Of a stretch of DNA of 58,289 nt, positions 1 through 58,289 are shown piece after piece. Made by a program: the position numbers and the translations under genes. Position 1 is the first letter of the stretch, and each line of letters starts with the position of its first letter. The DNA comes from Eubacteriales bacterium (GTDB taxonomy: Bacteria > Bacillota > Clostridia > Oscillospirales > Oscillospiraceae), in NCBI GenBank assembly GCA_030529725.1, contig JAUMWI010000003.1:23528-81816 (forward strand). Direction: 5' to 3'. The notes under the pieces are model-generated. The model worked only from the letters and a program-made list of their open reading frames with translations, searched no databases and was not told the origin of the DNA.

Positions 1-2
1 CT

Positions 3-40
3 GTGGGCGGCTAACCGCGCCGCCCACTTTCCTGCTTTTG
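3..40 (+). terminator. Probable terminator of the gene upstream of the window
   Basis: A 9-bp perfect stem (3-11 with 19-27) with a 7-base loop is followed by an interrupted T-rich tract (TTTCCTGCTTTT). It probably ends the gene left of the window, which by synteny may be the substrate-binding lipoprotein of the importer that follows. The T tract is imperfect, so termination may be partial. Confidence 0.6.
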
Positions 41-90
41 CCCATCTGGGTCGAAATGATAAGCTTTTGGGCACATTTTGCAATTTTCCT

Positions 91-119
91 TTGCTTTATT
101 GAAGCAAATGTAGTATACT
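91..119 (+). promoter_or_regulatory. Sigma-A promoter of the nucleoside importer operon, with inverted repeat
   Basis: TTGCTT (91-96), a 17-base spacer and TATACT (114-119) form a good housekeeping promoter. The -35 box is one arm of the inverted repeat TTGCTT-tattg-AAGCAA (91-107), so a repressor could sit over it. The operator role is inference. Confidence 0.7.
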
Positions 120-192
120 AACTGCATGTATGGTTTCTGTCCCCGAGGGCATTTGCGTTCGGGTCATTAAAACGGAGGGAGGGGGATTACCC

Positions 193-1731
193 TTGGAAGC
201 TCAGTATGCAATCGAGATGCTAAACATTACAAAACGGTTCCCGGGTATTATCGCCAACGACAACATCACTTTACAGCTGAAAAAAGGTGAGATCCATGCG
301 CTGCTCGGAGAGAATGGCGCAGGAAAATCCACACTGATGAGCGTGCTGTTCGGCCTGTATCAGGCAGAGGAGGGCGTCATCAAGAAGGACGGTCAGGTGG
401 TTCAGATCAAGGATCCGAACGATGCCAATGCGCTTGGTATCGGTATGGTCCACCAGCACTTCAAGCTGGTGGAATGCTTTACCGTTCTTGACAATATCAT
501 TCTGGGCGTTGAGCCAACGAAGCACGGCCTTTTGCAGAAGAAAGAAGCGCGCGAAAAGGTGCTTGCTCTTTCTGAAAAATACGGTCTGCATGTTGATCCT
601 GATGCACGCATCGAGGACATTACCGTTGGTATGCAGCAGCGCACTGAGATCCTCAAGATGCTCTACCGCGAAAATGAGATTCTCATTTTCGATGAACCGA
701 CGGCAGTGCTCACGCCGCAGGAGATCACCGAGCTGATGCAAATCATGAAGAACCTTGCCGCCGAAGGCAAGTCGATTCTCTTTATCTCCCATAAGCTGGC
801 TGAGATCATGGCGGTCGCAGATCGCTGCTCGGTACTGCGCAAGGGTAGGTATATCGGCACGGTTGAGACGGCGAACACCACGATGGAGGAGCTTTCCGCC
901 ATGATGGTCGGCCGCAACGTCAACTTCCACGTGGAGAAGAAGGAAGCGGAGGTTGGCGAGGTTGTGCTCAACATTGAAAACATGACCGTTGCCTCCAAGG
1001 TACATAAAAACAACGCCGTGAAGAATGTTTCGCTTCAGGTGCGCCGCGGTGAGATCGTCTGTATTGCCGGTATCGACGGCAACGGACAGACGGAATTTGT
1101 CCACGGCCTGACCGGCCTTGAGCCGCTGGTAGACGGAAAGATCACCATGCTCGGCGAGGATATTACCAAAGCGTCGATCCGCCACCGCAATGTGCTCGGC
1201 ATGAGCCATATCCCGGAAGACCGTCATAAACACGGCCTGGTGCTGGATTACACACTGGAGGATAATCTGGTGCTGGAGCGCTATTTTGAGCCGGAATTCA
1301 CCAACAAGGCTGGCTTCCTGCGCCGTGATAATATCCGCACTTATGCGGAGCGGATCATTGAGGAATATGATGTCCGCTCCGGTCAGGGCCCCATTACCAT
1401 CGCCCGTTCCATGTCCGGCGGCAACCAGCAAAAGGCCATTGTCGGCCGCGAAATTGATAAAGATCCCGAGTTGCTTGTCGCTGTACAGCCGACCCGCGGC
1501 CTTGATGTCGGTGCCATCGAATATATTCACAAACAGCTTGTCGCCCAGCGCGATGCCGGTAAGGCGGTGCTGCTCGTGTCTCTCGAACTTGACGAGGTCA
1601 TGGATGTTCCCGACCGTATTCTCGTAATGTACGAGGGTGAGATCGTCGGTGAGCTTGACCCGAAAACGACCACACAGGAAGAGCTTGGCCTTTACATGGC
1701 CGGCGCGAAGAGGGATGAGGTGATGGCATGA
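193..1731 (+). CDS. nupO: Nucleoside/simple-sugar ABC importer, double-domain ATPase
   Basis: ATP-hydrolysing subunit of a BmpA/Nup-type ABC importer, carrying two ATPase domains in one 512-residue chain. Domain 1 has Walker A GENGAGKST and Walker B ILIFDEPTAVLT. Domain 2 has a degenerate Walker A (GIDGNGQTEF), signature MSGGNQQK and a Walker B ending in VQPTRGLD instead of a DEP; one degenerate site is usual in this carbohydrate/nucleoside class (COG3845). The TTG start at 193 follows a GGAGGGAGGGGG ribosome site; an in-frame ATG at 130 has no such site. The gene overlaps the next permease by 4 bases (ATGA). Homologues in Bacillus and Lactococcus take up purine or pyrimidine nucleosides; the exact substrate here is inferred. 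Confidence 0.9.
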   Translation: MEAQYAIEMLNITKRFPGIIANDNITLQLKKGEIHALLGENGAGKSTLMSVLFGLYQAEEGVIKKDGQVVQIKDPNDANALGIGMVHQHFKLVECFTVLDNIILGVEPTKHGLLQKKEAREKVLALSEKYGLHVDPDARIEDITVGMQQRTEILKMLYRENEILIFDEPTAVLTPQEITELMQIMKNLAAEGKSILFISHKLAEIMAVADRCSVLRKGRYIGTVETANTTMEELSAMMVGRNVNFHVEKKEAEVGEVVLNIENMTVASKVHKNNAVKNVSLQVRRGEIVCIAGIDGNGQTEFVHGLTGLEPLVDGKITMLGEDITKASIRHRNVLGMSHIPEDRHKHGLVLDYTLEDNLVLERYFEPEFTNKAGFLRRDNIRTYAERIIEEYDVRSGQGPITIARSMSGGNQQKAIVGREIDKDPELLVAVQPTRGLDVGAIEYIHKQLVAQRDAGKAVLLVSLELDEVMDVPDRILVMYEGEIVGELDPKTTTQEELGLYMAGAKRDEVMA

Positions 1732-2870
1732 AGAAAAAGAATCTTTTAAAGTCCAATGCGGTGCAGTCGCTGCTTGCATCACTCATCTGTATTGCTCTGG
1801 GTATGCTTGTTGGCTATATTGTCCTGCTGTTTATCAATCCGTCCGGTGCCAGTGAGGCGATTGTCGATGTCATGAAGAACTTCTTCAACTTCTCGTCTCC
1901 TGCCAAGCAGGTGCAGCGATTCGGAAACACGATCGCAAAGACCGTTCCGCTGCTGATGTGCTCGCTGAGTATTCTCTTTGCCTACAAGGTGGGTCTCTTT
2001 AACATTGGTGCCGCCGGTCAGTATGTTGCCGGTGCCTGCGCGAGTCTCTATGCTGCGCTTGCGTGGGGATGGAGCTGGCTGCCGTGCCTGCTGCTTGCCA
2101 TTCTTGCCGGCGCAGTCATGGGCTTCTTTGTCGGTTTGCTCAAGTCTTACTGCAATGTTAACGAGGTCATTTCCGGCATTATGCTCAACTGGATCGCACT
2201 CTACACGGCCAATATGATCCTCACGAAGGTCAAGGAGGTCGCAAGTCCCTACACCATGTACCTCAACGAGGTGAATGAGTCTGCATTTCTCCCGTCTCTC
2301 GGCCTCGGAAGATTTTTCAACAACAACCAGTATGTCACCATTGCTGTGCCGCTGGCAATTCTCGTTGCCGTTGCTGTGCAGATCGTACTGGACCGCACGA
2401 GGTTCGGCTATGAGCTTAAGGCAACAGGCAACAACAAGAATGCTGCCAAGTACTGCGGTATGGCGGAAAAACGAAATATTATCCTCGCTCTGATGATCTC
2501 CGGCGCACTCTCCGGCCTCGGCGCGGCACTGCTGTATCAGACCGGCTATATGCGCTGGGAGTGCACGCAGTCCTCCGTTCCGGGCATGGGCTTCAACGGT
2601 ATTGCCGCGGCATTCCTCGGCGGACTGAACCCGATCGGATCGATATTTGCTTCCTACTTTATCCAGCACATTACCGACGGCGGTGCATACGTCGATAAGA
2701 GCATGTACTGCTCCCAGATCTCCGATCTGATCTCGTCTGTCATCATTTATCTGTGCGGCTTCGTGCTGTTCATTAAGTTTACCATGAACAAGATGATCGC
2801 AAAGCGTGAAGAGAAGGCTGCGAAGGCTCTGGCTGCACAGGCAGAATCCAAGGAAGGAGGCGAGAAATAA
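1728..2870 (+). CDS. nupP: Nucleoside-type ABC importer permease 1
   Basis: Multi-spanning permease of 380 residues from the BPD_transp_2 family (YufP/NupP-like), the longer of the two membrane subunits in this class. The sequence is dominated by hydrophobic helices, and FNIGAAGQY in the middle of the protein is characteristic of the family. The C-terminus is a charged, Ala/Lys/Glu-rich tail. The start overlaps the ATPase stop (ATGA) and its stop touches the next start (TAATG), so the three genes are translationally coupled. It should form the membrane channel as a heterodimer with the next gene product. Confidence 0.9.
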   Translation: MKKKNLLKSNAVQSLLASLICIALGMLVGYIVLLFINPSGASEAIVDVMKNFFNFSSPAKQVQRFGNTIAKTVPLLMCSLSILFAYKVGLFNIGAAGQYVAGACASLYAALAWGWSWLPCLLLAILAGAVMGFFVGLLKSYCNVNEVISGIMLNWIALYTANMILTKVKEVASPYTMYLNEVNESAFLPSLGLGRFFNNNQYVTIAVPLAILVAVAVQIVLDRTRFGYELKATGNNKNAAKYCGMAEKRNIILALMISGALSGLGAALLYQTGYMRWECTQSSVPGMGFNGIAAAFLGGLNPIGSIFASYFIQHITDGGAYVDKSMYCSQISDLISSVIIYLCGFVLFIKFTMNKMIAKREEKAAKALAAQAESKEGGEK

Positions 2871-3808
2871 TGCTGCTGCTGATTCAATACACACTGATTT
2901 TCTCGTCCGTCCTGCTTCTGGTCGCACTCGGTGGCTGCATTTCCGAGCATTCCGGTGTTATCAACCTCGGACTTGAGGGCATCATGGTCATCGGTGCGCT
3001 CGGCGGTGCGCTCGTCATGCGCAACCTCCAGACAAACTCCGCGTTTGTCATGATCCTGCTGGTCATCCTCGCTGCAGTTCTTGCCGGTATGGCATATTCC
3101 TCACTGCTCGGTGTCGCCTGCATTAACTTTAAGGCGGACCAGACCATTGTCGGCACCGCACTCAACATGCTCGGCACTGCCGGTGCCACGGTGTTTGTCA
3201 AGGCGATGAACACCGCTGCCAACCCCGATGATGTTTCCTCCACCATTCAGTATATCGAGCCGAAGAAGATGTTCCTCTTCAAAATCGGCAGCCTGGAGCT
3301 CAACTGGTTTATGGTGGTGGCGGTTCTTGCGCTGATTGCGGTCTATGTGATGCTCTATCACACAAAGTTCGGCCTGCGCCTGATGGCGTGCGGCGAGCAT
3401 CCGCAGGCGGCGGACAGTGTGGGCATCAACGTACTCAGGATGCGTTGGTCCGGCGTGCTGATTTCCGGCGCACTCGGCGGCCTCGGTGGCATCACCTATA
3501 TTCTGGCCGGTGTTTCCGAGTGGAAGTTTGAGAACGGTGTGGCAGGCTTTGGCTTCCTTGCTCTTGCGGTCATGATTTTCGGCCAGTGGAAGCCGACACG
3601 CATTGCGCTCTCCGCGCTTTTGTTCGGTCTGTTCCGCGCACTCTCAAATGTCTATGTCGGTATCCCCTTCATGTACGCGCTCAATATTCCCAGCGGTATC
3701 TACAACATGATGCCGTACATCGTTTCCCTCATTGTGCTTGCGTTCACCTCCGGACACTCCCGTGCGCCGAAGGCAGAGGGCATTCCCTACGACAAGGGAC
3801 AGAGATAA
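2870..3808 (+). CDS. nupQ: Nucleoside-type ABC importer permease 2
   Basis: Second permease of 312 residues (YufQ/NupQ-like, BPD_transp_2). SGVINLGLEGIMVIGA near the N-terminus is the conserved family motif, followed by several hydrophobic helices and a cytoplasmic loop with a GEHPQAADSVGIN motif matching the ATPase-coupling region of family members. It begins within the stop codon of permease 1. This is the last gene of the operon; a strong hairpin with a T tract lies just after it, inside the convergent ylbJ gene. Confidence 0.9.
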   Translation: MLLLIQYTLIFSSVLLLVALGGCISEHSGVINLGLEGIMVIGALGGALVMRNLQTNSAFVMILLVILAAVLAGMAYSSLLGVACINFKADQTIVGTALNMLGTAGATVFVKAMNTAANPDDVSSTIQYIEPKKMFLFKIGSLELNWFMVVAVLALIAVYVMLYHTKFGLRLMACGEHPQAADSVGINVLRMRWSGVLISGALGGLGGITYILAGVSEWKFENGVAGFGFLALAVMIFGQWKPTRIALSALLFGLFRALSNVYVGIPFMYALNIPSGIYNMMPYIVSLIVLAFTSGHSRAPKAEGIPYDKGQR

Positions 3809-3809
3809 C

Positions 3810-4742
3810 TCAAAATACCCGATAAGAAACCACCCATGCAAGCGGTACGGAAAGTACCGCTTGCATTATTTTTCCGCGCCAGTACCAGCGTGTGGACAAC
3901 GTGGACGTGTCGAGTACGCTGAGTGTCTGTGCATGGACGCTCAACCCGCCCCATGCGAGCAGCACCGCGCAAAGAGTAAAACCCAAGCGCGAGCAGGAAA
4001 GTGCCGCAACGCCATTGGAAAGCTCTACAAAACCAAGCAGCAGAGGATAAAACGGATGGCAGGACGCAGAGGACGGAAGCAGCAGCAGGAGAAGCCGCAG
4101 CAGCACCATAAAGAGGACGACAAAGGCACAGACGTTCAGAATGCCTGAGAGAGAACTCTGTACTGCGGCGGGGATAATAGAGACGGAGAAAGCGTCGGAC
4201 GAAGAAGCTTTTTCCGCGCGGCGCGTCTGAGCGCGATGCGGCAGGTCACGGCACAGAATAATGCCGGTCAGAATGGCAGAGACGACATGGACGAGATAAA
4301 GGTAAAGTCCTGTACGCGGGGAGTGAAATACAGCACCGGCGCACATGCCGAGAATGAAACCGGGGCCGGCATTGTTGCAAAATCCCAAAAGATGCTCGGC
4401 TTCCTTGCGGGGAAGCGTACCGGAGGCGAACAGCTCGGCGACTGTGCGCGCACCCACTGGATAGCCGCCCAATAAACCGAGTGTCAGCGCACTTGCGCCT
4501 GCACCGCTGAGGCCGAAAAGCGGACGCATCACACCGCGAAGCGCATAGGAAAAGTCATTGGCAGCACCGCAGGAGATGAAGAGGGAGGAAAGTGCAAAAA
4601 ACGGGAAGAGCGACGGAATGATCGTTTGAAAACAGAGCGTCATGGCATCACGTGCGGCCTGCGCACTTTGCGTGGGAAACAGCAGCAGCCCTGCAGCGCA
4701 CGATGCGATCAGCACAAAAAAGAGAATTTTGCGAAGCTTCAC
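3810..4742 (-). CDS. ylbJ: YlbJ/SpoVV-like sporulation membrane protein
   Basis: Integral membrane protein of 310 residues with the nucleoside-recognition (Gate) fold of the YlbJ family. In Bacillus subtilis YlbJ (SpoVV) is made in the mother cell and is needed to move dipicolinic acid into the developing spore. Visible features are an N-terminal membrane segment, the motif TIIPSLFPFFALS, and the GLLGGYPVGARTVAEL and FCNNAGPGFILG motifs typical of the family. Start is GTG at 4742, 7 bases after GGAGG. It is divergent from yqfC, also a sporulation gene, and its last 20 or so codons carry the terminator of the facing operon. Confidence 0.88.
   Translation of the reverse strand: MKLRKILFFVLIASCAAGLLLFPTQSAQAARDAMTLCFQTIIPSLFPFFALSSLFISCGAANDFSYALRGVMRPLFGLSGAGASALTLGLLGGYPVGARTVAELFASGTLPRKEAEHLLGFCNNAGPGFILGMCAGAVFHSPRTGLYLYLVHVVSAILTGIILCRDLPHRAQTRRAEKASSSDAFSVSIIPAAVQSSLSGILNVCAFVVLFMVLLRLLLLLLPSSASCHPFYPLLLGFVELSNGVAALSCSRLGFTLCAVLLAWGGLSVHAQTLSVLDTSTLSTRWYWRGKIMQAVLSVPLAWVVSYRVF
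3836..3875 (+). terminator. Terminator of the nucleoside importer operon, inside ylbJ
   Basis: A 13-bp perfect stem (3836-3848 with 3854-3866), a GGAAA loop and a TATTTTT tract form a classic intrinsic terminator for the plus strand. It lies entirely within the last codons of ylbJ on the other strand. Confidence 0.85.
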
Positions 4743-4886
4743 GAAAACACCTCCGCGAAAATCTATGCGCCGACTTTGAAATAATTCAGCCTGTCAAAAA
4801 ACATACCTTTGCCGGATTTTCGGGAAGGAAGATAGTGTGAAAGAAACCCAGGAGGGGGTGTCTTTCACGGTTTTGATCATAAGTTT

Positions 4887-4939
4887 TGCAGCTTGTCGAA
4901 AGGACTTTTTCGACAAGCTGCATTATTGTCCGCGCGGAC
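4887..4939. repeat. Long hairpin plus palindrome upstream of yqfC
   Basis: A perfect 15-bp inverted repeat (4887-4901 with 4908-4922, 6-base loop) is followed 5 bases later by the 12-bp palindrome GTCCGCGCGGAC (4928-4939). It lies in the 249-base divergent region between ylbJ and yqfC. There is no T run, so it is not a normal terminator. Function unknown; a leader structure or operator is possible. Confidence 0.65.
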
Positions 4940-4991
4940 AGGCAAAAAATAAACGGTCGGGACATAGAGTTTTCCGAAAGGGGAGTGGGCA

Positions 4992-5267
4992 ATGGAACGC
5001 AAAGAGCAGATGCTCACACGCATGGCGGAGATGTTCGATCTGCCGAGCGATCTGGTGGCAGGTCTGTGCCATATGGAGCTTTTGGGGGATCGGCAGTTCT
5101 TCCTGGAGGGGCATGAGGGAATCTTATCCTATGCTTCGGAGCAGATCGACATCAGTACCGGTGCGCTGATCGTGCGCGTCAAGGGACATGACCTGCTGCT
5201 TCGCAGCATGACGGACAATGAGGTGCGGATCCAGGGGAAAATCGAATGTGTGGAATATGTGCGGTAA
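4992..5267 (+). CDS. yqfC: YqfC/YabP-family sporulation protein
   Basis: Small 91-residue protein of the YabP/YqfC family. In Bacillus the gene is expressed in the mother cell under sigma-E together with yqfD; its molecular role is not well defined. The body with GILSYASEQIDISTGALIVRVKGHDL matches the family's beta-rich core. A GAAAGG-type ribosome site precedes the ATG. It is the first gene of a block whose order (yqfC, yqfD, phoH, ybeY, era, recO) is conserved in Bacillota, which supports the call more than the short sequence alone. Confidence 0.88.
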   Translation: MERKEQMLTRMAEMFDLPSDLVAGLCHMELLGDRQFFLEGHEGILSYASEQIDISTGALIVRVKGHDLLLRSMTDNEVRIQGKIECVEYVR

Positions 5268-5285
5268 CGGACGGGAGTGAGCGGA

Positions 5286-6491
5286 GTGCTGAAAAAGACA
5301 GTCAACCTTTTGCGCGGCAGTGTCCACGTGCGCGTGGAAAGTGCGTGGCCGGAGCGCATTCTGAACCTCTGCTCTGTCCGGCATATCGAACTGCGTGAGC
5401 CACGCTGGCACAGCGCGAGTGAGCTGTCGTTTTCCGTTGCCCGACGGGATTTTCCCGCTTTCAAGCGGGCGATTGCTAACACCGATGCGCAGTGGAGTCT
5501 GGAACGCAAGGAGGGTGCTCCGTACTTTCTCGGACGCTTTCGCCGCCGGCATGCACTGCTTGCGGGGCTTGCTGTGTTTGTGTCACTGCTGATCGTCAAT
5601 TCACTTTTTATCTGGGACTTTGAGGTTTCCGGCAACGACACCGTTCCAACAGAAAAAATTCTGCGTGTGCTTGCCAAAAACGATGTGCATCGCGGCACGT
5701 TTGCTCACTCATTCCGCACACAGGACCTGTGCAATCATGCGCTGCTCGACCTGCCGGAGCTTTCGTGGCTGACCGTCAATGTGCGCGGCTGCCGCGCCTA
5801 CGTTGTCGTGCGCGAACGAGAGGTCGTGCCGGAAGTTGTCAACGAGCGGCAAAAAACGAATGTGGTCGCGGGGCACAGCGCACTTGTCACGCGCGTACTG
5901 GCGCTGGACGGACGCGCCATGGTGCAGAAGGGCGCCGTGGTGCAGGAGGGACAGCTTTTGATTTCGGGCGTGGTGGAGACGGGCGGCGCGGAAAATCCGA
6001 GTGTTGACACACGTATCCTCTCCGGACGCGGCGAGGTCTGGGGACGGACATGGCGCGAGCTATCCGTGAAAATTCCGCTTGACTACGAGGCAAAAAGCTA
6101 TACCGGACGGGAAATCCGCAGGAATGCGCTGCGTTGGGGCGAAAAAAGATTAAAAATCGGAAAAGAATGTAGCAATATCGGGGTAAACTGTGATAAAATA
6201 GTCAATCAAACAGAATGGACGATCGCCGGCGGCTTTGCGCTGCCGATCACATGGGAAACGGAAGTCTATCTCCCCTATGAAACGGTGATGCTCACGCGGA
6301 CGCATGAGGAAGCAGAAGCACTGGCGCGCGCGGTGCTCGAAGAGCATCTTAGCGAACTTCTCGGTGGGGACGGCAGCGTGACGAAAACACAATTCACCTC
6401 TGCGGAGCAGGGAAATCTGCTTCTTGTGACAATGAGCGCCGAGTGTTTGGAACAGATTGGGGTAGAATTGCCGATCCCTATGAACGAATGA
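5286..6491 (+). CDS. yqfD: YqfD sporulation protein
   Basis: About 401 residues, the usual size of the YqfD family, a single-pass membrane protein needed for efficient sporulation in Bacillus. A transmembrane segment lies around residues 85-105 (ALLAGLAVFVSLLIVNSLFIW), followed by the external part with FEVSGNDTVPTEKIL, a POTRA-like start. GTG at 5286 sits 8 bases after GGGAG; an upstream in-frame GTG at 5277 overlaps that ribosome site and is less likely. Between yqfC (18-base gap) and phoH (19-base gap), so probably one transcript. Confidence 0.88.
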   Translation: MLKKTVNLLRGSVHVRVESAWPERILNLCSVRHIELREPRWHSASELSFSVARRDFPAFKRAIANTDAQWSLERKEGAPYFLGRFRRRHALLAGLAVFVSLLIVNSLFIWDFEVSGNDTVPTEKILRVLAKNDVHRGTFAHSFRTQDLCNHALLDLPELSWLTVNVRGCRAYVVVREREVVPEVVNERQKTNVVAGHSALVTRVLALDGRAMVQKGAVVQEGQLLISGVVETGGAENPSVDTRILSGRGEVWGRTWRELSVKIPLDYEAKSYTGREIRRNALRWGEKRLKIGKECSNIGVNCDKIVNQTEWTIAGGFALPITWETEVYLPYETVMLTRTHEEAEALARAVLEEHLSELLGGDGSVTKTQFTSAEQGNLLLVTMSAECLEQIGVELPIPMNE

Positions 6492-6510
6492 ACTTTTAGG
6501 AGGATACCAT

Positions 6511-7476
6511 ATGGAGCAGCGCATCAGCATTGAACGAATGGAACAGGCGGTCAATATTTTCGGCTCGTTTGATGAAAACGTGCGTCTCATTGAGACAGAA
6601 TTTCATGTGATGGTCGCCAACCGTGAGGGCGAGCTGCGCGTGAGCGGTGAGCCGGAGGATACGATTCTCGGCTGCAAGGCACTGCAGGCACTGCTCACGC
6701 TTTCCAATCGCGGTGAGCCGATCACGGAGCAGAATGTGCGCTATGTCATCGGACTTGTCCGCGCCGGACAGGAGGACAAAATCGCAGAGCTGACGCAGGA
6801 TGTCATCTGCATCAGCTCCAAGGGCCGTCCGATCAAGCCGAAAACCATCGGCCAGAAGCGGTATGTGGATTCGATCCTGCACAACACCGTCACCATCGGC
6901 GTCGGTCCTGCCGGTACGGGAAAGACGTATCTTGCTGTCGCCGCGGCGGTCGCGGCGTTCCGTGAGCGTAAAATAAACCGCATTATTTTAACGCGCCCTG
7001 CGGTGGAAGCAGGAGAGCGGCTCGGCTTCCTGCCGGGTGACCTGCAAAGCAAGGTCGATCCGTATCTGCGCCCGCTGTATGATGCGCTGTTTGATATGCT
7101 CGGCGCAGAAACGTATCAGAAGTATTTAGAGCGCGGCAACATTGAGGTCGCGCCGCTTGCCTATATGCGCGGCCGCACACTGGACGACAGCTTCATTATT
7201 CTGGATGAAGCGCAGAACACCTCCTGCGAGCAGATGAAGATGTTTTTAACGCGCATGGGCTTCGGCTCAAAGATGGTCATTACCGGCGATGCTACGCAGA
7301 TCGACCTGCCTGCAGATAAAATGAGCGGATTGAAGCAGGCAGTGCGTGTGCTGCACGATGTCGAGGGCATCGGCATTTGTGAGCTGAACGATCAGGACGT
7401 GGTGCGTCATGTGATGGTGCAGCGCATCATCCGCGCCTATCAGGACTATGAGGATGCCAGAAACAAAAAGAGATAA
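6511..7476 (+). CDS. phoH: PhoH family ATPase
   Basis: Cytoplasmic P-loop ATPase of 321 residues related to the helicase part of superfamily 1. Walker A is GPAGTGKTYL, Walker B is FIILDEAQNTS, and the GDATQIDLP motif follows; all three are conserved in PhoH proteins. The exact cellular substrate is unclear; linkage with ybeY and era across Bacillota points to RNA metabolism. The start has a clear AGGAGG (6499-6504) upstream. It ends 13 bases before the ybeY start. Confidence 0.93.
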   Translation: MEQRISIERMEQAVNIFGSFDENVRLIETEFHVMVANREGELRVSGEPEDTILGCKALQALLTLSNRGEPITEQNVRYVIGLVRAGQEDKIAELTQDVICISSKGRPIKPKTIGQKRYVDSILHNTVTIGVGPAGTGKTYLAVAAAVAAFRERKINRIILTRPAVEAGERLGFLPGDLQSKVDPYLRPLYDALFDMLGAETYQKYLERGNIEVAPLAYMRGRTLDDSFIILDEAQNTSCEQMKMFLTRMGFGSKMVITGDATQIDLPADKMSGLKQAVRVLHDVEGIGICELNDQDVVRHVMVQRIIRAYQDYEDARNKKR

Positions 7477-7489
7477 AGAGGACAGAAAA

Positions 7490-7987
7490 ATGGAAGAAAT
7501 CAAGAATTTAGTCACGGTCGAATCCGATGTGGACGAGCTTCTGGACGATGAGCTTGCCAAAATGCTGGAGGAAACGGTCAACACCGCACTTACGCTCGAG
7601 GGCGTGGAGGTACCGTGCGAAGTGAATATCCTGCTCACGGACGACGAGGGGATCCGAGAGGTCAACCGCCAGATGCGCGGAGTTGACAATCCCACGGACG
7701 TTCTGAGCTTCCCGATGTTCGATTTAAAACCCGGTGAGCATCCGACCGAGGAGGACAAGGACCCCGGTGCAGATACCGTGCCGCTGGGCGATATGTGCAT
7801 CTCCGTCGAGCGCGCGCAGGCACAGGCATGCGAGTTTGGTCATTGCTTCGCCCGCGAGATCAACTACCTCTGCGTCCACTCCGTGCTGCATCTGCTCGGC
7901 TACGATCACATGGACGAGGGCCCCATGAAGGCGCAGATGCGCGAGCATGAGGAAAAGGTCATGAAGGTGCTTGATCTTGCCCGATGA
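7490..7987 (+). CDS. ybeY: YbeY rRNA maturation endoribonuclease
   Basis: Metal-dependent RNase of 165 residues needed for 16S rRNA 3'-end processing and ribosome quality control. The zinc motif HxxxHxxxxxH is present as HSVLHLLGYDH, and the VDNPTDVLSFPM motif typical of YbeY precedes it. Start ATG 7490 follows AGAGGAC; an in-frame ATG at 7448 would overlap phoH and has no ribosome site. Compared with Bacillus, the genes yqfF/pgpH, dgkA and cdd that usually lie in this block are absent here. Confidence 0.95.
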   Translation: MEEIKNLVTVESDVDELLDDELAKMLEETVNTALTLEGVEVPCEVNILLTDDEGIREVNRQMRGVDNPTDVLSFPMFDLKPGEHPTEEDKDPGADTVPLGDMCISVERAQAQACEFGHCFAREINYLCVHSVLHLLGYDHMDEGPMKAQMREHEEKVMKVLDLAR

Positions 7988-8037
7988 GTTGACATAATAC
8001 AAAATGTTCCATAAAACAAAAGATGGAGGATCACCTG

Positions 8038-8934
8038 ATGAACATTACGAAAACCGCCATGATCACGGTCTGCGGACGCCCGAATGTTGGAAAATCCAGC
8101 CTCACCAACGCGCTTGTCGGTGAGAAGATCGCTATTGTATCCAACAAACCGCAAACGACGCGCAACCGTATCTACGGCGTGGTCAATCATGGGAACACGC
8201 AGCTCGTGCTGCTCGATACGCCGGGCTTCCACAAAGCGCACAACCGTCTCGGTGACTACATGGTCAAGGTCACGCGCGAGAGCATTGCCGATGTGGATGC
8301 GGTGCTGCTGCTTGTGGAGCCGGTGGCGCACGTCGGCACGCCCGAAGCGGAGCTGATCGAAAAGATCGCTCAGAGCGGTGTTCCTGCCATTTTGTGCATC
8401 AACAAGATCGACACCATCGAGAAGAAAGAAGATCTGCTTGCCGTCATTGCCGCGTACAGCGAGGCATACGCGTTTGACGCGATCATTCCCATCTCCGCGC
8501 ACACGCAGGACGGCTTGGACGAATTGCTCGCGGAACTGAAAAAGTACGCTGCCGAGGGGCCTCAGCTCTTCCCGGACGGCATGACGACCGATCAACCTGA
8601 CCGTCAGGTCGTGGGCGAGATCGTGCGCGAGAAGATGCTGCGCAATCTGGACAAGGAGATTCCGCACGGCACGGCGGTGGAGATCACGCGCTTTATCGAG
8701 CGCGACGACGAGGTCATTGAGGTGGACGCCACGATCTACTGCGAGAAGGCGAGCCATAAGGGGATCATTATCGGCAAAAACGGTGCGATGCTCAAGAAGA
8801 TCTCGACCGAAGCGCGTCACGACATCGAGCGTTTTATGGGCACAAAAGTCTTTTTGCAGACCTGGGTGAAGGTCAAGGAAAACTGGCGCGATAATCTGAA
8901 CTATATTCACTCTTTCGGCTACAAGGACGAGTAA
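8038..8934 (+). CDS. era: GTPase Era
   Basis: Essential GTPase of 298 residues that binds 16S rRNA and helps assemble the small ribosomal subunit. G1 is GRPNVGKSSL, G3 is DTPGFHK, G4 is NKID; the C-terminal KH RNA-binding domain contains GIIIGKNGAMLKKI. ATG 8038 is 7 bases after GGAGGA and is preferred over an in-frame ATG at 8023 that overlaps the ribosome site. A small yqzL-like gene and recO follow, as in Bacillus. Confidence 0.96.
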   Translation: MNITKTAMITVCGRPNVGKSSLTNALVGEKIAIVSNKPQTTRNRIYGVVNHGNTQLVLLDTPGFHKAHNRLGDYMVKVTRESIADVDAVLLLVEPVAHVGTPEAELIEKIAQSGVPAILCINKIDTIEKKEDLLAVIAAYSEAYAFDAIIPISAHTQDGLDELLAELKKYAAEGPQLFPDGMTTDQPDRQVVGEIVREKMLRNLDKEIPHGTAVEITRFIERDDEVIEVDATIYCEKASHKGIIIGKNGAMLKKISTEARHDIERFMGTKVFLQTWVKVKENWRDNLNYIHSFGYKDE

Positions 8935-8992
8935 GTTTTACCAGCCATAATGGCGGTATGTTTTGTGCATGCTATTGTCAGAGGTGATCGGC

Positions 8993-9106
8993 ATGGACGA
9001 AACGTATATGGCACTTTTTATGCAGACGGGCAACCCCGTGTTTTACACGGCGGCGAAAACCGACAGCAAAACCGATGAACAAGCCCCTCCGAAACCGGAG
9101 GGGTAA
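8993..9106 (+). CDS. YqzL-like small protein
   Basis: A 37-codon open frame between era and recO, with GAGGTG 6 bases before its ATG. The N-terminal half (ALFMQTGNPVFY) resembles the WKLFxxTGxxxxYLLY pattern of YqzL, a tiny protein found in exactly this position in many Bacillota. The C-terminal half is Lys/Asp/Pro-rich and its sequence (APPKPEGstop) contains the inverted repeat CCCCTCC...GGAGGGG (9082-9103). Function of YqzL is unknown. The call rests on position, ribosome site and weak sequence similarity. Confidence 0.65.
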   Translation: MDETYMALFMQTGNPVFYTAAKTDSKTDEQAPPKPEG

Positions 9107-9122
9107 AGAGGTTTACATAATT

Positions 9123-9887
9123 ATGCCTGAAAAAATTGTCACAAAAGGCATCGTTCTGCGCGAAACGCAGACGAAGGAAGCCGATAAGATCCTCACCGTG
9201 CTTACCCCCGAAATGGGACGTGTTGCGGTCATTGCGCGCGGTGCACGCCGCAAAGGGAGCAGGATCGCGGCCGCGAGCGAGCTTTTGACGTATTCCGAGC
9301 TGGTGCTCTATCAGCGTGGGAACTGGTATTATCTGGATGAAGCGTCCACCATTACGTTGTTTGACGGTATCCGCACCGATATTGAGCTTCTCTCACTGGC
9401 GTCCTATTTTGCTGAGATGACGGAGGCGGTCAGTGCGGAAGAAGTACCGTCGGGTGAGGTCGTGTCGCTTTTGCTCAACTCTCTCTATGCGCTTGATACG
9501 CTCAAAAAACCGCAGGAGCAGGTCAAAGCGGTGTTTGAGCTCAAGCTCCTTGCGCTCTCCGGCTATGAGCCGCTGGTGGAGGAATGCGCCGTGTGCGGAA
9601 ACAAAACACCGACACAGCCTGTTTTTGATGTGCAGCAGGGGGTGCTGCTGTGCCGTGAGTGTGCCGGTGCTGCCGCAGGCGGTGTGGCGAAGCTTGATGC
9701 CGGCAGCCTTGCCGCGATGCGCCATGTACTCCGGCGCGAGCAGAAGCTGATGCTCTCCTTCAGCCTGAACGGCGAGACTGCCGCACGCTTTTCCCGTGTC
9801 TGCGAGGAGTTTGCCTCCACCCAGCTGGAACGCAGATTCCGCACGCTGGACTTCTATAAAAGTGTCAAAATTGACGACAAAGCGTAA
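9123..9887 (+). CDS. recO: DNA repair protein RecO
   Basis: Recombination mediator of 254 residues that works with RecR to load RecA on SSB-coated single-stranded DNA. The N-terminal OB-fold (TKGIVLRETQTKEADKILTV) and the C-terminal zinc finger (CAVCGN ... LLCREC) are clear. The ATG at 9123 has AGAGGT upstream; an in-frame ATG at 9075 would start inside the yqzL-like gene and is not supported. Part of the era-yqzL-recO string. Confidence 0.94.
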   Translation: MPEKIVTKGIVLRETQTKEADKILTVLTPEMGRVAVIARGARRKGSRIAAASELLTYSELVLYQRGNWYYLDEASTITLFDGIRTDIELLSLASYFAEMTEAVSAEEVPSGEVVSLLLNSLYALDTLKKPQEQVKAVFELKLLALSGYEPLVEECAVCGNKTPTQPVFDVQQGVLLCRECAGAAAGGVAKLDAGSLAAMRHVLRREQKLMLSFSLNGETAARFSRVCEEFASTQLERRFRTLDFYKSVKIDDKA

Positions 9888-9937
9888 TATTTGTCGAAGA
9901 GAATACCAACTGTAATTATAATAATGGAGAAAAATCC

Positions 9938-12319
9938 ATGAGTGAACTGTTTGAAAAATCCATTCGTGTGCTTGAACTGCCGCAGCTCCTGTCAGGGCTG
10001 GAGCGTCACGCGGTGAGTGAAGCGGCGAAGGAGCGCGCACGGGGACTTATGCCTTCGACCGACCGAGATGAGGTGAATCGGCTTCTTGATGAGACGGACG
10101 CCGCCCGCGGTATGATCGCCTTGCGCGGCAGCCCCGGCTTTGGCGGCGTAAAAAGTGTGGCGGAGTCGCTGAGCAGAGCATCGCGCGGCGGTATGCTCAA
10201 CACGCGTGAGCTTTTAGATATTGCGCTCTTACTGACCAATGTGCGCCGCGTGCGCGAATACTACAGCGAAGAGGCGGAGCCGACGGTTATTGACAAAATG
10301 TTTGTCTCGCTCCATCCGAACCGTTTTTTAGAAGAAAAAATTACCACCGCCATCCTCTCCGAGGATGAGATCTCCGATGCGGCAAGTGCCGAGCTTGCGG
10401 AAATCCGCCGTCACAAGCGCGCAGCGGCAGCCAAGGGTCGCCAGATCCTGCAGCGCATTATTTCATCGCCAAGCTACCAGCGCGTTTTGCAGGAAGCAAT
10501 CATTACCCAGCGTGATGGGCGCTTTGTTGTGCCTGTCAAGGCGGAGTGCCGCGGTGAGCTGCCCGGCCTTGTACACGATATTTCCTCCTCCGGGGCAACG
10601 CTTTTTGTTGAGCCGATGGGCGTTGTGCAGGCGAACAATGAGCTCAAGGAGCTGGAGGTCAAGGAGGAGAAGGAGATCGACCGCATTCTCTTTGCCCTTT
10701 CGGCCGAGGCTGCGAGCTTTGAGAATGATATCCTTTGGGACTATGACATTCTGGTGCATCTTGACCTCATCTTTGCACGCGGCGAACTGAGCTATGAGAT
10801 GAAAGCCATGCGCCCTGAGATCCGCACGGACGGCAGCGTTTACCTGCGTCATGCACGTCACCCTCTGCTGGACCCTGCCAAGGCGGTGCCGATCGACATG
10901 GAGCTTGGCAGAAGCTTTGATACCCTTGTCATCACCGGCCCCAACACCGGCGGCAAGACGGTCAGCCTCAAGACGCTGGGACTACTGTGCCTGATGGCGC
11001 AGTGCGGGCTGCACATTCCCTGCGACGATCAGAGTGCGGTGAGCGTATTCACCGGCGTGCTTGCCGACATTGGTGACGAGCAGAGTATCGAACAGAGTCT
11101 TTCTACTTTTTCCGCGCACATGAAAAATATTGTGCAGATTTTGGACGAGGCGGACAGCCGCAGCCTGATCCTTTTTGACGAGCTGGGCGCGGGTACCGAT
11201 CCGGTCGAGGGCGCGGCACTTGCCATCGCCATCATTCAGGAGGCGCGAGAGCGCGGTGCGAAGGTTGCTGCCACCACGCACTATGCCGAGCTTAAGACCT
11301 TTGCCATGACAACGGCAGGTGTGGAGAATGCGAGCTGCGAGTTTGACGTGGAGACCCTGTGCCCGACCTACAAGCTGCTCATCGGTATTCCGGGAAAATC
11401 AAACGCATTTGCCATCTCCAAGCGTCTGGGACTGCCCGACCGTGTGATCGACAGCGCAAAGGCGCAGATGGACAGCGAGAGCATTCGCTTTGAGGACGTA
11501 CTCACGCAGCTGGAGCAGAAGCGCCAGCAGCTCGAGAAGGAAAAAGAAGAGGTAGACCGCCTGTATGCAAGACGCGAGGAGGACGCACGCAAGGCGCGTG
11601 AGTTCCGTACGCAGATGGAAAAGGCGAAGGACAATGCACGCACCCGCGGTGAAGCGGAGGCGAAGCGGATCCTTGCAGAAGCGAAGAGTGCGGCGGACGA
11701 GACCTTCCGCGAGCTGGATCGCCTGCGCAAGGAGCAGAAAAAGCTGGACGCGCAGCAGGTCAATGAGCAGCGTGCAAGCATTATGCACGGACTCAAGGAA
11801 GCGCGGGACGCCATCGGCGTGCGCGAGGACACGGCGGAACCGATCCCGAAGCCGTCGCGGCCGATTCAAGTGGGTGATCTGGTCGAGATCCCCGGAACGC
11901 GCCGCACCGCAGAGGTCATCGGCGTCAAGGACGATAGCCTGACACTCAAGGCAGGCGTGCTGAAGATGACCGTCAAGCGCGATGAAGTGCGGCTCATTGA
12001 GGAGGCCGAGCGTGCTGCGACGGCGAAGAAACAGAGTGTCAGCGCACCATCGCAGCGCATTTTGCACACTGTGGCGGCTGCGCGTGAGCTGGATATTCGC
12101 GGCATGGAGACACTGGAAGCGGAGACGGTGGTGGAAAACTACATTGACACTGCTGTTATGGCGCGCCTTGAAACGGTGACCATCATTCACGGCAAGGGGA
12201 CCGGTGCGCTGCGAAAAGCCGTGCATGAGATGCTGCGGCGCAACAAGAGCGTGAAAAAGTTCCGCCTCGGCAATTTCGGCGAGGGCGAAGCCGGTGTGAC
12301 CGTCGTGGAATTGAAGTGA
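9938..12319 (+). CDS. mutS2: Endonuclease MutS2
   Basis: MutS-like ATPase of 793 residues, the expected family length. It lacks the mismatch-recognition domain; Walker A is GPNTGGKTVSLKT, Walker B LILFDELGAGTDPVEG, then a long coiled-coil (about residues 510-620) and a C-terminal Smr nuclease domain with LDIRGMETLEA and HGKGTGALR. Known roles in the family are suppression of recombination and rescue of collided ribosomes. AATGGAG precedes the ATG. It follows recO by 50 bases on the same strand. Confidence 0.95.
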   Translation: MSELFEKSIRVLELPQLLSGLERHAVSEAAKERARGLMPSTDRDEVNRLLDETDAARGMIALRGSPGFGGVKSVAESLSRASRGGMLNTRELLDIALLLTNVRRVREYYSEEAEPTVIDKMFVSLHPNRFLEEKITTAILSEDEISDAASAELAEIRRHKRAAAAKGRQILQRIISSPSYQRVLQEAIITQRDGRFVVPVKAECRGELPGLVHDISSSGATLFVEPMGVVQANNELKELEVKEEKEIDRILFALSAEAASFENDILWDYDILVHLDLIFARGELSYEMKAMRPEIRTDGSVYLRHARHPLLDPAKAVPIDMELGRSFDTLVITGPNTGGKTVSLKTLGLLCLMAQCGLHIPCDDQSAVSVFTGVLADIGDEQSIEQSLSTFSAHMKNIVQILDEADSRSLILFDELGAGTDPVEGAALAIAIIQEARERGAKVAATTHYAELKTFAMTTAGVENASCEFDVETLCPTYKLLIGIPGKSNAFAISKRLGLPDRVIDSAKAQMDSESIRFEDVLTQLEQKRQQLEKEKEEVDRLYARREEDARKAREFRTQMEKAKDNARTRGEAEAKRILAEAKSAADETFRELDRLRKEQKKLDAQQVNEQRASIMHGLKEARDAIGVREDTAEPIPKPSRPIQVGDLVEIPGTRRTAEVIGVKDDSLTLKAGVLKMTVKRDEVRLIEEAERAATAKKQSVSAPSQRILHTVAAARELDIRGMETLEAETVVENYIDTAVMARLETVTIIHGKGTGALRKAVHEMLRRNKSVKKFRLGNFGEGEAGVTVVELK

Positions 12320-12378
12320 TGCTCCCGGACGGCTCCGCGCAATCACCGGACTGACGAAAACTTTGGCAAAAAAGAACA

Positions 12379-12405
12379 TTGACGAAAATGATTTTATGGT
12401 ATAAT
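12379..12405 (+). promoter_or_regulatory. Probable sigma-A promoter for the HPr gene
   Basis: TTGACG (12379-12384) and a perfect TATAAT (12400-12405) are separated by 15 bases, shorter than the optimal 17, placed 48 bases before the HPr start. Confidence 0.6.
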
Positions 12406-12452
12406 ATGTGATACAGTCCTAGGAATCGGAAAAGGGAGAGGGAGTTGTAACG

Positions 12453-12716
12453 ATGTATACACAAAATGTTACGATTAACAATGAAGTCGGCCTGCATGCA
12501 AGACCCGCCACGTTTTTCATTCAGAAGGCAAATGAATTCAAAAGTGGTATCTGGCTGGAAAAAGACGAGCGCCGCGTCAATGCAAAAAGCCTGCTTGGCG
12601 TGCTGTCTCTCGGTATCGTAAAGGGTACCACCGTCACGCTGATTGCTGACGGCGCGGACGAGAAGGAAGCCGTTGGCGCACTTTGTGAACTGGTTTCCGG
12701 CAACTTCGGTGAATAA
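12453..12716 (+). CDS. ptsH: HPr family phosphocarrier protein
   Basis: Small 87-residue cytoplasmic phosphocarrier of the PTS. The active histidine is His15 in GLHARPA, phosphorylated by Enzyme I, and the regulatory Ser46 in VNAKSLLGVLSLG is kept, so HPr kinase control and CcpA signalling are possible. No other PTS gene is nearby; in Clostridia the HPr gene is commonly a single unit as here, with its own promoter and terminator. A role as a Crh-like regulator cannot be ruled out, but His15 argues for true HPr. Confidence 0.92.
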   Translation: MYTQNVTINNEVGLHARPATFFIQKANEFKSGIWLEKDERRVNAKSLLGVLSLGIVKGTTVTLIADGADEKEAVGALCELVSGNFGE

Positions 12717-12727
12717 GAAAAAGGATT

Positions 12728-12765
12728 AAGAAAGGCGGTTTCGTGAATACGAAACCGCCTTTCTT
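12728..12765. terminator. Terminator after the HPr gene
   Basis: A 16-bp perfect stem (12728-12743 with 12750-12765) with a TGAATA loop. The stem ends in AAGAAA/TTTCTT rather than a long T run. Confidence 0.75.
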
Positions 12766-12783
12766 ACATGGGAGGTGAGAAGC

Positions 12784-14616
12784 TTGACCAAAAAGGAACT
12801 GCTGCAAAAGGCGAATGAGCTGCCGCTTGCGCCCGGCGTCTATCTGATGATGGACAAAATGGGAAAGGTGATCTATGTCGGCAAGGCGAAGAAGCTCCGC
12901 AACCGCGTCAGCCAGTATTTTCAGGAGAATTCCTCCCATAATGAAAAAACACGGCGCATGGTGTCCTGCGTCGATCATTTCGACACCATTTTCGTTTCCA
13001 GCGAGTTTGAGGCGCTGATTTTGGAAAATTCGCTTATTAAACAGCATCAGCCGCACTACAACATTCTTCTCAAGGATGACAAGGGGTATCCCTTTGTGCG
13101 TTTTGCAGGGGGAGCCTATCCGCGCTTTACCATGGTCAGTAAACCGGCGGAGGACGGCGCACGCTATTTCGGCCCGTTCGGCGGACGCAGTGAGACGCGC
13201 GCGGCGATCGACGCGGTGTGTGAAGCGTTCAAGCTACCCACCTGCACGCACTCTTTCCCACGTGACATCGGGAAGGAGCGTCCGTGTCTCAACCATCACA
13301 TGAACCGCTGCGACGGTTGGTGCCGCGGTGAACCGGGGGAAGAGGAGTACCAAAACCGTATGGAGCAGGCCTGCCAGCTTTTATCCGGACGCTACCGTCA
13401 GCTGACCCGCACGCTGCGCGAGGAGATGGAGCAGGAGGCGCAGACGCTTCATTTTGAGCGTGCCGCGCTGCTGCGCGACCGTATGCGTGCCATTGAGGTG
13501 CTCGGCAAGCGGCAGAAGGTCATTGCCGGTATCTGCGCGGATACGGACGTATGGGGGCTGCATCGCGGTGCCAGTCGCTGCGGCTATGCGGTGCTCCATG
13601 TCGAAGACGGCAGTGTTACCGGACGCGAGACAGATCTGTTTACCGCACCGCAGGATGAAACGGAGAGTGCAATGCTATCGGCAGTCCTGTCTCAGTATTA
13701 TCTGAACAAGGCAGTGCTGCCGCATGAAATTCTGCTTCCGTATGAGACGGAGGAGATAGACGAACTTGCTGCGGTTCTTGCCGCCCGCGCGGGGCGAAAG
13801 GTGACGATCCATGTGCCGCAGCGCGGGGAAAAGGCAGAGCTTTTGTCCATGGCGCAGCGCAATGCGCGCGAGGATGTTGAGCGTGTCACGACCGCACAGG
13901 AGCGAGAGAGCCGGACGCTTGCGCGTCTTGCCGAAATGCTCTCCCTGCCGAGTGTTCCGACACGTATGGAATCCTACGATATTTCCAACACCGGTGCAAG
14001 CGACATCGTTGCCTCCATGGTGGTCTACGCGGGTGCAAAGCCGCAAAAAAGTGCTTACCGCCGCTTTAAGATGAAGACCGTCACGGAGCATCCGGATGAC
14101 TACGCATCCATGGACGAGGTACTCACGCGCCGCCTGCAGCGTTATTTGGATGGCGATGAGAAGTTCACACCGCTTCCTGATGTGATGCTCATTGACGGCG
14201 GCGCGACCCATGCACAGGTTGCTGAGCGTGTGACACACGCCATGGGATTGCCGCTGCCGATCTTCGGTATGGTCAAGGACGACCGCCACCGCACCCGCGC
14301 GCTCATTACTGCGCAGGGGCGCGAAATTGACCTGCACGCCGATCCTGCCGTGTTTGCGCTCATCGGACAGATCCAGGAGGAAACACACCGCTTTGCCATC
14401 ACCTTCCACCATGAGAGCCACAGCCGTTCGGCGGTCAAATCCCCGCTCGATGATGTTCCTGGCATCGGAAAGGCGCGAAAGGCGGTGCTTTTGAAGTCAT
14501 TCAGGAGTATGAAAGCAATTTGTGAGGCAGACGCGGAGGCACTTGCACGTGTGTTGCCACGCGATGCGGCGGATGCGGTATATCAACACTTTCACAAAGA
14601 GGACGAAAAGACATGA
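12784..14616 (+). CDS. uvrC: Excinuclease ABC subunit C
   Basis: Nuclease subunit of nucleotide excision repair, 610 residues. Order of domains: GIY-YIG nuclease (GVYLMMDKMGKVIYVGKAKKL), UVR motif binding UvrB (about residues 200-235), RNase H-like nuclease (ESYDISNTGASDIVASMVVY and VMLIDGGATH), and a C-terminal helix-hairpin-helix (LDDVPGIGKARKAVLLK). TTG at 12784 follows GGAGGTG and gives the standard MTKKELLxKANxLPxxPGVY start. Its stop overlaps the next gene start (ATGA). Confidence 0.95.
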   Translation: MTKKELLQKANELPLAPGVYLMMDKMGKVIYVGKAKKLRNRVSQYFQENSSHNEKTRRMVSCVDHFDTIFVSSEFEALILENSLIKQHQPHYNILLKDDKGYPFVRFAGGAYPRFTMVSKPAEDGARYFGPFGGRSETRAAIDAVCEAFKLPTCTHSFPRDIGKERPCLNHHMNRCDGWCRGEPGEEEYQNRMEQACQLLSGRYRQLTRTLREEMEQEAQTLHFERAALLRDRMRAIEVLGKRQKVIAGICADTDVWGLHRGASRCGYAVLHVEDGSVTGRETDLFTAPQDETESAMLSAVLSQYYLNKAVLPHEILLPYETEEIDELAAVLAARAGRKVTIHVPQRGEKAELLSMAQRNAREDVERVTTAQERESRTLARLAEMLSLPSVPTRMESYDISNTGASDIVASMVVYAGAKPQKSAYRRFKMKTVTEHPDDYASMDEVLTRRLQRYLDGDEKFTPLPDVMLIDGGATHAQVAERVTHAMGLPLPIFGMVKDDRHRTRALITAQGREIDLHADPAVFALIGQIQEETHRFAITFHHESHSRSAVKSPLDDVPGIGKARKAVLLKSFRSMKAICEADAEALARVLPRDAADAVYQHFHKEDEKT

Positions 14617-15590
14617 GAGGAAAGCTTTACGCTACGCTCGGACCGGCGTGCGCAGAGGAAAATACACTTCGCGCCATGTTCCGCGAGGGTATGGCGGGAA
14701 TGCGTCTGAATCTGTCCCACGGCATGCTGGAGGAAAGCAAGACGTGGGTGGAAGCAATGCACGCCGCGGCAGAGTCCGAAGGTGTTACGCCGGATCTCTT
14801 GATCGACCTGCAGGGTCCGGAGCTGCGGATCGGCAGGCTGGACGCGCCGGTCGCGCTCAAAGAGGGCAGTACCGTCACGCTCGGCACGACCTTCCCGGTG
14901 CCGGAGTGCGTGGTGCCGAACCTTGTGGACGGTGAGGAGCTTTTACTCGATGACGGCTTGCTGCTGCTGCGTGTGGAGGACGCAAAAAACGGCGTTTGCC
15001 GCGTGGTGCGCGGCGGTACGCTCGCTTCACGCAAGAGCCTTGCTGTTGTCGGACGCGAACTGCCGGCTCCTGCACTGACGGGGCTGGACATCGAGAATCT
15101 GCGTCATGCCAGGGATTACGGTGTGACCGGCATCATGCAGCCGTTTGTGCGCGGCAGGGAAGACCTTGAAGCCGTGCGCCGTGCTATGGCAGAGACCGGT
15201 ACGCAAGACCTCAAGATATTTGCCAAGATCGAAAATCAGACAGGTTTACATAAACTTGATGAAATCCTTCCGCTTGCCGATGTTGTGATCTGTGCTCGCG
15301 GCGATTTGGGACAGGCAATGCCGCTGTGGGAGCTGCCGCGTGCGCAGGCGAAGATTGCCGCAGAATGTAAGGCGTCGGGGCGTGACTTTATGATCTCCAC
15401 GCAGATGCTTCATTCCATGCACCACAGCGCCGTCCCGACACGTGCAGAGGTAACGGACGTGTATCAGGCGGCAAGGTCGGGTGCAAGCTACCTGCTGCTC
15501 ACCGGTGAAACGGCCGTGGGCGAGTATCCTGTCGAGGCGATGCACTACTTTTCTCAGATCGCCTGCAATGGATGGGAGGATGCGGATTGA
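14613..15590 (+). CDS. Short pyruvate-kinase-like protein without C-terminal domain
   Basis: 325 residues matching the catalytic barrel of pyruvate kinase, which makes pyruvate and ATP from PEP and ADP. Recognisable parts are MRLNLSHG, LIDLQGPELRIG, KIENQTG, ARGDLG, STQMLHSM, PTRAEVTDV and LLTGETAVGEYP. Typical pyruvate kinases are about 470-590 residues; the B domain is reduced and the C-terminal allosteric domain is absent. The end is a clean stop followed by a terminator, so this is not an obvious truncation by mutation. It is translationally coupled to uvrC. It could be an unregulated pyruvate kinase or a relative with another substrate. Confidence 0.8.
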   Translation: MRGKLYATLGPACAEENTLRAMFREGMAGMRLNLSHGMLEESKTWVEAMHAAAESEGVTPDLLIDLQGPELRIGRLDAPVALKEGSTVTLGTTFPVPECVVPNLVDGEELLLDDGLLLLRVEDAKNGVCRVVRGGTLASRKSLAVVGRELPAPALTGLDIENLRHARDYGVTGIMQPFVRGREDLEAVRRAMAETGTQDLKIFAKIENQTGLHKLDEILPLADVVICARGDLGQAMPLWELPRAQAKIAAECKASGRDFMISTQMLHSMHHSAVPTRAEVTDVYQAARSGASYLLLTGETAVGEYPVEAMHYFSQIACNGWEDAD

Positions 15591-15605
15591 ACAGTCAATC
15601 GGCTG

Positions 15606-15636
15606 AAAAAAAGAGCGGCGATGCCGCTCTTTTTTG
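15606..15636. terminator. Terminator after uvrC-pyk-like genes
   Basis: Stem AAGAGCGGC/GCCGCTCTT with a GAT loop, flanked by an A run and a T run, so it could work in both directions. Confidence 0.9.
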
Positions 15637-15711
15637 TTGGACTAAACGATGCAATTTTTGGGAAAAATAGAATAGATTTTAAGAGGGGGAGCTGTCCTCG
15701 ACCGCAAAAAC

Positions 15712-15740
15712 TTGACAAAACGGAAATTTGGGGGTATACT
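15712..15740 (+). promoter_or_regulatory. Strong sigma-A promoter of the 3D-domain protein gene
   Basis: A consensus TTGACA (15712-15717), 17-base spacer and TATACT (15735-15740). The transcript would begin near 15747 and carry a structured leader of about 100 bases. Confidence 0.85.
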
Positions 15741-15747
15741 GCCCCAA

Positions 15748-15830
15748 GTTTCAAAAGTTACAATTTGTAACTTTTGCGAAACGCATGCCGTTTGGCATGT
15801 CCCGAGTGCGCGAAATATCGCTTCGCGCAC
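15748..15830 (+). promoter_or_regulatory. Structured leader with three consecutive hairpins
   Basis: Hairpin A is a perfect 12-bp inverted repeat (15752-15763 with 15765-15776) extended by GTTTC/GAAAC. Hairpin B is CATGCC-GTTT-GGCATG (15784-15799). Hairpin C is a 9-bp stem (15806-15814 with 15822-15830) that ends directly at the ribosome site (GGAAAGGAGA, 15831-15840). Hairpin C could expose or hide the ribosome site. Hairpin A may alternatively be a DNA operator just downstream of the promoter. No known riboswitch class is recognised. Confidence 0.65.
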
Positions 15831-15845
15831 GGAAAGGAGAAGCAT

Positions 15846-16862
15846 ATGTTCCAGAAGCTGAGAAAGCAGCTTGGCACACGACCGGCCCGTCTGGCGTTTT
15901 TCTTTTTGGCTTTCGCCGCGGTGATGACGCTTAACGGATTGCCCGATGTGCGTGCGCAGGCACTGTATCTGATTACGGACGGTGAAAAGTCTGCCGTGCT
16001 GGACGGCACGACGAGCGTTGCAGACGACAGGATCATTGTCACCGGTGCATACAGTGCCAACCCCGAAGTTGTGCTCACCGCCGGCGAAAAGGTAACGGTT
16101 TTTCACGGCAGCGGAGTAGATTACGCGACTACGCGAAGCGGCGAGTCGGTCAGGAGCCTTTTGAATCGCCTGAAGATCAACATGAGCCCCCTTGAGATGG
16201 CGGTTGTGGATATCTCGGGAGAAGAGATCACGGTGAAAATCGCATCCGACTTTGTTTATTATGAGACAGCAAAGGAGACGGCAGCGCATACAACGATCTA
16301 TACACCGGCGTATAACAGGCCGAAGGGTGAGATCGAAGTGGTGCAGGAGGGCATCGACGGAACGCGCGAGGTAGTGTACGAGGTGGTCTACGCAGACGGG
16401 CAGGTCGTCTCGCGTCAGGCAGTGTCGGAGAGCGGCAACACGTCTGTGACTGAGCTTGCCTACTGCGGCACGCTGGTCAGCGATGTGCAGCCCGGCGACA
16501 CGATACTCTCCGTGGTGCATGAGGGAAACGGGGGCTACCTCAAGATGAGCTCAGGCGACTCTGTGCACTTTACGGATAAAATGACGGTTACCTGTACGGC
16601 ATACACCGCAGGTGTCGGGCGCGTGGACTCGGTGACAGCCACCGGCACGACGGCGCGTGTGGGTACGGTCGCGGTCGATAAGCGTGTGATCCCGCTGGGG
16701 ACGAAGATGTTTATTGTCGGCTCAAGCGGCTATACCTACGGTTACGCTGTCGCGGAGGATACCGGCGTACGCGGCGCGACGGTAGATGTGTACCTCGATA
16801 CGCTGGAGGAATGCCTGAGCTTCGGCAGACAGAAAAATTCCACCGTGTATATCCTTGACTAA
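15846..16862 (+). CDS. Secreted G5/3D-domain cell-wall protein (YabE/YuiC-like)
   Basis: A 338-residue exported protein. An N-terminal signal sequence (about residues 1-38, ending VRAQA) is followed by a YabE-like region, a G5 domain (around EVVYEVVYADGQVVSRQAV) and a C-terminal 3D domain with conserved aspartates (VAEDTGVRGATVDVYLD). 3D domains resemble MltA-type lytic transglycosylases and YabE/Rpf-like proteins cut peptidoglycan during growth or germination. The ATG at 15846 sits 5 bases after GGAAAGGAGA. Own promoter and unusual structured leader upstream; shared bidirectional terminator downstream. Enzymatic activity is inferred. Confidence 0.88.
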   Translation: MFQKLRKQLGTRPARLAFFFLAFAAVMTLNGLPDVRAQALYLITDGEKSAVLDGTTSVADDRIIVTGAYSANPEVVLTAGEKVTVFHGSGVDYATTRSGESVRSLLNRLKINMSPLEMAVVDISGEEITVKIASDFVYYETAKETAAHTTIYTPAYNRPKGEIEVVQEGIDGTREVVYEVVYADGQVVSRQAVSESGNTSVTELAYCGTLVSDVQPGDTILSVVHEGNGGYLKMSSGDSVHFTDKMTVTCTAYTAGVGRVDSVTATGTTARVGTVAVDKRVIPLGTKMFIVGSSGYTYGYAVAEDTGVRGATVDVYLDTLEECLSFGRQKNSTVYILD

Positions 16863-16898
16863 AAAAACGAGCCTTCTATTTTCAGAAGGCTCGTTTTT
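16861..16898. terminator. Bidirectional terminator between convergent genes
   Basis: A 16-bp perfect stem (16861-16876 with 16883-16898) bounded by A6 and T6. It serves the 3D-domain gene on the plus strand and the TauE/SafE gene on the minus strand. Confidence 0.92.
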
Positions 16899-16905
16899 TC
16901 GTGAT

Positions 16906-17682
16906 TTAGAACAGCAGCTCATAAGCCATCTTGATAAACAGCAGTCCCAGCACGACGAACATCATGTTGCGGATTTTTTTGCTGCCGCCGCGGATCGCAT
17001 ACCGCGCACCAAGATAGCCGCCGAGGACATTAAAGCAGATCGCGGGCAGTGCCAGCTTCCAAAGAACGCTCCCGTGCAGGATCCACACGACAGCGGAGGC
17101 AACATTGGAAGCAAGATTACTTGCCTTGGCGCAGCCACCGGCGGTAATCAGGTCAAGCGAAAGGAAAGCGGTGAAACCGAGAATCATAAACGTGCCCGTA
17201 CCGGGACCGATGAGACCATCGTAGCAGCCGAACACAAGACCGATCAGCAGCGAAGTGATGATCTCGCGCCTGACAGAGAAGACCGGACGCTCACCATCGG
17301 GAATATCCCTGCCAAAGTCCTTTTTCAGCGTCAGAAAGATCGCCACACAGGGCAATGCGACCAGCATGATCGTCTCGAGCGCCTGGTCGGAAATCAGCGC
17401 CGCCAACTCCGTACCGATGGATGAGCCGACCAGTGCGCCGACTGCCGCGCAGATGGCTGGACGGAGCATGACCTTGCCGCTGCGAAAATACTTCAAAGTG
17501 GCGACCAGTGTGCCGCAGCCGTTGACGGTCTTGTTTGTACCGGCAGCAAGGTGGGCGGGAACACCGGCCATCAGATACGCGGGAAGGGAAATGATACCGC
17601 CGCCGCCGGCAACGGCATCAATGAAGCCGGCCATAAAAACAAGCGGCAGAACGATGCAGTATTTCAGAAGAGTAAGTTCCAT
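16906..17682 (-). CDS. TauE/SafE family permease
   Basis: Membrane protein of 258 residues with about eight hydrophobic segments, of the TauE/SafE (DUF81) family, members of which move sulfite, sulfoacetate or related anions. The N-terminal FMAGFIDAVAGGGGIISLPAYL and the second copy GCYDGLIGPGTGTFMILGF are the two internal family repeats. AGAGGTCGC precedes the ATG. It stands alone between a convergent cell-wall gene and the divergent rsmA, so its substrate is not indicated by context. Confidence 0.88.
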   Translation of the reverse strand: MELTLLKYCIVLPLVFMAGFIDAVAGGGGIISLPAYLMAGVPAHLAAGTNKTVNGCGTLVATLKYFRSGKVMLRPAICAAVGALVGSSIGTELAALISDQALETIMLVALPCVAIFLTLKKDFGRDIPDGERPVFSVRREIITSLLIGLVFGCYDGLIGPGTGTFMILGFTAFLSLDLITAGGCAKASNLASNVASAVVWILHGSVLWKLALPAICFNVLGGYLGARYAIRGGSKKIRNMMFVVLGLLFIKMAYELLF

Positions 17683-17710
17683 AAAGCGACCTCTTTTCTA
17701 TGAACAATGC

Positions 17711-17765
17711 ATTTTACCACGGCAAGAAAACTTTTTCTACTATTTTCAGAAAAATATGGTAAAAT
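17711..17765. promoter_or_regulatory. Divergent promoter region of TauE/SafE and rsmA
   Basis: ATTTTACCA (17711-17719) and TGGTAAAAT (17757-17765) form a perfect 9-bp inverted repeat. Each arm reads as a TGGTAAAAT -10 region, one facing each gene. The -35 boxes are weak. Confidence 0.45.
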
Positions 17766-17800
17766 AGTTCCAACTCATACGCAAACGAGGAGAAACAACG

Positions 17801-18661
17801 ATGCAGGACAATAAAACTGCGATTGAGGCGCTGCTCAGACGCCACGGTTTTCATTTTTCCAAGTCCATGGGACAGAACTTTCTTATCAATCCCGATATTC
17901 CCGCCGCTATCGCGGAAAGCTCATGTGCCGATGAGACGAATGGCGTATTGGAGATCGGCCCCGGGATCGGTGCGCTTTCCTGCCAGCTTTGCCGCCGTGC
18001 CGGAAGGGTGGTTGCCGTTGAGCTGGATCGGACGCTGCTGCCGATTCTTGAAGAAACGATGGCAAATTTTGACAATTTTGAGGTGATCAGCGCCGATATC
18101 CTCAAAACCGACATTCCGGTCCTTGTTCGTGAGAAGTTTGCGGGACTCACCCCGATCGTCTGCGCCAATCTGCCCTATAACATCACCACGCCCGCTATCA
18201 CCGCGCTCCTTGAAAGCAAGTGTTTTAAAAGCATTACCGTGCTTGTGCAGAAAGAGGTTGCCGAGCGCCTGTGTGCAAAGCCCGGCACTGCCGCCTACGG
18301 TGCGTTTTCCGTGTTTATGCAGTATTACACCGAGCCAACGCTCCTTTTTGAGGTGCCTAAGGAATGCTTTGAGCCGATGCCGAAGGTGACCTCGGCCGTG
18401 CTGCGTGCCGTGGTGCGCGAAAAGCCGCCGATCGAAGTGGAGGACGAAGCCTTCTTTTTTAAGACGGTTTACGCCGCCTTTGCCCTGCGCCGCAAGACGC
18501 TCGTCAACAGTCTGATGACGGTGTTCGGCACGCAGCTGACGAAGGATCAGCTTGCGCAGATCGTTTCCTACTGCGGACTGGATGTAAGCATACGCGGTGA
18601 GCGGCTCGGACTTGCGGAGTTTGCCGATCTTTCCCGTGAAATTAATGCTGCAATTTCCTGA
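17801..18661 (+). CDS. rsmA: 16S rRNA dimethyladenosine methyltransferase RsmA (KsgA)
   Basis: SAM-dependent enzyme of 286 residues that dimethylates two adjacent adenines near the 3' end of 16S rRNA during 30S assembly. Motifs are GQNFLI near the N-terminus, the SAM loop LEIGPGIGALS, and the catalytic NLPYNI. The C-terminal domain contains the family FALRRKTLVNSL. GAGGAG precedes the ATG. It is monocistronic here, without its usual rnmV neighbour. Confidence 0.96.
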   Translation: MQDNKTAIEALLRRHGFHFSKSMGQNFLINPDIPAAIAESSCADETNGVLEIGPGIGALSCQLCRRAGRVVAVELDRTLLPILEETMANFDNFEVISADILKTDIPVLVREKFAGLTPIVCANLPYNITTPAITALLESKCFKSITVLVQKEVAERLCAKPGTAAYGAFSVFMQYYTEPTLLFEVPKECFEPMPKVTSAVLRAVVREKPPIEVEDEAFFFKTVYAAFALRRKTLVNSLMTVFGTQLTKDQLAQIVSYCGLDVSIRGERLGLAEFADLSREINAAIS

Positions 18662-18707
18662 AAGCGATGAAGGAATCCCTTCATTTATAGAAATAAATTA
18701 TTATTGG

Positions 18708-18775
18708 AATGGTTGTTATCGAGTGGTTCTTCTGCTAAAATTTTAAGCAGAAAGGAGTACTCAATAGCAACCATT
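18708..18775. repeat. 68-base imperfect inverted repeat upstream of PEP carboxykinase
   Basis: Outer arms 18708-18724 and 18759-18775 match at 15 of 17 positions; one of the two differences is a G-U wobble in RNA. An inner stem pairs TTCTGCT (18730-18736) with AGCAGAA (18746-18752). The centre is AAAATTTT. A predicted promoter for pckG lies inside it, so it could be an operator pair, a folded leader, or a small mobile-element remnant. Confidence 0.7.
18713..18741 (+). promoter_or_regulatory. Possible pckG promoter
   Basis: TTGTTA (18713-18718), 17-base spacer and TAAAAT (18736-18741), placed within the large inverted repeat. The transcript would have a leader of about 145 bases that includes a 9-bp hairpin (18838-18846 with 18857-18865) shortly before the ribosome site. 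Confidence 0.5.
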
Positions 18776-18892
18776 TTCCTGTGCATCGGTTAGCTCCCTG
18801 CCGCCTGTTCGGGTGGTACAGCACACCACACAAGAGCCCGCACAAAAAATCTGCTGTTTGTGCGGCTGAAAAATGCTACGAGGAAAGACAAC

Positions 18893-20671
18893 ATGGAACT
18901 GACGAATAATAAGGCCGTTTTGTCCTGGATCGACGAAATGACCGCCATCACCAAGCCGAACAAGATCGTTTGGATCACGGGTGAGGAAGCACAGCTCGAC
19001 GCGCTGCGTGAGCAAGCCGTAAACGAGGGAATTCTCATCAAACTGAATCCGGACAAGCTGCCTGGGTGCTATCTCCACCGCACCGATCCTGATGACGTTG
19101 CGCGCGTCGAGGATCGTACCTTTATCTGCTGCAAGAGAGAAGAGGACGCAGGCCCCACCAATCACTGGATGGATCCGCAGGAAATGTATCAGAAGATGTA
19201 TGCCCTGGCAGACGGTGCTTACAAAGGCCGCACCATGTATGTCATTCCGTACTCTATGTCGATCGTTGGCTCACCGTTTGCCAAGTACGGCTTTGAGCTG
19301 ACCGACTCTATCTATGTTGTTTTGAATATGCATATTATGACCCGTGTCGGCAGAAGCGTGTGTGACGCGCTCGGCGACGACACCGGTTTTATCAAGGGAC
19401 TGCACTGCCAGTGCAATCTCGATAAAGAAAACAAGTACATTGTCCACTTCCCGGAGGACAATACCATTATTTCTATCAACTCCAATTACGGCGGCAATGT
19501 CCTGCAGGGCAAAAAGTGCTTTGCACTGCGCATTGCCTCCAACCTCGGCCGTCAGGAGGACTGGATGGCGGAGCATATGCTGATCCTCGGCATCCAGAAT
19601 CCGCGCGGCGAGGTAAAATATGTTTCCGCCGCGTTCCCCTCCGCCTGCGGCAAGACCAATCTCGCCATGCTCATCCCGCCTGAGGGACTCCAGCGCTGGG
19701 GCTGGCGCGTGTGGTGCGTGGGCGACGATATCGCGTGGCTGCGCGTCGGCAAGGACGGCAGGCTTTGGGCGGTCAATCCGGAGAACGGCTTCTTCGGCGT
19801 GGCACCCGGCACGTCCATGAAGTCCAACCCCAATGCGCTCATCTCCACGCACAAGGACACCATTTTCACCAATGTTGCGCTCGACTTAAGCGACAACACC
19901 GTCTGGTGGGAAGGACTCAACAAAACGCCGCCTGCCCGTGCGATCGACTGGCGCGGCCGCCCCTGGACGCCGCAAAGCCCTGAAAAGGCGGCGCATCCCA
20001 ACTCCCGTTTTACGGCTCCTGCGCGTAACTGCCCATGCCTGAGCCCGGAGTTTGACAATCCCGAGGGAGTACCCATCAGCGCCATCATCTTCGGTGGTCG
20101 CCGCGCCAAGACGGCTCCGCTGGTTTATCAGTCCTTCGACTGGCAGCACGGTGTATTTATGGGCTCCATCATGGCGTCTGAGACTACCGCTGCCGCAACG
20201 GGAACGGTCGGTATCGTGCGCCGCGACCCCATGGCGATGCTGCCGTTCTGCGGTTATCACATGGGCGATTACTGGCAGCACTGGCTCGATATGGGCAAGA
20301 AGATCCCCAAGCCGCCGAAGATCTTCAACGTCAACTGGTTCCGTACCGACGAGGAGGGCAACTTTGCCTGGCCCGGCTTTGGTGATAATATGCGCGTGCT
20401 GCAGTGGATCATCTCCCGCGCAGACGATGAGATCGGTGCGGCGGAGACTGCACTCGGCTATGAGCCGAACACCCACGATATCGACATGGAGGGACTCGAT
20501 ATGTCCATGTACGATATGCGCCGTCTGCTTTCTGTTGACCGCGAACTCTGGCTCAAGGAGTGCCAGGACGCCCGCGCCTATTACGAAAAGATCGGCAAAG
20601 TGCCGCCGGAGCTTTACGAAGAACTGGATGCACTTGAGATGCGTCTCAACCGCGGCTATAAAATGCGTTGA
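18893..20671 (+). CDS. pckG: Phosphoenolpyruvate carboxykinase (GTP)
   Basis: 592-residue cytoplasmic enzyme that interconverts oxaloacetate plus GTP with PEP, CO2 and GDP. The GTP-type signature FPSACGKTNLAM is present, with the kinase-2 region GWRVWCVGDDIAWL and the following NGFFGVAPGT. Length fits the GTP class and not the about 530-residue ATP class. In fermenters it often runs in the CO2-fixing direction toward succinate or propionate; that direction is inference. ATG 18893 follows GAGGAAAG. It is a single gene with elaborate upstream structure and its own terminator. Confidence 0.95.
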   Translation: MELTNNKAVLSWIDEMTAITKPNKIVWITGEEAQLDALREQAVNEGILIKLNPDKLPGCYLHRTDPDDVARVEDRTFICCKREEDAGPTNHWMDPQEMYQKMYALADGAYKGRTMYVIPYSMSIVGSPFAKYGFELTDSIYVVLNMHIMTRVGRSVCDALGDDTGFIKGLHCQCNLDKENKYIVHFPEDNTIISINSNYGGNVLQGKKCFALRIASNLGRQEDWMAEHMLILGIQNPRGEVKYVSAAFPSACGKTNLAMLIPPEGLQRWGWRVWCVGDDIAWLRVGKDGRLWAVNPENGFFGVAPGTSMKSNPNALISTHKDTIFTNVALDLSDNTVWWEGLNKTPPARAIDWRGRPWTPQSPEKAAHPNSRFTAPARNCPCLSPEFDNPEGVPISAIIFGGRRAKTAPLVYQSFDWQHGVFMGSIMASETTAAATGTVGIVRRDPMAMLPFCGYHMGDYWQHWLDMGKKIPKPPKIFNVNWFRTDEEGNFAWPGFGDNMRVLQWIISRADDEIGAAETALGYEPNTHDIDMEGLDMSMYDMRRLLSVDRELWLKECQDARAYYEKIGKVPPELYEELDALEMRLNRGYKMR

Positions 20672-20685
20672 TTGAGCTGATTGAA

Positions 20686-20720
20686 TAAAAACTGTGCGGT
20701 GTATGCCGCACAGTTTTTTT
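20686..20720 (+). terminator. pckG terminator
   Basis: A 10-bp perfect stem (20690-20699 with 20706-20715), 6-base loop, then a T run to 20720. Confidence 0.93.
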
Positions 20721-20760
20721 GCCCGGCGAGTGCATTTGGCGTACAGTATGCGTGTTTCCG

Positions 20761-20789
20761 TTTACAAGCCGGAAAAAGCGTGATAAAAT
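20761..20789 (+). promoter_or_regulatory. Sigma-A promoter for birA and chrA genes
   Basis: TTTACA (20761-20766), 17-base spacer, TAAAAT (20784-20789), 76 bases before the birA start. Confidence 0.7.
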
Positions 20790-20865
20790 TCAGAAAGAAC
20801 CGTATCAATACCGCCGAAAAGCGGCACTCTTAAGAGAAGGATCGTATCAGCGCAGCGGAGGAAGA

Positions 20866-21684
20866 ATGGAACGCGAACAGCTTTCAACGGATCGCATTCG
20901 TGCGTATCTCCGACAAGTGAATACCGTCGGCAGTAGACTCGACTGCTTTGCGAGCATTGACTCAACAAATGCCTACTTAAAACGTATTGCCGCAGACGGC
21001 GCACCTGACGGCACGGTGGCAGTCGCGGCAGAACAGACGGCAGGCCGCGGACGCCGGGGACGGAGTTTCCAGAGTGCAGCGGGCAAGGGTGTCTACTTGT
21101 CTGTGCTGCTTCGTCCGAGGTTCTCGGCTGAGGAGCTTATGCCTCTTACCGGACTTTGCGCGGTGGCGATGTGCGATGCGGTGGAGCGCGTATGCGCGGT
21201 GCGTCCGCAGATCAAGTGGACAAATGACCTCATTTTGAACGGAAAAAAGCTCTGCGGTATTCTGACGGAGCTGGGCATGGAGTGTGGTGCGCTTTCCTAC
21301 GTCATTGTCGGCATCGGCATCAATGTCAGCCAGAGGACGGAGGACTTCGAGGGGGAGGTAGCCGATATCGCCACCTCGCTGGAGCGTGAGCTTGGCACAC
21401 CGGTGTCGAAAAATGAACTTGCCGCGGCAATGATCGAAGAGCTGGATGCATTGTACCGCTCGCTTCAAAACGGAGAAACAGCACCCTACCTTGCGCGCTA
21501 CCGCCGCGATTGCGTGACGATCGGGAAAGAGGTTCAGCTTTTGTGGCAGGATGCACAGGAGAAGGTCAGAGCGCTTGATGTTGACGACCAGTTCGGCCTT
21601 GTCGTGCGGCGCGAAAACGGAGCGGTGGAGACGATCCGCACGGGCGAGGTGAGCGTGCGCGGTCTGTACGGCTATGTAACTTGA
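20866..21684 (+). CDS. birA: Biotin--[acetyl-CoA-carboxylase] ligase, single-domain
   Basis: Attaches biotin to biotin-dependent carboxylases through biotinyl-AMP. The 272-residue protein has the catalytic core: STNAYLKRIAADGAPDGTVAVAAEQTAGRGRRGR (split here only for description: STNAYLK, then the GRGRRGR biotin-AMP loop), KWTNDLILNGKKLCGIL and VGIGINV. Bacillus BirA is about 325 residues with an N-terminal winged helix; here ATG 20866 has a strong GGAGGAAG site and no helix-turn-helix precedes the core, so it probably cannot repress biotin genes. It is upstream of, and 9 bases from, the chromate transporter pair. Confidence 0.9.
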   Translation: MEREQLSTDRIRAYLRQVNTVGSRLDCFASIDSTNAYLKRIAADGAPDGTVAVAAEQTAGRGRRGRSFQSAAGKGVYLSVLLRPRFSAEELMPLTGLCAVAMCDAVERVCAVRPQIKWTNDLILNGKKLCGILTELGMECGALSYVIVGIGINVSQRTEDFEGEVADIATSLERELGTPVSKNELAAAMIEELDALYRSLQNGETAPYLARYRRDCVTIGKEVQLLWQDAQEKVRALDVDDQFGLVVRRENGAVETIRTGEVSVRGLYGYVT

Positions 21685-21693
21685 GGGGAAGCA

Positions 21694-22248
21694 ATGATCA
21701 AAATTCTTTGGGAGATATTCATTACGTTTGCGAAAGTCGGCGTGATGACCTTTGGCGGCGGTATGGCGATGCTACCGATGCTGCAGCGGGAAATCGTGGA
21801 GAACAAAGGCTGGGCGACCGAGGAGGAGATGGCGGACTACTATGCCATCGGACAGTGTACCCCCGGCATCATTGCGGTCAATACGGCAACCTTTGTCGGC
21901 AACAAGCAAAAAGGAACGCTCGGCGGTATCGCTGCAACGCTCGGCGTGGTGGCCCCGTCACTCATTATCATTACGCTGCTTGCCGGTATCATTGAGTATT
22001 TCTCTGCACTGATGTGGGTGAAAAATGCCTTTGCAGGGATTCGCGTGTGCGTGTGTGTGCTGATTTTCAACTCTGTTTTGAAGCTTGGGAAGAAATCGGT
22101 AATTGACAGGTGGACGCTGGGGATCTTTGTGCTCGTCCTTGCACTTTCTCTTGCGCTGGACTGCTCCCCGGTCGTGTTTGTCCTCATTGCGATGCTGTGT
22201 GGGCTTGTCGTCAGGGTTCTTTTGGTAAAGGACGGTGAGACGAAGTGA
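21694..22248 (+). CDS. chrA: Chromate transporter, first half-protein
   Basis: 184-residue membrane protein of the CHR family in its short form (single chromate-transport domain). The N-terminal FAKVGVMTFGGGMAMLPML and the QCTPGIIAVNTATFVG motif are diagnostic. Two such half-proteins together equal one long ChrA, and in Bacillus both halves are needed for chromate resistance. Chromate export is the named activity; the natural role in an anaerobe is uncertain. The next gene starts within its stop (GTGA). Confidence 0.9.
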   Translation: MIKILWEIFITFAKVGVMTFGGGMAMLPMLQREIVENKGWATEEEMADYYAIGQCTPGIIAVNTATFVGNKQKGTLGGIAATLGVVAPSLIIITLLAGIIEYFSALMWVKNAFAGIRVCVCVLIFNSVLKLGKKSVIDRWTLGIFVLVLALSLALDCSPVVFVLIAMLCGLVVRVLLVKDGETK

Positions 22249-22820
22249 CACTCTATCTTCAGCTTTTCTGGGAGTTCTTCAAAACCGGACTCTTCGCCAT
22301 CGGCGGCGGCATGGCGACGCTGCCGTTTCTGTATGATATTTCCGACAAGACGGGATGGTTTACCCACACGCAGCTTGCCGATATGATCGCAGTGTCAGAG
22401 TCTACGCCCGGTCCCATCGGGGTCAACATGGCAACCTATGTCGGCTTTCTTACCGGCGGCATCGGCGGCGCGCTGGTTGCAACACTCGGGCTTATCACAC
22501 CGAGTGTGATCGTCATTTTAATTGTCGCCGCTTTTTTAAAAGCATTTCGTGACAGCAAGTATGTTGCCGGCGCATTCTACGGCCTGCGCCCGGCATCTAC
22601 TGCGCTCATTACGGCGGCACTTGTGAGCGTGGCGCGTGTTACTTTTTTTGTCGGCGGTTTTTTGCCGGAAAGCATTACGGTGAACTGGAAAGCAATCGTA
22701 CTTGCCGCGGTGCTTCTGGTACTCACACGATGGACACCCAAGGTGAAAAACTGGCACCCGATCGTGTTTATCGCCTTTTCTGCACTGGTCGGTGCAGTAT
22801 TTCGCTTTGCAGGGGCGTAA
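22245..22820 (+). CDS. chrA: Chromate transporter, second half-protein
   Basis: 191-residue partner of the preceding protein. It shows the same layout: FFKTGLFAIGGGMATLPFL at the N-terminus and ESTPGPIGVNMATYVG afterwards. GTG start overlaps the upstream TGA by 4 bases, so the two are made together and probably assemble as a heterodimer with opposite membrane orientation. Last gene of the birA-chrA unit. Confidence 0.9.
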   Translation: MTLYLQLFWEFFKTGLFAIGGGMATLPFLYDISDKTGWFTHTQLADMIAVSESTPGPIGVNMATYVGFLTGGIGGALVATLGLITPSVIVILIVAAFLKAFRDSKYVAGAFYGLRPASTALITAALVSVARVTFFVGGFLPESITVNWKAIVLAAVLLVLTRWTPKVKNWHPIVFIAFSALVGAVFRFAGA

Positions 22821-22882
22821 AAAAACAGATAGGAGCAGGACAGACGCGTTGCCTCGTGCCATAAAACCGCAAAAAAAAGAAG

Positions 22883-22915
22883 AGGGAGAACATATCGGGT
22901 TGGTATGTTCTCCCT
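22883..22915. terminator. Bidirectional terminator between chrA and the subtilisin gene
   Basis: A 12-bp perfect stem (22883-22894 with 22904-22915) flanked by an A-rich tract on the left and TTTAT on the right, between two convergent genes. Confidence 0.75.
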
Positions 22916-22938
22916 TTATCACTGATTTGAATGCAGTT

Positions 22939-24738
22939 TTACAATGAGCTGATGTTGTACTGCATTGCTGCACCCAGATCCAGCATGCCGCCGGTTACAC
23001 ATTTTTGCTGTAAGCTGTCAAGCGGTCGAGCCGTGCGGAGGATGAGCTGTTTTACCTGCGCGGGTGCGATAGACGGGTAGTGCGAGAAAATCATCGCTGC
23101 TGCTGCGGTCACCATCGGGGTCGCCATCGATGTACCGGTCATAAACCGGTAGTTGTTTTCCGGTGCAGTACTCAGAATATAGGTTCCCGGCGCGGCGAGA
23201 TCTACGGAACTTGCGCCATAGTTCGAGTGAGTGTAAAGCGTTCTGTCACAGTACAGATTCGCCACCGATATGAGATTGTCCAGATCAAAGCTTGCAGGGT
23301 AAACGCTCCACTTATCATTGTTCATTCCACTGTTTCCGGCTGCCGCAACAAAGAGCATCTTAGAATGGGAAATGAGTTCGTAAAGCAAGCTTTTGCCGCT
23401 CATCCCCGAGAGACTCATGTTGCAGATCGCTGCGCCGTTGGCCTCGGCGTATCGAATTGCGTCAGCAATGTACTGCATCTTGCCGCTGCCGCTTACTCCA
23501 CCAAACACCTTCAGCACCATGATCTTCACATTCGGACTGTATGCAATGCCGGCAATGCCCGTTCCATTGGCCGCGTTGGCAGCGATGGTGCCTGCGCAGT
23601 GCGTTCCGTGCGCATCCTGCTCGCTGTCAATATAGACCTGATTGGTGTCATCAAAAAAATTCCAGCCGTACACATCATCGATGTAGCCGTTGTTATCATC
23701 GTCAATTCCGTTGTCCGGAATCTCATCGGCGTTGATCCAAATGGAATCTTTCAAATCTTCGTGATTGATGTCCACACCTGTGTCAATGATTGCTACGATC
23801 GTTTCCCGTACGCCGCCATTGTAAAGCTTCCAAGCCTGCTCGACATTAATGTCCGCATCGGCACTTGCGGTAATTGAGGTCGTATTTCCTGCTACGTTTG
23901 CTTCCTCCGGAATGGTCCATGTGTACGGTGAATAGGATTTGTCCGTTGACGGCTCATAGATCGAATATTTATTTTGCCGTTCTTTCAGCGCAAAGGTGTT
24001 GCCCTCGGTGAGCGCCCACTGCATCTTGTAAAGAGGCTCTTTCGTTTTCAGTGTAATTGAGTTGTCTGCTGTCAAGGTGAACGTCTTGCGCAGCGCCGGG
24101 TCAATCATCCGCGTTGCAATTGCACAGGCTTCGCAGCGGATAATAGTATTATTTGGCAAAAATCGTCCGAGTTTGTCGTTCCCGGTTAAAATGCCGGAAC
24201 GGTACAGCCGGTAAATTTCAGAGGCGTATTCATCCTTATCCCCCACATCCGGAATTTCACCGTTTTTAATGCTGTTTTTTTCAGGGAGCGCATCATCCGG
24301 CAGCGCATCGGAAAGAATGGCAGCAAACTGTGCCCGCGTTGCCGCTGCATTTAAATCAGAAAATGCACAGCGGATCCCGTGTGCCGATGCATAGGTAAGG
24401 TATGCCTCCTCCAAGCTTGTACCGGGGGATTCAATGCTATCCGCGCCGGTGGTATAGAGCGTGTGCAGTCGGCAGGCAATGATCATACATTGCAAAATCG
24501 TGATGTTATCGTTCACGCCGAAGCGGTCGCCGTAACCTTTCACAATGCCGTATTCCGTTCCGGCTTTTATGTTGTCTGAAAACCAGCACTGCGCGTTGAC
24601 GTCGCTGTACTGCCCCTCACGGTAGACTGTATGCTTTGTGAAGTTCGACAGTGAGCCGCTGTCTGCACTGGCAGGAATTGTTATGCCGGATAAAACAAGG
24701 CTAAAGGTTAAAAACAAACTGATTACGTTCTTTTTCAT
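22939..24738 (-). CDS. SLH-domain subtilisin-like serine protease
   Basis: Exported protease of 599 residues. A signal peptide (residues 1-25) is followed by S-layer-homology-like repeats (one near 40-90, ending in GIVKGYGDRFGVNDNIT; one near 165-215 with LYRSGILTGNDKLGRFLPNN), then an S8 catalytic domain from about residue 300. The triad is visible: Asp319 in IIDTGVD, His377 in DAHGTHCAGT, Ser537 in GTSMATP, with oxyanion Asn469 in AAAGNSG. The SLH part suggests attachment to the cell surface. ATG 24738 has AAGGAG upstream. It follows udk on the same strand by 54 bases. Confidence 0.9.
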   Translation of the reverse strand: MKKNVISLFLTFSLVLSGITIPASADSGSLSNFTKHTVYREGQYSDVNAQCWFSDNIKAGTEYGIVKGYGDRFGVNDNITILQCMIIACRLHTLYTTGADSIESPGTSLEEAYLTYASAHGIRCAFSDLNAAATRAQFAAILSDALPDDALPEKNSIKNGEIPDVGDKDEYASEIYRLYRSGILTGNDKLGRFLPNNTIIRCEACAIATRMIDPALRKTFTLTADNSITLKTKEPLYKMQWALTEGNTFALKERQNKYSIYEPSTDKSYSPYTWTIPEEANVAGNTTSITASADADINVEQAWKLYNGGVRETIVAIIDTGVDINHEDLKDSIWINADEIPDNGIDDDNNGYIDDVYGWNFFDDTNQVYIDSEQDAHGTHCAGTIAANAANGTGIAGIAYSPNVKIMVLKVFGGVSGSGKMQYIADAIRYAEANGAAICNMSLSGMSGKSLLYELISHSKMLFVAAAGNSGMNNDKWSVYPASFDLDNLISVANLYCDRTLYTHSNYGASSVDLAAPGTYILSTAPENNYRFMTGTSMATPMVTAAAAMIFSHYPSIAPAQVKQLILRTARPLDSLQQKCVTGGMLDLGAAMQYNISSL

Positions 24739-24792
24739 GGGTGCTTGCTCCTTGTAAAGCATATCGCGTCAGTGGACAACATAACGATTGCT

Positions 24793-25410
24793 TTAATCCG
24801 CTGTGGCAATGTGGCTTGCGATGCGCTGCATGATCATATCGAGCGCGACGAGATTGTGTCCGCCCTCAAGGACAATAATATCTGCGTATTTTCTCGACGG
24901 CTCGACAAACTGCTCGTGCATGGGTTTGACAGTCGTAAGATACTGCGAAATAACGCTCTCAAGCGTTCTGCCGCGGTCACGCACATCTCGCAGGGCGCGG
25001 CGCAGGATACGCACATCAGCATCGGTCTCGACAAAGATCTTGATGTCGAGCAGGTCGCGCAGGCTGGGATCCTGGAGAATGAGAATGCCCTCAACAATGA
25101 CCACCTTGCTCGGACGCACAAGCTCTGTTTTCTCCGTGCGCTGGTGCTCAGAGTAGGAGTAGACGGGACAGTAAATGGGGTTTCCTGCCTTCAATTCGCG
25201 GAGGTGCTGCACCATCAGATCAGTGTCGAATGCGTCGGGATGGTCATAGTTCTGTTTGCAGCGCTCCTCAAAGGGACGATCCTGATGTTTGTAATAACTG
25301 TCATGGTGGACGACACTGATGTCATCACCGAAATGCTGCTTTAAATGCGCGGTCAGCGTGGTTTTGCCGGAGCCGGTTCCACCGGCGATTCCAATAAATA
25401 TAGTGCTCAT
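24793..25410 (-). CDS. udk: Uridine kinase
   Basis: 205-residue cytoplasmic kinase that phosphorylates uridine and cytidine in pyrimidine salvage. P-loop GIAGGTGSGKTT, substrate loop YYKHQDRPFEER and NYDHPDAFDT, and LVxxxKVVIVEGILIL are all family hallmarks. ATG 25410 is 6 bases after GGAGG; an upstream in-frame start would lie over the promoter and is rejected. It gives an intracellular use for nucleosides taken up by the ABC importer at the start of the window, though the two are not linked in one operon. Confidence 0.94.
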   Translation of the reverse strand: MSTIFIGIAGGTGSGKTTLTAHLKQHFGDDISVVHHDSYYKHQDRPFEERCKQNYDHPDAFDTDLMVQHLRELKAGNPIYCPVYSYSEHQRTEKTELVRPSKVVIVEGILILQDPSLRDLLDIKIFVETDADVRILRRALRDVRDRGRTLESVISQYLTTVKPMHEQFVEPSRKYADIIVLEGGHNLVALDMIMQRIASHIATAD

Positions 25411-25440
25411 CGCGTGCCTCCGTTTTGTTATCTTGTGCTT

Positions 25441-25469
25441 ATTATAAAAGCCCTTTGCAGCAAAAGCAA
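25441..25469 (-). promoter_or_regulatory. Sigma-A promoter of udk
   Basis: On the minus strand TTGCTT (25469-25464), 17-base spacer, TATAAT (25446-25441), about 31 bases before the udk start codon. Confidence 0.8.
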
Positions 25470-25511
25470 GAGAGGAACGTCGCAAAGGAGAAAATTTCCG
25501 CGAAAGAAAGG

Positions 25512-25540
25512 TTGACGAGGCGAAAAAAAGAACGTATTAT
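25512..25540 (+). promoter_or_regulatory. Sigma-A promoter of the zinc-ribbon/Ig-like protein gene
   Basis: TTGACG (25512-25517), 17-base spacer, TATTAT (25535-25540). Confidence 0.75.
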
Positions 25541-25589
25541 GTAAATATACGATACTGGGAGATGTCCCATTTTAAAAGAGGAGACCGGT

Positions 25590-26291
25590 ATGAATCTGGT
25601 GAAATGTCCGCGGTGCGGAGAGGAGTACTCTCCCAGCTACCGCACCTGCCCCTTCTGTGAGGAGGAGGAGCATCCGCGCAAGCTCAAGCAGAAGAGCTAC
25701 GGAGGGCATCGCGTGACGGAAAAGAAGAAAACGCACTCCGGCAAGGGTGCACTGATCACCATTCTGATCCTCGTTCTGGCTCTTTTGACATGGTATCTCT
25801 TCGGGGAGCAGTTGCTCGCGCGGTTTGCAAAGAGTGGTGACAGCGAGCCGTCGGTAGTTGATTCTGTGCCGGACGATCCTGTGGTGGACGATCCGTTTTA
25901 TGATCCGAATGCCGGTGAGATTGATGAGGACAACGTGCCTGATCCGAATGCGGTGGAGCCGCCTGTAATAGACGACCCGGTGGAGGATGATCCGGTGAAC
26001 GGTCAGCCGGTCAACCCGACGGTGGACCCGTCTCAGCTTGCCATTCGCACCAACGTTTCCGGGACACTGCAAAAAACACCGGAGGGTCAGTTTGATTGCA
26101 CGGTCAGACTCGGCGAATCCATTCGCTTGATCGTTACCGGAACGGATGCAAGCGTCACCTGGGCAACGGAGAATGCGAGCATTGCAACAATTTCCGCGGA
26201 CGGCACGATCAAGCCGGTGAGCGGGGGTATGACCACTGTCACGGCAACAGTCGGCGGCACAACGCTTTCATGTATCCTTCGAATCCGATAA
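25590..26291 (+). CDS. Zinc-ribbon, membrane-anchored protein with Ig-like (BIG2) domain
   Basis: 233 residues, function unknown. An N-terminal zinc ribbon (CPRCGEEYSPSYRTCPFC) would be cytoplasmic, a single transmembrane segment (about 50-72) follows, then an acidic low-complexity linker with repeated DDPV-type units, and a C-terminal bacterial Ig-like domain of the BIG2 type (TWATENASIATISADGTI). The architecture suggests a sensor or anchor joining inside to outside. AGAGGAG precedes the ATG. It is monocistronic with its own promoter and terminator. Confidence 0.82.
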   Translation: MNLVKCPRCGEEYSPSYRTCPFCEEEEHPRKLKQKSYGGHRVTEKKKTHSGKGALITILILVLALLTWYLFGEQLLARFAKSGDSEPSVVDSVPDDPVVDDPFYDPNAGEIDEDNVPDPNAVEPPVIDDPVEDDPVNGQPVNPTVDPSQLAIRTNVSGTLQKTPEGQFDCTVRLGESIRLIVTGTDASVTWATENASIATISADGTIKPVSGGMTTVTATVGGTTLSCILRIR

Positions 26292-26303
26292 ACTTAATAA
26301 GCG

Positions 26304-26335
26304 AAAAAAGAGCAGCAAAAGCTGCTCTTTTTTGC
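26304..26335. terminator. Terminator after the zinc-ribbon protein gene
   Basis: A 13-bp stem (26304-26316 with 26321-26333), AAAA loop, with A6 and T6 at the base. Confidence 0.93.
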
Positions 26336-26359
26336 GCAAAAAATCATGTGATGTGCGGC

Positions 26360-26388
26360 TTGAAAGAAATCGCGGTGTATGCTACAAT
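26360..26388 (+). promoter_or_regulatory. Sigma-A promoter of the ABC exporter operon
   Basis: TTGAAA (26360-26365), 17-base spacer, TACAAT (26383-26388), 38 bases before the exporter start. Confidence 0.8.
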
Positions 26389-26426
26389 ACTAATTTGAAT
26401 AAGTATCTTTAAAGGGAAAGTATGGT

Positions 26427-28187
26427 ATGACTGTCAAAGAGTTTCAGCAAAAGACGCCGCTGGCGATCTTTCTGTCCTATTTTAAGCCCCATCGGACTTT
26501 GTTCGTGCTGGATATGACCTGTGCGCTGGTCGTGTCGCTCATTGACCTTGCCTTTCCGCTGGTAACGCGCAAGGCAATGTACGATCTCCTTCCCGGACAG
26601 AAATACCGTGCCTTTTTTCTTGTGATGGCGATCATGCTTGCAGCGTATGTGCTGCGAGCTGTGCTGTACTATGTGATCGCCTATTGGGGACATACGTTCG
26701 GCATCCGTGTGGAAGCGGACATCCGCCGCGACCTCTTCATCCACATGCAGGAGCTTGACATCGGCTTTTTTGACGCTAACCGTACCGGTCAGCTGATGAG
26801 CCGACTGACAAGCGATCTTTTCGAGCTGACGGAGCTTGCCCACCACGGACCGGAGGATCTGCTCATCTCATGCCTGACGATCTTGGGCGCACTGATCGTG
26901 ATGTTTACGGTGGAGTGGCGGCTTGCACTGGTGGTTTCCTGTATCCTGCCTATCTTTATCGTCACTGTCATGTCGCGTCGCCGTAAGATGGGCGAGGCAT
27001 CCCGCGGAGAAAAGAAAAAAGCGGCGAAGATCAACGCCGGTATCGAATCCGCGCTCTCCGGCATCCGCACCTCCCGTGCCTTTTCCAACGAGGCGGCGGA
27101 GATCGAAAAGTTTGACGGCGCGAACGAGGAATTCAAGGTGTCCAAGCGTGTATTCCACCGCGAGATGGGAAAATTCAATGCCACGCTGGAGTTTTTCATG
27201 ACACTGCTCTCCACGGCGGTCATCACGGTGGGGGGATACCTGATCATGCAGGGGAAGATGAACTACATCGACCTCATTACCTTCAGTCTTTACATCACAA
27301 CATTTGTCAGTCCCATCCGCAAGCTTGCCAATTTTGCTGAGACCTTTGCCAAGGGCTTTGCGGGTCTGGAGCGGTTCGTTGCGCTCATGCGCACGGAACC
27401 CAAAATCATTGACGCACCGGATGCTGAGGAGCTTTCTGCAGTGCGCGGCACGATTGATTTCCTTGACGTCAGCTTTTCCTACAGCCAGGACGGAACAGAC
27501 GAGGTGCTTCACCATGTGAACCTGCATATCGACGCCGGCGAAACGCTTGCCATTGTCGGCCCGTCCGGCGGCGGGAAAAGCACGCTGTGCCAGCTGATTC
27601 CGCGTTTTTACGATGTCAGCGAAGGAACGGTCACCATTGATGGTACGGATGTGCGTGGTATTGCGCTTTCCTCCCTGCGCCGAAACGTCGGCATTGTGCA
27701 GCAGGATGTGTTCCTGTTCGCCGATACCGTGCGCGAGAATATTCGCTACGGGCGTCCCGACTGCACGGAGGAGGAGATCATGGAAGCGGCGAAGAGAGCC
27801 GAGATTTACGATGACATTATGGCGATGCCGCAGGGGTTTGACACCTATGTCGGAGAGCGCGGCATGCTGCTCTCCGGCGGTCAGAAGCAGCGGATTTCGA
27901 TCGCACGCATTTTCCTTAAAAATCCGCCCATACTCATTTTAGATGAGGCGACCAGCGCACTTGACAGCCTGACGGAAATGCGGATCCAGCATGCCTTTGA
28001 CGAGCTTGCCAAGGGGCGTACAACACTTGTGATTGCCCACCGACTTTCCACGGTCCGCAATGCCAACCGTATCCTTGTGATCGAAAACGGTGAAATTACG
28101 GAGCAGGGCGGGCACAAGGAGCTGCTTGCGAAAAACGGTGCGTATGCGGCACTTTGGAAGACGCAGAACGAAGGAAACAATGGATAA
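26427..28187 (+). CDS. ABC exporter, fused membrane and ATPase half-transporter
   Basis: 586-residue half-transporter of the MsbA/LmrA/BmrA type that works as a dimer. Six membrane helices (residues about 1-310) are followed by the ATPase with Walker A GPSGGGKST, Q-loop VQQDVFLF, signature LSGGQKQR, Walker B ILILDEATSALD and H-loop IAHRLST. Multidrug or lipid export is the usual inference; the substrate is not known. The next gene starts 8 bases before its stop, giving tight coupling with a ylmH-like gene, which is unusual company. Confidence 0.93.
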   Translation: MTVKEFQQKTPLAIFLSYFKPHRTLFVLDMTCALVVSLIDLAFPLVTRKAMYDLLPGQKYRAFFLVMAIMLAAYVLRAVLYYVIAYWGHTFGIRVEADIRRDLFIHMQELDIGFFDANRTGQLMSRLTSDLFELTELAHHGPEDLLISCLTILGALIVMFTVEWRLALVVSCILPIFIVTVMSRRRKMGEASRGEKKKAAKINAGIESALSGIRTSRAFSNEAAEIEKFDGANEEFKVSKRVFHREMGKFNATLEFFMTLLSTAVITVGGYLIMQGKMNYIDLITFSLYITTFVSPIRKLANFAETFAKGFAGLERFVALMRTEPKIIDAPDAEELSAVRGTIDFLDVSFSYSQDGTDEVLHHVNLHIDAGETLAIVGPSGGGKSTLCQLIPRFYDVSEGTVTIDGTDVRGIALSSLRRNVGIVQQDVFLFADTVRENIRYGRPDCTEEEIMEAAKRAEIYDDIMAMPQGFDTYVGERGMLLSGGQKQRISIARIFLKNPPILILDEATSALDSLTEMRIQHAFDELAKGRTTLVIAHRLSTVRNANRILVIENGEITEQGGHKELLAKNGAYAALWKTQNEGNNG

Positions 28188-28968
28188 GAAATTTTTGCTT
28201 GACCGCGCGGCGAGGAGTGGGGAAGAGCGTATTTTCCTCGCCCATGTGCTTGACCGGTACGAACAGTGCCAAAACCGTAATATCCCCGTGCATACCGGCT
28301 TTATGAGCCCTGCCGAGCGGCAGAGTGTGAGTGACCTGCTTCACTCGGCTGCCATACACGAGGGTTACGTGTTTCTCGGCGGCTATGAGCGCGCCGAGCG
28401 CAGGATGCTCTGCTTCCTTCCGCAGTGGCAGGACAGTGTTGACGAGGACGAGTACATGGTATTGCTGCGCTGCACCTTTCATGAGGAGGGCGCGCTGACT
28501 CACCGCGATTTTCTCGGGAGCCTGATGGGACTGCAGATCACGCGCGAGAAGATCGGCGATATCCTGGTGACGCCGAAGTCGGCAGACCTGATCGTGAGTG
28601 ACGGCATTGCGGAGTACTTATTGCAAAACTTCGCAAGCGCGGGCCGCGTGAAGCTCACGGTCAAGCGCGTGCCGCTGTGTGAGCTGAATGTGCCGGAGCA
28701 AAAGGTCAAAATCGTGCGCGATACGGTCTCAACGCTGCGGCTTGATGCGGTGACGGCTTCCGGCTTTGCCATGAGTCGGGCAAAAGCACAGGAGTTGATC
28801 GCCTCGGGCCGTGTGCAGCTCAATTACCGTGAGACGCTCAAATCCGATGCGCCTGTTGCCGAGGGAGACGTTGTTTCCGCACGGGGATTGGGCAAATTCG
28901 AGATCGCCGAGATCGGCGGACAGAGCAGAAAAGGAAGAACCGGCGTGATGCTGCGCCGCTATCTGTAA
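28180..28968 (+). CDS. ylmH: YlmH-like S4-domain RNA-binding protein
   Basis: 262 residues. The N-terminal region matches the YlmH/photosystem II S4-protein family, and the C-terminal S4 domain (about 180-245; RLDAVTASGFAMSRAKAQEL ... VQLNYR) binds RNA. In Bacillus ylmH lies in the division/cell-wall gene cluster after sepF and its product has been linked to ribosome quality control; here it is away from ftsZ/sepF. ATG 28180 has AAGGA upstream and overlaps the exporter gene by 8 bases. Confidence 0.88.
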   Translation: MDKKFLLDRAARSGEERIFLAHVLDRYEQCQNRNIPVHTGFMSPAERQSVSDLLHSAAIHEGYVFLGGYERAERRMLCFLPQWQDSVDEDEYMVLLRCTFHEEGALTHRDFLGSLMGLQITREKIGDILVTPKSADLIVSDGIAEYLLQNFASAGRVKLTVKRVPLCELNVPEQKVKIVRDTVSTLRLDAVTASGFAMSRAKAQELIASGRVQLNYRETLKSDAPVAEGDVVSARGLGKFEIAEIGGQSRKGRTGVMLRRYL

Positions 28969-28978
28969 GGAGAAGAAA

Positions 28979-29203
28979 ATGACAAAGGAAAAGATCGCGC
29001 GCATCAATGAGCTGGCGCACAAAATGAAAACCGTTGGTCTGAGCGAGACGGAGAAGACGGAGCAGGCACAGCTTCGTAAGGAGTACATCGCTTCCGTGGT
29101 GGGAGATCTCAAAAATCAGCTGGACAACACCTATGTGGTGGATGAGAGGGGAAACAAGACGAAGGTTGCAGAGGCAAATCGGAAGGCCGGAATCAAGCAG
29201 TGA
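28979..29203 (+). CDS. DUF896 (UPF0291, YnzC-like) protein
   Basis: Small 74-residue cytoplasmic helical protein of the DUF896 family. The start KEKIARINELAHKxKTxGL, followed by EKxEQxxLRKEYIxSxxxxLKxQL, is the family signature. YnzC is regulated by LexA in Bacillus, but no LexA box was seen here and the function is not established. AAGGAGAAG sits before the ATG. 10 bases after ylmH, so it probably shares its transcript. Confidence 0.92.
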   Translation: MTKEKIARINELAHKMKTVGLSETEKTEQAQLRKEYIASVVGDLKNQLDNTYVVDERGNKTKVAEANRKAGIKQ

Positions 29204-29266
29204 GCACCGACAAAAATGAGCCGACTTTTTTGCCTGAATTTGCTATGCTCAGGAGGGGCGATCTTG

Positions 29267-31189
29267 ATGGAAAAATTTGATTCGTCAGCGTTTCGCTGCG
29301 GCACGGCAAACGATCTTTACCGCTATTTCGGCGCACATCGCGGCGAACGGGACGGCGCAGAGGGATACTATTTGCGTGTCTGGGCGCCGAATGCCGCGGC
29401 AGTCTCCGTTGTGGGCGATTTCTGCGCGTGGGACGCTTCCGCCTGCCCGATGGAGAGAACGGACGGCGGCGTGTGGGAGGTTTTTCTCCCGCAGCGGCAG
29501 CAGTATGACAACTACAAATTTGCGATCACGGCGCAAAACGGAAAAATGACGTTCAAGACGGATCCCTTTGCATTTCACTGCGAAACGCGGCCTGCTACCG
29601 CCGGCAAGCTTTATGAGCTTGACGGATACGAGTGGGGTGACGGCGCATGGTACGAAGAAAAGAAAAAACGCCGTGTGTATGATTCGCCGCTCAATATCTA
29701 CGAGGTACATCTCGGCTCATGGCGGCGGCGCAGTGACGGCAGCTTTTACGACTACCGCTCTCTTGCCGATGAGCTTTCGGAATATGTGTCTGATCTCGGC
29801 TACAACTGCGTGGAGCTGATGCCGGTCACGGAGTATCCGTTGGATGATTCGTGGGGGTACCAGTGCACCGGCTACTTTGCGCCGACCTCGCGTTACGGCA
29901 CGCCGCATGACTTTATGTATTTTGTGGATTGCCTGCACCGAAAGGGCATTGCCGTCATTCTCGACTGGGTGCCGGCGCATTTTTGCAAGGACGAGCATGG
30001 ATTGGGCGAATTTGACGGAACCTACCTTTATGAATATGCCGATGCGCAAAAGCGTGAGCACGACGGATGGGGTACCCGTGTATTCGACTATGGCAAAGCA
30101 GAGGTGAGGAGCTTTCTTCTTTCCTCTGCGGCGTTCTGGCTGCGGGAATATCACGTAGACGGACTGCGCGTGGACGCGGTGGCATCGATGCTGTATCTCG
30201 ATTACGGCCGCGGTGATGGAAACTGGACGAGAAATAAAAACGGCGGCAGGGAAAATCTGGAGGCGATTGCTTTTCTGCGCGCGCTCAATGAGACTGCGTT
30301 TTCCATTGATCCGCACGCACTGATGGTGGCGGAGGAATCGACCGCGTGGCCGCTGGTAACATACCCGGCGGATGTCGGCGGTCTCGGCTTCAACCTCAAG
30401 TGGAACATGGGCTGGATGAACGACATGTGCCACTATCTCAAGCTCGACCCGTGGTTCCGACAGTTCCACCATAAGGACATCACGTTTTCCCTGATGTACG
30501 CCTTTTCTGAAAATTTCGTACTGCCCATCTCACACGATGAGGTGGTCTATATGAAAGGTTCACTGCGCGGCAAGATGCCGGGGGACGAGTGGCAGCAGCT
30601 TGCCGGTGTGCGCGCCTTCACGGCGTATCTGCTTGCCCACCCGGGCAAAAAACTCACCTTTATGGGCGCGGAACTGGGGCAGTGGCATGAGTGGAATTTT
30701 GCCGGCAGCCTTGACTGGTACCTGTTGGAACAGGAGGGCAACCGCGCGATCCATCGCTTTTTCGGTGACATCAACCGTTTTTATCTTGCGGAATCTCCGC
30801 TTTGGGCGGTGGATTTCGACTGGAGCGGCTTTGAGTGGCTGGTGTCGGACGACAACAGAAATAATGTTGTTGTGTTCCTCCGCCGCGACAAGAACGGCGA
30901 GGAGCTGATCGTGGCGGTCAATTTCTCTCCGAACGGCTTTAACGAGTACCGCTTCGGCGTCCCACCGAAAAAAACGTACTGCGAGGTTTTTTCCACCGAT
31001 GCACGCGAGTACGGCGGCACCGGCGCGTATCGAAATGAACAACCGGTTCTCGTGCAGGCGGTTGCCTCGCACGGAAAGCCATGCTCCGTCTGCGTGAAGC
31101 TGCCGCCGCTCGGCGCAGTTTTCCTCAGAGGGACAGGTGTATGGGAACAACCGGACACGAAACAAAGTGAGGAGGAGACTGAGATATGA
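29267..31189 (+). CDS. glgB: 1,4-alpha-glucan branching enzyme
   Basis: 640-residue GH13 enzyme that makes the alpha-1,6 branches of glycogen. An N-terminal CBM48 module ([22 protein letters not shown]) precedes the barrel. Catalytic residues are visible: nucleophile Asp in [16 protein letters not shown], acid/base Glu in [11 protein letters not shown], and the third Asp in PISHDEV. ATG 29267 follows AGGAGGGG; an in-frame ATG at 29216 has no ribosome site. First gene of the glgBCDAP operon, with its stop inside the next start (ATGA). Confidence 0.96.
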
Positions 31190-32394
31190 AAAAAGTTTGT
31201 ATCGCAATGCTGCTTGCCGGCGGTCAGGGCAGTCGGCTGTATGTGCTCACGGAAAACATGGCAAAGCCTGCCGTGCCTTTTGGCGGCAAGTTTCGTATCA
31301 TCGATTTTCCGCTCTCCAACTGCACCAATTCCGGCATCGACACGGTCGGTGTCCTGACGCAGTACCGCCCACTGGAGCTTAACCGCTACATCGGCTCCGG
31401 TCAGCCGTGGGATCTCGACCGCGGCGATGGCGGCGTGCATATCTTGCCGCCGTATCAGTCCAATGACGGCGCGAGCTGGTACAAGGGTACGGCAAATGCG
31501 ATTTACCAGAATATCGGTTTTGTCGATATGTATGATCCCGACTATGTGGTCATTCTTTCGGGCGATCACATTTATAAGATGAATTATGGCTCTATGCTTG
31601 CCCATCATAAGCGGACGGGAGCAGACTGTACGATCTCCGTGATGGAGGTGCCTTGGGACGAGGCATCCCGCTTCGGCATCATGAATGTCGATGCAAACGA
31701 CAGGATCACGGAGTTTGAAGAAAAACCGAAAAATCCGAAGAGCAACCTTGCCTCGATGGGTATTTATGTGTTCACATGGCAGAAGCTGCGCCATTATCTT
31801 ATAGAGGACGAGGGCGATGCGCAAAGCAGCAACGATTTCGGCAAAAACACTATTCCTGCCATGCTCAGGGGTGGGGAAAAAATGAGTGCCTATCGCTTCA
31901 GCGGCTACTGGAAGGACGTCGGTACGCTGGATTCTCTTTGGGACGCGAATATGGATATGCTATCCGTGAGCAGCGGACTTGACCTGCTGGACAAGGATTG
32001 GCCGATCTATGGCAGCTCTCCGTCCGCGCCGCCGACCTACCTCGGGAAAGCAGCGCAAGTGAGGCACAGCGTCGTATCAAACGGCTGCACCGTGGAGGGA
32101 ACAGCGGAGAACTCTGTCCTCTCCGAGTGCTGCACCGTGGAAGAGGGGGCGCACATTGAGTATTCGATCCTTATGCCCGGCGTCACGGTCAAACGCGGCG
32201 CAAAGGTGTCCTACGCGATCATCGGAGAAAACGCTGCTGTCGGTGCGGATGCACAGGTTGGCAAAGCGCCGGAGCAGATGACGGACGAAAAATGGGGCAT
32301 CACCGTGGTCGCTCCGGACTCGTGCGTACCGGAGGGGTACGAACTGAAAGCAAACCGTATGCTCAGCAGCGACGGAGAGGAGAGTGTGAGATGA
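31186..32394 (+). CDS. glgC: Glucose-1-phosphate adenylyltransferase, catalytic subunit
   Basis: 402 residues; makes ADP-glucose from glucose-1-phosphate and ATP, the committed step of glycogen synthesis. The nucleotide loop [13 protein letters not shown] and [19 protein letters not shown] are diagnostic, and a left-handed beta-helix fills the C-terminal third. In Bacillota GlgC pairs with GlgD, the next gene. It overlaps both neighbours by 4 bases, so stoichiometric production is likely. Confidence 0.96.
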
Positions 32395-33503
32395 ACGGAC
32401 TGCATGGTATCATCTTTTCTTACGAGAAACAGCCGGGGCTTCGTGAACTGTGCGCACACCGTATGCCTGCGTCCCTGCCGTTCGGCGGACGCTACCGCGC
32501 GGTTGACTTTATGCTCTCGAATATGCACTTTGCCGGCATTACGGATGTCGGTGTGGTGCTGCACGGCAACTATCAAAGTCTCCTTGATCATCTGGGCAAC
32601 GGAAAAACGTGGGACATGGCGCTCAAAAACGGGGGGCTTAGGCTTCTGCCGCCGTTTGCCGACAACCGCAAGTACCAAAGCGAAGAGTTTCGCGGCAAGA
32701 TGGAAGCGCTTGCCGGCGTTCGCTCTTATCTTGAGGAGATCCGGCAGGACTATGTGGTTCTCGCGGACGGTGACATCATCATCAATCTGCCGCTTACTGA
32801 AGTGCTTCGCTCGCACATGGAATCTGACGCGGACATTACCTGCGTGTGTACGGCGAGTAGTGACTTTGTGGAAAACGCCACCTACTTCATTCTTTCTTCG
32901 GATGGGCGCGTGACGGAAACACGCTGCGCGCCGCATACTGCCTCCGGTTTCCGCAGCCTTGAAATTTACCTTTTGCGAAAGGAGCTTCTTTTGCAGCTCG
33001 TGGAGGAGTGTGAAGCGCGGGACAAGTACAGTTTCCGCCGCGATGTGCTCAGCACAATGTGCGGCGATCTGAAGATCCGCGGCTTTGTGTGGGACGGCTA
33101 TGCTGCACAGCTTCGTACACTCAAGGAATACTATGACCGCAGCATGGAGCTGCTGAACCCCGGCATCCGCGCGGAGCTTTTCTGCCCGGCACGTCCCATT
33201 CAGGCCAAGGATGCGGATGAGGCGGCGTCCTATATTGCGCCGGAGAGCAAGTGTGTCAATTCGCTCATCGGCGATGGCTGTGTGATCGAGGGCAACGTGT
33301 CCGACAGCATTCTCTTCCCCGGCGTCAAAGTGGGGAGAAACTGCGAAGTGCGATCCTGCGTGCTTTTTAAGAACGTCACGCTGGAAGATTCGGTCACGCT
33401 CAAAAATGTGATCGCCGATAAAAACGTTCGCGTACTCAGCGGCAGAACACTGATGGGACATGAAAATTATCCGCTTGCCGTGGAAAAGGACAGTGTGATC
33501 TGA
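32391..33503 (+). CDS. glgD: GlgD subunit of glucose-1-phosphate adenylyltransferase
   Basis: 370-residue GlgC relative with a changed N-terminus: the GGxGxR nucleotide loop is missing (starts [13 protein letters not shown]), while [19 protein letters not shown] is retained. In Bacillota GlgD is poorly active alone but raises the activity of the GlgC/GlgD complex. ATG 32391 lies in the glgC stop (ATGA); GGAGAGGAGAG precedes it. Confidence 0.95.
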
Positions 33504-33520
33504 GAGAAAGGAAGTATGCC

Positions 33521-34957
33521 GTGAATATTCTGTATGTGACAAGTGAAGCGGTTCCGTTTTGCAAGACCGGCGGCCTTGCAGACGTCTCGGGCAGCCTTCC
33601 GGTCGCACTTGCCGGAAACGGCGACCGTGTGAGTGTGATTTTGCCGCTATACAAAAGCGTGAAGGAAAAGTGGCTTTCTGAGCTGCACTTTGAAAAGTAC
33701 ATTTACGTGAATCTTGCGTGGCGCAGGGCCTATTGCGGGCTCTTTTCCATCCGGCGTGAGGGCGTAACATGGTATTTTGTTGACAATGAGCAGTACTTTC
33801 TGCGCGATGAGCTTTACGGCCATTATGACGACGGCGAACGCTTCGGCTTTTTCAGCCGTGCGGTGACAGAGCTTTTGAAGGTTTTGCCCGATAAACCCGA
33901 TGTCATTCACTGCAACGACTGGCAAAGTGCACTCGTACCGGTATATCTGCGTGATGAAGCGGTGCGCGATGACTTTTACAAGGGTATCCGCACGGTGATC
34001 ACGGTGCATAATATTGAGTACCAGGGACGCTTCGGGCGCGAGGCGCTTGAAGACCTGTTCGGACTCGACCGCGGCTGGTTTGATGGCGGAACGATCGCAT
34101 TTGACGGCGATGTGAATCTGCTCAAGGCCGCCCTTATGACGGCTGACGCGATCACGGCAGTCAGTCCGACCTATGCCCGTGAGCTGAAATATGCCTACTT
34201 TGCCCACGGCCTTGACAGTGTGATGCGTCTGAACGAGGGTAAGCTCCACGGCGTGCTCAACGGCATCGACATGGTGCGCTATGACCCGCGGCAGGATAAA
34301 AATCTTGCCTGCCGGTACAGTGAAAGGACCCTTTCGGAAAAAACAAAAAATAAGCTTGCTCTGCAAAAGAAGATGGGACTTGCGGAAGCAGACGATACGC
34401 CGATCCTTGCCATGGTGTCGCGTCTGGTGTCCCATAAGGGGCTTGACCTTGTTTGCGAGGTACTTGACCGCTTCATGGAAAAAGACGTGCAGCTTGTGGT
34501 GCTTGGTAAGGGTGAGAGCGGCTATGAGGACTTTTTCCGTTCCGCGCAGCAGCGCTATCCGGGGCGCATTTCCGTGTATTTGGGCTACTCGGAGGAGCTT
34601 GCCATGCAGATCTATGGCGGCAGCGACCTCTTTTTGATGCCGTCAAAGAGTGAGCCGTGCGGCCTGTCTCAGATGATCGCCATGCGCTACGGCACCGTGC
34701 CCATCGTGCGCGAGACCGGCGGCTTAAAGGACACGGTACGCGCCTATGAGACACCCAGCGGCGAGGGAAACGGCTTCAGTTTTGCCGATTACAACGCCGG
34801 TGATATGTGCCATGTGATCTGCGAGGCGATCGACCTTTACCATAACAACAAGGACGCATACAAGCTCCTGCAAACACGCGGCATGACCGGTGATTTCAGC
34901 TGGACGCGCAGTGCGCAGGCGTATCAGGATATCTACCAATCTATTTGCAGCAAATAA
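33521..34957 (+). CDS. glgA: Glycogen synthase (ADP-glucose)
   Basis: 478-residue GT5 glycosyltransferase that extends alpha-1,4-glucan from ADP-glucose. The KTGGLADVSGSLP loop binds the nucleotide sugar, and the C-terminal SKSEPCGLSQMIAMRYGTVPIVRETGGL region (read as SEPCGL and RETGGL) carries the catalytic Glu. GTG start at 33521 with GAAAGGAAG upstream. It lies 17 bases after glgD and 17 before glgP. Confidence 0.96.
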   Translation: MNILYVTSEAVPFCKTGGLADVSGSLPVALAGNGDRVSVILPLYKSVKEKWLSELHFEKYIYVNLAWRRAYCGLFSIRREGVTWYFVDNEQYFLRDELYGHYDDGERFGFFSRAVTELLKVLPDKPDVIHCNDWQSALVPVYLRDEAVRDDFYKGIRTVITVHNIEYQGRFGREALEDLFGLDRGWFDGGTIAFDGDVNLLKAALMTADAITAVSPTYARELKYAYFAHGLDSVMRLNEGKLHGVLNGIDMVRYDPRQDKNLACRYSERTLSEKTKNKLALQKKMGLAEADDTPILAMVSRLVSHKGLDLVCEVLDRFMEKDVQLVVLGKGESGYEDFFRSAQQRYPGRISVYLGYSEELAMQIYGGSDLFLMPSKSEPCGLSQMIAMRYGTVPIVRETGGLKDTVRAYETPSGEGNGFSFADYNAGDMCHVICEAIDLYHNNKDAYKLLQTRGMTGDFSWTRSAQAYQDIYQSICSK

Positions 34958-34974
34958 GAGGACAATTATTCTTT

Positions 34975-37383
34975 ATGGAAATCAAAACAACTGAGCAAAT
35001 GAAACAGGCGCTGCGCAGCAAGCTCCGCACGGAGTTCGGAAGCAGCGTTGAGGAAGCAAGTGATGAGCGGATGCTGTGCGCGTGCGCACTCGTTCTGCGC
35101 GATATTCTGGCGCAGCGCGGTGTGGACAGCCGCCGTGCCGTGAGGGAAAAAGAACAGCGTCAGGTACATTATCTGTCGATGGAATTTCTCATGGGCAGAA
35201 GTCTTGCGAAAAACGCATACAACCTCGGCGTGAGCGAGGTGCTGACGCAGGCACTTGAGGAGCTGGGCTTCCGCGCCGCCGATATTTTCGAATCAGAGCC
35301 GGATGCCGGCCTCGGCAACGGCGGCCTCGGCCGTCTTGCCGCGTGCTATCTGGACTCGATGACAACGCTGGAGATTCCGGCAAACGGCTATTCCATCTGC
35401 TACGACTTGGGTATTTTCCGACAGAAGATCGAGCATGGCGAGCAGATCGAGCTGCCCGATACCTGGAAAACGCTTGGCGGCAAGTGGCTCATGCCGAAAC
35501 CCCAGGAGGCGGAACTGGTCAGCTTTGGCGGAACAGTGCGCCAGTTCTGGGATAGCGGCAGGCTCCATGCCGTGCCTGAGGGGACAACGAGCGTGATGGC
35601 GATTCCCTGCGATATGGAGATCGCCGGCTACGGCACCGAGCAGGTCAATACGCTGCGGCTTTGGGACGCGAAGGCGCTTACGCCGCTTGATATGGAGCTG
35701 TTCTCCAAGGGACAGTATCTGCGCGCTGTGGAGCAGCAGGCAATGGCGGAGAGTATTGCAAAGATCCTCTACCCTGCGGATGAGACCTGCGAGGGCAAGA
35801 TGCTGCGCCTCAAGCAGCAGTACTTTTTCGTTTCCGCCACCATGCAGTCGATCGTGCGAAAGCACATCGAGGTCTACGGCACGGTGATGAACTTCCACGA
35901 GAAGAATGTCATTCAGATCAACGACACGCATCCCACGCTTGTTATTCCGGAGCTGATGCGCATTCTGATGGACGATGCCGGTCTTGACTGGGACAGCGCA
36001 TGGCATATTACGAGTAATTCTGTCGCTTATACGAACCATACGGTGCTTGCCGAGGCACTGGAAAAGTGGCCGCAGCAGATCATGGAAGTGCTGCTTCCGC
36101 GCGTGTGGGAAATCATCACCGAGATCGCACACCGCTATCAGGCGAAAATCGAAGCGTTCTATCACGATGAGCGGAAAACACGTGAAATGGCGATCATCTG
36201 GGACGGAGAGGTGCGCATGGCAAATCTCTGCATCGCCGGCGGCATGGCTGTCAACGGCGTGAGCGCACTGCACTCCGACATTCTGCGAAACGATGTCTTT
36301 AAAAATCAGTATGACATGGAGCCGGAGAAGTTCCGTAACGTCACCAACGGCATCGACCACCGCCGTTGGCTTTCCCAGATCAACCCACGGCTTGACCGCT
36401 TTGTGACGGAGCTGACCGGCAGCCGCGCATACCTCACAAAGCCGACGGAGCTCCGCACGTTAGAGAACTTCGCAAACGATGCGTCTGCGCTGGATCGGCT
36501 CGGTGAGATCAAGCATCTCAATAAGCTTGATTTTGCCGACTATGTCAGAAGAACGCAGGGTGTCACGCTCAACACCGATGCAATTTTCGATGTGCAGGTC
36601 AAGCGCCTGCACGAATACAAGCGCCAGCTTTTGAATGCGCTGCACATCATTTACCTCTATGAGCAGCTGCGTGACGACCCCGACCGCATCATGCAGCCGC
36701 AGACCTTCCTTTTCGGTGCAAAGGCCGCACCGGGCTACGCGGTGGCGAAGCGCATTATCCGCCTTATCAACTCTCTTGCCGGCGCGATCAACCACGATCC
36801 GCTGTGCAAGGATCGGCTGCAGGTGGTGTTTTTGGAGAACTACCGTGTGTCTCTTGCCGAGCATTTGATGCCGGCAAGCGAAGTCAGCCAGCAGATCTCT
36901 ACCGCCGGCAAGGAGGCCAGCGGTACGGGCAATATGAAATTCATGATGAACGGCGCGCTCACCGTCGGTACGCTTGACGGCGCAAATGTTGAGATGCACG
37001 AGGTGCTCGGTGACGACAATATGTTCCTCTTCGGACTGCACGCCGATGAGGTCGTGTGCCTGAAACAAGAGGGATACCAGCCGCGCAGACTCTATGAACG
37101 GGACGATACGCTCCGCCGCGTGATCGACCGGCTGCGCTGCGGCTTCGGTGACGGCGTTTCCTATGAAGATCTTGCCGACCGCCTGCTTGCAGGTGATGAG
37201 TATATGCTTTTGCAGGATTTTGCCTCCTATTGCCTTGCCGAGCAGCGGATGCGCCTAAGCTATGCCGACCGTTCGGACTGGAACCGAAAATCGCTGATCA
37301 ACATTGCGCGCAGCGGCATTTTTGCTGCAGACCGCGCGGTCGCGCAGTATGCCGATGACATCTGGCACATCAAACACAAATAA
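34975..37383 (+). CDS. glgP: Glycogen/maltodextrin phosphorylase
   Basis: 802-residue GT35 enzyme that releases glucose-1-phosphate from glycogen ends. The PLP-binding lysine lies in EASGTGNMKFMMNG, followed by GTLDGANVE; the N-terminal LGNGGLGRLAACYLDS is also characteristic. ATG 34975 has AAGAGGACA about 11 bases upstream. Having synthesis and breakdown in one operon means storage and use are set mainly at enzyme level. Last gene of the glg cluster; no terminator is visible before the helicase gene 23 bases on. Confidence 0.96.
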   Translation: MEIKTTEQMKQALRSKLRTEFGSSVEEASDERMLCACALVLRDILAQRGVDSRRAVREKEQRQVHYLSMEFLMGRSLAKNAYNLGVSEVLTQALEELGFRAADIFESEPDAGLGNGGLGRLAACYLDSMTTLEIPANGYSICYDLGIFRQKIEHGEQIELPDTWKTLGGKWLMPKPQEAELVSFGGTVRQFWDSGRLHAVPEGTTSVMAIPCDMEIAGYGTEQVNTLRLWDAKALTPLDMELFSKGQYLRAVEQQAMAESIAKILYPADETCEGKMLRLKQQYFFVSATMQSIVRKHIEVYGTVMNFHEKNVIQINDTHPTLVIPELMRILMDDAGLDWDSAWHITSNSVAYTNHTVLAEALEKWPQQIMEVLLPRVWEIITEIAHRYQAKIEAFYHDERKTREMAIIWDGEVRMANLCIAGGMAVNGVSALHSDILRNDVFKNQYDMEPEKFRNVTNGIDHRRWLSQINPRLDRFVTELTGSRAYLTKPTELRTLENFANDASALDRLGEIKHLNKLDFADYVRRTQGVTLNTDAIFDVQVKRLHEYKRQLLNALHIIYLYEQLRDDPDRIMQPQTFLFGAKAAPGYAVAKRIIRLINSLAGAINHDPLCKDRLQVVFLENYRVSLAEHLMPASEVSQQISTAGKEASGTGNMKFMMNGALTVGTLDGANVEMHEVLGDDNMFLFGLHADEVVCLKQEGYQPRRLYERDDTLRRVIDRLRCGFGDGVSYEDLADRLLAGDEYMLLQDFASYCLAEQRMRLSYADRSDWNRKSLINIARSGIFAADRAVAQYADDIWHIKHK

Positions 37384-37406
37384 AGAAACAGACAGAGGAA
37401 AAGAAT

Positions 37407-38561
37407 ATGGAATTCACACAGGGCGTGCGCTTTGATACCTTGGGCTTACAGCCGGAGATGATGCGTGCGCTGCAGAAAAAGAAGATCGAGGAGAGCACGC
37501 CCGTGCAGGCGGGCTGCATCCCCCCGATGCGCGAGTGGAAGGATGTAATTGCCAAGGCGCCGACCGGCACCGGAAAAACCTTTGCGTTCGGGATCCCTAT
37601 TGTGGAGCATATTGAAAGCGGCAGCGAGGAGACGGAAGCGGTCGTCCTTGCGCCGACACGCGAGCTTGCTATGCAAATTACAAGTGAGCTGCGCGATTTG
37701 TGCGCGTTTTTGCCGGGGATCCGCATTGCCTGCCTTTACGGCGGCGCGCCGATCGGCAGGCAGATCGAGGCACTGAAAAAGCGCCCGCAGATCGTAGTTG
37801 CCACACCGGGCAGACTCTCCGACCATATGAAGCGCCGCACGGTGAAGCTCGATCAGGTCAAAACAGTCGTGATCGACGAGGCGGACCGTATGCTCGACAT
37901 GGGCTTTATTCACGATGTCACGCGCATTCTCGACAAGCTCAAGTCCCGCCGCAACCTCGGTATGTTCTCCGCCACGATCTCCCGTGAAGTTATGGACATC
38001 AGCTGGGTGTATCAGCGTGATCCGGAGGAGATCACCGTGCAGGCAAAAGAGGAGAACAAGCCCGACATCCTTCAATACCGCGTGGAGGTCGATCAAAGCG
38101 AGAAGGTTCACACGGTTGCGCAGATCATTCGCTCTGAGGGCTTTGAGCGTGTGATCGCGTTCTGCAATACCAAGGGTATGGTCGAAATGCTGACAAAGCT
38201 GCTGCAGTTCGAGGGACTGGACGCGGACTGCATTCACGGAGACATTCCGCAGAAGAAGCGCGAAGCGGTCATGGCGCGCTTCCGCCGCGGCGAGCTGCCT
38301 GTGTTCGTTGCCACCGATGTTGCCGCACGCGGCATTGATGTGGACGATGTGGATGCCGTGTTCAACTACGATGTGCCGCAGGAAAATGAATACTACGTCC
38401 ACCGTATCGGACGCACGGGACGCGCCAAGCGTCACGGTGCAGCCTACACGCTGGTGTCGGATTATCCGGCGAAGATGCGTCTGGATAATATCGCAAAATA
38501 TACCGGCAATGAGATCAAAAATGCATATCTGGACGATAACGGTCATGTTGTAAAGGAATGA
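37407..38561 (+). CDS. DEAD-box RNA helicase
   Basis: 384-residue ATP-dependent RNA helicase made of the two RecA-like domains only. Motif I is APTGTGKT, Ia APTRELA, II VIDEADRMLDMGF, III SATIS, V ATDVAARGIDV and VI YVHRIGRTGRA. It lacks the C-terminal RNA-binding or basic tail of CshA and DbpA, so its RNA target is unclear. CAGAGGAAAAG precedes the ATG. It may be transcribed with glgP and trxB. Confidence 0.93.
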   Translation: MEFTQGVRFDTLGLQPEMMRALQKKKIEESTPVQAGCIPPMREWKDVIAKAPTGTGKTFAFGIPIVEHIESGSEETEAVVLAPTRELAMQITSELRDLCAFLPGIRIACLYGGAPIGRQIEALKKRPQIVVATPGRLSDHMKRRTVKLDQVKTVVIDEADRMLDMGFIHDVTRILDKLKSRRNLGMFSATISREVMDISWVYQRDPEEITVQAKEENKPDILQYRVEVDQSEKVHTVAQIIRSEGFERVIAFCNTKGMVEMLTKLLQFEGLDADCIHGDIPQKKREAVMARFRRGELPVFVATDVAARGIDVDDVDAVFNYDVPQENEYYVHRIGRTGRAKRHGAAYTLVSDYPAKMRLDNIAKYTGNEIKNAYLDDNGHVVKE

Positions 38562-38574
38562 CGGAGGATAGACC

Positions 38575-39510
38575 ATGGAAAAGATTTATGACGTTGTGAT
38601 CCTCGGCGGCGGTCCGGCAGGACTGACCGCGGCACTGTATGCCGGCAGAGCACGCCTTGATACGCTCCTGATTGAAAAGGCGCAGGATGGCGGTCAGATC
38701 GCCATGACGGAGGAGATCGAAAACTATCCCGGCCAGCTTGTCGAGGGCGAGAGCGGCAGCGCTCTGGTCGCACGTATGGCAAAGCAGGTCGAAAAGTTCG
38801 GCGCCGAACGCTGCGCCGATGTGATCAAAAGCGCAGAGCTTTCCGGCGATGTGAAAAAGCTGGTCGGCGGAAAGGGCGAGTATCTGGCAAGGAGCGTGAT
38901 CCTCTGCACCGGTGCTCATCCGAAGCCGATCGGCTGCGAAAACGAGGGGAAGTTTATCGGAAACGGCATTTCCTACTGTGCAACCTGTGATGCGGCTTTT
39001 TTTGAGGGACTCGAGGTTTTTGTGGTCGGCGGCGGCGACAGTGCGGTGGAAGAGGCAATGTACCTTACCAAATTTGCCCGTAAGGTGACGATCATTCACC
39101 GCCGCGATGCCCTGCGCGCGGCGAAGTCGATCCAGGAAAAGGCATTTAAAAACCCGAAGATCGGATTCCTTTGGGACAGCGTTGTGACCAAGGTGGACGG
39201 CTCGGAGCTGCTTTCCCATATGACCGTCAGGAATGTCAAAACCGGTGAGCTGACGGAAATCTGTGCAAACGAAAACGACGGCTTGTTCGGCTTGTTCGGC
39301 TTTGTAGGGAACGCGCCGAATTCCGAGCTTTTTGACGGTATTCTCAAGCTGGATAACGGCTATATCAGAACGGACGAAAACATGCACACCGAGCTTGACG
39401 GCGTGTTTGCCGCCGGCGATATCCGCGTCAAGAGCCTGCGCCAGGTCATTACCGCCGCGGCGGACGGTGCTATTGCCGCCATGCAGGCGGAAAAGTTTGT
39501 CAACGCATAA
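38575..39510 (+). CDS. trxB: Thioredoxin-disulfide reductase
   Basis: 311-residue FAD enzyme that reduces thioredoxin with NADPH. FAD-binding GGGPAGLTAALYAGRA is at the N-terminus, redox-active CATC lies in ISYCATCDAAFF, the NADPH loop is GGGDSAVEEA, and the C-terminal FAD motif is GVFAAGDIR. The NADPH-side HRRxxLRA motif (HRRDALRA) is kept. It follows the helicase by 13 bases. Electron donor could be ferredoxin in some clostridial relatives, but HRR favours NADPH. Confidence 0.93.
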   Translation: MEKIYDVVILGGGPAGLTAALYAGRARLDTLLIEKAQDGGQIAMTEEIENYPGQLVEGESGSALVARMAKQVEKFGAERCADVIKSAELSGDVKKLVGGKGEYLARSVILCTGAHPKPIGCENEGKFIGNGISYCATCDAAFFEGLEVFVVGGGDSAVEEAMYLTKFARKVTIIHRRDALRAAKSIQEKAFKNPKIGFLWDSVVTKVDGSELLSHMTVRNVKTGELTEICANENDGLFGLFGFVGNAPNSELFDGILKLDNGYIRTDENMHTELDGVFAAGDIRVKSLRQVITAAADGAIAAMQAEKFVNA

Positions 39511-39539
39511 AACACCATACAGCATGACACCAGGCAAAT

Positions 39540-39568
39540 GAGCGGTTCAGCTGGACCGCTCGTTTTTT
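39540..39568 (+). terminator. Terminator after trxB
   Basis: Self-complementary GAGCGGT...ACCGCTC with a CAGCTG centre, then CGTTTTTT. Confidence 0.88.
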
Positions 39569-39578
39569 CGGGAAAATG

Positions 39579-39593
39579 GTAACAATTTGTAAC
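39579..39593. promoter_or_regulatory. GTAACAATTTGTAAC element upstream of the oligopeptide-binding gene
   Basis: A near-palindromic 15-mer, 14 of 15 bases identical to the centre of the perfect inverted repeat at 15757-15771 (GTTACAATTTGTAAC). Here it lies 17 bases upstream of a -35 box, a usual place for a regulator. The shared regulator is a guess. Confidence 0.4.
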
Positions 39594-39609
39594 TTATCGA
39601 CTGCGTTAC

Positions 39610-39638
39610 TTTACAAACAGGGATTTCTCCGATATAAT
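39610..39638 (+). promoter_or_regulatory. Sigma-A promoter of the oligopeptide-binding gene
   Basis: TTTACA (39610-39615), 17-base spacer, perfect TATAAT (39633-39638). Confidence 0.85.
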
Positions 39639-39731
39639 GAAACAACTTTATGTAGGACTGAGCTGTTGATCGGTGTGCAATGCCGCAAAAGAAACAGGGG
39701 GCAGTTTGCCCTTTGAGTAAACGGAGAAGAT

Positions 39732-41396
39732 ATGAAAAAAACGAAACGATATATAGGCCTTCTGCTCTCGGCTGTAATGCTTTTTACCGTGCTTACCGGC
39801 TGCGGGAGTGAGAAGGAGGAAGAAGAGAAGTTTGTTCTGCGCGTGTGTGTCTGTGATCAGATCGCGTCGCTGGACCCTGCGATGAATACCGACCGTGCGG
39901 CGCAAAGCGTATTTTACACCCTCTATGAAAACCTGATGCGCTATGTCGATGACGGTACAGGCTCTGCGGTGCTGACAAACGGTATTGCCAAGGAGTACAC
40001 GGAGGAGAATAATTACGACGGCACAGTTACGTACCAGTTTTCTCTACGTTCCTCGGCTCGCTGGTCAGATGGCGAGAAGGTCACGGCTGACGACTTTGTA
40101 TATGCCTGGAGACGACTGGTGGACCCAGCAACGGACTCGCCCAATCACGAGCTTTTGTCGATGGTTCAGGGCTACGATACCGTGCGTGCGAGCGGTGATG
40201 CCTCTGCCCTTGCTGTCTCCGCAAAAAGTGACACGACCTTCTGTGTGACACTCTCATACCCCTGTGCCTATTTTCTCGACGGCGTGTGCGCCAGCGTTGC
40301 TGCCATGCCGCTGCGGCGGGACGTGGTGGAAAAAGATGCCGAGAACTGGGCAACGACATTTAATGTCGTGACAGACGGTGCTTACCGTGTCGGCACCTGG
40401 ACGAAGGAGAGCTATTTGCAGACGAAGCGTAATGACAAGTATTACGAAAGCAGGCTGGTAGGGCCTGATGCAGTGCGTTTTCTCTTTGCCGATGATGCGG
40501 ATGCCGCGTATGCGCTCTATGAAAGCGGCGAAGCGGATTATACCTCCAGAATCCCGCAGCGCGTGCTTTCACAGGATGAGCTGAGCGAAACATGGACGGC
40601 AACACCGCTGTTTGCGACCTATTGTGTGCTCTATAATAACCTTACGGATACATTTTCCGATGAACACGCGCGCAAGGCGTTTGACCTTGTCATTGACCGC
40701 AGTGCCATTGCCGCCGCCGCGGGTCCGGAATACTCTCCTGCCTGCGGACTCGTGCCCGTTGGCGTTCGTGACAGTGCCGAAGGCCCGGGTGCCGCGGACT
40801 ACAGAAGTGTCGGCGGCGAGCTGTGTGAGATTGACACAGAGGGATATGAGATCCGCTGCGCCGAAGCCTTGGATGAGATGAAGCTTGCCGGCCATTACAA
40901 CGGCGCCGGGTTCCCTGTGGTGGAGTATCTCTACAATACCGAAGAAGACGTCGGCGGCATCGTTGCCTCCTGCGTGCAGAGTATGTGGAAGGATGCGCTC
41001 GGCGTTACCGTGCGGCTTACCGGACTGAGTGAGGAGGAATACCGGGAGCGGATCACCTCCGGAGAATATGAGCTTGCCGGTCAGTACCTCACCGCACAGC
41101 AGAACGATGCAATGAGTTTCCTGGACTGTTTTGCAAGCGGAAGCGCAGACAACGCCATTCGCTACAGCAACCACACATACGATGTGCTGATGGGTGTTGC
41201 GAAAAAGTCGGAAAATACGGTTGCCCGTATCGCGTTCCTGCATGACGCGGAGACGATGCTCCTGGAGAGTGCGCCGCTGTCTCCGGTGATCTTTGGCGCA
41301 TCGGCACATTCGCAGCGCGAAGGATTGCAGGGTATTTACCATGACGGGCTGGGTAACAGCTTCTTTGTGTCTGCCTCCCAAACCAACGGAACATAA
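39732..41396 (+). CDS. Oligopeptide ABC transporter substrate-binding lipoprotein (OppA-like)
   Basis: 554-residue lipoprotein of the SBP_bac_5 family. Signal peptide residues 1-21 end in the lipobox LTGC, followed by an acidic linker. SLDPAMNTDRAAQSVFYTLYENLMRY (seen as SLDPA and YENLMRY) and FSLRSSARWSDGEKVTADDFVYAWRR (RWSDGEKVTADDF) are the family hallmarks. It would bind peptides outside the membrane and deliver them to a permease, but no opp permease or ATPase gene is near, so it is an orphan that probably uses a transporter encoded elsewhere. Confidence 0.92.
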   Translation: MKKTKRYIGLLLSAVMLFTVLTGCGSEKEEEEKFVLRVCVCDQIASLDPAMNTDRAAQSVFYTLYENLMRYVDDGTGSAVLTNGIAKEYTEENNYDGTVTYQFSLRSSARWSDGEKVTADDFVYAWRRLVDPATDSPNHELLSMVQGYDTVRASGDASALAVSAKSDTTFCVTLSYPCAYFLDGVCASVAAMPLRRDVVEKDAENWATTFNVVTDGAYRVGTWTKESYLQTKRNDKYYESRLVGPDAVRFLFADDADAAYALYESGEADYTSRIPQRVLSQDELSETWTATPLFATYCVLYNNLTDTFSDEHARKAFDLVIDRSAIAAAAGPEYSPACGLVPVGVRDSAEGPGAADYRSVGGELCEIDTEGYEIRCAEALDEMKLAGHYNGAGFPVVEYLYNTEEDVGGIVASCVQSMWKDALGVTVRLTGLSEEEYRERITSGEYELAGQYLTAQQNDAMSFLDCFASGSADNAIRYSNHTYDVLMGVAKKSENTVARIAFLHDAETMLLESAPLSPVIFGASAHSQREGLQGIYHDGLGNSFFVSASQTNGT

Positions 41397-41430
41397 AAAA
41401 ATGCTCACGACATTCGTGAGCATTTTTTTT
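41395..41430. terminator. Terminator after the oligopeptide-binding gene
   Basis: A 10-bp perfect stem (41401-41410 with 41414-41423), CAT loop, preceded by A6 and followed by T7. Confidence 0.93.
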
Positions 41431-41515
41431 GCCCATGACAGAGAGAACAATGTTGATTTATACAATGTACACAGATTTTCTTCGAAAATAAAAACTGAAA
41501 TCGTCAAACGGTACG

Positions 41516-41544
41516 TTGACTTTAGCGGTGTAAAGCTTTATAGT
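41516..41544 (+). promoter_or_regulatory. Sigma-A promoter of the TrpXYZ-like importer operon
   Basis: TTGACT (41516-41521), 17-base spacer, TATAGT (41539-41544). The transcript would start near 41551 and run through a leader of about 210 bases before the first structural gene. Confidence 0.82.
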
Positions 41545-41594
41545 TTTAAATAGCGAAAGAGAGACGCCGAAAGGCAGAAAGGATTCCGCAGGCA

Positions 41595-41669
41595 ATGAGA
41601 AGTATGAACCGTTTCGAACGTTACTTTGCAGCCCGTTACTGTGCAGCATTGGACCGATACCGTCTTTGA
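41595..41669 (+). CDS. Arg/Tyr-rich leader peptide
   Basis: A 24-codon open frame within the leader of the TrpXYZ-like operon. AAAGGA lies 11 bases before its ATG; an internal ATG at 41604 would also work. The peptide has six Arg and three Tyr, always as Arg-Tyr pairs (CGT TAC, CGT TAC, CGA TAC), plus two Phe; the centre is a tandem five-residue repeat RYFAA/RYCAA encoded by a near-perfect 14-base repeat (41619-41632, 41634-41647). The TGA stop is the first part of a sequence that can pair with the downstream terminator. The pattern is that of a ribosome-mediated attenuator; translation has not been shown. Confidence 0.6.
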   Translation: MRSMNRFERYFAARYCAALDRYRL

Positions 41670-41739
41670 AAACAGATAACAGACAGATAGCTGATTTGTG
41701 TACTGTTTCGTTTTCAGATGGAACAGTACTTTTGTTTTT
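41667..41739 (+). promoter_or_regulatory. Candidate antiterminator/terminator switch
   Basis: Terminator: GTACTGTT (41700-41707) pairs with AACAGTAC (41722-41729), followed by TTTTGTTTTT (41730-41739). Competing pairings: TGAAAAC (41667-41673) with GTTTTCA (41710-41716), or AAACAG (41670-41675) with CTGTTT (41703-41708). A ribosome at the leader stop codon would cover 41667-41675 and favour the terminator; one stalled at the Arg-Tyr codons would leave it free. The mechanism is inference. Confidence 0.6.
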
Positions 41740-41761
41740 AAATGAAAAAAGGAGAATTACC

Positions 41762-42742
41762 ATGAAGAAATTTTTAACTGCTGTTTTAGCTCTTGCACTT
41801 TCCGTAAGCCTTGTGGCCTGCGGCGGAACCGATACGACCGCACAGGGCGGTGACACTGCCGGTCAGGTGACCTATACCGTCGGCATTTGCCAGCTTGTCC
41901 AGCACGCAGCACTTGACGCTGCCACGCAGGGCTTTATCGATGCGCTCAACGAGGCACTGCCCGGTCATGTGGTGTTTGAGGAAAAGAATGCCTCCGGAGA
42001 TCCTGCCAACTGCTCCACCATTGTCAACGGCTTTGTTTCCGAGGGCGTGGATCTCATCATGGCGAACGCAACTCCGGCACTGACCGCTGCTGTTTCTGCC
42101 ACGGCAGACATTCCCATTCTCGGCACCTCTGTCACGGCTTACGGCGTGGCGCTCGATCTTGATGATTTCTCCGGAACCGTCGGCGGCAATGTATCCGGTA
42201 CGTCCGACCTTGCTGACCTTGAGGCACAGGCGAATATGATCACCGAATGGTTCCCTGAGGCCAAGAACGTGGGACTGCTGTTCTGCTCCGCAGAAGCCAA
42301 CTCTCGCTACCAGGTCGATGAAGTTGCCAAGCTCCTCGGTGCCAAGGGCATTACCTGCAAGGAATTTGCCTTCACTGACACGAACGATGTTGCATCGCTT
42401 GCCCAGTCTGCCGCCGAATTCTCCGATGTTGTCTACATCCCAACGGATAATGTTGCCGCTTCCAACAAGGAAGCGATTGCAAATGTGCTGCTTCCTGCCG
42501 GTGTTCCTGCTGTGGCAGGGGAAGAGGGCATCTGCACCGACTGCGGCGTGTGCACGCTTTCCATCAGCTACTACGATCTCGGCCGCACGACTGGCGAGAT
42601 GGCGGCAAAGATCCTGACCGGCGAAGCCGATATTTCCACGATGGCAGTCGAGTACACCACCGCAACACCGAAGTTCGATGCTGATGTATGCGAAAAACTG
42701 GGCATCACTCCGTTGGATGGCTACGTTGCCATTGAAAAGTAA
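41762..42742 (+). CDS. ABC transporter substrate-binding lipoprotein (TrpX-like, PF04392)
   Basis: 326-residue lipoprotein; signal peptide ends in the lipobox LVAC at about residue 20. The mature part (IVNGFVSEGVDLIMANATPALTA and LLFCSAEANSRYQVDEVAKLL) matches the ABC_sub_bind family, of which the streptococcal TrpX binds tryptophan. AAAAGGAG sits before the ATG, about 22 bases after the leader terminator. The Tyr/Phe/Arg-rich leader peptide hints at an aromatic amino acid or arginine as ligand, but the leader has no Trp codon. Confidence 0.88.
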   Translation: MKKFLTAVLALALSVSLVACGGTDTTAQGGDTAGQVTYTVGICQLVQHAALDAATQGFIDALNEALPGHVVFEEKNASGDPANCSTIVNGFVSEGVDLIMANATPALTAAVSATADIPILGTSVTAYGVALDLDDFSGTVGGNVSGTSDLADLEAQANMITEWFPEAKNVGLLFCSAEANSRYQVDEVAKLLGAKGITCKEFAFTDTNDVASLAQSAAEFSDVVYIPTDNVAASNKEAIANVLLPAGVPAVAGEEGICTDCGVCTLSISYYDLGRTTGEMAAKILTGEADISTMAVEYTTATPKFDADVCEKLGITPLDGYVAIEK

Positions 42743-42821
42743 TCACACACTCTCTTGAGCGGTGCGGCGGGACGATCTGGGGAAGTCCCGCCGCGCACGG
42801 CATAAAAAAGGAGCTGTTTCT

Positions 42822-43754
42822 ATGAATTTTCTGATCCCTCTTTGCAACGCAATGCCCGGCGCGGTGGCGCAGGGTGTTGTTTGGGGCATTATGGCCATCG
42901 GCGTTTACATTACTTACCGTATCCTTGACGTGGCAGATCTTACCGTCGACGGATCGCTTGCCACCGGCGGTGCCGTGTGTGTGATGTTGATTCGCTCGGG
43001 GCTGAATCCGTGGCTTGCGCTGCTGTGCGCGATGGCGGCCGGTATGCTCGCCGGCTTTGTGACGGGACTTTTTCACACGCGCTGCGGCATTCCTGCGATC
43101 CTATCCGGTATTCTGACGCAGCTGGCGCTGTATTCCGTCAATCTGCGGATCATGGAGAGCAAAGCCAATCAGGCGATCGGTGTGGATAAGTACGACCTGC
43201 TGGTTTCGCAGCGCTATGTCCGTGCAATGACGCTCGACAATCCGCTGCCGCTGCTGCTTGTGCTGACGGCCGCGGTTATCTGGGTTTTATACTGGTTCTT
43301 CGGCACGGAAAAGGGCAGTGCCATTCGCGCCACCGGAGCCAACGCCAATATGGCTCGCGCCCAGGGAATCGATACCAACGCCAATGTTGTGCTGGGACTG
43401 ATGATCTCCAACGGTCTTGTGGCACTTTCCGGTGCGCTGCTGGCGCAGTATCAGGGCTCTGCCGATGTTAACATGGGGCGCGGCGGCATCGTGATCGGTC
43501 TTGCTGCGGTCATTATCGGTGAGGTCGTGTTCGGGAAGCTGTTTGTCAACTTCGGTCTGAAGCTTTTGGCGGTTTCTGCCGGTGCAGTGATTTACTACAT
43601 CGTGCTGCAGATCGTGCTGCAGCTCGGCCTCAACACGAATGACCTCAAACTTATTACTGCACTGATCGTTGCGCTGGCACTTGCCGTTCCCTACTGGAAG
43701 GGCAAGGTATTTCACGCAAAGGCCGCAAAGAAGGGAGCGAAAGAGAATGCTTGA
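42822..43754 (+). CDS. ABC importer permease (TrpY-like)
   Basis: 310-residue permease of the BPD_transp_2 family, about eight hydrophobic segments. GIMAIGVYITYRILDVADLTVDGS near the N-terminus is typical of TrpY-type permeases. ATRANA-like GANANMARAQGID is the cytoplasmic coupling loop. ATG 42822 follows AAAAGGAGC. Overlaps the ATPase gene by 8 bases. Confidence 0.92.
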   Translation: MNFLIPLCNAMPGAVAQGVVWGIMAIGVYITYRILDVADLTVDGSLATGGAVCVMLIRSGLNPWLALLCAMAAGMLAGFVTGLFHTRCGIPAILSGILTQLALYSVNLRIMESKANQAIGVDKYDLLVSQRYVRAMTLDNPLPLLLVLTAAVIWVLYWFFGTEKGSAIRATGANANMARAQGIDTNANVVLGLMISNGLVALSGALLAQYQGSADVNMGRGGIVIGLAAVIIGEVVFGKLFVNFGLKLLAVSAGAVIYYIVLQIVLQLGLNTNDLKLITALIVALALAVPYWKGKVFHAKAAKKGAKENA

Positions 43755-44541
43755 GTTACAACATATTTCCAAGACCTTCAATCCCGGCACGGTCAATGCA
43801 AAAACCGCGCTGCGCGATTTGAGCCTCACGCTCCACGAGGGTGACTTTGTTACCGTGATCGGCGGGAACGGCGCAGGAAAGTCCACAATGCTCAATGCGG
43901 TTGCGGGTACGTTTATGGTCGATGAGGGCAAGATCCTCATTGACGGAACAGACGTGACGCATCTGCCCGAACACAAGCGTGCGGCGCTGATCGGACGTGT
44001 ATTTCAGGATCCGATGATGGGTACGGCACCGACGATGCAGATCGAGGAAAACCTCGCACTTGCCGCCCGGCGCGGACAGAGACGCGGACTGAAGTGGGGC
44101 GTGACGAATGCCGAGAGAGAAGAGTACCACGAGAAACTGAAAACACTGGGGCTCGGTCTGGAAGATCGCATGACCGCAAAGGTCGGACTTCTCTCCGGCG
44201 GTCAGCGTCAGGCGCTGACGCTGCTGATGGCATCGCTCAAACGACCGAAGCTGCTGCTGCTCGATGAGCATACGGCGGCGCTTGACCCGACAACGGCAGC
44301 CAAGGTGCTGGAGCTTTCCGACAGGATCGTGGAGGAAAATGGCCTGACTGCTATGATGATCACCCACAATATGACCGATGCGATCCGCCACGGAAATCGT
44401 CTGATCATGATGAATGAGGGAAAAATTATTCTCGATATTGCAGGAGAAGAGAAGAAAAAACTCACCAAGAAGGACCTCCTTGAGCGTTTCGCCGCGCTTG
44501 CCGGCGTGCAGGAGGAGACGGACGCCGTGTTGTTGTCGTAA
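43747..44541 (+). CDS. ABC importer ATPase (TrpZ-like)
   Basis: 264-residue ATPase driving the importer. Walker A is GGNGAGKST, Q-loop VFQDPMMGT, signature LSGGQRQALTLLMA, Walker B LLLLDEHTAALDP and H-loop ITHNMTDA. DEHTAALDP, with His after the Glu, is the usual form in this subfamily. GGGAGCGAAAGAGA precedes the ATG, inside the permease gene. Last gene of the three-gene operon. Confidence 0.93.
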   Translation: MLELQHISKTFNPGTVNAKTALRDLSLTLHEGDFVTVIGGNGAGKSTMLNAVAGTFMVDEGKILIDGTDVTHLPEHKRAALIGRVFQDPMMGTAPTMQIEENLALAARRGQRRGLKWGVTNAEREEYHEKLKTLGLGLEDRMTAKVGLLSGGQRQALTLLMASLKRPKLLLLDEHTAALDPTTAAKVLELSDRIVEENGLTAMMITHNMTDAIRHGNRLIMMNEGKIILDIAGEEKKKLTKKDLLERFAALAGVQEETDAVLLS

Positions 44542-44575
44542 GACCGATTGCGGAAAACGGCACGAAATCATAGAT

Positions 44576-44613
44576 AAAGAGGGGAAGTGCGTGTGTATTT
44601 CTCCTCTTTTTGT
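44576..44613 (+). terminator. Possible terminator of the TrpXYZ-like operon
   Basis: AAAGAGGGGAA can pair, with one mismatch, with TTTCTCCTCTTT, followed by a short T tract. The loop is about 11 bases. Confidence 0.55.
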
Positions 44614-44643
44614 ATCGGAAAAGCCGGAAAAGAACAAAAACAG

Positions 44644-44672
44644 TTGCTTTTTTTCACAAGACGTACTACAAT
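44644..44672 (+). promoter_or_regulatory. Sigma-A promoter of the antiporter gene
   Basis: TTGCTT (44644-44649), 17-base spacer, TACAAT (44667-44672). Confidence 0.75.
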
Positions 44673-44726
44673 GCGTTTCTTGGGGCGGTGTTTCCGCCAC
44701 AGCTTTTAGAAAAGGTATTTTATGCT

Positions 44727-46082
44727 ATGTATACGCTTTTGAATCTGGCCTTTGCGCTGCTTGCCGGTCTTTTGATGACGCGACTGTTCTCCCGCTGGCA
44801 TCTGCCCGATGTGACAGCGTTTCTGGTCGCGGGCGTTCTGATCGGCCCGTTTGTTCTGGGGCGGCTCGGTATTTCCGGCCTCGGCTTCGGCAGTTATGAG
44901 GAAGTGGAGCAGCTGGGCATCGTGTCCAATGTTGCCATGGGATTTATCGCATTCTCCATCGGCAACGAATTCCGCCTTTCACAGCTGAAGAAAACCGGAC
45001 GGCAGGCGCTTGTGATCGGCATTGTTCAGGCACTTGTCACCACTGCCTTTGTCGATGCCGCCCTGATCGCTTTCCACATGCTTCGTCCTGATATTCTTTC
45101 CCTACCGGCGGCGATCACACTTGGCGCGATCGCATCCGCGACAGCACCGGCGGCAACGCTGATGGTGGTGCGGCAGTATAAGGCGAAAGGTGAGCTGACC
45201 GATCTGCTGCTGCCGATCGTTGCGTTGGATGATGCCGTGGGACTGATTGTATTCGCCGTCTCGTTCGGTATTGCCAAGGCACTGACCTCAGGCGTGGTGA
45301 GCCTTGTGTCTATTTTGCTCAACCCGCTCATTGAAATCGTCGGTTCCCTGCTGCTTGGTGCGCTTGCAGGATTTGTGCTTACGAAGCTGGAAGCAAAATT
45401 CCACTCCAATACAAACCGTATGTCATTGACGATCGCCTTTGTTTTTCTGACGGTCGCGCTGTCCCTGCTGAAGGCTGAGATCGGGGAGGTCGAGCTTGGC
45501 TTCTCTTCCCTGCTCGTTTGTATGATGCTCGGTACCCTGTTTTGCAACATCTGTCCGCTGTCCGATGATCTGATGGATCGCGCCGATGTGTGGTCACAGC
45601 CGCTGCTTGCCGCGTTCTTTGTCATCAGCGGCGCGGAGCTGCGCCTGGAGGTTTTTGCACAGGGCGTGTTGGTACTTGTCGGTGTCGTTTACATCATCTT
45701 CCGCTCTGCCGGTAAATACCTCGGCGCACTTTTCTCCGCCAAGGCAATGGGATGCAGCGAAAGGGTCGTCAAGTATCTCGGCATCACACTTTTGCCGCAG
45801 GCAGGTGTGGCGCTTGGCATGTGTGTTACCGCGCAGTCGATTGGAGCGGACGGTCAACTGATCCGTAATATTATTCTGTTCTCCGTGCTTATCTATGAGC
45901 TTGTCGGACCGCTGATGACCAAGGAAGCGCTGAAATCTGCCGGCGAGATCACCGAAAAGCCCAAGGAAGTGCTCGAACGCCGCGAAAAGAAGCTCGAGGC
46001 CGCCGAACCGAAGGTGTTTCTGGAGAACTACCTTGCCCAGAAGAAGAGTCGCGGCGATGTCCGATTCAGATTCAAAAAATAA
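44727..46082 (+). CDS. Cation/proton antiporter (CPA2, Kef/NapA-like)
   Basis: 451-residue membrane protein with about twelve hydrophobic helices, then a charged tail of about 55 residues. DVTAFLVAGVLIGPFVLGRLGI and ATLGAIASATAPAATLMVVRQYKAKGELTDLLLPIVALDDAVGLIVFA (GAIASATAPA and VALDDAVGL) are typical of Na+/H+ or K+/H+ exchangers; the two Asp of ALDD are the ion site. There is no TrkA-N domain, so it is unlike full KefB/C. ATG 44727 has AAAAGG 11 bases upstream. Ion selectivity cannot be read from the sequence. Confidence 0.88.
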   Translation: MYTLLNLAFALLAGLLMTRLFSRWHLPDVTAFLVAGVLIGPFVLGRLGISGLGFGSYEEVEQLGIVSNVAMGFIAFSIGNEFRLSQLKKTGRQALVIGIVQALVTTAFVDAALIAFHMLRPDILSLPAAITLGAIASATAPAATLMVVRQYKAKGELTDLLLPIVALDDAVGLIVFAVSFGIAKALTSGVVSLVSILLNPLIEIVGSLLLGALAGFVLTKLEAKFHSNTNRMSLTIAFVFLTVALSLLKAEIGEVELGFSSLLVCMMLGTLFCNICPLSDDLMDRADVWSQPLLAAFFVISGAELRLEVFAQGVLVLVGVVYIIFRSAGKYLGALFSAKAMGCSERVVKYLGITLLPQAGVALGMCVTAQSIGADGQLIRNIILFSVLIYELVGPLMTKEALKSAGEITEKPKEVLERREKKLEAAEPKVFLENYLAQKKSRGDVRFRFKK

Positions 46083-46088
46083 GTGGAA

Positions 46089-46125
46089 AAAGAGCGCACC
46101 GGAATCATTTATCGGTGTGCTCTTT
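46089..46125. terminator. Terminator after the antiporter gene
   Basis: A 13-bp stem (46089-46101 with 46113-46125, one wobble) with an 11-base loop and short A and T ends. Confidence 0.75.
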
Positions 46126-46180
46126 GCTTGTAATGGTGAAACTTTTTGTAAAATCTTTCGTCAGACCAGATACAGACCGC

Positions 46181-46209
46181 TTGCATCGCGGAAAAAATTT
46201 CTGTAAAAT
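46181..46209 (+). promoter_or_regulatory. Sigma-A promoter of the SH3-domain protein gene
   Basis: TTGCAT (46181-46186), 17-base spacer, TAAAAT (46204-46209). Confidence 0.72.
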
Positions 46210-46241
46210 AGAGCTGAAAAGAAACTGTGGGAGGTTACGAT

Positions 46242-46982
46242 ATGGAAGGCCGCCGTGTACAAAGAAACGCACCCAAGCGCAATCCGCTGTATCTCATTTT
46301 TATCGCTCTTTGCACCGCCGTGCTGCTGCTTTTGATCGTTGTTGCCGTGCTGAGTTTCCAGCTTGCAAAGACGCATAAGGAGCTGTCACAGGTGCAAAGC
46401 AGACTGGAACAGTATGAGCCTGATGCGTCTTTGCCCGACAGTGAGCAGGGCGCGGAAGAGATGGGCAGCGGCCGTATTCCGGGCGATGATGTTGAAGCGA
46501 CAGAACCGGTATTCACTCCTGAACCGGACACAAATGTAAACTCCGGTACGAATACAGATGCCGGAAACAGAACAGAGGTGAAGGTGGGCTGGCTGGATCT
46601 GACCGGACACAAAGAAGTTCAAACTGCACCGAAGACCGTTTTCGACAAGTATTATGTCTACTACACAGCACAGAACGTTAATCTGCGCGGCGGTCCGGGT
46701 ACGAACTATGAACGCATCCGGATGCTTGAGCGCGGCGTTGAGGTTCAGGGAGCCGCCAAGGACGCGGGTTGGACATTCATCAGTGTAGACGGAAAGTTTG
46801 GCTGGGTCAGTTCAGAATATCTCTCCACAACCATGCCGGAGCCGGAGACACCACAGGAAACGGGGACACCGGAAAACGAAACTCCCTCCGCTCAACCGGA
46901 GATTCCTGCAGATAGTTTCGAGACCGCGCCCTCTGCGCCGACAGGGGAGGAACAGCAGACTCCCGGTTGGCTGATCGAGTAA
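46242..46982 (+). CDS. Membrane-anchored SH3-domain protein
   Basis: 246 residues, function unknown. A short basic cytoplasmic end, one transmembrane segment (about residues 17-40), a coiled-coil stretch, a Thr/Pro/Glu-rich linker and an external bacterial SH3 domain (about 138-200: NVNLRGGPGTNYERIRMLERGVEV ... GWVSSEYL), then a long Pro/Glu/Thr-rich tail. Bacterial SH3 domains usually bind peptidoglycan. ATG 46242 follows GGGAGGT. Monocistronic. Confidence 0.85.
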   Translation: MEGRRVQRNAPKRNPLYLIFIALCTAVLLLLIVVAVLSFQLAKTHKELSQVQSRLEQYEPDASLPDSEQGAEEMGSGRIPGDDVEATEPVFTPEPDTNVNSGTNTDAGNRTEVKVGWLDLTGHKEVQTAPKTVFDKYYVYYTAQNVNLRGGPGTNYERIRMLERGVEVQGAAKDAGWTFISVDGKFGWVSSEYLSTTMPEPETPQETGTPENETPSAQPEIPADSFETAPSAPTGEEQQTPGWLIE

Positions 46983-47000
46983 GAAGGACCGATGGAAGCA

Positions 47001-47049
47001 AAGGGACTGTAAAAATCTTCGTCCGGAAACGAGATTTTTGCAGTCCCTT
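47001..47049. terminator. Bidirectional terminator between SH3 and NifX-like genes
   Basis: A 17-bp stem with one wobble (47001-47017 with 47033-47049) between convergent genes. Confidence 0.75.
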
Positions 47050-47082
47050 ATTATCGAAGTGAATGATGATGAGTGCGCAAAT

Positions 47083-47466
47083 TCAGTGGATTTTGCAGCT
47101 TTCACAGTTCATGGAGCAGGTGTGTCCGTGTCCGCAGGCGTTGCAGGTGTTGTTTTCATCAAACACGATCGCGCCGCCTAAAAACTGCAGTGCCGCATCA
47201 TCCGGCGCAGCAGAAGCAGCAGGGAAGGATATGATACCCGCCGAGGCGACGGCCTTACGCTCCGACTCTGAAATGCTGCCGCAGACGAGCGCGTCAATGC
47301 CGTAGCGCTCCAAAAGAGCGAGTGCGGCATCAATGCCGCTGCTTTCTGCGTCGACGAGAAATTGCCGCACGATTTTGCCGTGATCGTCCTCATAAAAGTG
47401 AAAAGCACTGCATGTACCGAGTGAGGAACTGACGGAATCCCGGTCAATGGGAATTGCAATACGCAT
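47083..47466 (-). CDS. NifX/NifB-like iron-molybdenum cofactor-binding domain protein
   Basis: 127-residue protein of the Nitro_FeMo-Co family. The N-terminus (MRIAIPIDRDSVSSSLGTCSAFHFYE) and CGSISESERKAVASAGI fit the fold that holds Fe-S/Mo clusters in NifX, NifY and NifB tails. The C-terminal 20 residues are rich in Cys and His (CNACGHGHTC..NCESC), a metal-binding tail. No nitrogenase genes are near; in anaerobes such solo proteins are common and of unknown role. AGGAGG precedes the start. Confidence 0.88.
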   Translation of the reverse strand: MRIAIPIDRDSVSSSLGTCSAFHFYEDDHGKIVRQFLVDAESSGIDAALALLERYGIDALVCGSISESERKAVASAGIISFPAASAAPDDAALQFLGGAIVFDENNTCNACGHGHTCSMNCESCKIH

Positions 47467-47505
47467 CGTATGACCTCCTATGCCTTTTTGCTTGCGGTAT
47501 GACCT

Positions 47506-47534
47506 ATTTTACCATAACACCTACAAAATGAAAA
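47506..47534 (-). promoter_or_regulatory. Possible promoter of the NifX-like gene
   Basis: Minus strand TTTTCA (47534-47529), 17-base spacer, TAAAAT (47511-47506). Confidence 0.5.
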
Positions 47535-47634
47535 GTCCTGATACGTTTTCTGCCACGGCATGACCGGACGAAATGCGAACGGCAGTATATTCTGAAGGGA
47601 CGTTTTTTTATTTTTACGGAAAATGGAAAAAAAC

Positions 47635-47663
47635 TTGTTTTCTTGCGCGCTATATTGTATAAT
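47635..47663 (+). promoter_or_regulatory. Sigma-A promoter of argS
   Basis: TTGTTT (47635-47640), 17-base spacer, TATAAT (47658-47663). No T-box leader is visible in the remaining 76 bases before argS. Confidence 0.75.
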
Positions 47664-47739
47664 TACAAAATATATTGCATACTGCAAGAAGTGGGATACC
47701 CTTATTTTGTTTAAAAACCAAAGAACGAGGTATTGAGAT

Positions 47740-49482
47740 ATGAACATGATTCAAAGCGCAAAAGATCAGGTCGCCCAACTGACACAGAAAGCATACGCAG
47801 CCGCCGTGCAGGAAAACCTTCTGCCCGAAGGCGTGACGACCGTCCCCGCCGTCGAGATCCCCAAGGATACCTCGAACGGCGACTACACCACCACCTTCTG
47901 CCTGGCAGCTTCCAAGGCGATGCACAAGAATCCCCGCGAGGTGGCGAACATTCTGACTTCCCACATGCAGCTTGACGGCACCTACTTTACCTCTGTTGAG
48001 ATCGCAGGCCCCGGCTTCCTGAACTTCCGCCTCGGTGAGAAGTGGTATGCCGATGTGGTTGCCGCTGTTGAGAACGAGGGCAAGGATTTCGGCCGCGGCG
48101 AGGGTCTCAAGGGCAAGAAGTATATGGTCGAATTTGTCTCCGCCAACCCGACCGGTCCCATGCACATGGGCAACGCGCGCGGCGGCGTTCTGGGCGATAC
48201 GCTTGCAGAGGTGCTCGACTGGTCCGGTGCAGACGTCTGGCGCGAGTTCTATGTCAACGACTTCGGCAATCAGATCGACAAGTTCGCCAAGAGCATTGAG
48301 GCGCGCTATATTCAGCTCATCAAGGGCGAGGATGCCGTTGAATTCCCTGAGGACGGATACCACGGTGACGATATCCGCGAGCTGGCGGAAGCTTACCGCG
48401 CTGCAAACGGTGACGGCCTTCTTGATGTGGATGAGCAGACCCGCCGCGACACGCTGGCGAACTTCGGCCTTGAGAGTAATATCCCCAAGATGAAGTCCGA
48501 CCTCAAGCGCTACGGCATTGAGTTTGACGAGTGGTTCTTCGAGTCCTACCTGCACAACAGCGGACTTGTTGCCAAGGCGATGGATGAGCTGACCAAACTC
48601 GGCTGGACCTACGAAAAGGAAGGCGCCCTGTGGCTGCGCACCGCTGACATCACGCGCGAGCAGCTCAAGAAATCCGGCAAGAAGGACGAGGAAATCGACA
48701 AGCTCGATCTCAAGGATGACGTGCTGCGCCGCGCCAACGGTTTTTACACTTATTTTGCCGGCGACATTGCTTATCATTACAACAAGTTCTCCATTCGCGG
48801 CTTCGATAAGGTCATCAATATCTGGGGCGCCGACCATCACGGTCATGTTGCCCGTCTCAAGGGTGCCATGGACGCGCTCGGTCTCAACGGTACGGAGCGT
48901 CTTGACATCGTGCTGATGCAGCTTGTTAAGCTCGTGCGCGATGGCGAAGTCGTGCGTATGTCCAAGCGTACCGGCAAGACGATCTCCCTTTCTGATCTGC
49001 TTGACGAGATTCCGGTCGATGCCTGCCGTTACTTCTTCAACGCCAAGCCGGAGACCCAGATGGAGTTCGACCTCGGCCTTGCCGTCCGTGAGGACAGTGA
49101 GAACCCCGTCTACTATATCCAGTACGCCCACGCCCGTATCTGCAGCCTGCTCAAGGCGCTTGCAGAGGAAGGCTACACGGCACCCGAGGCAGCGAAGATC
49201 AACATCGCGCTTGCCCAGAGTGAGCAGGAGCAGGCACTGATCAAGGAGCTCTCTGCCTTCAGCGAGGAAATCCGCATGGCGGCTCGTGATTATGACCCGA
49301 GCTATATCAACCGCTATCTCGTGCGTCTCGCTGCTGCGTTCCACCGCTTCTACAATGCCTGCCGCATTAAGGGCGAAGCCGATGACGTCATCGCTGTTCG
49401 TCTCAAGCTTGCTGAGGCGACCAAGCAGGTGCTTGCCAACGGCCTTGGTATCCTCGGTCTCAATGCACCGGAAAAGATGTAA
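47740..49482 (+). CDS. argS: Arginine--tRNA ligase
   Basis: 580-residue class I aminoacyl-tRNA synthetase. HIGH motif is NPTGPMHMGNARG (HMGN), the KMSKS site is degenerate as VRMSKRTGKTISL, and the C-terminal DALR anticodon-binding domain includes RFYNACRI. ACGAGG sits before the ATG. It charges tRNA-Arg, and a tRNA-Arg(ACG) gene lies 8 kb downstream in the arginine region. Single gene with its own promoter and terminator. Confidence 0.96.
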   Translation: MNMIQSAKDQVAQLTQKAYAAAVQENLLPEGVTTVPAVEIPKDTSNGDYTTTFCLAASKAMHKNPREVANILTSHMQLDGTYFTSVEIAGPGFLNFRLGEKWYADVVAAVENEGKDFGRGEGLKGKKYMVEFVSANPTGPMHMGNARGGVLGDTLAEVLDWSGADVWREFYVNDFGNQIDKFAKSIEARYIQLIKGEDAVEFPEDGYHGDDIRELAEAYRAANGDGLLDVDEQTRRDTLANFGLESNIPKMKSDLKRYGIEFDEWFFESYLHNSGLVAKAMDELTKLGWTYEKEGALWLRTADITREQLKKSGKKDEEIDKLDLKDDVLRRANGFYTYFAGDIAYHYNKFSIRGFDKVINIWGADHHGHVARLKGAMDALGLNGTERLDIVLMQLVKLVRDGEVVRMSKRTGKTISLSDLLDEIPVDACRYFFNAKPETQMEFDLGLAVREDSENPVYYIQYAHARICSLLKALAEEGYTAPEAAKINIALAQSEQEQALIKELSAFSEEIRMAARDYDPSYINRYLVRLAAAFHRFYNACRIKGEADDVIAVRLKLAEATKQVLANGLGILGLNAPEKM

Positions 49483-49489
49483 ATAAATC

Positions 49490-49522
49490 AAAAAAGAAGC
49501 CGAGTTTTCGGCTTCTTTTTTT
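49490..49522. terminator. argS terminator
   Basis: Stem AAGAAGCCGA/TCGGCTTCTT (49494-49503 with 49508-49517), GTTT loop, flanked by A and T runs; it can also serve the convergent NimA-like gene. Confidence 0.93.
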
Positions 49523-49558
49523 ACCTGACGGCGCAGGCGATTTGCTTGCGCCGTTGTG

Positions 49559-50071
49559 TTATTTCGCGTCCGGTTTCGTTTCCTGCCGCGCACGCACCAG
49601 CTCAATGGCCTCTTTACCGGTCATGTGCTCAATATCAATGCGGATGATGCCCATTGCGTTCCACGTGTGCTCGATCTCCGCATCGCGGCGTTCTGCCGGC
49701 TCTTCGGGTGAGTATTTGTCGGCAAGAGCCTGTGCAGCAAAACGTTTTTCTGCCTCATCTTCGACGAGATGTGCCCGACCAAAGGCAATCACACTGCGAA
49801 AATAGGTGGTAAACTCCTCGGGAACATTCCTGTTTTCGTCGATGATGCAGAAGGAGACCTTCGGGTTGCGTGCAATGGCATCGATCTTGTGGCCGGAGGT
49901 CGCCCCGTGAATGTAGATAATCCCATTCTCATAATAGTAATTGACGGGCACGGCGTAAGGATAATCGTCGTCACCTGAGAGCGCAAGAACACCCACAGTA
50001 CCGTGTGTGAGAATGTCGGCAGAAAGCTTGTCGTCAAGAAGCTGACGGAATCTTCGCATTTTTCTGAACAT
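49559..50071 (-). CDS. Pyridoxamine 5'-phosphate oxidase-like flavoprotein (NimA-like)
   Basis: 170-residue protein of the PNPOx/split-barrel flavin fold, Nim subfamily. TVGVLALSGDDDYPYAVPVNYYYENGIIYIHGATSGHKIDAI (read as LALSGDDDYPYAVPVNYYY and GATSGHKIDAI) matches the FMN-binding core. Related Nim proteins reduce 5-nitroimidazoles to harmless amines, but most chromosomal homologues are of unknown function. Convergent with argS, and head-to-head with the region holding the yjiH leader. Confidence 0.87.
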   Translation of the reverse strand: MFRKMRRFRQLLDDKLSADILTHGTVGVLALSGDDDYPYAVPVNYYYENGIIYIHGATSGHKIDAIARNPKVSFCIIDENRNVPEEFTTYFRSVIAFGRAHLVEDEAEKRFAAQALADKYSPEEPAERRDAEIEHTWNAMGIIRIDIEHMTGKEAIELVRARQETKPDAK

Positions 50072-50540
50072 GGCAAAAATGATCCTTTTCTTTTAAAATG
50101 ATGCGACATAGAGGGTGTGCGCAGCGCATAGGGTTCATTGAGCGCGATTTTTGCTGGTTTTCTTCATGGTAACAGAAGAATCAAATATCCGCAAGAGGGA
50201 AGTTTACGGAAATATCCTTTTGCCTGCCGGAGGGGGACAGTCTGCGGACAAAATGGACAGGACAAGGGATGCAGTCCCGGTTCGGAATTCCGGAAGGAGG
50301 TGCAGCTTTTGCTTCAATGAAGTGTCTTTGTAAAAAAACGCGATTGGACTGTGTAACTTGCACAAAAAATGACGCGAATTTTCAGCTTTGTTGTTGCTGG
50401 CATACAAATTGAGACCGTGACTGGTACTTGCTATGCCCTGTGAATCGTGTAAAGTAAATGTATATTCAGCGATTTATCCAAAGAGAAACGACAAAAAGAG
50501 ACCTTTTTGGACATCGCAAACAATTTTAGGAGGAGAGAAA
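50072..50540. other. Long non-coding stretch with a Cys-rich mini-ORF
   Basis: 469 bases between the NimA-like gene and yjiH with no supported gene. Contents: four closely spaced GGACA/GACA units (50235-50262), a GGGA-TGCAG-TCCC hairpin, a perfect AAGGAGG (50294-50300) without a well-placed start codon (TTG 8 bases on gives only three codons), and a 31-codon frame at 50317-50412 with seven Cys. A weak promoter TTGCTA-16-TAAAGT lies near 50428-50455. This could be a structured leader for yjiH. Confidence 0.45.
50317..50412 (+). CDS. Doubtful Cys-rich mini-ORF
   Basis: A 31-codon frame with 7 Cys, including CxxC and CCC, starting 16 bases after AAGGAGG, which is too far for normal initiation. 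It matches no family I know. It is listed because the composition is striking, not because expression is likely. Confidence 0.15.
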   Translation: MKCLCKKTRLDCVTCTKNDANFQLCCCWHTN

Positions 50541-51890
50541 ATGGAAAACAAAGGCAAACTCAAAGCAACATTTATCATTACTTCCGTTATCGGCGTTCTT
50601 CTGTTCATGGTCCCCGTCAAGTATGACGGCGCAATCACCATTTTGGTTAAGATCCTGGCAGACATTATCGGTGGCGTTGTCGGCGACTTCCTGCCGCTGC
50701 TGGCCTGCATCGTGTTCACGATTTCTTCGATTGGCGCGATCGTTGCCCTCGGCAAGCCCAAATTCATTACTGAGAGCCGTGCGCTCAGCGCAGCGTTCTC
50801 CTGCTCCATCGTTTGGGTCATCATCCGCGTTATCGGCACTGTCTTCGCATGGATGACCTTCCTTGGTATGGAAGGCGCTGGCTTCGTGGACATGGTCACC
50901 AACGGCGATGCCGGTGGTCTGATTCTCTACGATCTGCTGTCCACCCTGTTCATCATCACCTGCATTGCGTCCTTCCTGCTCCCGCTGCTGACCGACTTCG
51001 GTCTGCTCGAGTTCGTTGGCGCCCTTCTGACCAAGTTCATGCGCCCGGTATTCCAGGTACCCGGCCGTGCAGCCGTTGACTGCATTACCTCCTGGATCGG
51101 CGACGGTACGCTCGGCGTCCTGCTGACCTGCAACCAGTTTGAAGACGGTTACTACAGCGCGAAGGAAGCCGCAACCATTGCGACCTGCTTCTCCGCCGTC
51201 TCCATCACCTTCTGCCTCACCGTTCTCGACGAGGTCGGTCTGACCCAAATGTTCCCCGTTTTCTATCTTGTTGTCTGCCTCGTCGGTATCATCTGCGCGA
51301 TCATCAACCCGCGTATTCCGCCCCTGTCCCGCTATAAGAACGAGTACCTCGTCGAAGGCAAGGCTATGCCCGACACCCGTCCCGAAGGCTACAAGAGCTC
51401 CGTTGACTACGGCATGGATCTCGCCATCAAGCGCGTTGCCGAGCACAAGGGCTTCGGTCAGTACATGCGCAACGGTGCCAAGAACTTCATGAGCATGTGG
51501 TTCGCCACCCTGCCGACCGTTATGGCCATCGGCACCATCGCCCTGATCCTCGCCAACGAGACCCCGATCTTCGACTGGTGCGGCATCCCCTTCCGCCCGC
51601 TGTTCCAGCTCCTGCAGGTTCCCGAAGCGGAAGCTGCTGCTTCCACGATGATCGTCGGCTTCACCGATATGTTTACCCCCGCCATCCTCATCGCCGATTG
51701 CGAAAATGCTATGACCCGCTTTATCGTTGCTACCATCTCCATCACTCAGGTTCTGTACCTCTCCGAGATGGGCGGCCTGATCCTCGGCTCCAAGCTCCCC
51801 GTCAACTTCGGCCAAATGTTCCTCATCTTCCTGGAGCGCACCATCCTGTCCATCCTTATTGTCTGCCCGATCGCACACCTGCTGTTCTAA
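50541..51890 (+). CDS. YjiH-family membrane protein (Gate domain)
   Basis: 449-residue protein with about ten hydrophobic helices, of the YjiH/nucleoside-recognition family. A Gate-type block is visible around ITSWIGDGTLGVLLTCNQFEDGYYSAKEAATIATCFSAVSITFCL (SWIGDGTLGV and KEAATIATCFS) and again near FTDMFTPAILIADCENAMTRF. Transport substrate is unknown. ATG 50541 has AGGAGGAG 6 bases upstream; an in-frame ATG at 50433 has none. Its strong bias to C-ending codons suggests high expression. No arcD arginine/ornithine exchanger is visible in this region, so it may fill that role (inference). Confidence 0.85.
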   Translation: MENKGKLKATFIITSVIGVLLFMVPVKYDGAITILVKILADIIGGVVGDFLPLLACIVFTISSIGAIVALGKPKFITESRALSAAFSCSIVWVIIRVIGTVFAWMTFLGMEGAGFVDMVTNGDAGGLILYDLLSTLFIITCIASFLLPLLTDFGLLEFVGALLTKFMRPVFQVPGRAAVDCITSWIGDGTLGVLLTCNQFEDGYYSAKEAATIATCFSAVSITFCLTVLDEVGLTQMFPVFYLVVCLVGIICAIINPRIPPLSRYKNEYLVEGKAMPDTRPEGYKSSVDYGMDLAIKRVAEHKGFGQYMRNGAKNFMSMWFATLPTVMAIGTIALILANETPIFDWCGIPFRPLFQLLQVPEAEAAASTMIVGFTDMFTPAILIADCENAMTRFIVATISITQVLYLSEMGGLILGSKLPVNFGQMFLIFLERTILSILIVCPIAHLLF

Positions 51891-51935
51891 GATTCACAAG
51901 CAAATAAACTTCCGGCAGGTTATTATTCTTATTAA

Positions 51936-51990
51936 AAAAAGCGCGAGAGCCGGGATTGTCAGTATCGTTTTCCGGCTCCCGTGCTTTTAT
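51936..51990 (+). terminator. Terminator after yjiH
   Basis: A long stem, GAGCCGG/CCGGCTC plus AGCGCG/CGTGCT with one mismatch, an 18-base loop and a CTTTTA end. Confidence 0.75.
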
Positions 51991-52031
51991 CATTTGCATT
52001 TTTTCTCGGCAAAAAGTGAGGTAGAAAACCA

Positions 52032-53177
52032 ATGAATTTTTCAGATTCAGATGCTATTTTGGAAAAGAGCGGATATATTCTGCTTGACCGCGGCGCCTTA
52101 ATCGAAAACTACAACAAGCTTCAGCAGCATGTCGGGGAAAATGTCACCTTGATTCCCGTGGTCAAAGGAAACTGTTACGGCTACGGCGCAGAGCAGATAA
52201 CGGATATTCTGATTAACGACTGCAAGGTAAAGGTCATTGGTGTGGGTGCACTTTGCGAGGGAGTTGCCATGCGCAGCCGCGGCATTATGTGCGATCTGAT
52301 GCTGCTCGGCGGCATTGCTCCGCAGCAGTATCCCATTGCCCTGAAGAAGGATATCATCATATCCGTATTTAAGCCTGAGTGCGCTCTTGCACTGGAGGAG
52401 CTTTGCGAAAGGGAAAACAAGACCGCTCGCATTCAGATCAAGATCGAGAGCGGCATGAACCGTCTCGGCGTTCGACCGGGCACGGATCTTGACGAATTGC
52501 TGCAAACACTTGCCAAATGCCCGCACATCACAGTGTGCGGTGTGTATACGCATTTTGCCATGGCGACGGAGTGCGTTTTTGACCCGCTTTCCCTCAAGCA
52601 GCACAAAATTTTTGAGGCTGCCTTGGAGCAGATTTCCGCGGCAGGCATTCACGCGCAGTATATCCACTGCTGCAACAGCGCCGCGACCACATGGTTCAAG
52701 GATGCCTTCCACAACAGTGTGCGTGTGGGCGGTATTCTTTACGGGCATCGCGTGATGGAAGACGGCATCGAGCCGGTCGATATTCATGAGATCATCACCA
52801 TGCGTGCCTATATTACCAACCTCCATACGCTGCCGGCAGGGGAGAGCATCGGATATCCCCAGAAATTCCGCAGCGATAAGGATCTTGAGGTTGCGACGCT
52901 TTCCGTGGGTTTTGCCGACGGCATCCCCGTTGACTATGCCAGAGGGCAAGGCCAGCTTATTGTCAACGGCAGGTGCACACGCTTCTTAGAGCTGTGTATG
53001 GATCAATCAATCGTTGATGTTACCGGAATTCCCTGCAAGATCGGCGATGAAGTAACGCTGATCGGTGCAGACGGCGATGAATGTATCACCGTCCAGAGCA
53101 TTGAAAAGAGAACCGGGCGTACGTTCGATGCTTTGCTGACTTTTATCAGCGGAAGAATTGCGCGTATTTGTCGATAG
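52032..53177 (+). CDS. alr: Alanine racemase family protein
   Basis: 381-residue PLP enzyme with the fold-III barrel and C-terminal beta domain of alanine racemase. The PLP lysine is Lys45 in VVKGNCYGYGA (usual KADAYGHG), the catalytic tyrosine region is GESIGYPQKF, and CMDQSIVDVTGIP matches the second active-site element. The altered Lys motif and location beside arginine catabolism genes raise the option of a racemase for another amino acid, such as arginine or ornithine. Homologous VanT-like serine racemases are membrane proteins, unlike this one. GTGAGGTAG precedes the ATG. Confidence 0.85.
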   Translation: MNFSDSDAILEKSGYILLDRGALIENYNKLQQHVGENVTLIPVVKGNCYGYGAEQITDILINDCKVKVIGVGALCEGVAMRSRGIMCDLMLLGGIAPQQYPIALKKDIIISVFKPECALALEELCERENKTARIQIKIESGMNRLGVRPGTDLDELLQTLAKCPHITVCGVYTHFAMATECVFDPLSLKQHKIFEAALEQISAAGIHAQYIHCCNSAATTWFKDAFHNSVRVGGILYGHRVMEDGIEPVDIHEIITMRAYITNLHTLPAGESIGYPQKFRSDKDLEVATLSVGFADGIPVDYARGQGQLIVNGRCTRFLELCMDQSIVDVTGIPCKIGDEVTLIGADGDECITVQSIEKRTGRTFDALLTFISGRIARICR

Positions 53178-53243
53178 ACCTGCATTTCCATCTCAGAATG
53201 CCGTATGCCAATTCGGCGCATGATCATAGGAAAGCTGACAAAA

Positions 53244-53260
53244 TTTTGTAAATTACAAAA
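53244..53260. promoter_or_regulatory. Palindromic operator over the MocR gene promoter
   Basis: Perfect palindrome TTTTGTAA-A-TTACAAAA. It covers the -35 box of the promoter just downstream, so a protein bound here should block transcription. Auto-control by the MocR-type protein is inference. Confidence 0.65.
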
Positions 53261-53275
53261 CTTTTATGCTATAAT
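53246..53275 (+). promoter_or_regulatory. Sigma-A promoter of the MocR gene
   Basis: TTGTAA (53246-53251), 18-base spacer, TATAAT (53270-53275). Confidence 0.7.
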
Positions 53276-53379
53276 GACAATGAGAATGCACTTGATGCCG
53301 CTCGTGCGAGGCTGATACATGTTTTTTCGGTATCACTTAGAAGCACGGGCAAACAGGCATGGGGCCGAAAGGAAAGCGC

Positions 53380-54894
53380 ATGAACATCAAGATTGACAAA
53401 CAGGATAAGATCCCGGTCTATTTACAGATTGTGGATCAGATCAAAACGCAGATCCTTCACGGCGTGCTTCCGGGGGGAAGTACGCTGCCGTCGGAACGTG
53501 CACTTGCGCAGCTGCTCGGCATTCACAGAAATACAGTGGTCAAGGCATACAGCGAACTGAAGTCGGACGATTGGATTGAGGCGCGGCAGGGCGTTGGCTA
53601 TGCTGTATCGGGATCTCAAAATGAGGGCTTGAATGCGGGTGCTTCTGAAAGAGCGGCGGAAGGGGGAGACGCGGAGGCCAAGAGGAGCAAGCGCGTCAAC
53701 TGGGTCGGAGAGATCAAGAGGGAATATCTTGACATGGAGAAGACCTTTGATGACCTGTTTCAGCGCTTTACGGACGAATCTCGCTATTCGCTTGGCAGTG
53801 GGATTGCCTCCTACGAAGTGTTCAACACGGAGAGGGTGGCAAATGATATTGCGTATCTGCTGACGGAAGGCGGAAAAAGTCAGTATTTCTACAGTCCCTA
53901 TAAGGGCGACCGCTTTTTAAGGCAAAAGCTGGTGTCCTTTCTGAGCACAAAGGGAATCAAGGCTTCTGCCGGTGAGATCCAGATCCTGTCGGAAACGAAT
54001 CAGGCACTTGACTTCATTGCAACGCTGCTTGTCCGCAAGGGCGATGTGGTGCTGATGGAGGAGCCGATCTCGCCGGATACCTACCGCGCAATGGAGCTTG
54101 CCGGCAGCAAGGTTTATACAGTGCCCGTTGATGAGGATGGTATGCGATGTGATATTCTGGAGCACCTGGTGATCCAGAAAAAGCCACGCCTGATTTTTGT
54201 CAATTCCAGCTTCCACGATCCCACCGGAAACATCTTGTCTCTGGAAAGACGGCGCAAAATCATAGAGATATCCAACAATTACCGCGTTCCTATTGTGGAG
54301 GATGACGCAGCTTCCGAACTCGTCTATGAGGGGGAAAAGCTGCCGCCGATCAAGACGTTGGATACCTCCGGAAATGTCATTTACATCTATTCATTTTCCC
54401 TCAGCTTCCTGCCGGGACTGACGCTCGCACTTGTTGTGGCAAATAAGGAGCTGATCGGCAGTCTGAGCTATCTGGTTTCCGTGCGTCTGATGTCTACGGA
54501 CTGGATGACACAGAAGCTGCTCGGTTTGTATCTGGATAACGGCACATACTATCAGGAGCTGGAGGAATTCCGCAGGAGCTATAAGGAAAAACAACAGATC
54601 GTCTGCGAGATGCTGGATGAGATGAAGCCGCTTGGTGTCGAATACCGCCGTCCGCGCGGCGGAATCTACATCTGGTGTAAGCTTCCGGACGGTGTGGACA
54701 GCAAATCATTTATCAACCGAGCCTATAATATGGGCGTGTCACTTTTGCCCGGCTATGTGTTTTATCCACACAAAAACGGCGGACGGAACCATATTCGCAT
54801 CAACTATTCCTATGAATCAAAGGACAGGCTGCGTGCCGGTATGGAGATCATGCGGCGTGCTTTGGAGAAAGAAATGCTGGAATGCGAAAAATAG
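53380..54894 (+). CDS. MocR/GntR-type regulator lacking the PLP lysine
   Basis: 504-residue transcription factor. Residues about 6-75 are a GntR winged helix (IPVYLQIVDQIKTQI, TLPSERALAQLLGIHRNTVVKAY). A charged linker leads to a fold-I aminotransferase-like domain (about 130-495) with HDPTGNILSLERR and VEDDAASELVYEG. In normal MocR proteins the PLP lysine sits in FSKSxxPGxR; here the stretch is YSFSLSFLPGLTLAL, with Leu341 for Lys and Thr348 for the usual Arg. PLP could not form the Schiff base, so the domain may sense another ligand or PLP non-covalently. ATG 53380 follows AAAGGAAA. Neighbours suggest control of arginine catabolism. Confidence 0.88.
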   Translation: MNIKIDKQDKIPVYLQIVDQIKTQILHGVLPGGSTLPSERALAQLLGIHRNTVVKAYSELKSDDWIEARQGVGYAVSGSQNEGLNAGASERAAEGGDAEAKRSKRVNWVGEIKREYLDMEKTFDDLFQRFTDESRYSLGSGIASYEVFNTERVANDIAYLLTEGGKSQYFYSPYKGDRFLRQKLVSFLSTKGIKASAGEIQILSETNQALDFIATLLVRKGDVVLMEEPISPDTYRAMELAGSKVYTVPVDEDGMRCDILEHLVIQKKPRLIFVNSSFHDPTGNILSLERRRKIIEISNNYRVPIVEDDAASELVYEGEKLPPIKTLDTSGNVIYIYSFSLSFLPGLTLALVVANKELIGSLSYLVSVRLMSTDWMTQKLLGLYLDNGTYYQELEEFRRSYKEKQQIVCEMLDEMKPLGVEYRRPRGGIYIWCKLPDGVDSKSFINRAYNMGVSLLPGYVFYPHKNGGRNHIRINYSYESKDRLRAGMEIMRRALEKEMLECEK

Positions 54895-54983
54895 AGGACT
54901 CTGGCACTTACTTTTTTTTCATCAAGCACGTACAATATTTTTAGTCAATTGTTTGCATTGCAGTAAAGATGCGACAAGAAAAT

Positions 54984-54999
54984 TTGTTGACGTTAACAA
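54984..54999. promoter_or_regulatory. Near-palindrome upstream of arcB
   Basis: TTGTTGACGTTAACAA matches its own reverse complement at 14 of 16 positions and contains a TTGACG that could be a -35 box, but no well-spaced -10 is present. A weak alternative promoter is TTACTT-17-TACAAT (54908-54936). A role as ArgR or MocR site is a guess. Confidence 0.4.
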
Positions 55000-55027
55000 G
55001 AAATTTTAATAAAAGGAGATCACAACT

Positions 55028-56023
55028 ATGGCAGTCAATCTCAAAGGCAGACATTTTTTAACCCTCATGGACTTCACTCCCGAAGAAATCCGCTACATGC
55101 TCGACCTCGCTCATGACCTCAAGGCCAAGAAGCGCGCCGGCATTCACAATGAGGTTCTCAAGGGTAAGAACGTTGTCCTTCTTTTCGAGAAGACCTCTAC
55201 CCGCACCCGCTGCGCATTCGAGACCGCCTGCCTCGATGAAGGTGCACACGTTACCTTCCTGGATTCCAAGTCTTCCCAGATGGGCAAGAAGGAGTCCCTC
55301 GAAGATACCGCCAAGGTCCTCGGCCGCTTCTATGACGGCATTGAGTACCGCGGCTACAAGCAGAGCGTGGTCGAAGATCTCGCCAAGTTTGCAGGCGTTC
55401 CCGTTTGGAACGGCCTGACTGACGTTGATCATCCCACCCAGATCCTTGCTGACCTCCTCACCATCGAAGAGCACGTTGCAAAGCCCCTGAACAAGGTCAA
55501 GGTCGTGTTCTGCGGCGATATCCGCAACAACATGGCATACGCCTGGATGTACGGCTGCGCCAAGATGGGCATGCACTTTGTGGCTTATGGCCCGAAGGAG
55601 CTTGCCGATCAGGTCGATGCTGACGTTTTGGCTCGCGCCAACGCCGTTGCTGCCGAGACCGGCGCCGTGATCGAAGTCCGCTCCGACGAGGCCTGCCTCA
55701 AGGGTGCTGACGTCCTTTATACCGATATTTGGGCTTCCATGGGCGAAGAGGCTCAGATCCCCGAGCGTGTCCGCATGCTCACTCCGTACAAGGTCACCAA
55801 GGAAATGGTCGAAAAGACCGAGAACGACGATGTCATCTTCATGCACTGCCTGCCTTCCTTCCATGACTTTGAAACGACCATGGCCAAGGAGCAGATGGAG
55901 CTTGGCTACGATATCCGCGAAGTGACCGACGATGTGTTCCGTTCCAAGCACTCTGTTGTATTCGACGAGGCTGAGAATCGCATGCACACCATCAAGGCTG
56001 TCATCGTTGCTACCATCGCCTAA
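55028..56023 (+). CDS. arcB: Ornithine carbamoyltransferase
   Basis: 331-residue enzyme that in the arginine deiminase pathway splits citrulline with phosphate to ornithine and carbamoyl phosphate. The carbamoyl phosphate site KTSTRTRCAFE, the HPTQ motif and the ornithine site HCLPSFHD (usual HCLPAFHD) are clear. arcB and anabolic argF cannot be separated by sequence alone; arcA and arcC next door make the catabolic role likely. Codons end mostly in C, as in yjiH. AAAAGGAG precedes the ATG. Confidence 0.93.
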   Translation: MAVNLKGRHFLTLMDFTPEEIRYMLDLAHDLKAKKRAGIHNEVLKGKNVVLLFEKTSTRTRCAFETACLDEGAHVTFLDSKSSQMGKKESLEDTAKVLGRFYDGIEYRGYKQSVVEDLAKFAGVPVWNGLTDVDHPTQILADLLTIEEHVAKPLNKVKVVFCGDIRNNMAYAWMYGCAKMGMHFVAYGPKELADQVDADVLARANAVAAETGAVIEVRSDEACLKGADVLYTDIWASMGEEAQIPERVRMLTPYKVTKEMVEKTENDDVIFMHCLPSFHDFETTMAKEQMELGYDIREVTDDVFRSKHSVVFDEAENRMHTIKAVIVATIA

Positions 56024-56081
56024 CGATTTTAATACACGGCGGGCTGTCTGAAGAAGACGGCCCGCTGGGAAAGAGGTACTT

Positions 56082-57302
56082 ATGTATCCTGGTATTCATA
56101 ACTTTTCGGAAATTGGCAAGCTGAACAAGGTTTTGCTGCACCGTCCGGGTGAAGAACTCGAAGCCCTGACTCCGGGTACTTTGGAAAGACTTCTGTTTGA
56201 TGATATCCCTTACCTGAAGGTTGCACAGGAAGAACACGATGCATTTGCAAAGGTCCTCAGAGACAACGGTGTTGAGGTCATCTACTATGTGGATGAGGTT
56301 GCAAGGGCGATTGCAGATCCGGCACTCCAGATCCAGCTTGTCAACGATTTCCTCAATATCAGCAAGATCCACTCCAAGGGTCTCAGAGCAGCGCTGACCA
56401 GCTATCTGCTGGCCATGCCGCCGAAGGAAATGATCGCAAAGCTCATTGCCGGTATCAAGAGATCCGAGGTTGCCACAGACAAGCCCAGCTCTTTGATGGA
56501 CCTTGTGGAAGATGACTATCCGTTCGTCTCCGACCCGATGCCCAACCTTTACTTCACGCGTGACCCCGGCGCCTGTGTCGGTGAAGGCATCAACATTCAC
56601 CGTATGCACACCCCCGCGCGAAAGAGAGAGTCCCTGCTGCTCAAGTATATGTTCCTTTACAACAAGAGCTTTGCCGCACCCGGCAATAAGATGTGGTATG
56701 ACTTGAGCGACAGCTATTCTATTGAGGGCGGCGACGTGCTGGTGCTTTCCAAGGACATCGTTGCCATCGGTCTTTCCGAAAGAACGACTGTTTCCGGTGC
56801 CGAAACGTTTGCACGCAATCTGCTGCAAAACTCCGGCTTCAAGAAAGTCCTTGCATTCGATATTCCCGAGACGCGCGCGTTCATGCACCTCGACACGGTG
56901 TTTACCATGGTGGACTATGATAAGTTTACCATCCATCCCGAGATCGAGGGCCCGCTGGGCGTGTATGAAATGACGCTCGACAAGAACGGCGAGCTGCAGT
57001 TCAACGCGATCAAGGAAGAGCTTAAGGATATTCTGGCGCTTGAGCTCAAGCTCCCCGCCGTTGACCTCATTCGCTGCGGCGGCGGCGACCTGATGGCAGC
57101 ACAGAGAGAGCAGTGGAACGATGGCTCCAATACGCTGTGCATCCGTCCGGGTACCGTCGTGACCTATGAGAGAAACTACGTTACGAATGCCCTGCTGGAA
57201 AAGCATGGACTGAATGTTATCACGGTTCCCTCGGCAGAGCTTTCCCGTGGCCGCGGCGGCCCACGCTGCATGTCCTGCCCGGTCAACAGAGACGATCTGT
57301 AA
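56082..57302 (+). CDS. arcA: Arginine deiminase
   Basis: 406-residue enzyme that hydrolyses arginine to citrulline and ammonia, first step of the energy-yielding deiminase pathway. FTRDPG and the HRMHTPAR region bear active-site residues; the nucleophilic Cys is in the C-terminal GPRCMSCPVNRD. GAAAGAGGTAC sits before the ATG, 58 bases after arcB. Its arginine codons include many AGA, unlike the CGC/CGT habit of arcB and yjiH. Confidence 0.96.
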   Translation: MYPGIHNFSEIGKLNKVLLHRPGEELEALTPGTLERLLFDDIPYLKVAQEEHDAFAKVLRDNGVEVIYYVDEVARAIADPALQIQLVNDFLNISKIHSKGLRAALTSYLLAMPPKEMIAKLIAGIKRSEVATDKPSSLMDLVEDDYPFVSDPMPNLYFTRDPGACVGEGINIHRMHTPARKRESLLLKYMFLYNKSFAAPGNKMWYDLSDSYSIEGGDVLVLSKDIVAIGLSERTTVSGAETFARNLLQNSGFKKVLAFDIPETRAFMHLDTVFTMVDYDKFTIHPEIEGPLGVYEMTLDKNGELQFNAIKEELKDILALELKLPAVDLIRCGGGDLMAAQREQWNDGSNTLCIRPGTVVTYERNYVTNALLEKHGLNVITVPSAELSRGRGGPRCMSCPVNRDDL

Positions 57303-57330
57303 GGTTGAGAAACAAAACGACCCGACTGCC

Positions 57331-57358
57331 GGTAGCTCCTTCGGGAGCTGTCGGCGTC
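57331..57358 (+). other. Stable hairpin downstream of arcA
   Basis: GCCGGTAGCTCC-TTCG-GGAGCTGTCGGC pairs fully if two G-U wobbles are allowed, with a very stable UUCG loop. No T run follows, so it may protect the mRNA end or pause transcription rather than terminate it. Confidence 0.55.
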
Positions 57359-57454
57359 GGAATCGTGATTTGGAAGATTATACAGATAACCGTGGGCAAT
57401 TGAAAATATAATGAGTTAAGTTTCAAATAATAACCAAAAAATTTCGAAATCTTC

Positions 57455-57483
57455 TTGACAGTTCTTTTCTCGCATGCTATGAT
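57455..57483 (+). promoter_or_regulatory. Promoter of the tRNA-Arg gene
   Basis: Consensus TTGACA (57455-57460), 17-base spacer, TATGAT (57478-57483), 51 bases before the tRNA. Confidence 0.85.
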
Positions 57484-57533
57484 TTGTTGCGTGGCGAATG
57501 AGACCCTGACAATGGGGCCGGAGATGCTGATAC

Positions 57534-57610
57534 GCGCCGTTAGCTCAGCTGGATAGAGCGTCTGGCTACGGACCAGAAGGCCGGGGGTTCGAATCCCTCA
57601 CGGCGTACCA
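57534..57610 (+). tRNA. tRNA-Arg (anticodon ACG)
   Basis: A full 77-base cloverleaf with encoded CCA. The acceptor stem GCGCCGT pairs with ACGGCGT (one G-U), the D arm is GCTC...GAGC, the anticodon stem TCTGG/CCAGA frames the loop CTACGGA, and the T loop is TTCGAAT. Anticodon ACG (57568-57570), read as ICG after deamination, decodes CGU, CGC and CGA. It lies between arcA and argR with its own strong promoter and terminator. Confidence 0.97.
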
Positions 57611-57645
57611 AGGAGATACTCGAAAGAGTATCTCCTTTCTTTTTT
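57611..57645 (+). terminator. tRNA-Arg terminator
   Basis: An 11-bp perfect stem (57611-57621 with 57626-57636), GAAA loop, then TTCTTTTTT. Confidence 0.95.
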
Positions 57646-57721
57646 GTAATATGCAGATCAGGAAATGGCAAAGGCGATTGTTTACCGAATAGAACGATAT
57701 GACAGAATAGGAGTTCGGGAA

Positions 57722-58183
57722 ATGGAAAACAAACGACAGAAAGCAATTCTTGAAATCATCAACACATATGTAATCGAAACTCAGGATGAGCTGATTGAAA
57801 AGCTTGCGGAGTACGGTGTAGTCTGCGCACAGGCTACCATTTCGCGCGATATTAAAAGACTGCACCTTGTGAAGGAACCGAGCAGCGGCGGATACCGTTA
57901 TGTGGTGTCAGCCAAGCATGGCAGCTTTGATGTCGCGGAACGGCTGCAAAAGGTGCTGCGGGAATACGGCACCGGAGTTGATTGCTCGAGCAATCTGGTC
58001 GTTTTCAAAACAATGCCCGGCCTCGGCATGGCGGCAGGTGCGGCGTTCGACAGTATGAATGTTGAGCAGATGCTCGGCTGTGTCTCCGGTGATGATACGG
58101 TGGTAATCGTTATGAGAGACGATGACTCCGCACAAACTTTCTGCGAAGAACTTTCCGAGATTTGCGGCGGAAAGAGAGAATAA
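57722..58183 (+). CDS. argR: Arginine repressor ArgR
   Basis: 153-residue regulator that binds ARG boxes when loaded with arginine; in Bacillota it both represses synthesis and activates deiminase genes. The N-terminal winged helix ends in QATISRDIKRLHL, and the C-terminal hexamer/arginine-binding part has KTMPGLGMAAGAAFDSM and GCVSGDDTVVIV. ATG 57722 has AGGAG upstream; an earlier in-frame ATG at 57665 is near the tRNA terminator and lacks a ribosome site. No clear ARG box was found by eye near arcB. Confidence 0.93.
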   Translation: MENKRQKAILEIINTYVIETQDELIEKLAEYGVVCAQATISRDIKRLHLVKEPSSGGYRYVVSAKHGSFDVAERLQKVLREYGTGVDCSSNLVVFKTMPGLGMAAGAAFDSMNVEQMLGCVSGDDTVVIVMRDDDSAQTFCEELSEICGGKRE

Positions 58184-58249
58184 AAAGCTGCAGTCATCTT
58201 CTCTTTTTGCGTATTCACTATAAAACTATAAAACAAGAGGTAAAAAGTC

Positions 58250-58289
58250 ATGTCCAAGAGAATTGTCATCGCGCTCGGCGGCAACGCGC
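58250..58289 (+). CDS. arcC: Carbamate kinase, N-terminal fragment (cut by window end)
   Basis: Only 13 codons are in the window. They read MSKRIVIALGGNA, the conserved start of carbamate kinase, which makes ATP from carbamoyl phosphate in the last step of the deiminase pathway. AAGAGG lies about 10 bases before the ATG. Context with arcB and arcA supports the call strongly. Confidence 0.88.
   Translation, partial: MSKRIVIALGGNA

Follow-up and report, generated by a model that had tools for sequence, protein, structure and literature searches.

A candidate leader-peptide attenuator, probably responsive to tyrosine and phenylalanine, upstream of a putative tyrosine importer operon in Oscillospiraceae

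Introduction

What switches on a small importer operon in a gut bacterium of the Oscillospiraceae, and to which amino acid does the switch respond? The operon lies in a stretch of 58,289 nucleotides (the window, i.e., the whole stretch of DNA that was analysed; assembly GCA_030529725.1, contig JAUMWI010000003.1, positions 23,528 to 81,816 of the forward strand); the assembly is 1.6 Mb and 93% complete. A preliminary description of this DNA proposed ribosome-mediated attenuation by a leader peptide with Arg-Tyr codon pairs, named tyrosine, phenylalanine or arginine as the possible substrate, and considered such a device notable in Bacillota.

In the trp and pheA attenuators of Escherichia coli, the leader is laid out as the pairings 1:2, 2:3 and 3:4, and trp also pairs the TrpR repressor with the leader peptide. 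Attenuation by leader peptide is already known in Bacillota as well. Histidine leader peptides are reported in Firmicutes as T-box replacements (PMC2965389, PMC9413887), and a leucine attenuator of Staphylococcus aureus is described from reporter studies (PMC5794164). For TrpX of Streptococcus suis, a tryptophan T-box is reported (PMC9382623). A search of the open-access literature, through titles and the openings of abstracts and with few subscription papers, returned, among the matches listed, no leader-peptide attenuator of the Phe/Tyr type from Bacillota or Spirochaetota.

Results

Leader and operon in the window

The promoter, the 24-codon frame with three Arg-Tyr pairs and the terminator before the first gene, as described earlier, were all found in place. 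The features are as follows.

41516..41544, + strand: sigma-70-type promoter TTGACT-N17-TATAGT, agreeing with the consensus at 10 of 12 positions; relatives' leaders often have similar promoters
41521..41534, + strand: candidate operator TTTA-N6-TAAA, lying in the promoter spacer and resembling the HisR (TrpR-family) consensus TTTAnnnnnnTAAA
41578..41583, + strand: Shine-Dalgarno-like AAAGGA of the leader frame, ending 11 nt 5' of the ATG
41595..41669, + strand: leader-peptide frame MRSMNRFERYFAARYCAALDRYRL, 24 codons, recognised by sequence and by homology to leader L123
41635..41642, + strand: candidate region 1, GTTACTGT, over Tyr15, from minimum-free-energy pairing with 41672-41680
41667..41682, + strand: candidate region 2, TGAAAACAGATAACAG, overlapping the stop codon, from folding and complementarity
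41667..41716, + strand: candidate antiterminator hairpin (2:3), -12.7 kcal/mol
41700..41739, + strand: intrinsic terminator (3:4) with U-run; stem 41700-41729, 13 pairs
41762..42742, + strand: substrate-binding lipoprotein, PF04392 (ABC_sub_bind), with Glu254/Tyr270 as in the tyrosine-binding CD0873
42822..43754, + strand: permease, PF02653 (BPD_transp_2), by Pfam
43747..44541, + strand: ATP-binding protein (ABC ATPase), PF00005, by Pfam

The frame runs from ATG at 41595 to TGA at 41667-41669, with Arg-Tyr at codons 9-10, 14-15 and 21-22. The terminator stem (dG -14.5 kcal/mol) is followed directly by TTTTGTTTTT, and no shuffle out of 200 folds as well as the 86 nt that hold it (41660-41745; z -5.2). 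The 2:3 hairpin is comparable with the terminator in stability; its 50 nt gave z -2.4, with 3 of 200 shuffles as good, for a piece picked because it pairs. The complementarity between the stop codon and the terminator loop noted earlier proved exact, with TGAAAAC (41667-41673) facing GTTTTCA. The 1:2 helix of GTTACTGT with ACAGATAAC (41672-41680) was no better than shuffles (z 0.52), and the leader folded as a whole gave z -0.93. Between 41300 and 42000, one promoter-like and two terminator-like matches occur, against 0.8 and 1.0 in shuffled sequence. Complementarity between leader and terminator gave p values of 0.86, 0.16 and 0.055 under three definitions. With 4 aromatic codons in 12, the minimum for inclusion below, the window peptide is a poor example of its family, and the in-frame hairpin of its relatives was looked for in the window leader and not found. 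A search of the leader DNA against 400 family genomes returned itself and two short matches only. Taken alone, the window leader is barely above chance; the comparison with the family decides, and it is the evidence from relatives that makes the window features more than chance.

Aromatic leader frames across relatives

Relatives were collected as named genome contigs through the permease, whose best named matches are in Oscillibacter sp. MSJ-31, O. valericigenes An907 and Oscillibacter sp. ER4, and as further genomes through the binding protein. The binding-protein gene was located at 175 loci; at 165 of these, 150 nt or more of upstream sequence was available. The enrichment set, drawn from the earlier-fetched part of these loci, started from 122 loci with at least 300 nt upstream; once near-identical upstream regions had been taken out, 94 were left, of which 79 code for a protein with 50% or more identity to that of the window. 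Frames with a Shine-Dalgarno match were scored by their Phe and Tyr codons in 12 codons, with 60 dinucleotide-shuffle sets as the control.

Frames with at least 4, 5 and 6 such codons precede 27, 21 and 14 of the 79 genes, whereas the shuffled sets averaged 0.93, 0.28 and 0.07. Of the 190 possible residue pairs, Phe+Tyr ranks first (21 of 79; 0.25 expected), ahead of Ala+Phe (19), Phe+Ser (18), Arg+Phe (16) and, at 12, Arg+Tyr. In the other 52 orthologs, the lower threshold too gave no aromatic leader. The aromatic frames include YRFYYYSYFYF of Oscillibacter ER4 (L033, identical to L002), YYAYYSRYYFAGYF (L126) and, from a Sphaerochaetaceae record, FYFSFFYF (L074). A translatable short frame with clustered aromatic codons is thus present for the family and weak in the window.

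Over all 165 loci, 58 candidate leaders were found, 50 of them distinct, and an intrinsic terminator stands between frame and gene in 44 of the 50. Nine candidates (L029, L039, L052, L098, L129, L161, L164, L175, L188) were dropped by judgement to give a core set of 41 leaders, which served for the pocket counts, the late pairing tests and the residue counts. All 41 have terminators, a circular figure since the six terminator-less candidates are all among the nine dropped; 44 of 50 is the count to use. The core leaders hold 1362 residues, with 165 Phe, 146 Tyr, 5 Trp, 25 His and 132 Arg, and every one contains both Phe and Tyr, in a set preselected by the threshold of 4 aromatic codons in 12. 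Since Phe codons are as common as Tyr codons, the sensed signal is probably both.

Three records labelled as spirochaete (L074, L077, L099) also carry aromatic leader peptides with terminators. Two close orthologs depart from the pattern: L034 has a terminator and a leader frame poor in aromatic residues, and the leader frame of L129 is without an ATG start. These may be decaying or variant attenuators.

The window peptide was compared with eight leader peptides. The best, L123 of another genus, gave a local score of 53, against a shuffle mean of 20.6 and with none of 1000 shuffles as high; the other seven gave p values of 0.012 to 0.89. The two peptides have in common the block FxxY...FA[AG]R[YF]CAAxDR[YF], within which codon changes are synonymous or exchange Tyr and Phe. 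By this alignment the window peptide is homologous to that of L123. Four codons of L123 are absent from the window, including the left arm of the in-frame hairpin described below. The terminator loop and its upstream partner read TCCAAG/CTTGGA in L123 and TTTTCA/TGAAAA in the window, both sides differing together; this joint change is a single suggestive case.

These comparisons bear on the plainest alternative, that a constitutive terminator follows a chance frame whose translation has no regulatory role. The marginal statistics of the window taken alone would fit it, whereas the enrichment across the family, the permutation test reported below and the homology to L123 all argue against it, and we regard it as unlikely.

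A covarying hairpin inside the frame

Many of the leaders contain a recurrent peptide motif, R-[Y/F](x)-A-G, encoded by ..CCGC, a middle part of one to three codons, in most cases with Tyr or Phe among them, and GCGGG... In 26 of the 50 leaders, this stretch forms an in-frame hairpin of 5-8 pairs whose loop holds the middle codons. Aligned over 25 leaders (L099 was left out; 21 are distinct as aligned), 94.4% of the cells are paired, with double-sided changes at three pairs (5 cells), and none of 500 shuffles reached the observed score for either pairing or covariation. Synonymous recodings of the peptide give less stable hairpins than the natural sequence (p < 0.05 in 20 of 26), in a test biased in favour of the hairpin because the 26 leaders were chosen for at least five pairs. 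The last codon of the left arm is Arg in 22 of 25 leaders and Cys in three, so the recurring Arg is mostly explained by the part that its codon plays in the hairpin.

Aromatic codons stand 4, 5, 6 and 7 codons before this last left-arm codon in 14, 11, 18 and 12 of 22 leaders, counted without L048, L072, L073 and L099. The front of a ribosome's footprint lies about 12-13 nt ahead of the A-site codon. With aromatic codons at these distances, the front of a stalled ribosome would stand at the left arm.

A short-loop pattern written from the known leaders and run on the 400 family genomes gave six matches, five at leaders of the importer operon that had already been found and one inside a long coding frame; its reversed control gave one match.

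The recurrent motif, together with the C-terminal block common to the window and L123, might point to a nascent-chain arrest peptide that senses free tyrosine, as TnaC-like peptides do, instead of tRNA charging. This motif is accounted for at the RNA level by the covarying hairpin, Phe and Tyr swap freely, and the leaders of the spirochaete and Oscillibacter ER4 types are without R-[Y/F]-A-G; an arrest peptide is thus very unlikely.

Pairing between leader and terminator

In the comparison of ortholog leaders suggested with the preliminary description, an aromatic-rich frame is conserved, and the hairpin, which the window does not have, covaries in many relatives. Pairing of the leader with the terminator was weighed on the family under several definitions. 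In two early tests, on 28 and 26 hand-picked leaders (L004 and L075 of the 28 gave no terminator), the left arm of the terminator was compared with nearby sequence; the Fisher p values, 0.011 and 0.008 for 26 leaders each, overstate independence because the leaders are related. For the right arm of the in-frame hairpin against the terminator left arm in 23 leaders, permutation gave p 0.18 and 0.036 and shuffling p 0.107, and nine sub-windows gave permutation p values of 0.10-0.50. The best terminator partner falls inside the right arm in 9 of the 23, with 5.3 expected.

In L074 and L077, the leader frame and the terminator share an exact complement of 10 bp. A later definition, altered after this pairing had been seen, adds the terminator loop and four further bases; under it, 39 leaders gave a combined p of 5e-15, with 16 of 39 below 0.05. 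The longest exact complement between leader and terminator gave p 0.022 only in the same 39. Leaders pair better with their own terminator arm and loop than with those of others (n = 38; mean -21.6 versus -17.4 kcal/mol), and none of 20000 permutations was as low (p 5e-5), with mirrored and rotated decoys at p 0.10 and 0.12. The pairing tests exclude the near-identical L072/L073, and the permutation with n = 38 also excludes L077; automatically found terminator ends are sometimes wider than the stem (L004, L022, L023, L084), which may add noise or flatter this permutation. The window itself gave p 0.055 in these tests, and its own arm ranked 20th of 38. Pairing between leader and terminator has probably been selected in the family, in an exact form that varies and is least settled for the window.

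Equilibrium folding, in which the 5' part of the leader was masked as if by a ribosome, gave a mean terminator probability of 0.87 with the ribosome stalled, 0.95 with it at the stop codon and 0.90 without a ribosome. For the window, the values were 0.97, 0.98 and 0.97, i.e., no switch in this model. L003 (0.06 stalled, 0.97 at the stop) was the sole clear drop among six leaders shown. Since the window does not switch at equilibrium, a switch there would have to be kinetic.

T-boxes and the substrate of the importer

The Rfam scan of the window gave no T-box (RF00230, with its specifier-bearing stem I and antiterminator) at gathering score. Among 60 ortholog loci, some with short or cut upstream DNA, the same scan gave five T-boxes and one GA-cis RNA, the latter at 1604-1689 of L083, upstream of the ortholog. 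The five T-boxes (L005, L042, L049, L053, L055) stand before the same gene, where the leader stands elsewhere. Their specifier was read by eye as UAC (tyrosine) in all five, with the rule GAA-NNN-A, a placement that fits the Rfam consensus alignment. The specifier codon has been placed 1-5 nt before a conserved GAG (PMC2494555); the reading used here puts it 6 nt ahead of that GAG.

In the same genus, paralogs of the binding protein with 25-33% identity (L147-L153) have a T-box match in the corresponding position; the specifier is UGG (Trp) in all seven that were read, and three of the seven exceed the Rfam cut-off. T-boxes are in wide use in this genus, with 2-12 matches per genome at E <= 0.001, and 16 of 18 genomes have matches that exceed the Rfam cut-off; it is for this reason that the mixture of leaders and T-boxes is of interest. 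One genus would thus control its Trp-type and Tyr-type importers by different RNA devices.

The importer was described earlier as TrpXYZ-like, in agreement with PF04392; the lipoprotein scores 189 bits with the NCBIfam TrpX model and does not reach its cut-off of 390. By sequence, the nearest solved binding protein is CD0873 of Clostridioides difficile (PDB 6HNI; E 1e-41). CD0873 is reported as a tyrosine binder in which Glu-263 holds the hydroxyl group of the ligand, and the tryptophan-binding SP1069 as having Ala at that position (PMC6816091). The window protein keeps the tyrosine-contacting Glu and the pocket Tyr, as Glu254 and Tyr270. Among the proteins long enough to read, this Glu/Tyr pocket is present in 29 of 29 that belong to leaders and 5 of 5 that belong to Tyr T-boxes. 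It is also present in 91 of 93 other relatives, so the pocket marks the clade and not the leader. In the paralogs with Trp T-boxes, the Glu is replaced in 7 of 7 (Ala in six, Ser in one). Tyrosine is thus most likely the substrate, as judged from the Tyr T-boxes and the CD0873-type pocket, and is one of the three proposed earlier. In C. difficile, tyrosine is reported as the source of p-cresol (PMC6816091).

A candidate repressor site in the promoter

The promoter spacer of the window reads CTTTA-N6-TAAAG and thus holds the HisR/TrpR-family-like palindrome TTTA-N6-TAAA. The palindrome, or a near form, also stands in the promoter spacers of L003, L004, L124, L166 and others. CTTY-N7-WAAAG occurs in 30 of the 50 candidate-leader regions versus 7 of 1191 other 130-nt windows, a background made up largely of coding DNA; a small number of the 30 sites (L069, L125) are off the usual register. 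In leader-less orthologs, promoters with the operator also stand directly before the gene. Exact ACTTTA-N6-TAAAG has one match in the window's own genome, against five for reversed control patterns, and for this reason a regulon could not be drawn. TrpR-family matches were found in 17 of 18 genomes of the genus; the exception, G012, is the source of L002, and the promoter of L002 is without the site, one case only. The window's genome has two TrpR-family genes, one of them adjoining a frame that is presumably hisS. On this sequence evidence, a candidate TrpR-family (HisR-like) repressor site probably adds a second tier of control.

This site raises the alternative of a histidine importer under HisR, in which the short frame would be incidental. 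HisR is reported as a TrpR-family member with the consensus cacTTTAnnnnnnTAAAgtg in Firmicutes, which the promoter site fits, and HisXYZ operons of Clostridia are given as its targets, with some HisR2 paralogs linked to tyrosine genes (PMC9413887). The TrpR-family matches throughout the genus would also agree with it. Against it stand the rarity of His in the leaders (25 of 1362 residues), the Tyr T-boxes and tyrosine-type binding residues of the clade, and the enrichment of aromatic leaders, which together make a histidine importer very improbable.

Discussion

In this study, the leader is best explained as a ribosome-mediated attenuator that responds to both Tyr and Phe and controls a tyrosine importer. 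We consider this reading probable; the earlier proposal of leader-peptide attenuation gains support from the aromatic frames of the family and the terminators that follow them. The promoter at 41516-41544 would drive a leader RNA whose short frame belongs to a family with many Phe and Tyr codons. A shortage of charged tRNA-Tyr or tRNA-Phe would make the ribosome stall in this frame and leave the downstream leader free to pair with the left arm and loop of the terminator; termination would then fail and the importer would be expressed. With both charged tRNAs in good supply, the ribosome would reach the stop codon, which overlaps region 2 in the window, and the terminator would form. A TrpR-family (HisR-like) repressor at the promoter site would be the probable second control. 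Sequence comparison shows the conserved aromatic frame, the terminator, complementarity to it that was leader-specific in one test, the hairpin that covaries within the frames of many relatives and the binding residues of tyrosine type; the stalling, the switch, the identity of the repressor and the transport specificity are inferred.

Sensing of Arg-tRNA by the same attenuator, as the preliminary description had it, is extremely improbable: the three Arg-Tyr pairs of the window, the 132 Arg among 1362 leader residues and the excess of Arg+Phe and Arg+Tyr over shuffles speak for it, yet both pairs rank below Phe+Tyr, the recurrent Arg codon lies in a hairpin arm where Cys replaces it in 3 of 25 leaders, and the three spirochaete leaders have 2, 1 and 0 Arg. 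On the pair ranking and the role of the Arg codon in the hairpin, we reject Arg as the sensed residue.

The Tyr/Phe attenuator resembles several known systems. The histidine attenuators reported in Bacillota likewise combine a residue-rich short frame with a terminator, and have an alternative pairing such as is proposed here (PMC2965389, PMC9413887). In contrast to those, the present leaders have Phe/Tyr codons instead of His runs, precede an importer operon, contain a covarying in-frame hairpin and occur in spirochaete records too. The Leu-rich ilv-leu attenuator of S. aureus, as reported, adds the DNA-binding repressor CodY to ribosome-mediated attenuation (PMC5794164); a repressor tier is proposed here too, whereas there Leu and biosynthesis are concerned and here Tyr/Phe, an importer and a TrpR-family-like site. 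The proposed layout is also that of E. coli trp and pheA, which belong to another phylum, whereas transport genes are controlled here; homology was checked by the Rfam scan of the window. T-boxes (RF00230) do the same job, with Tyr types before orthologs and Trp types before paralogs, and sense through a specifier loop, whereas the window leader has codons in a frame. The view that such an attenuator would be notable in Bacillota thus holds for its mixture with the T-boxes of the same genus and not for leader-peptide attenuation as such, given the published His and Leu cases; what is unusual here is the in-frame hairpin of the relatives and the possible TrpR-family tier.

A wider model can be put forward tentatively, at somewhat less than even confidence. 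Two tiers like those of E. coli trp, a TrpR-family site and a leader attenuator, may have arisen separately in Bacillota for the uptake of tyrosine. A ribosome held up at a Phe or Tyr codon, set a fixed distance ahead of the in-frame hairpin, would open this hairpin with its front and release the right arm, and leader peptides, Tyr T-boxes and bare promoters with the repressor site would interchange before the same importer. One importer clade under a Tyr T-box, a Phe/Tyr leader peptide or neither, with a Trp-type paralog that keeps its T-boxes in the same genus, amounts to a natural experiment, and when and why bacteria swap T-boxes for ribosome-mediated attenuation becomes a testable question. 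In addition, tyrosine is suggested as the substrate for an importer clade known to NCBIfam only by a below-cut-off TrpX match.

Two further observations concern the surroundings of the operon. An arginyl-tRNA synthetase gene (Pfam; 47740-49482) and a tRNA-Arg gene (57534-57610) lie in the same window and probably have nothing to do with the leader's Arg codons. Just 3' of the preceding SBP_bac_5 gene, at 41396-41430, lies an inverted repeat with A- and T-runs, which by eye looks like a bidirectional terminator separating that gene from the importer operon.
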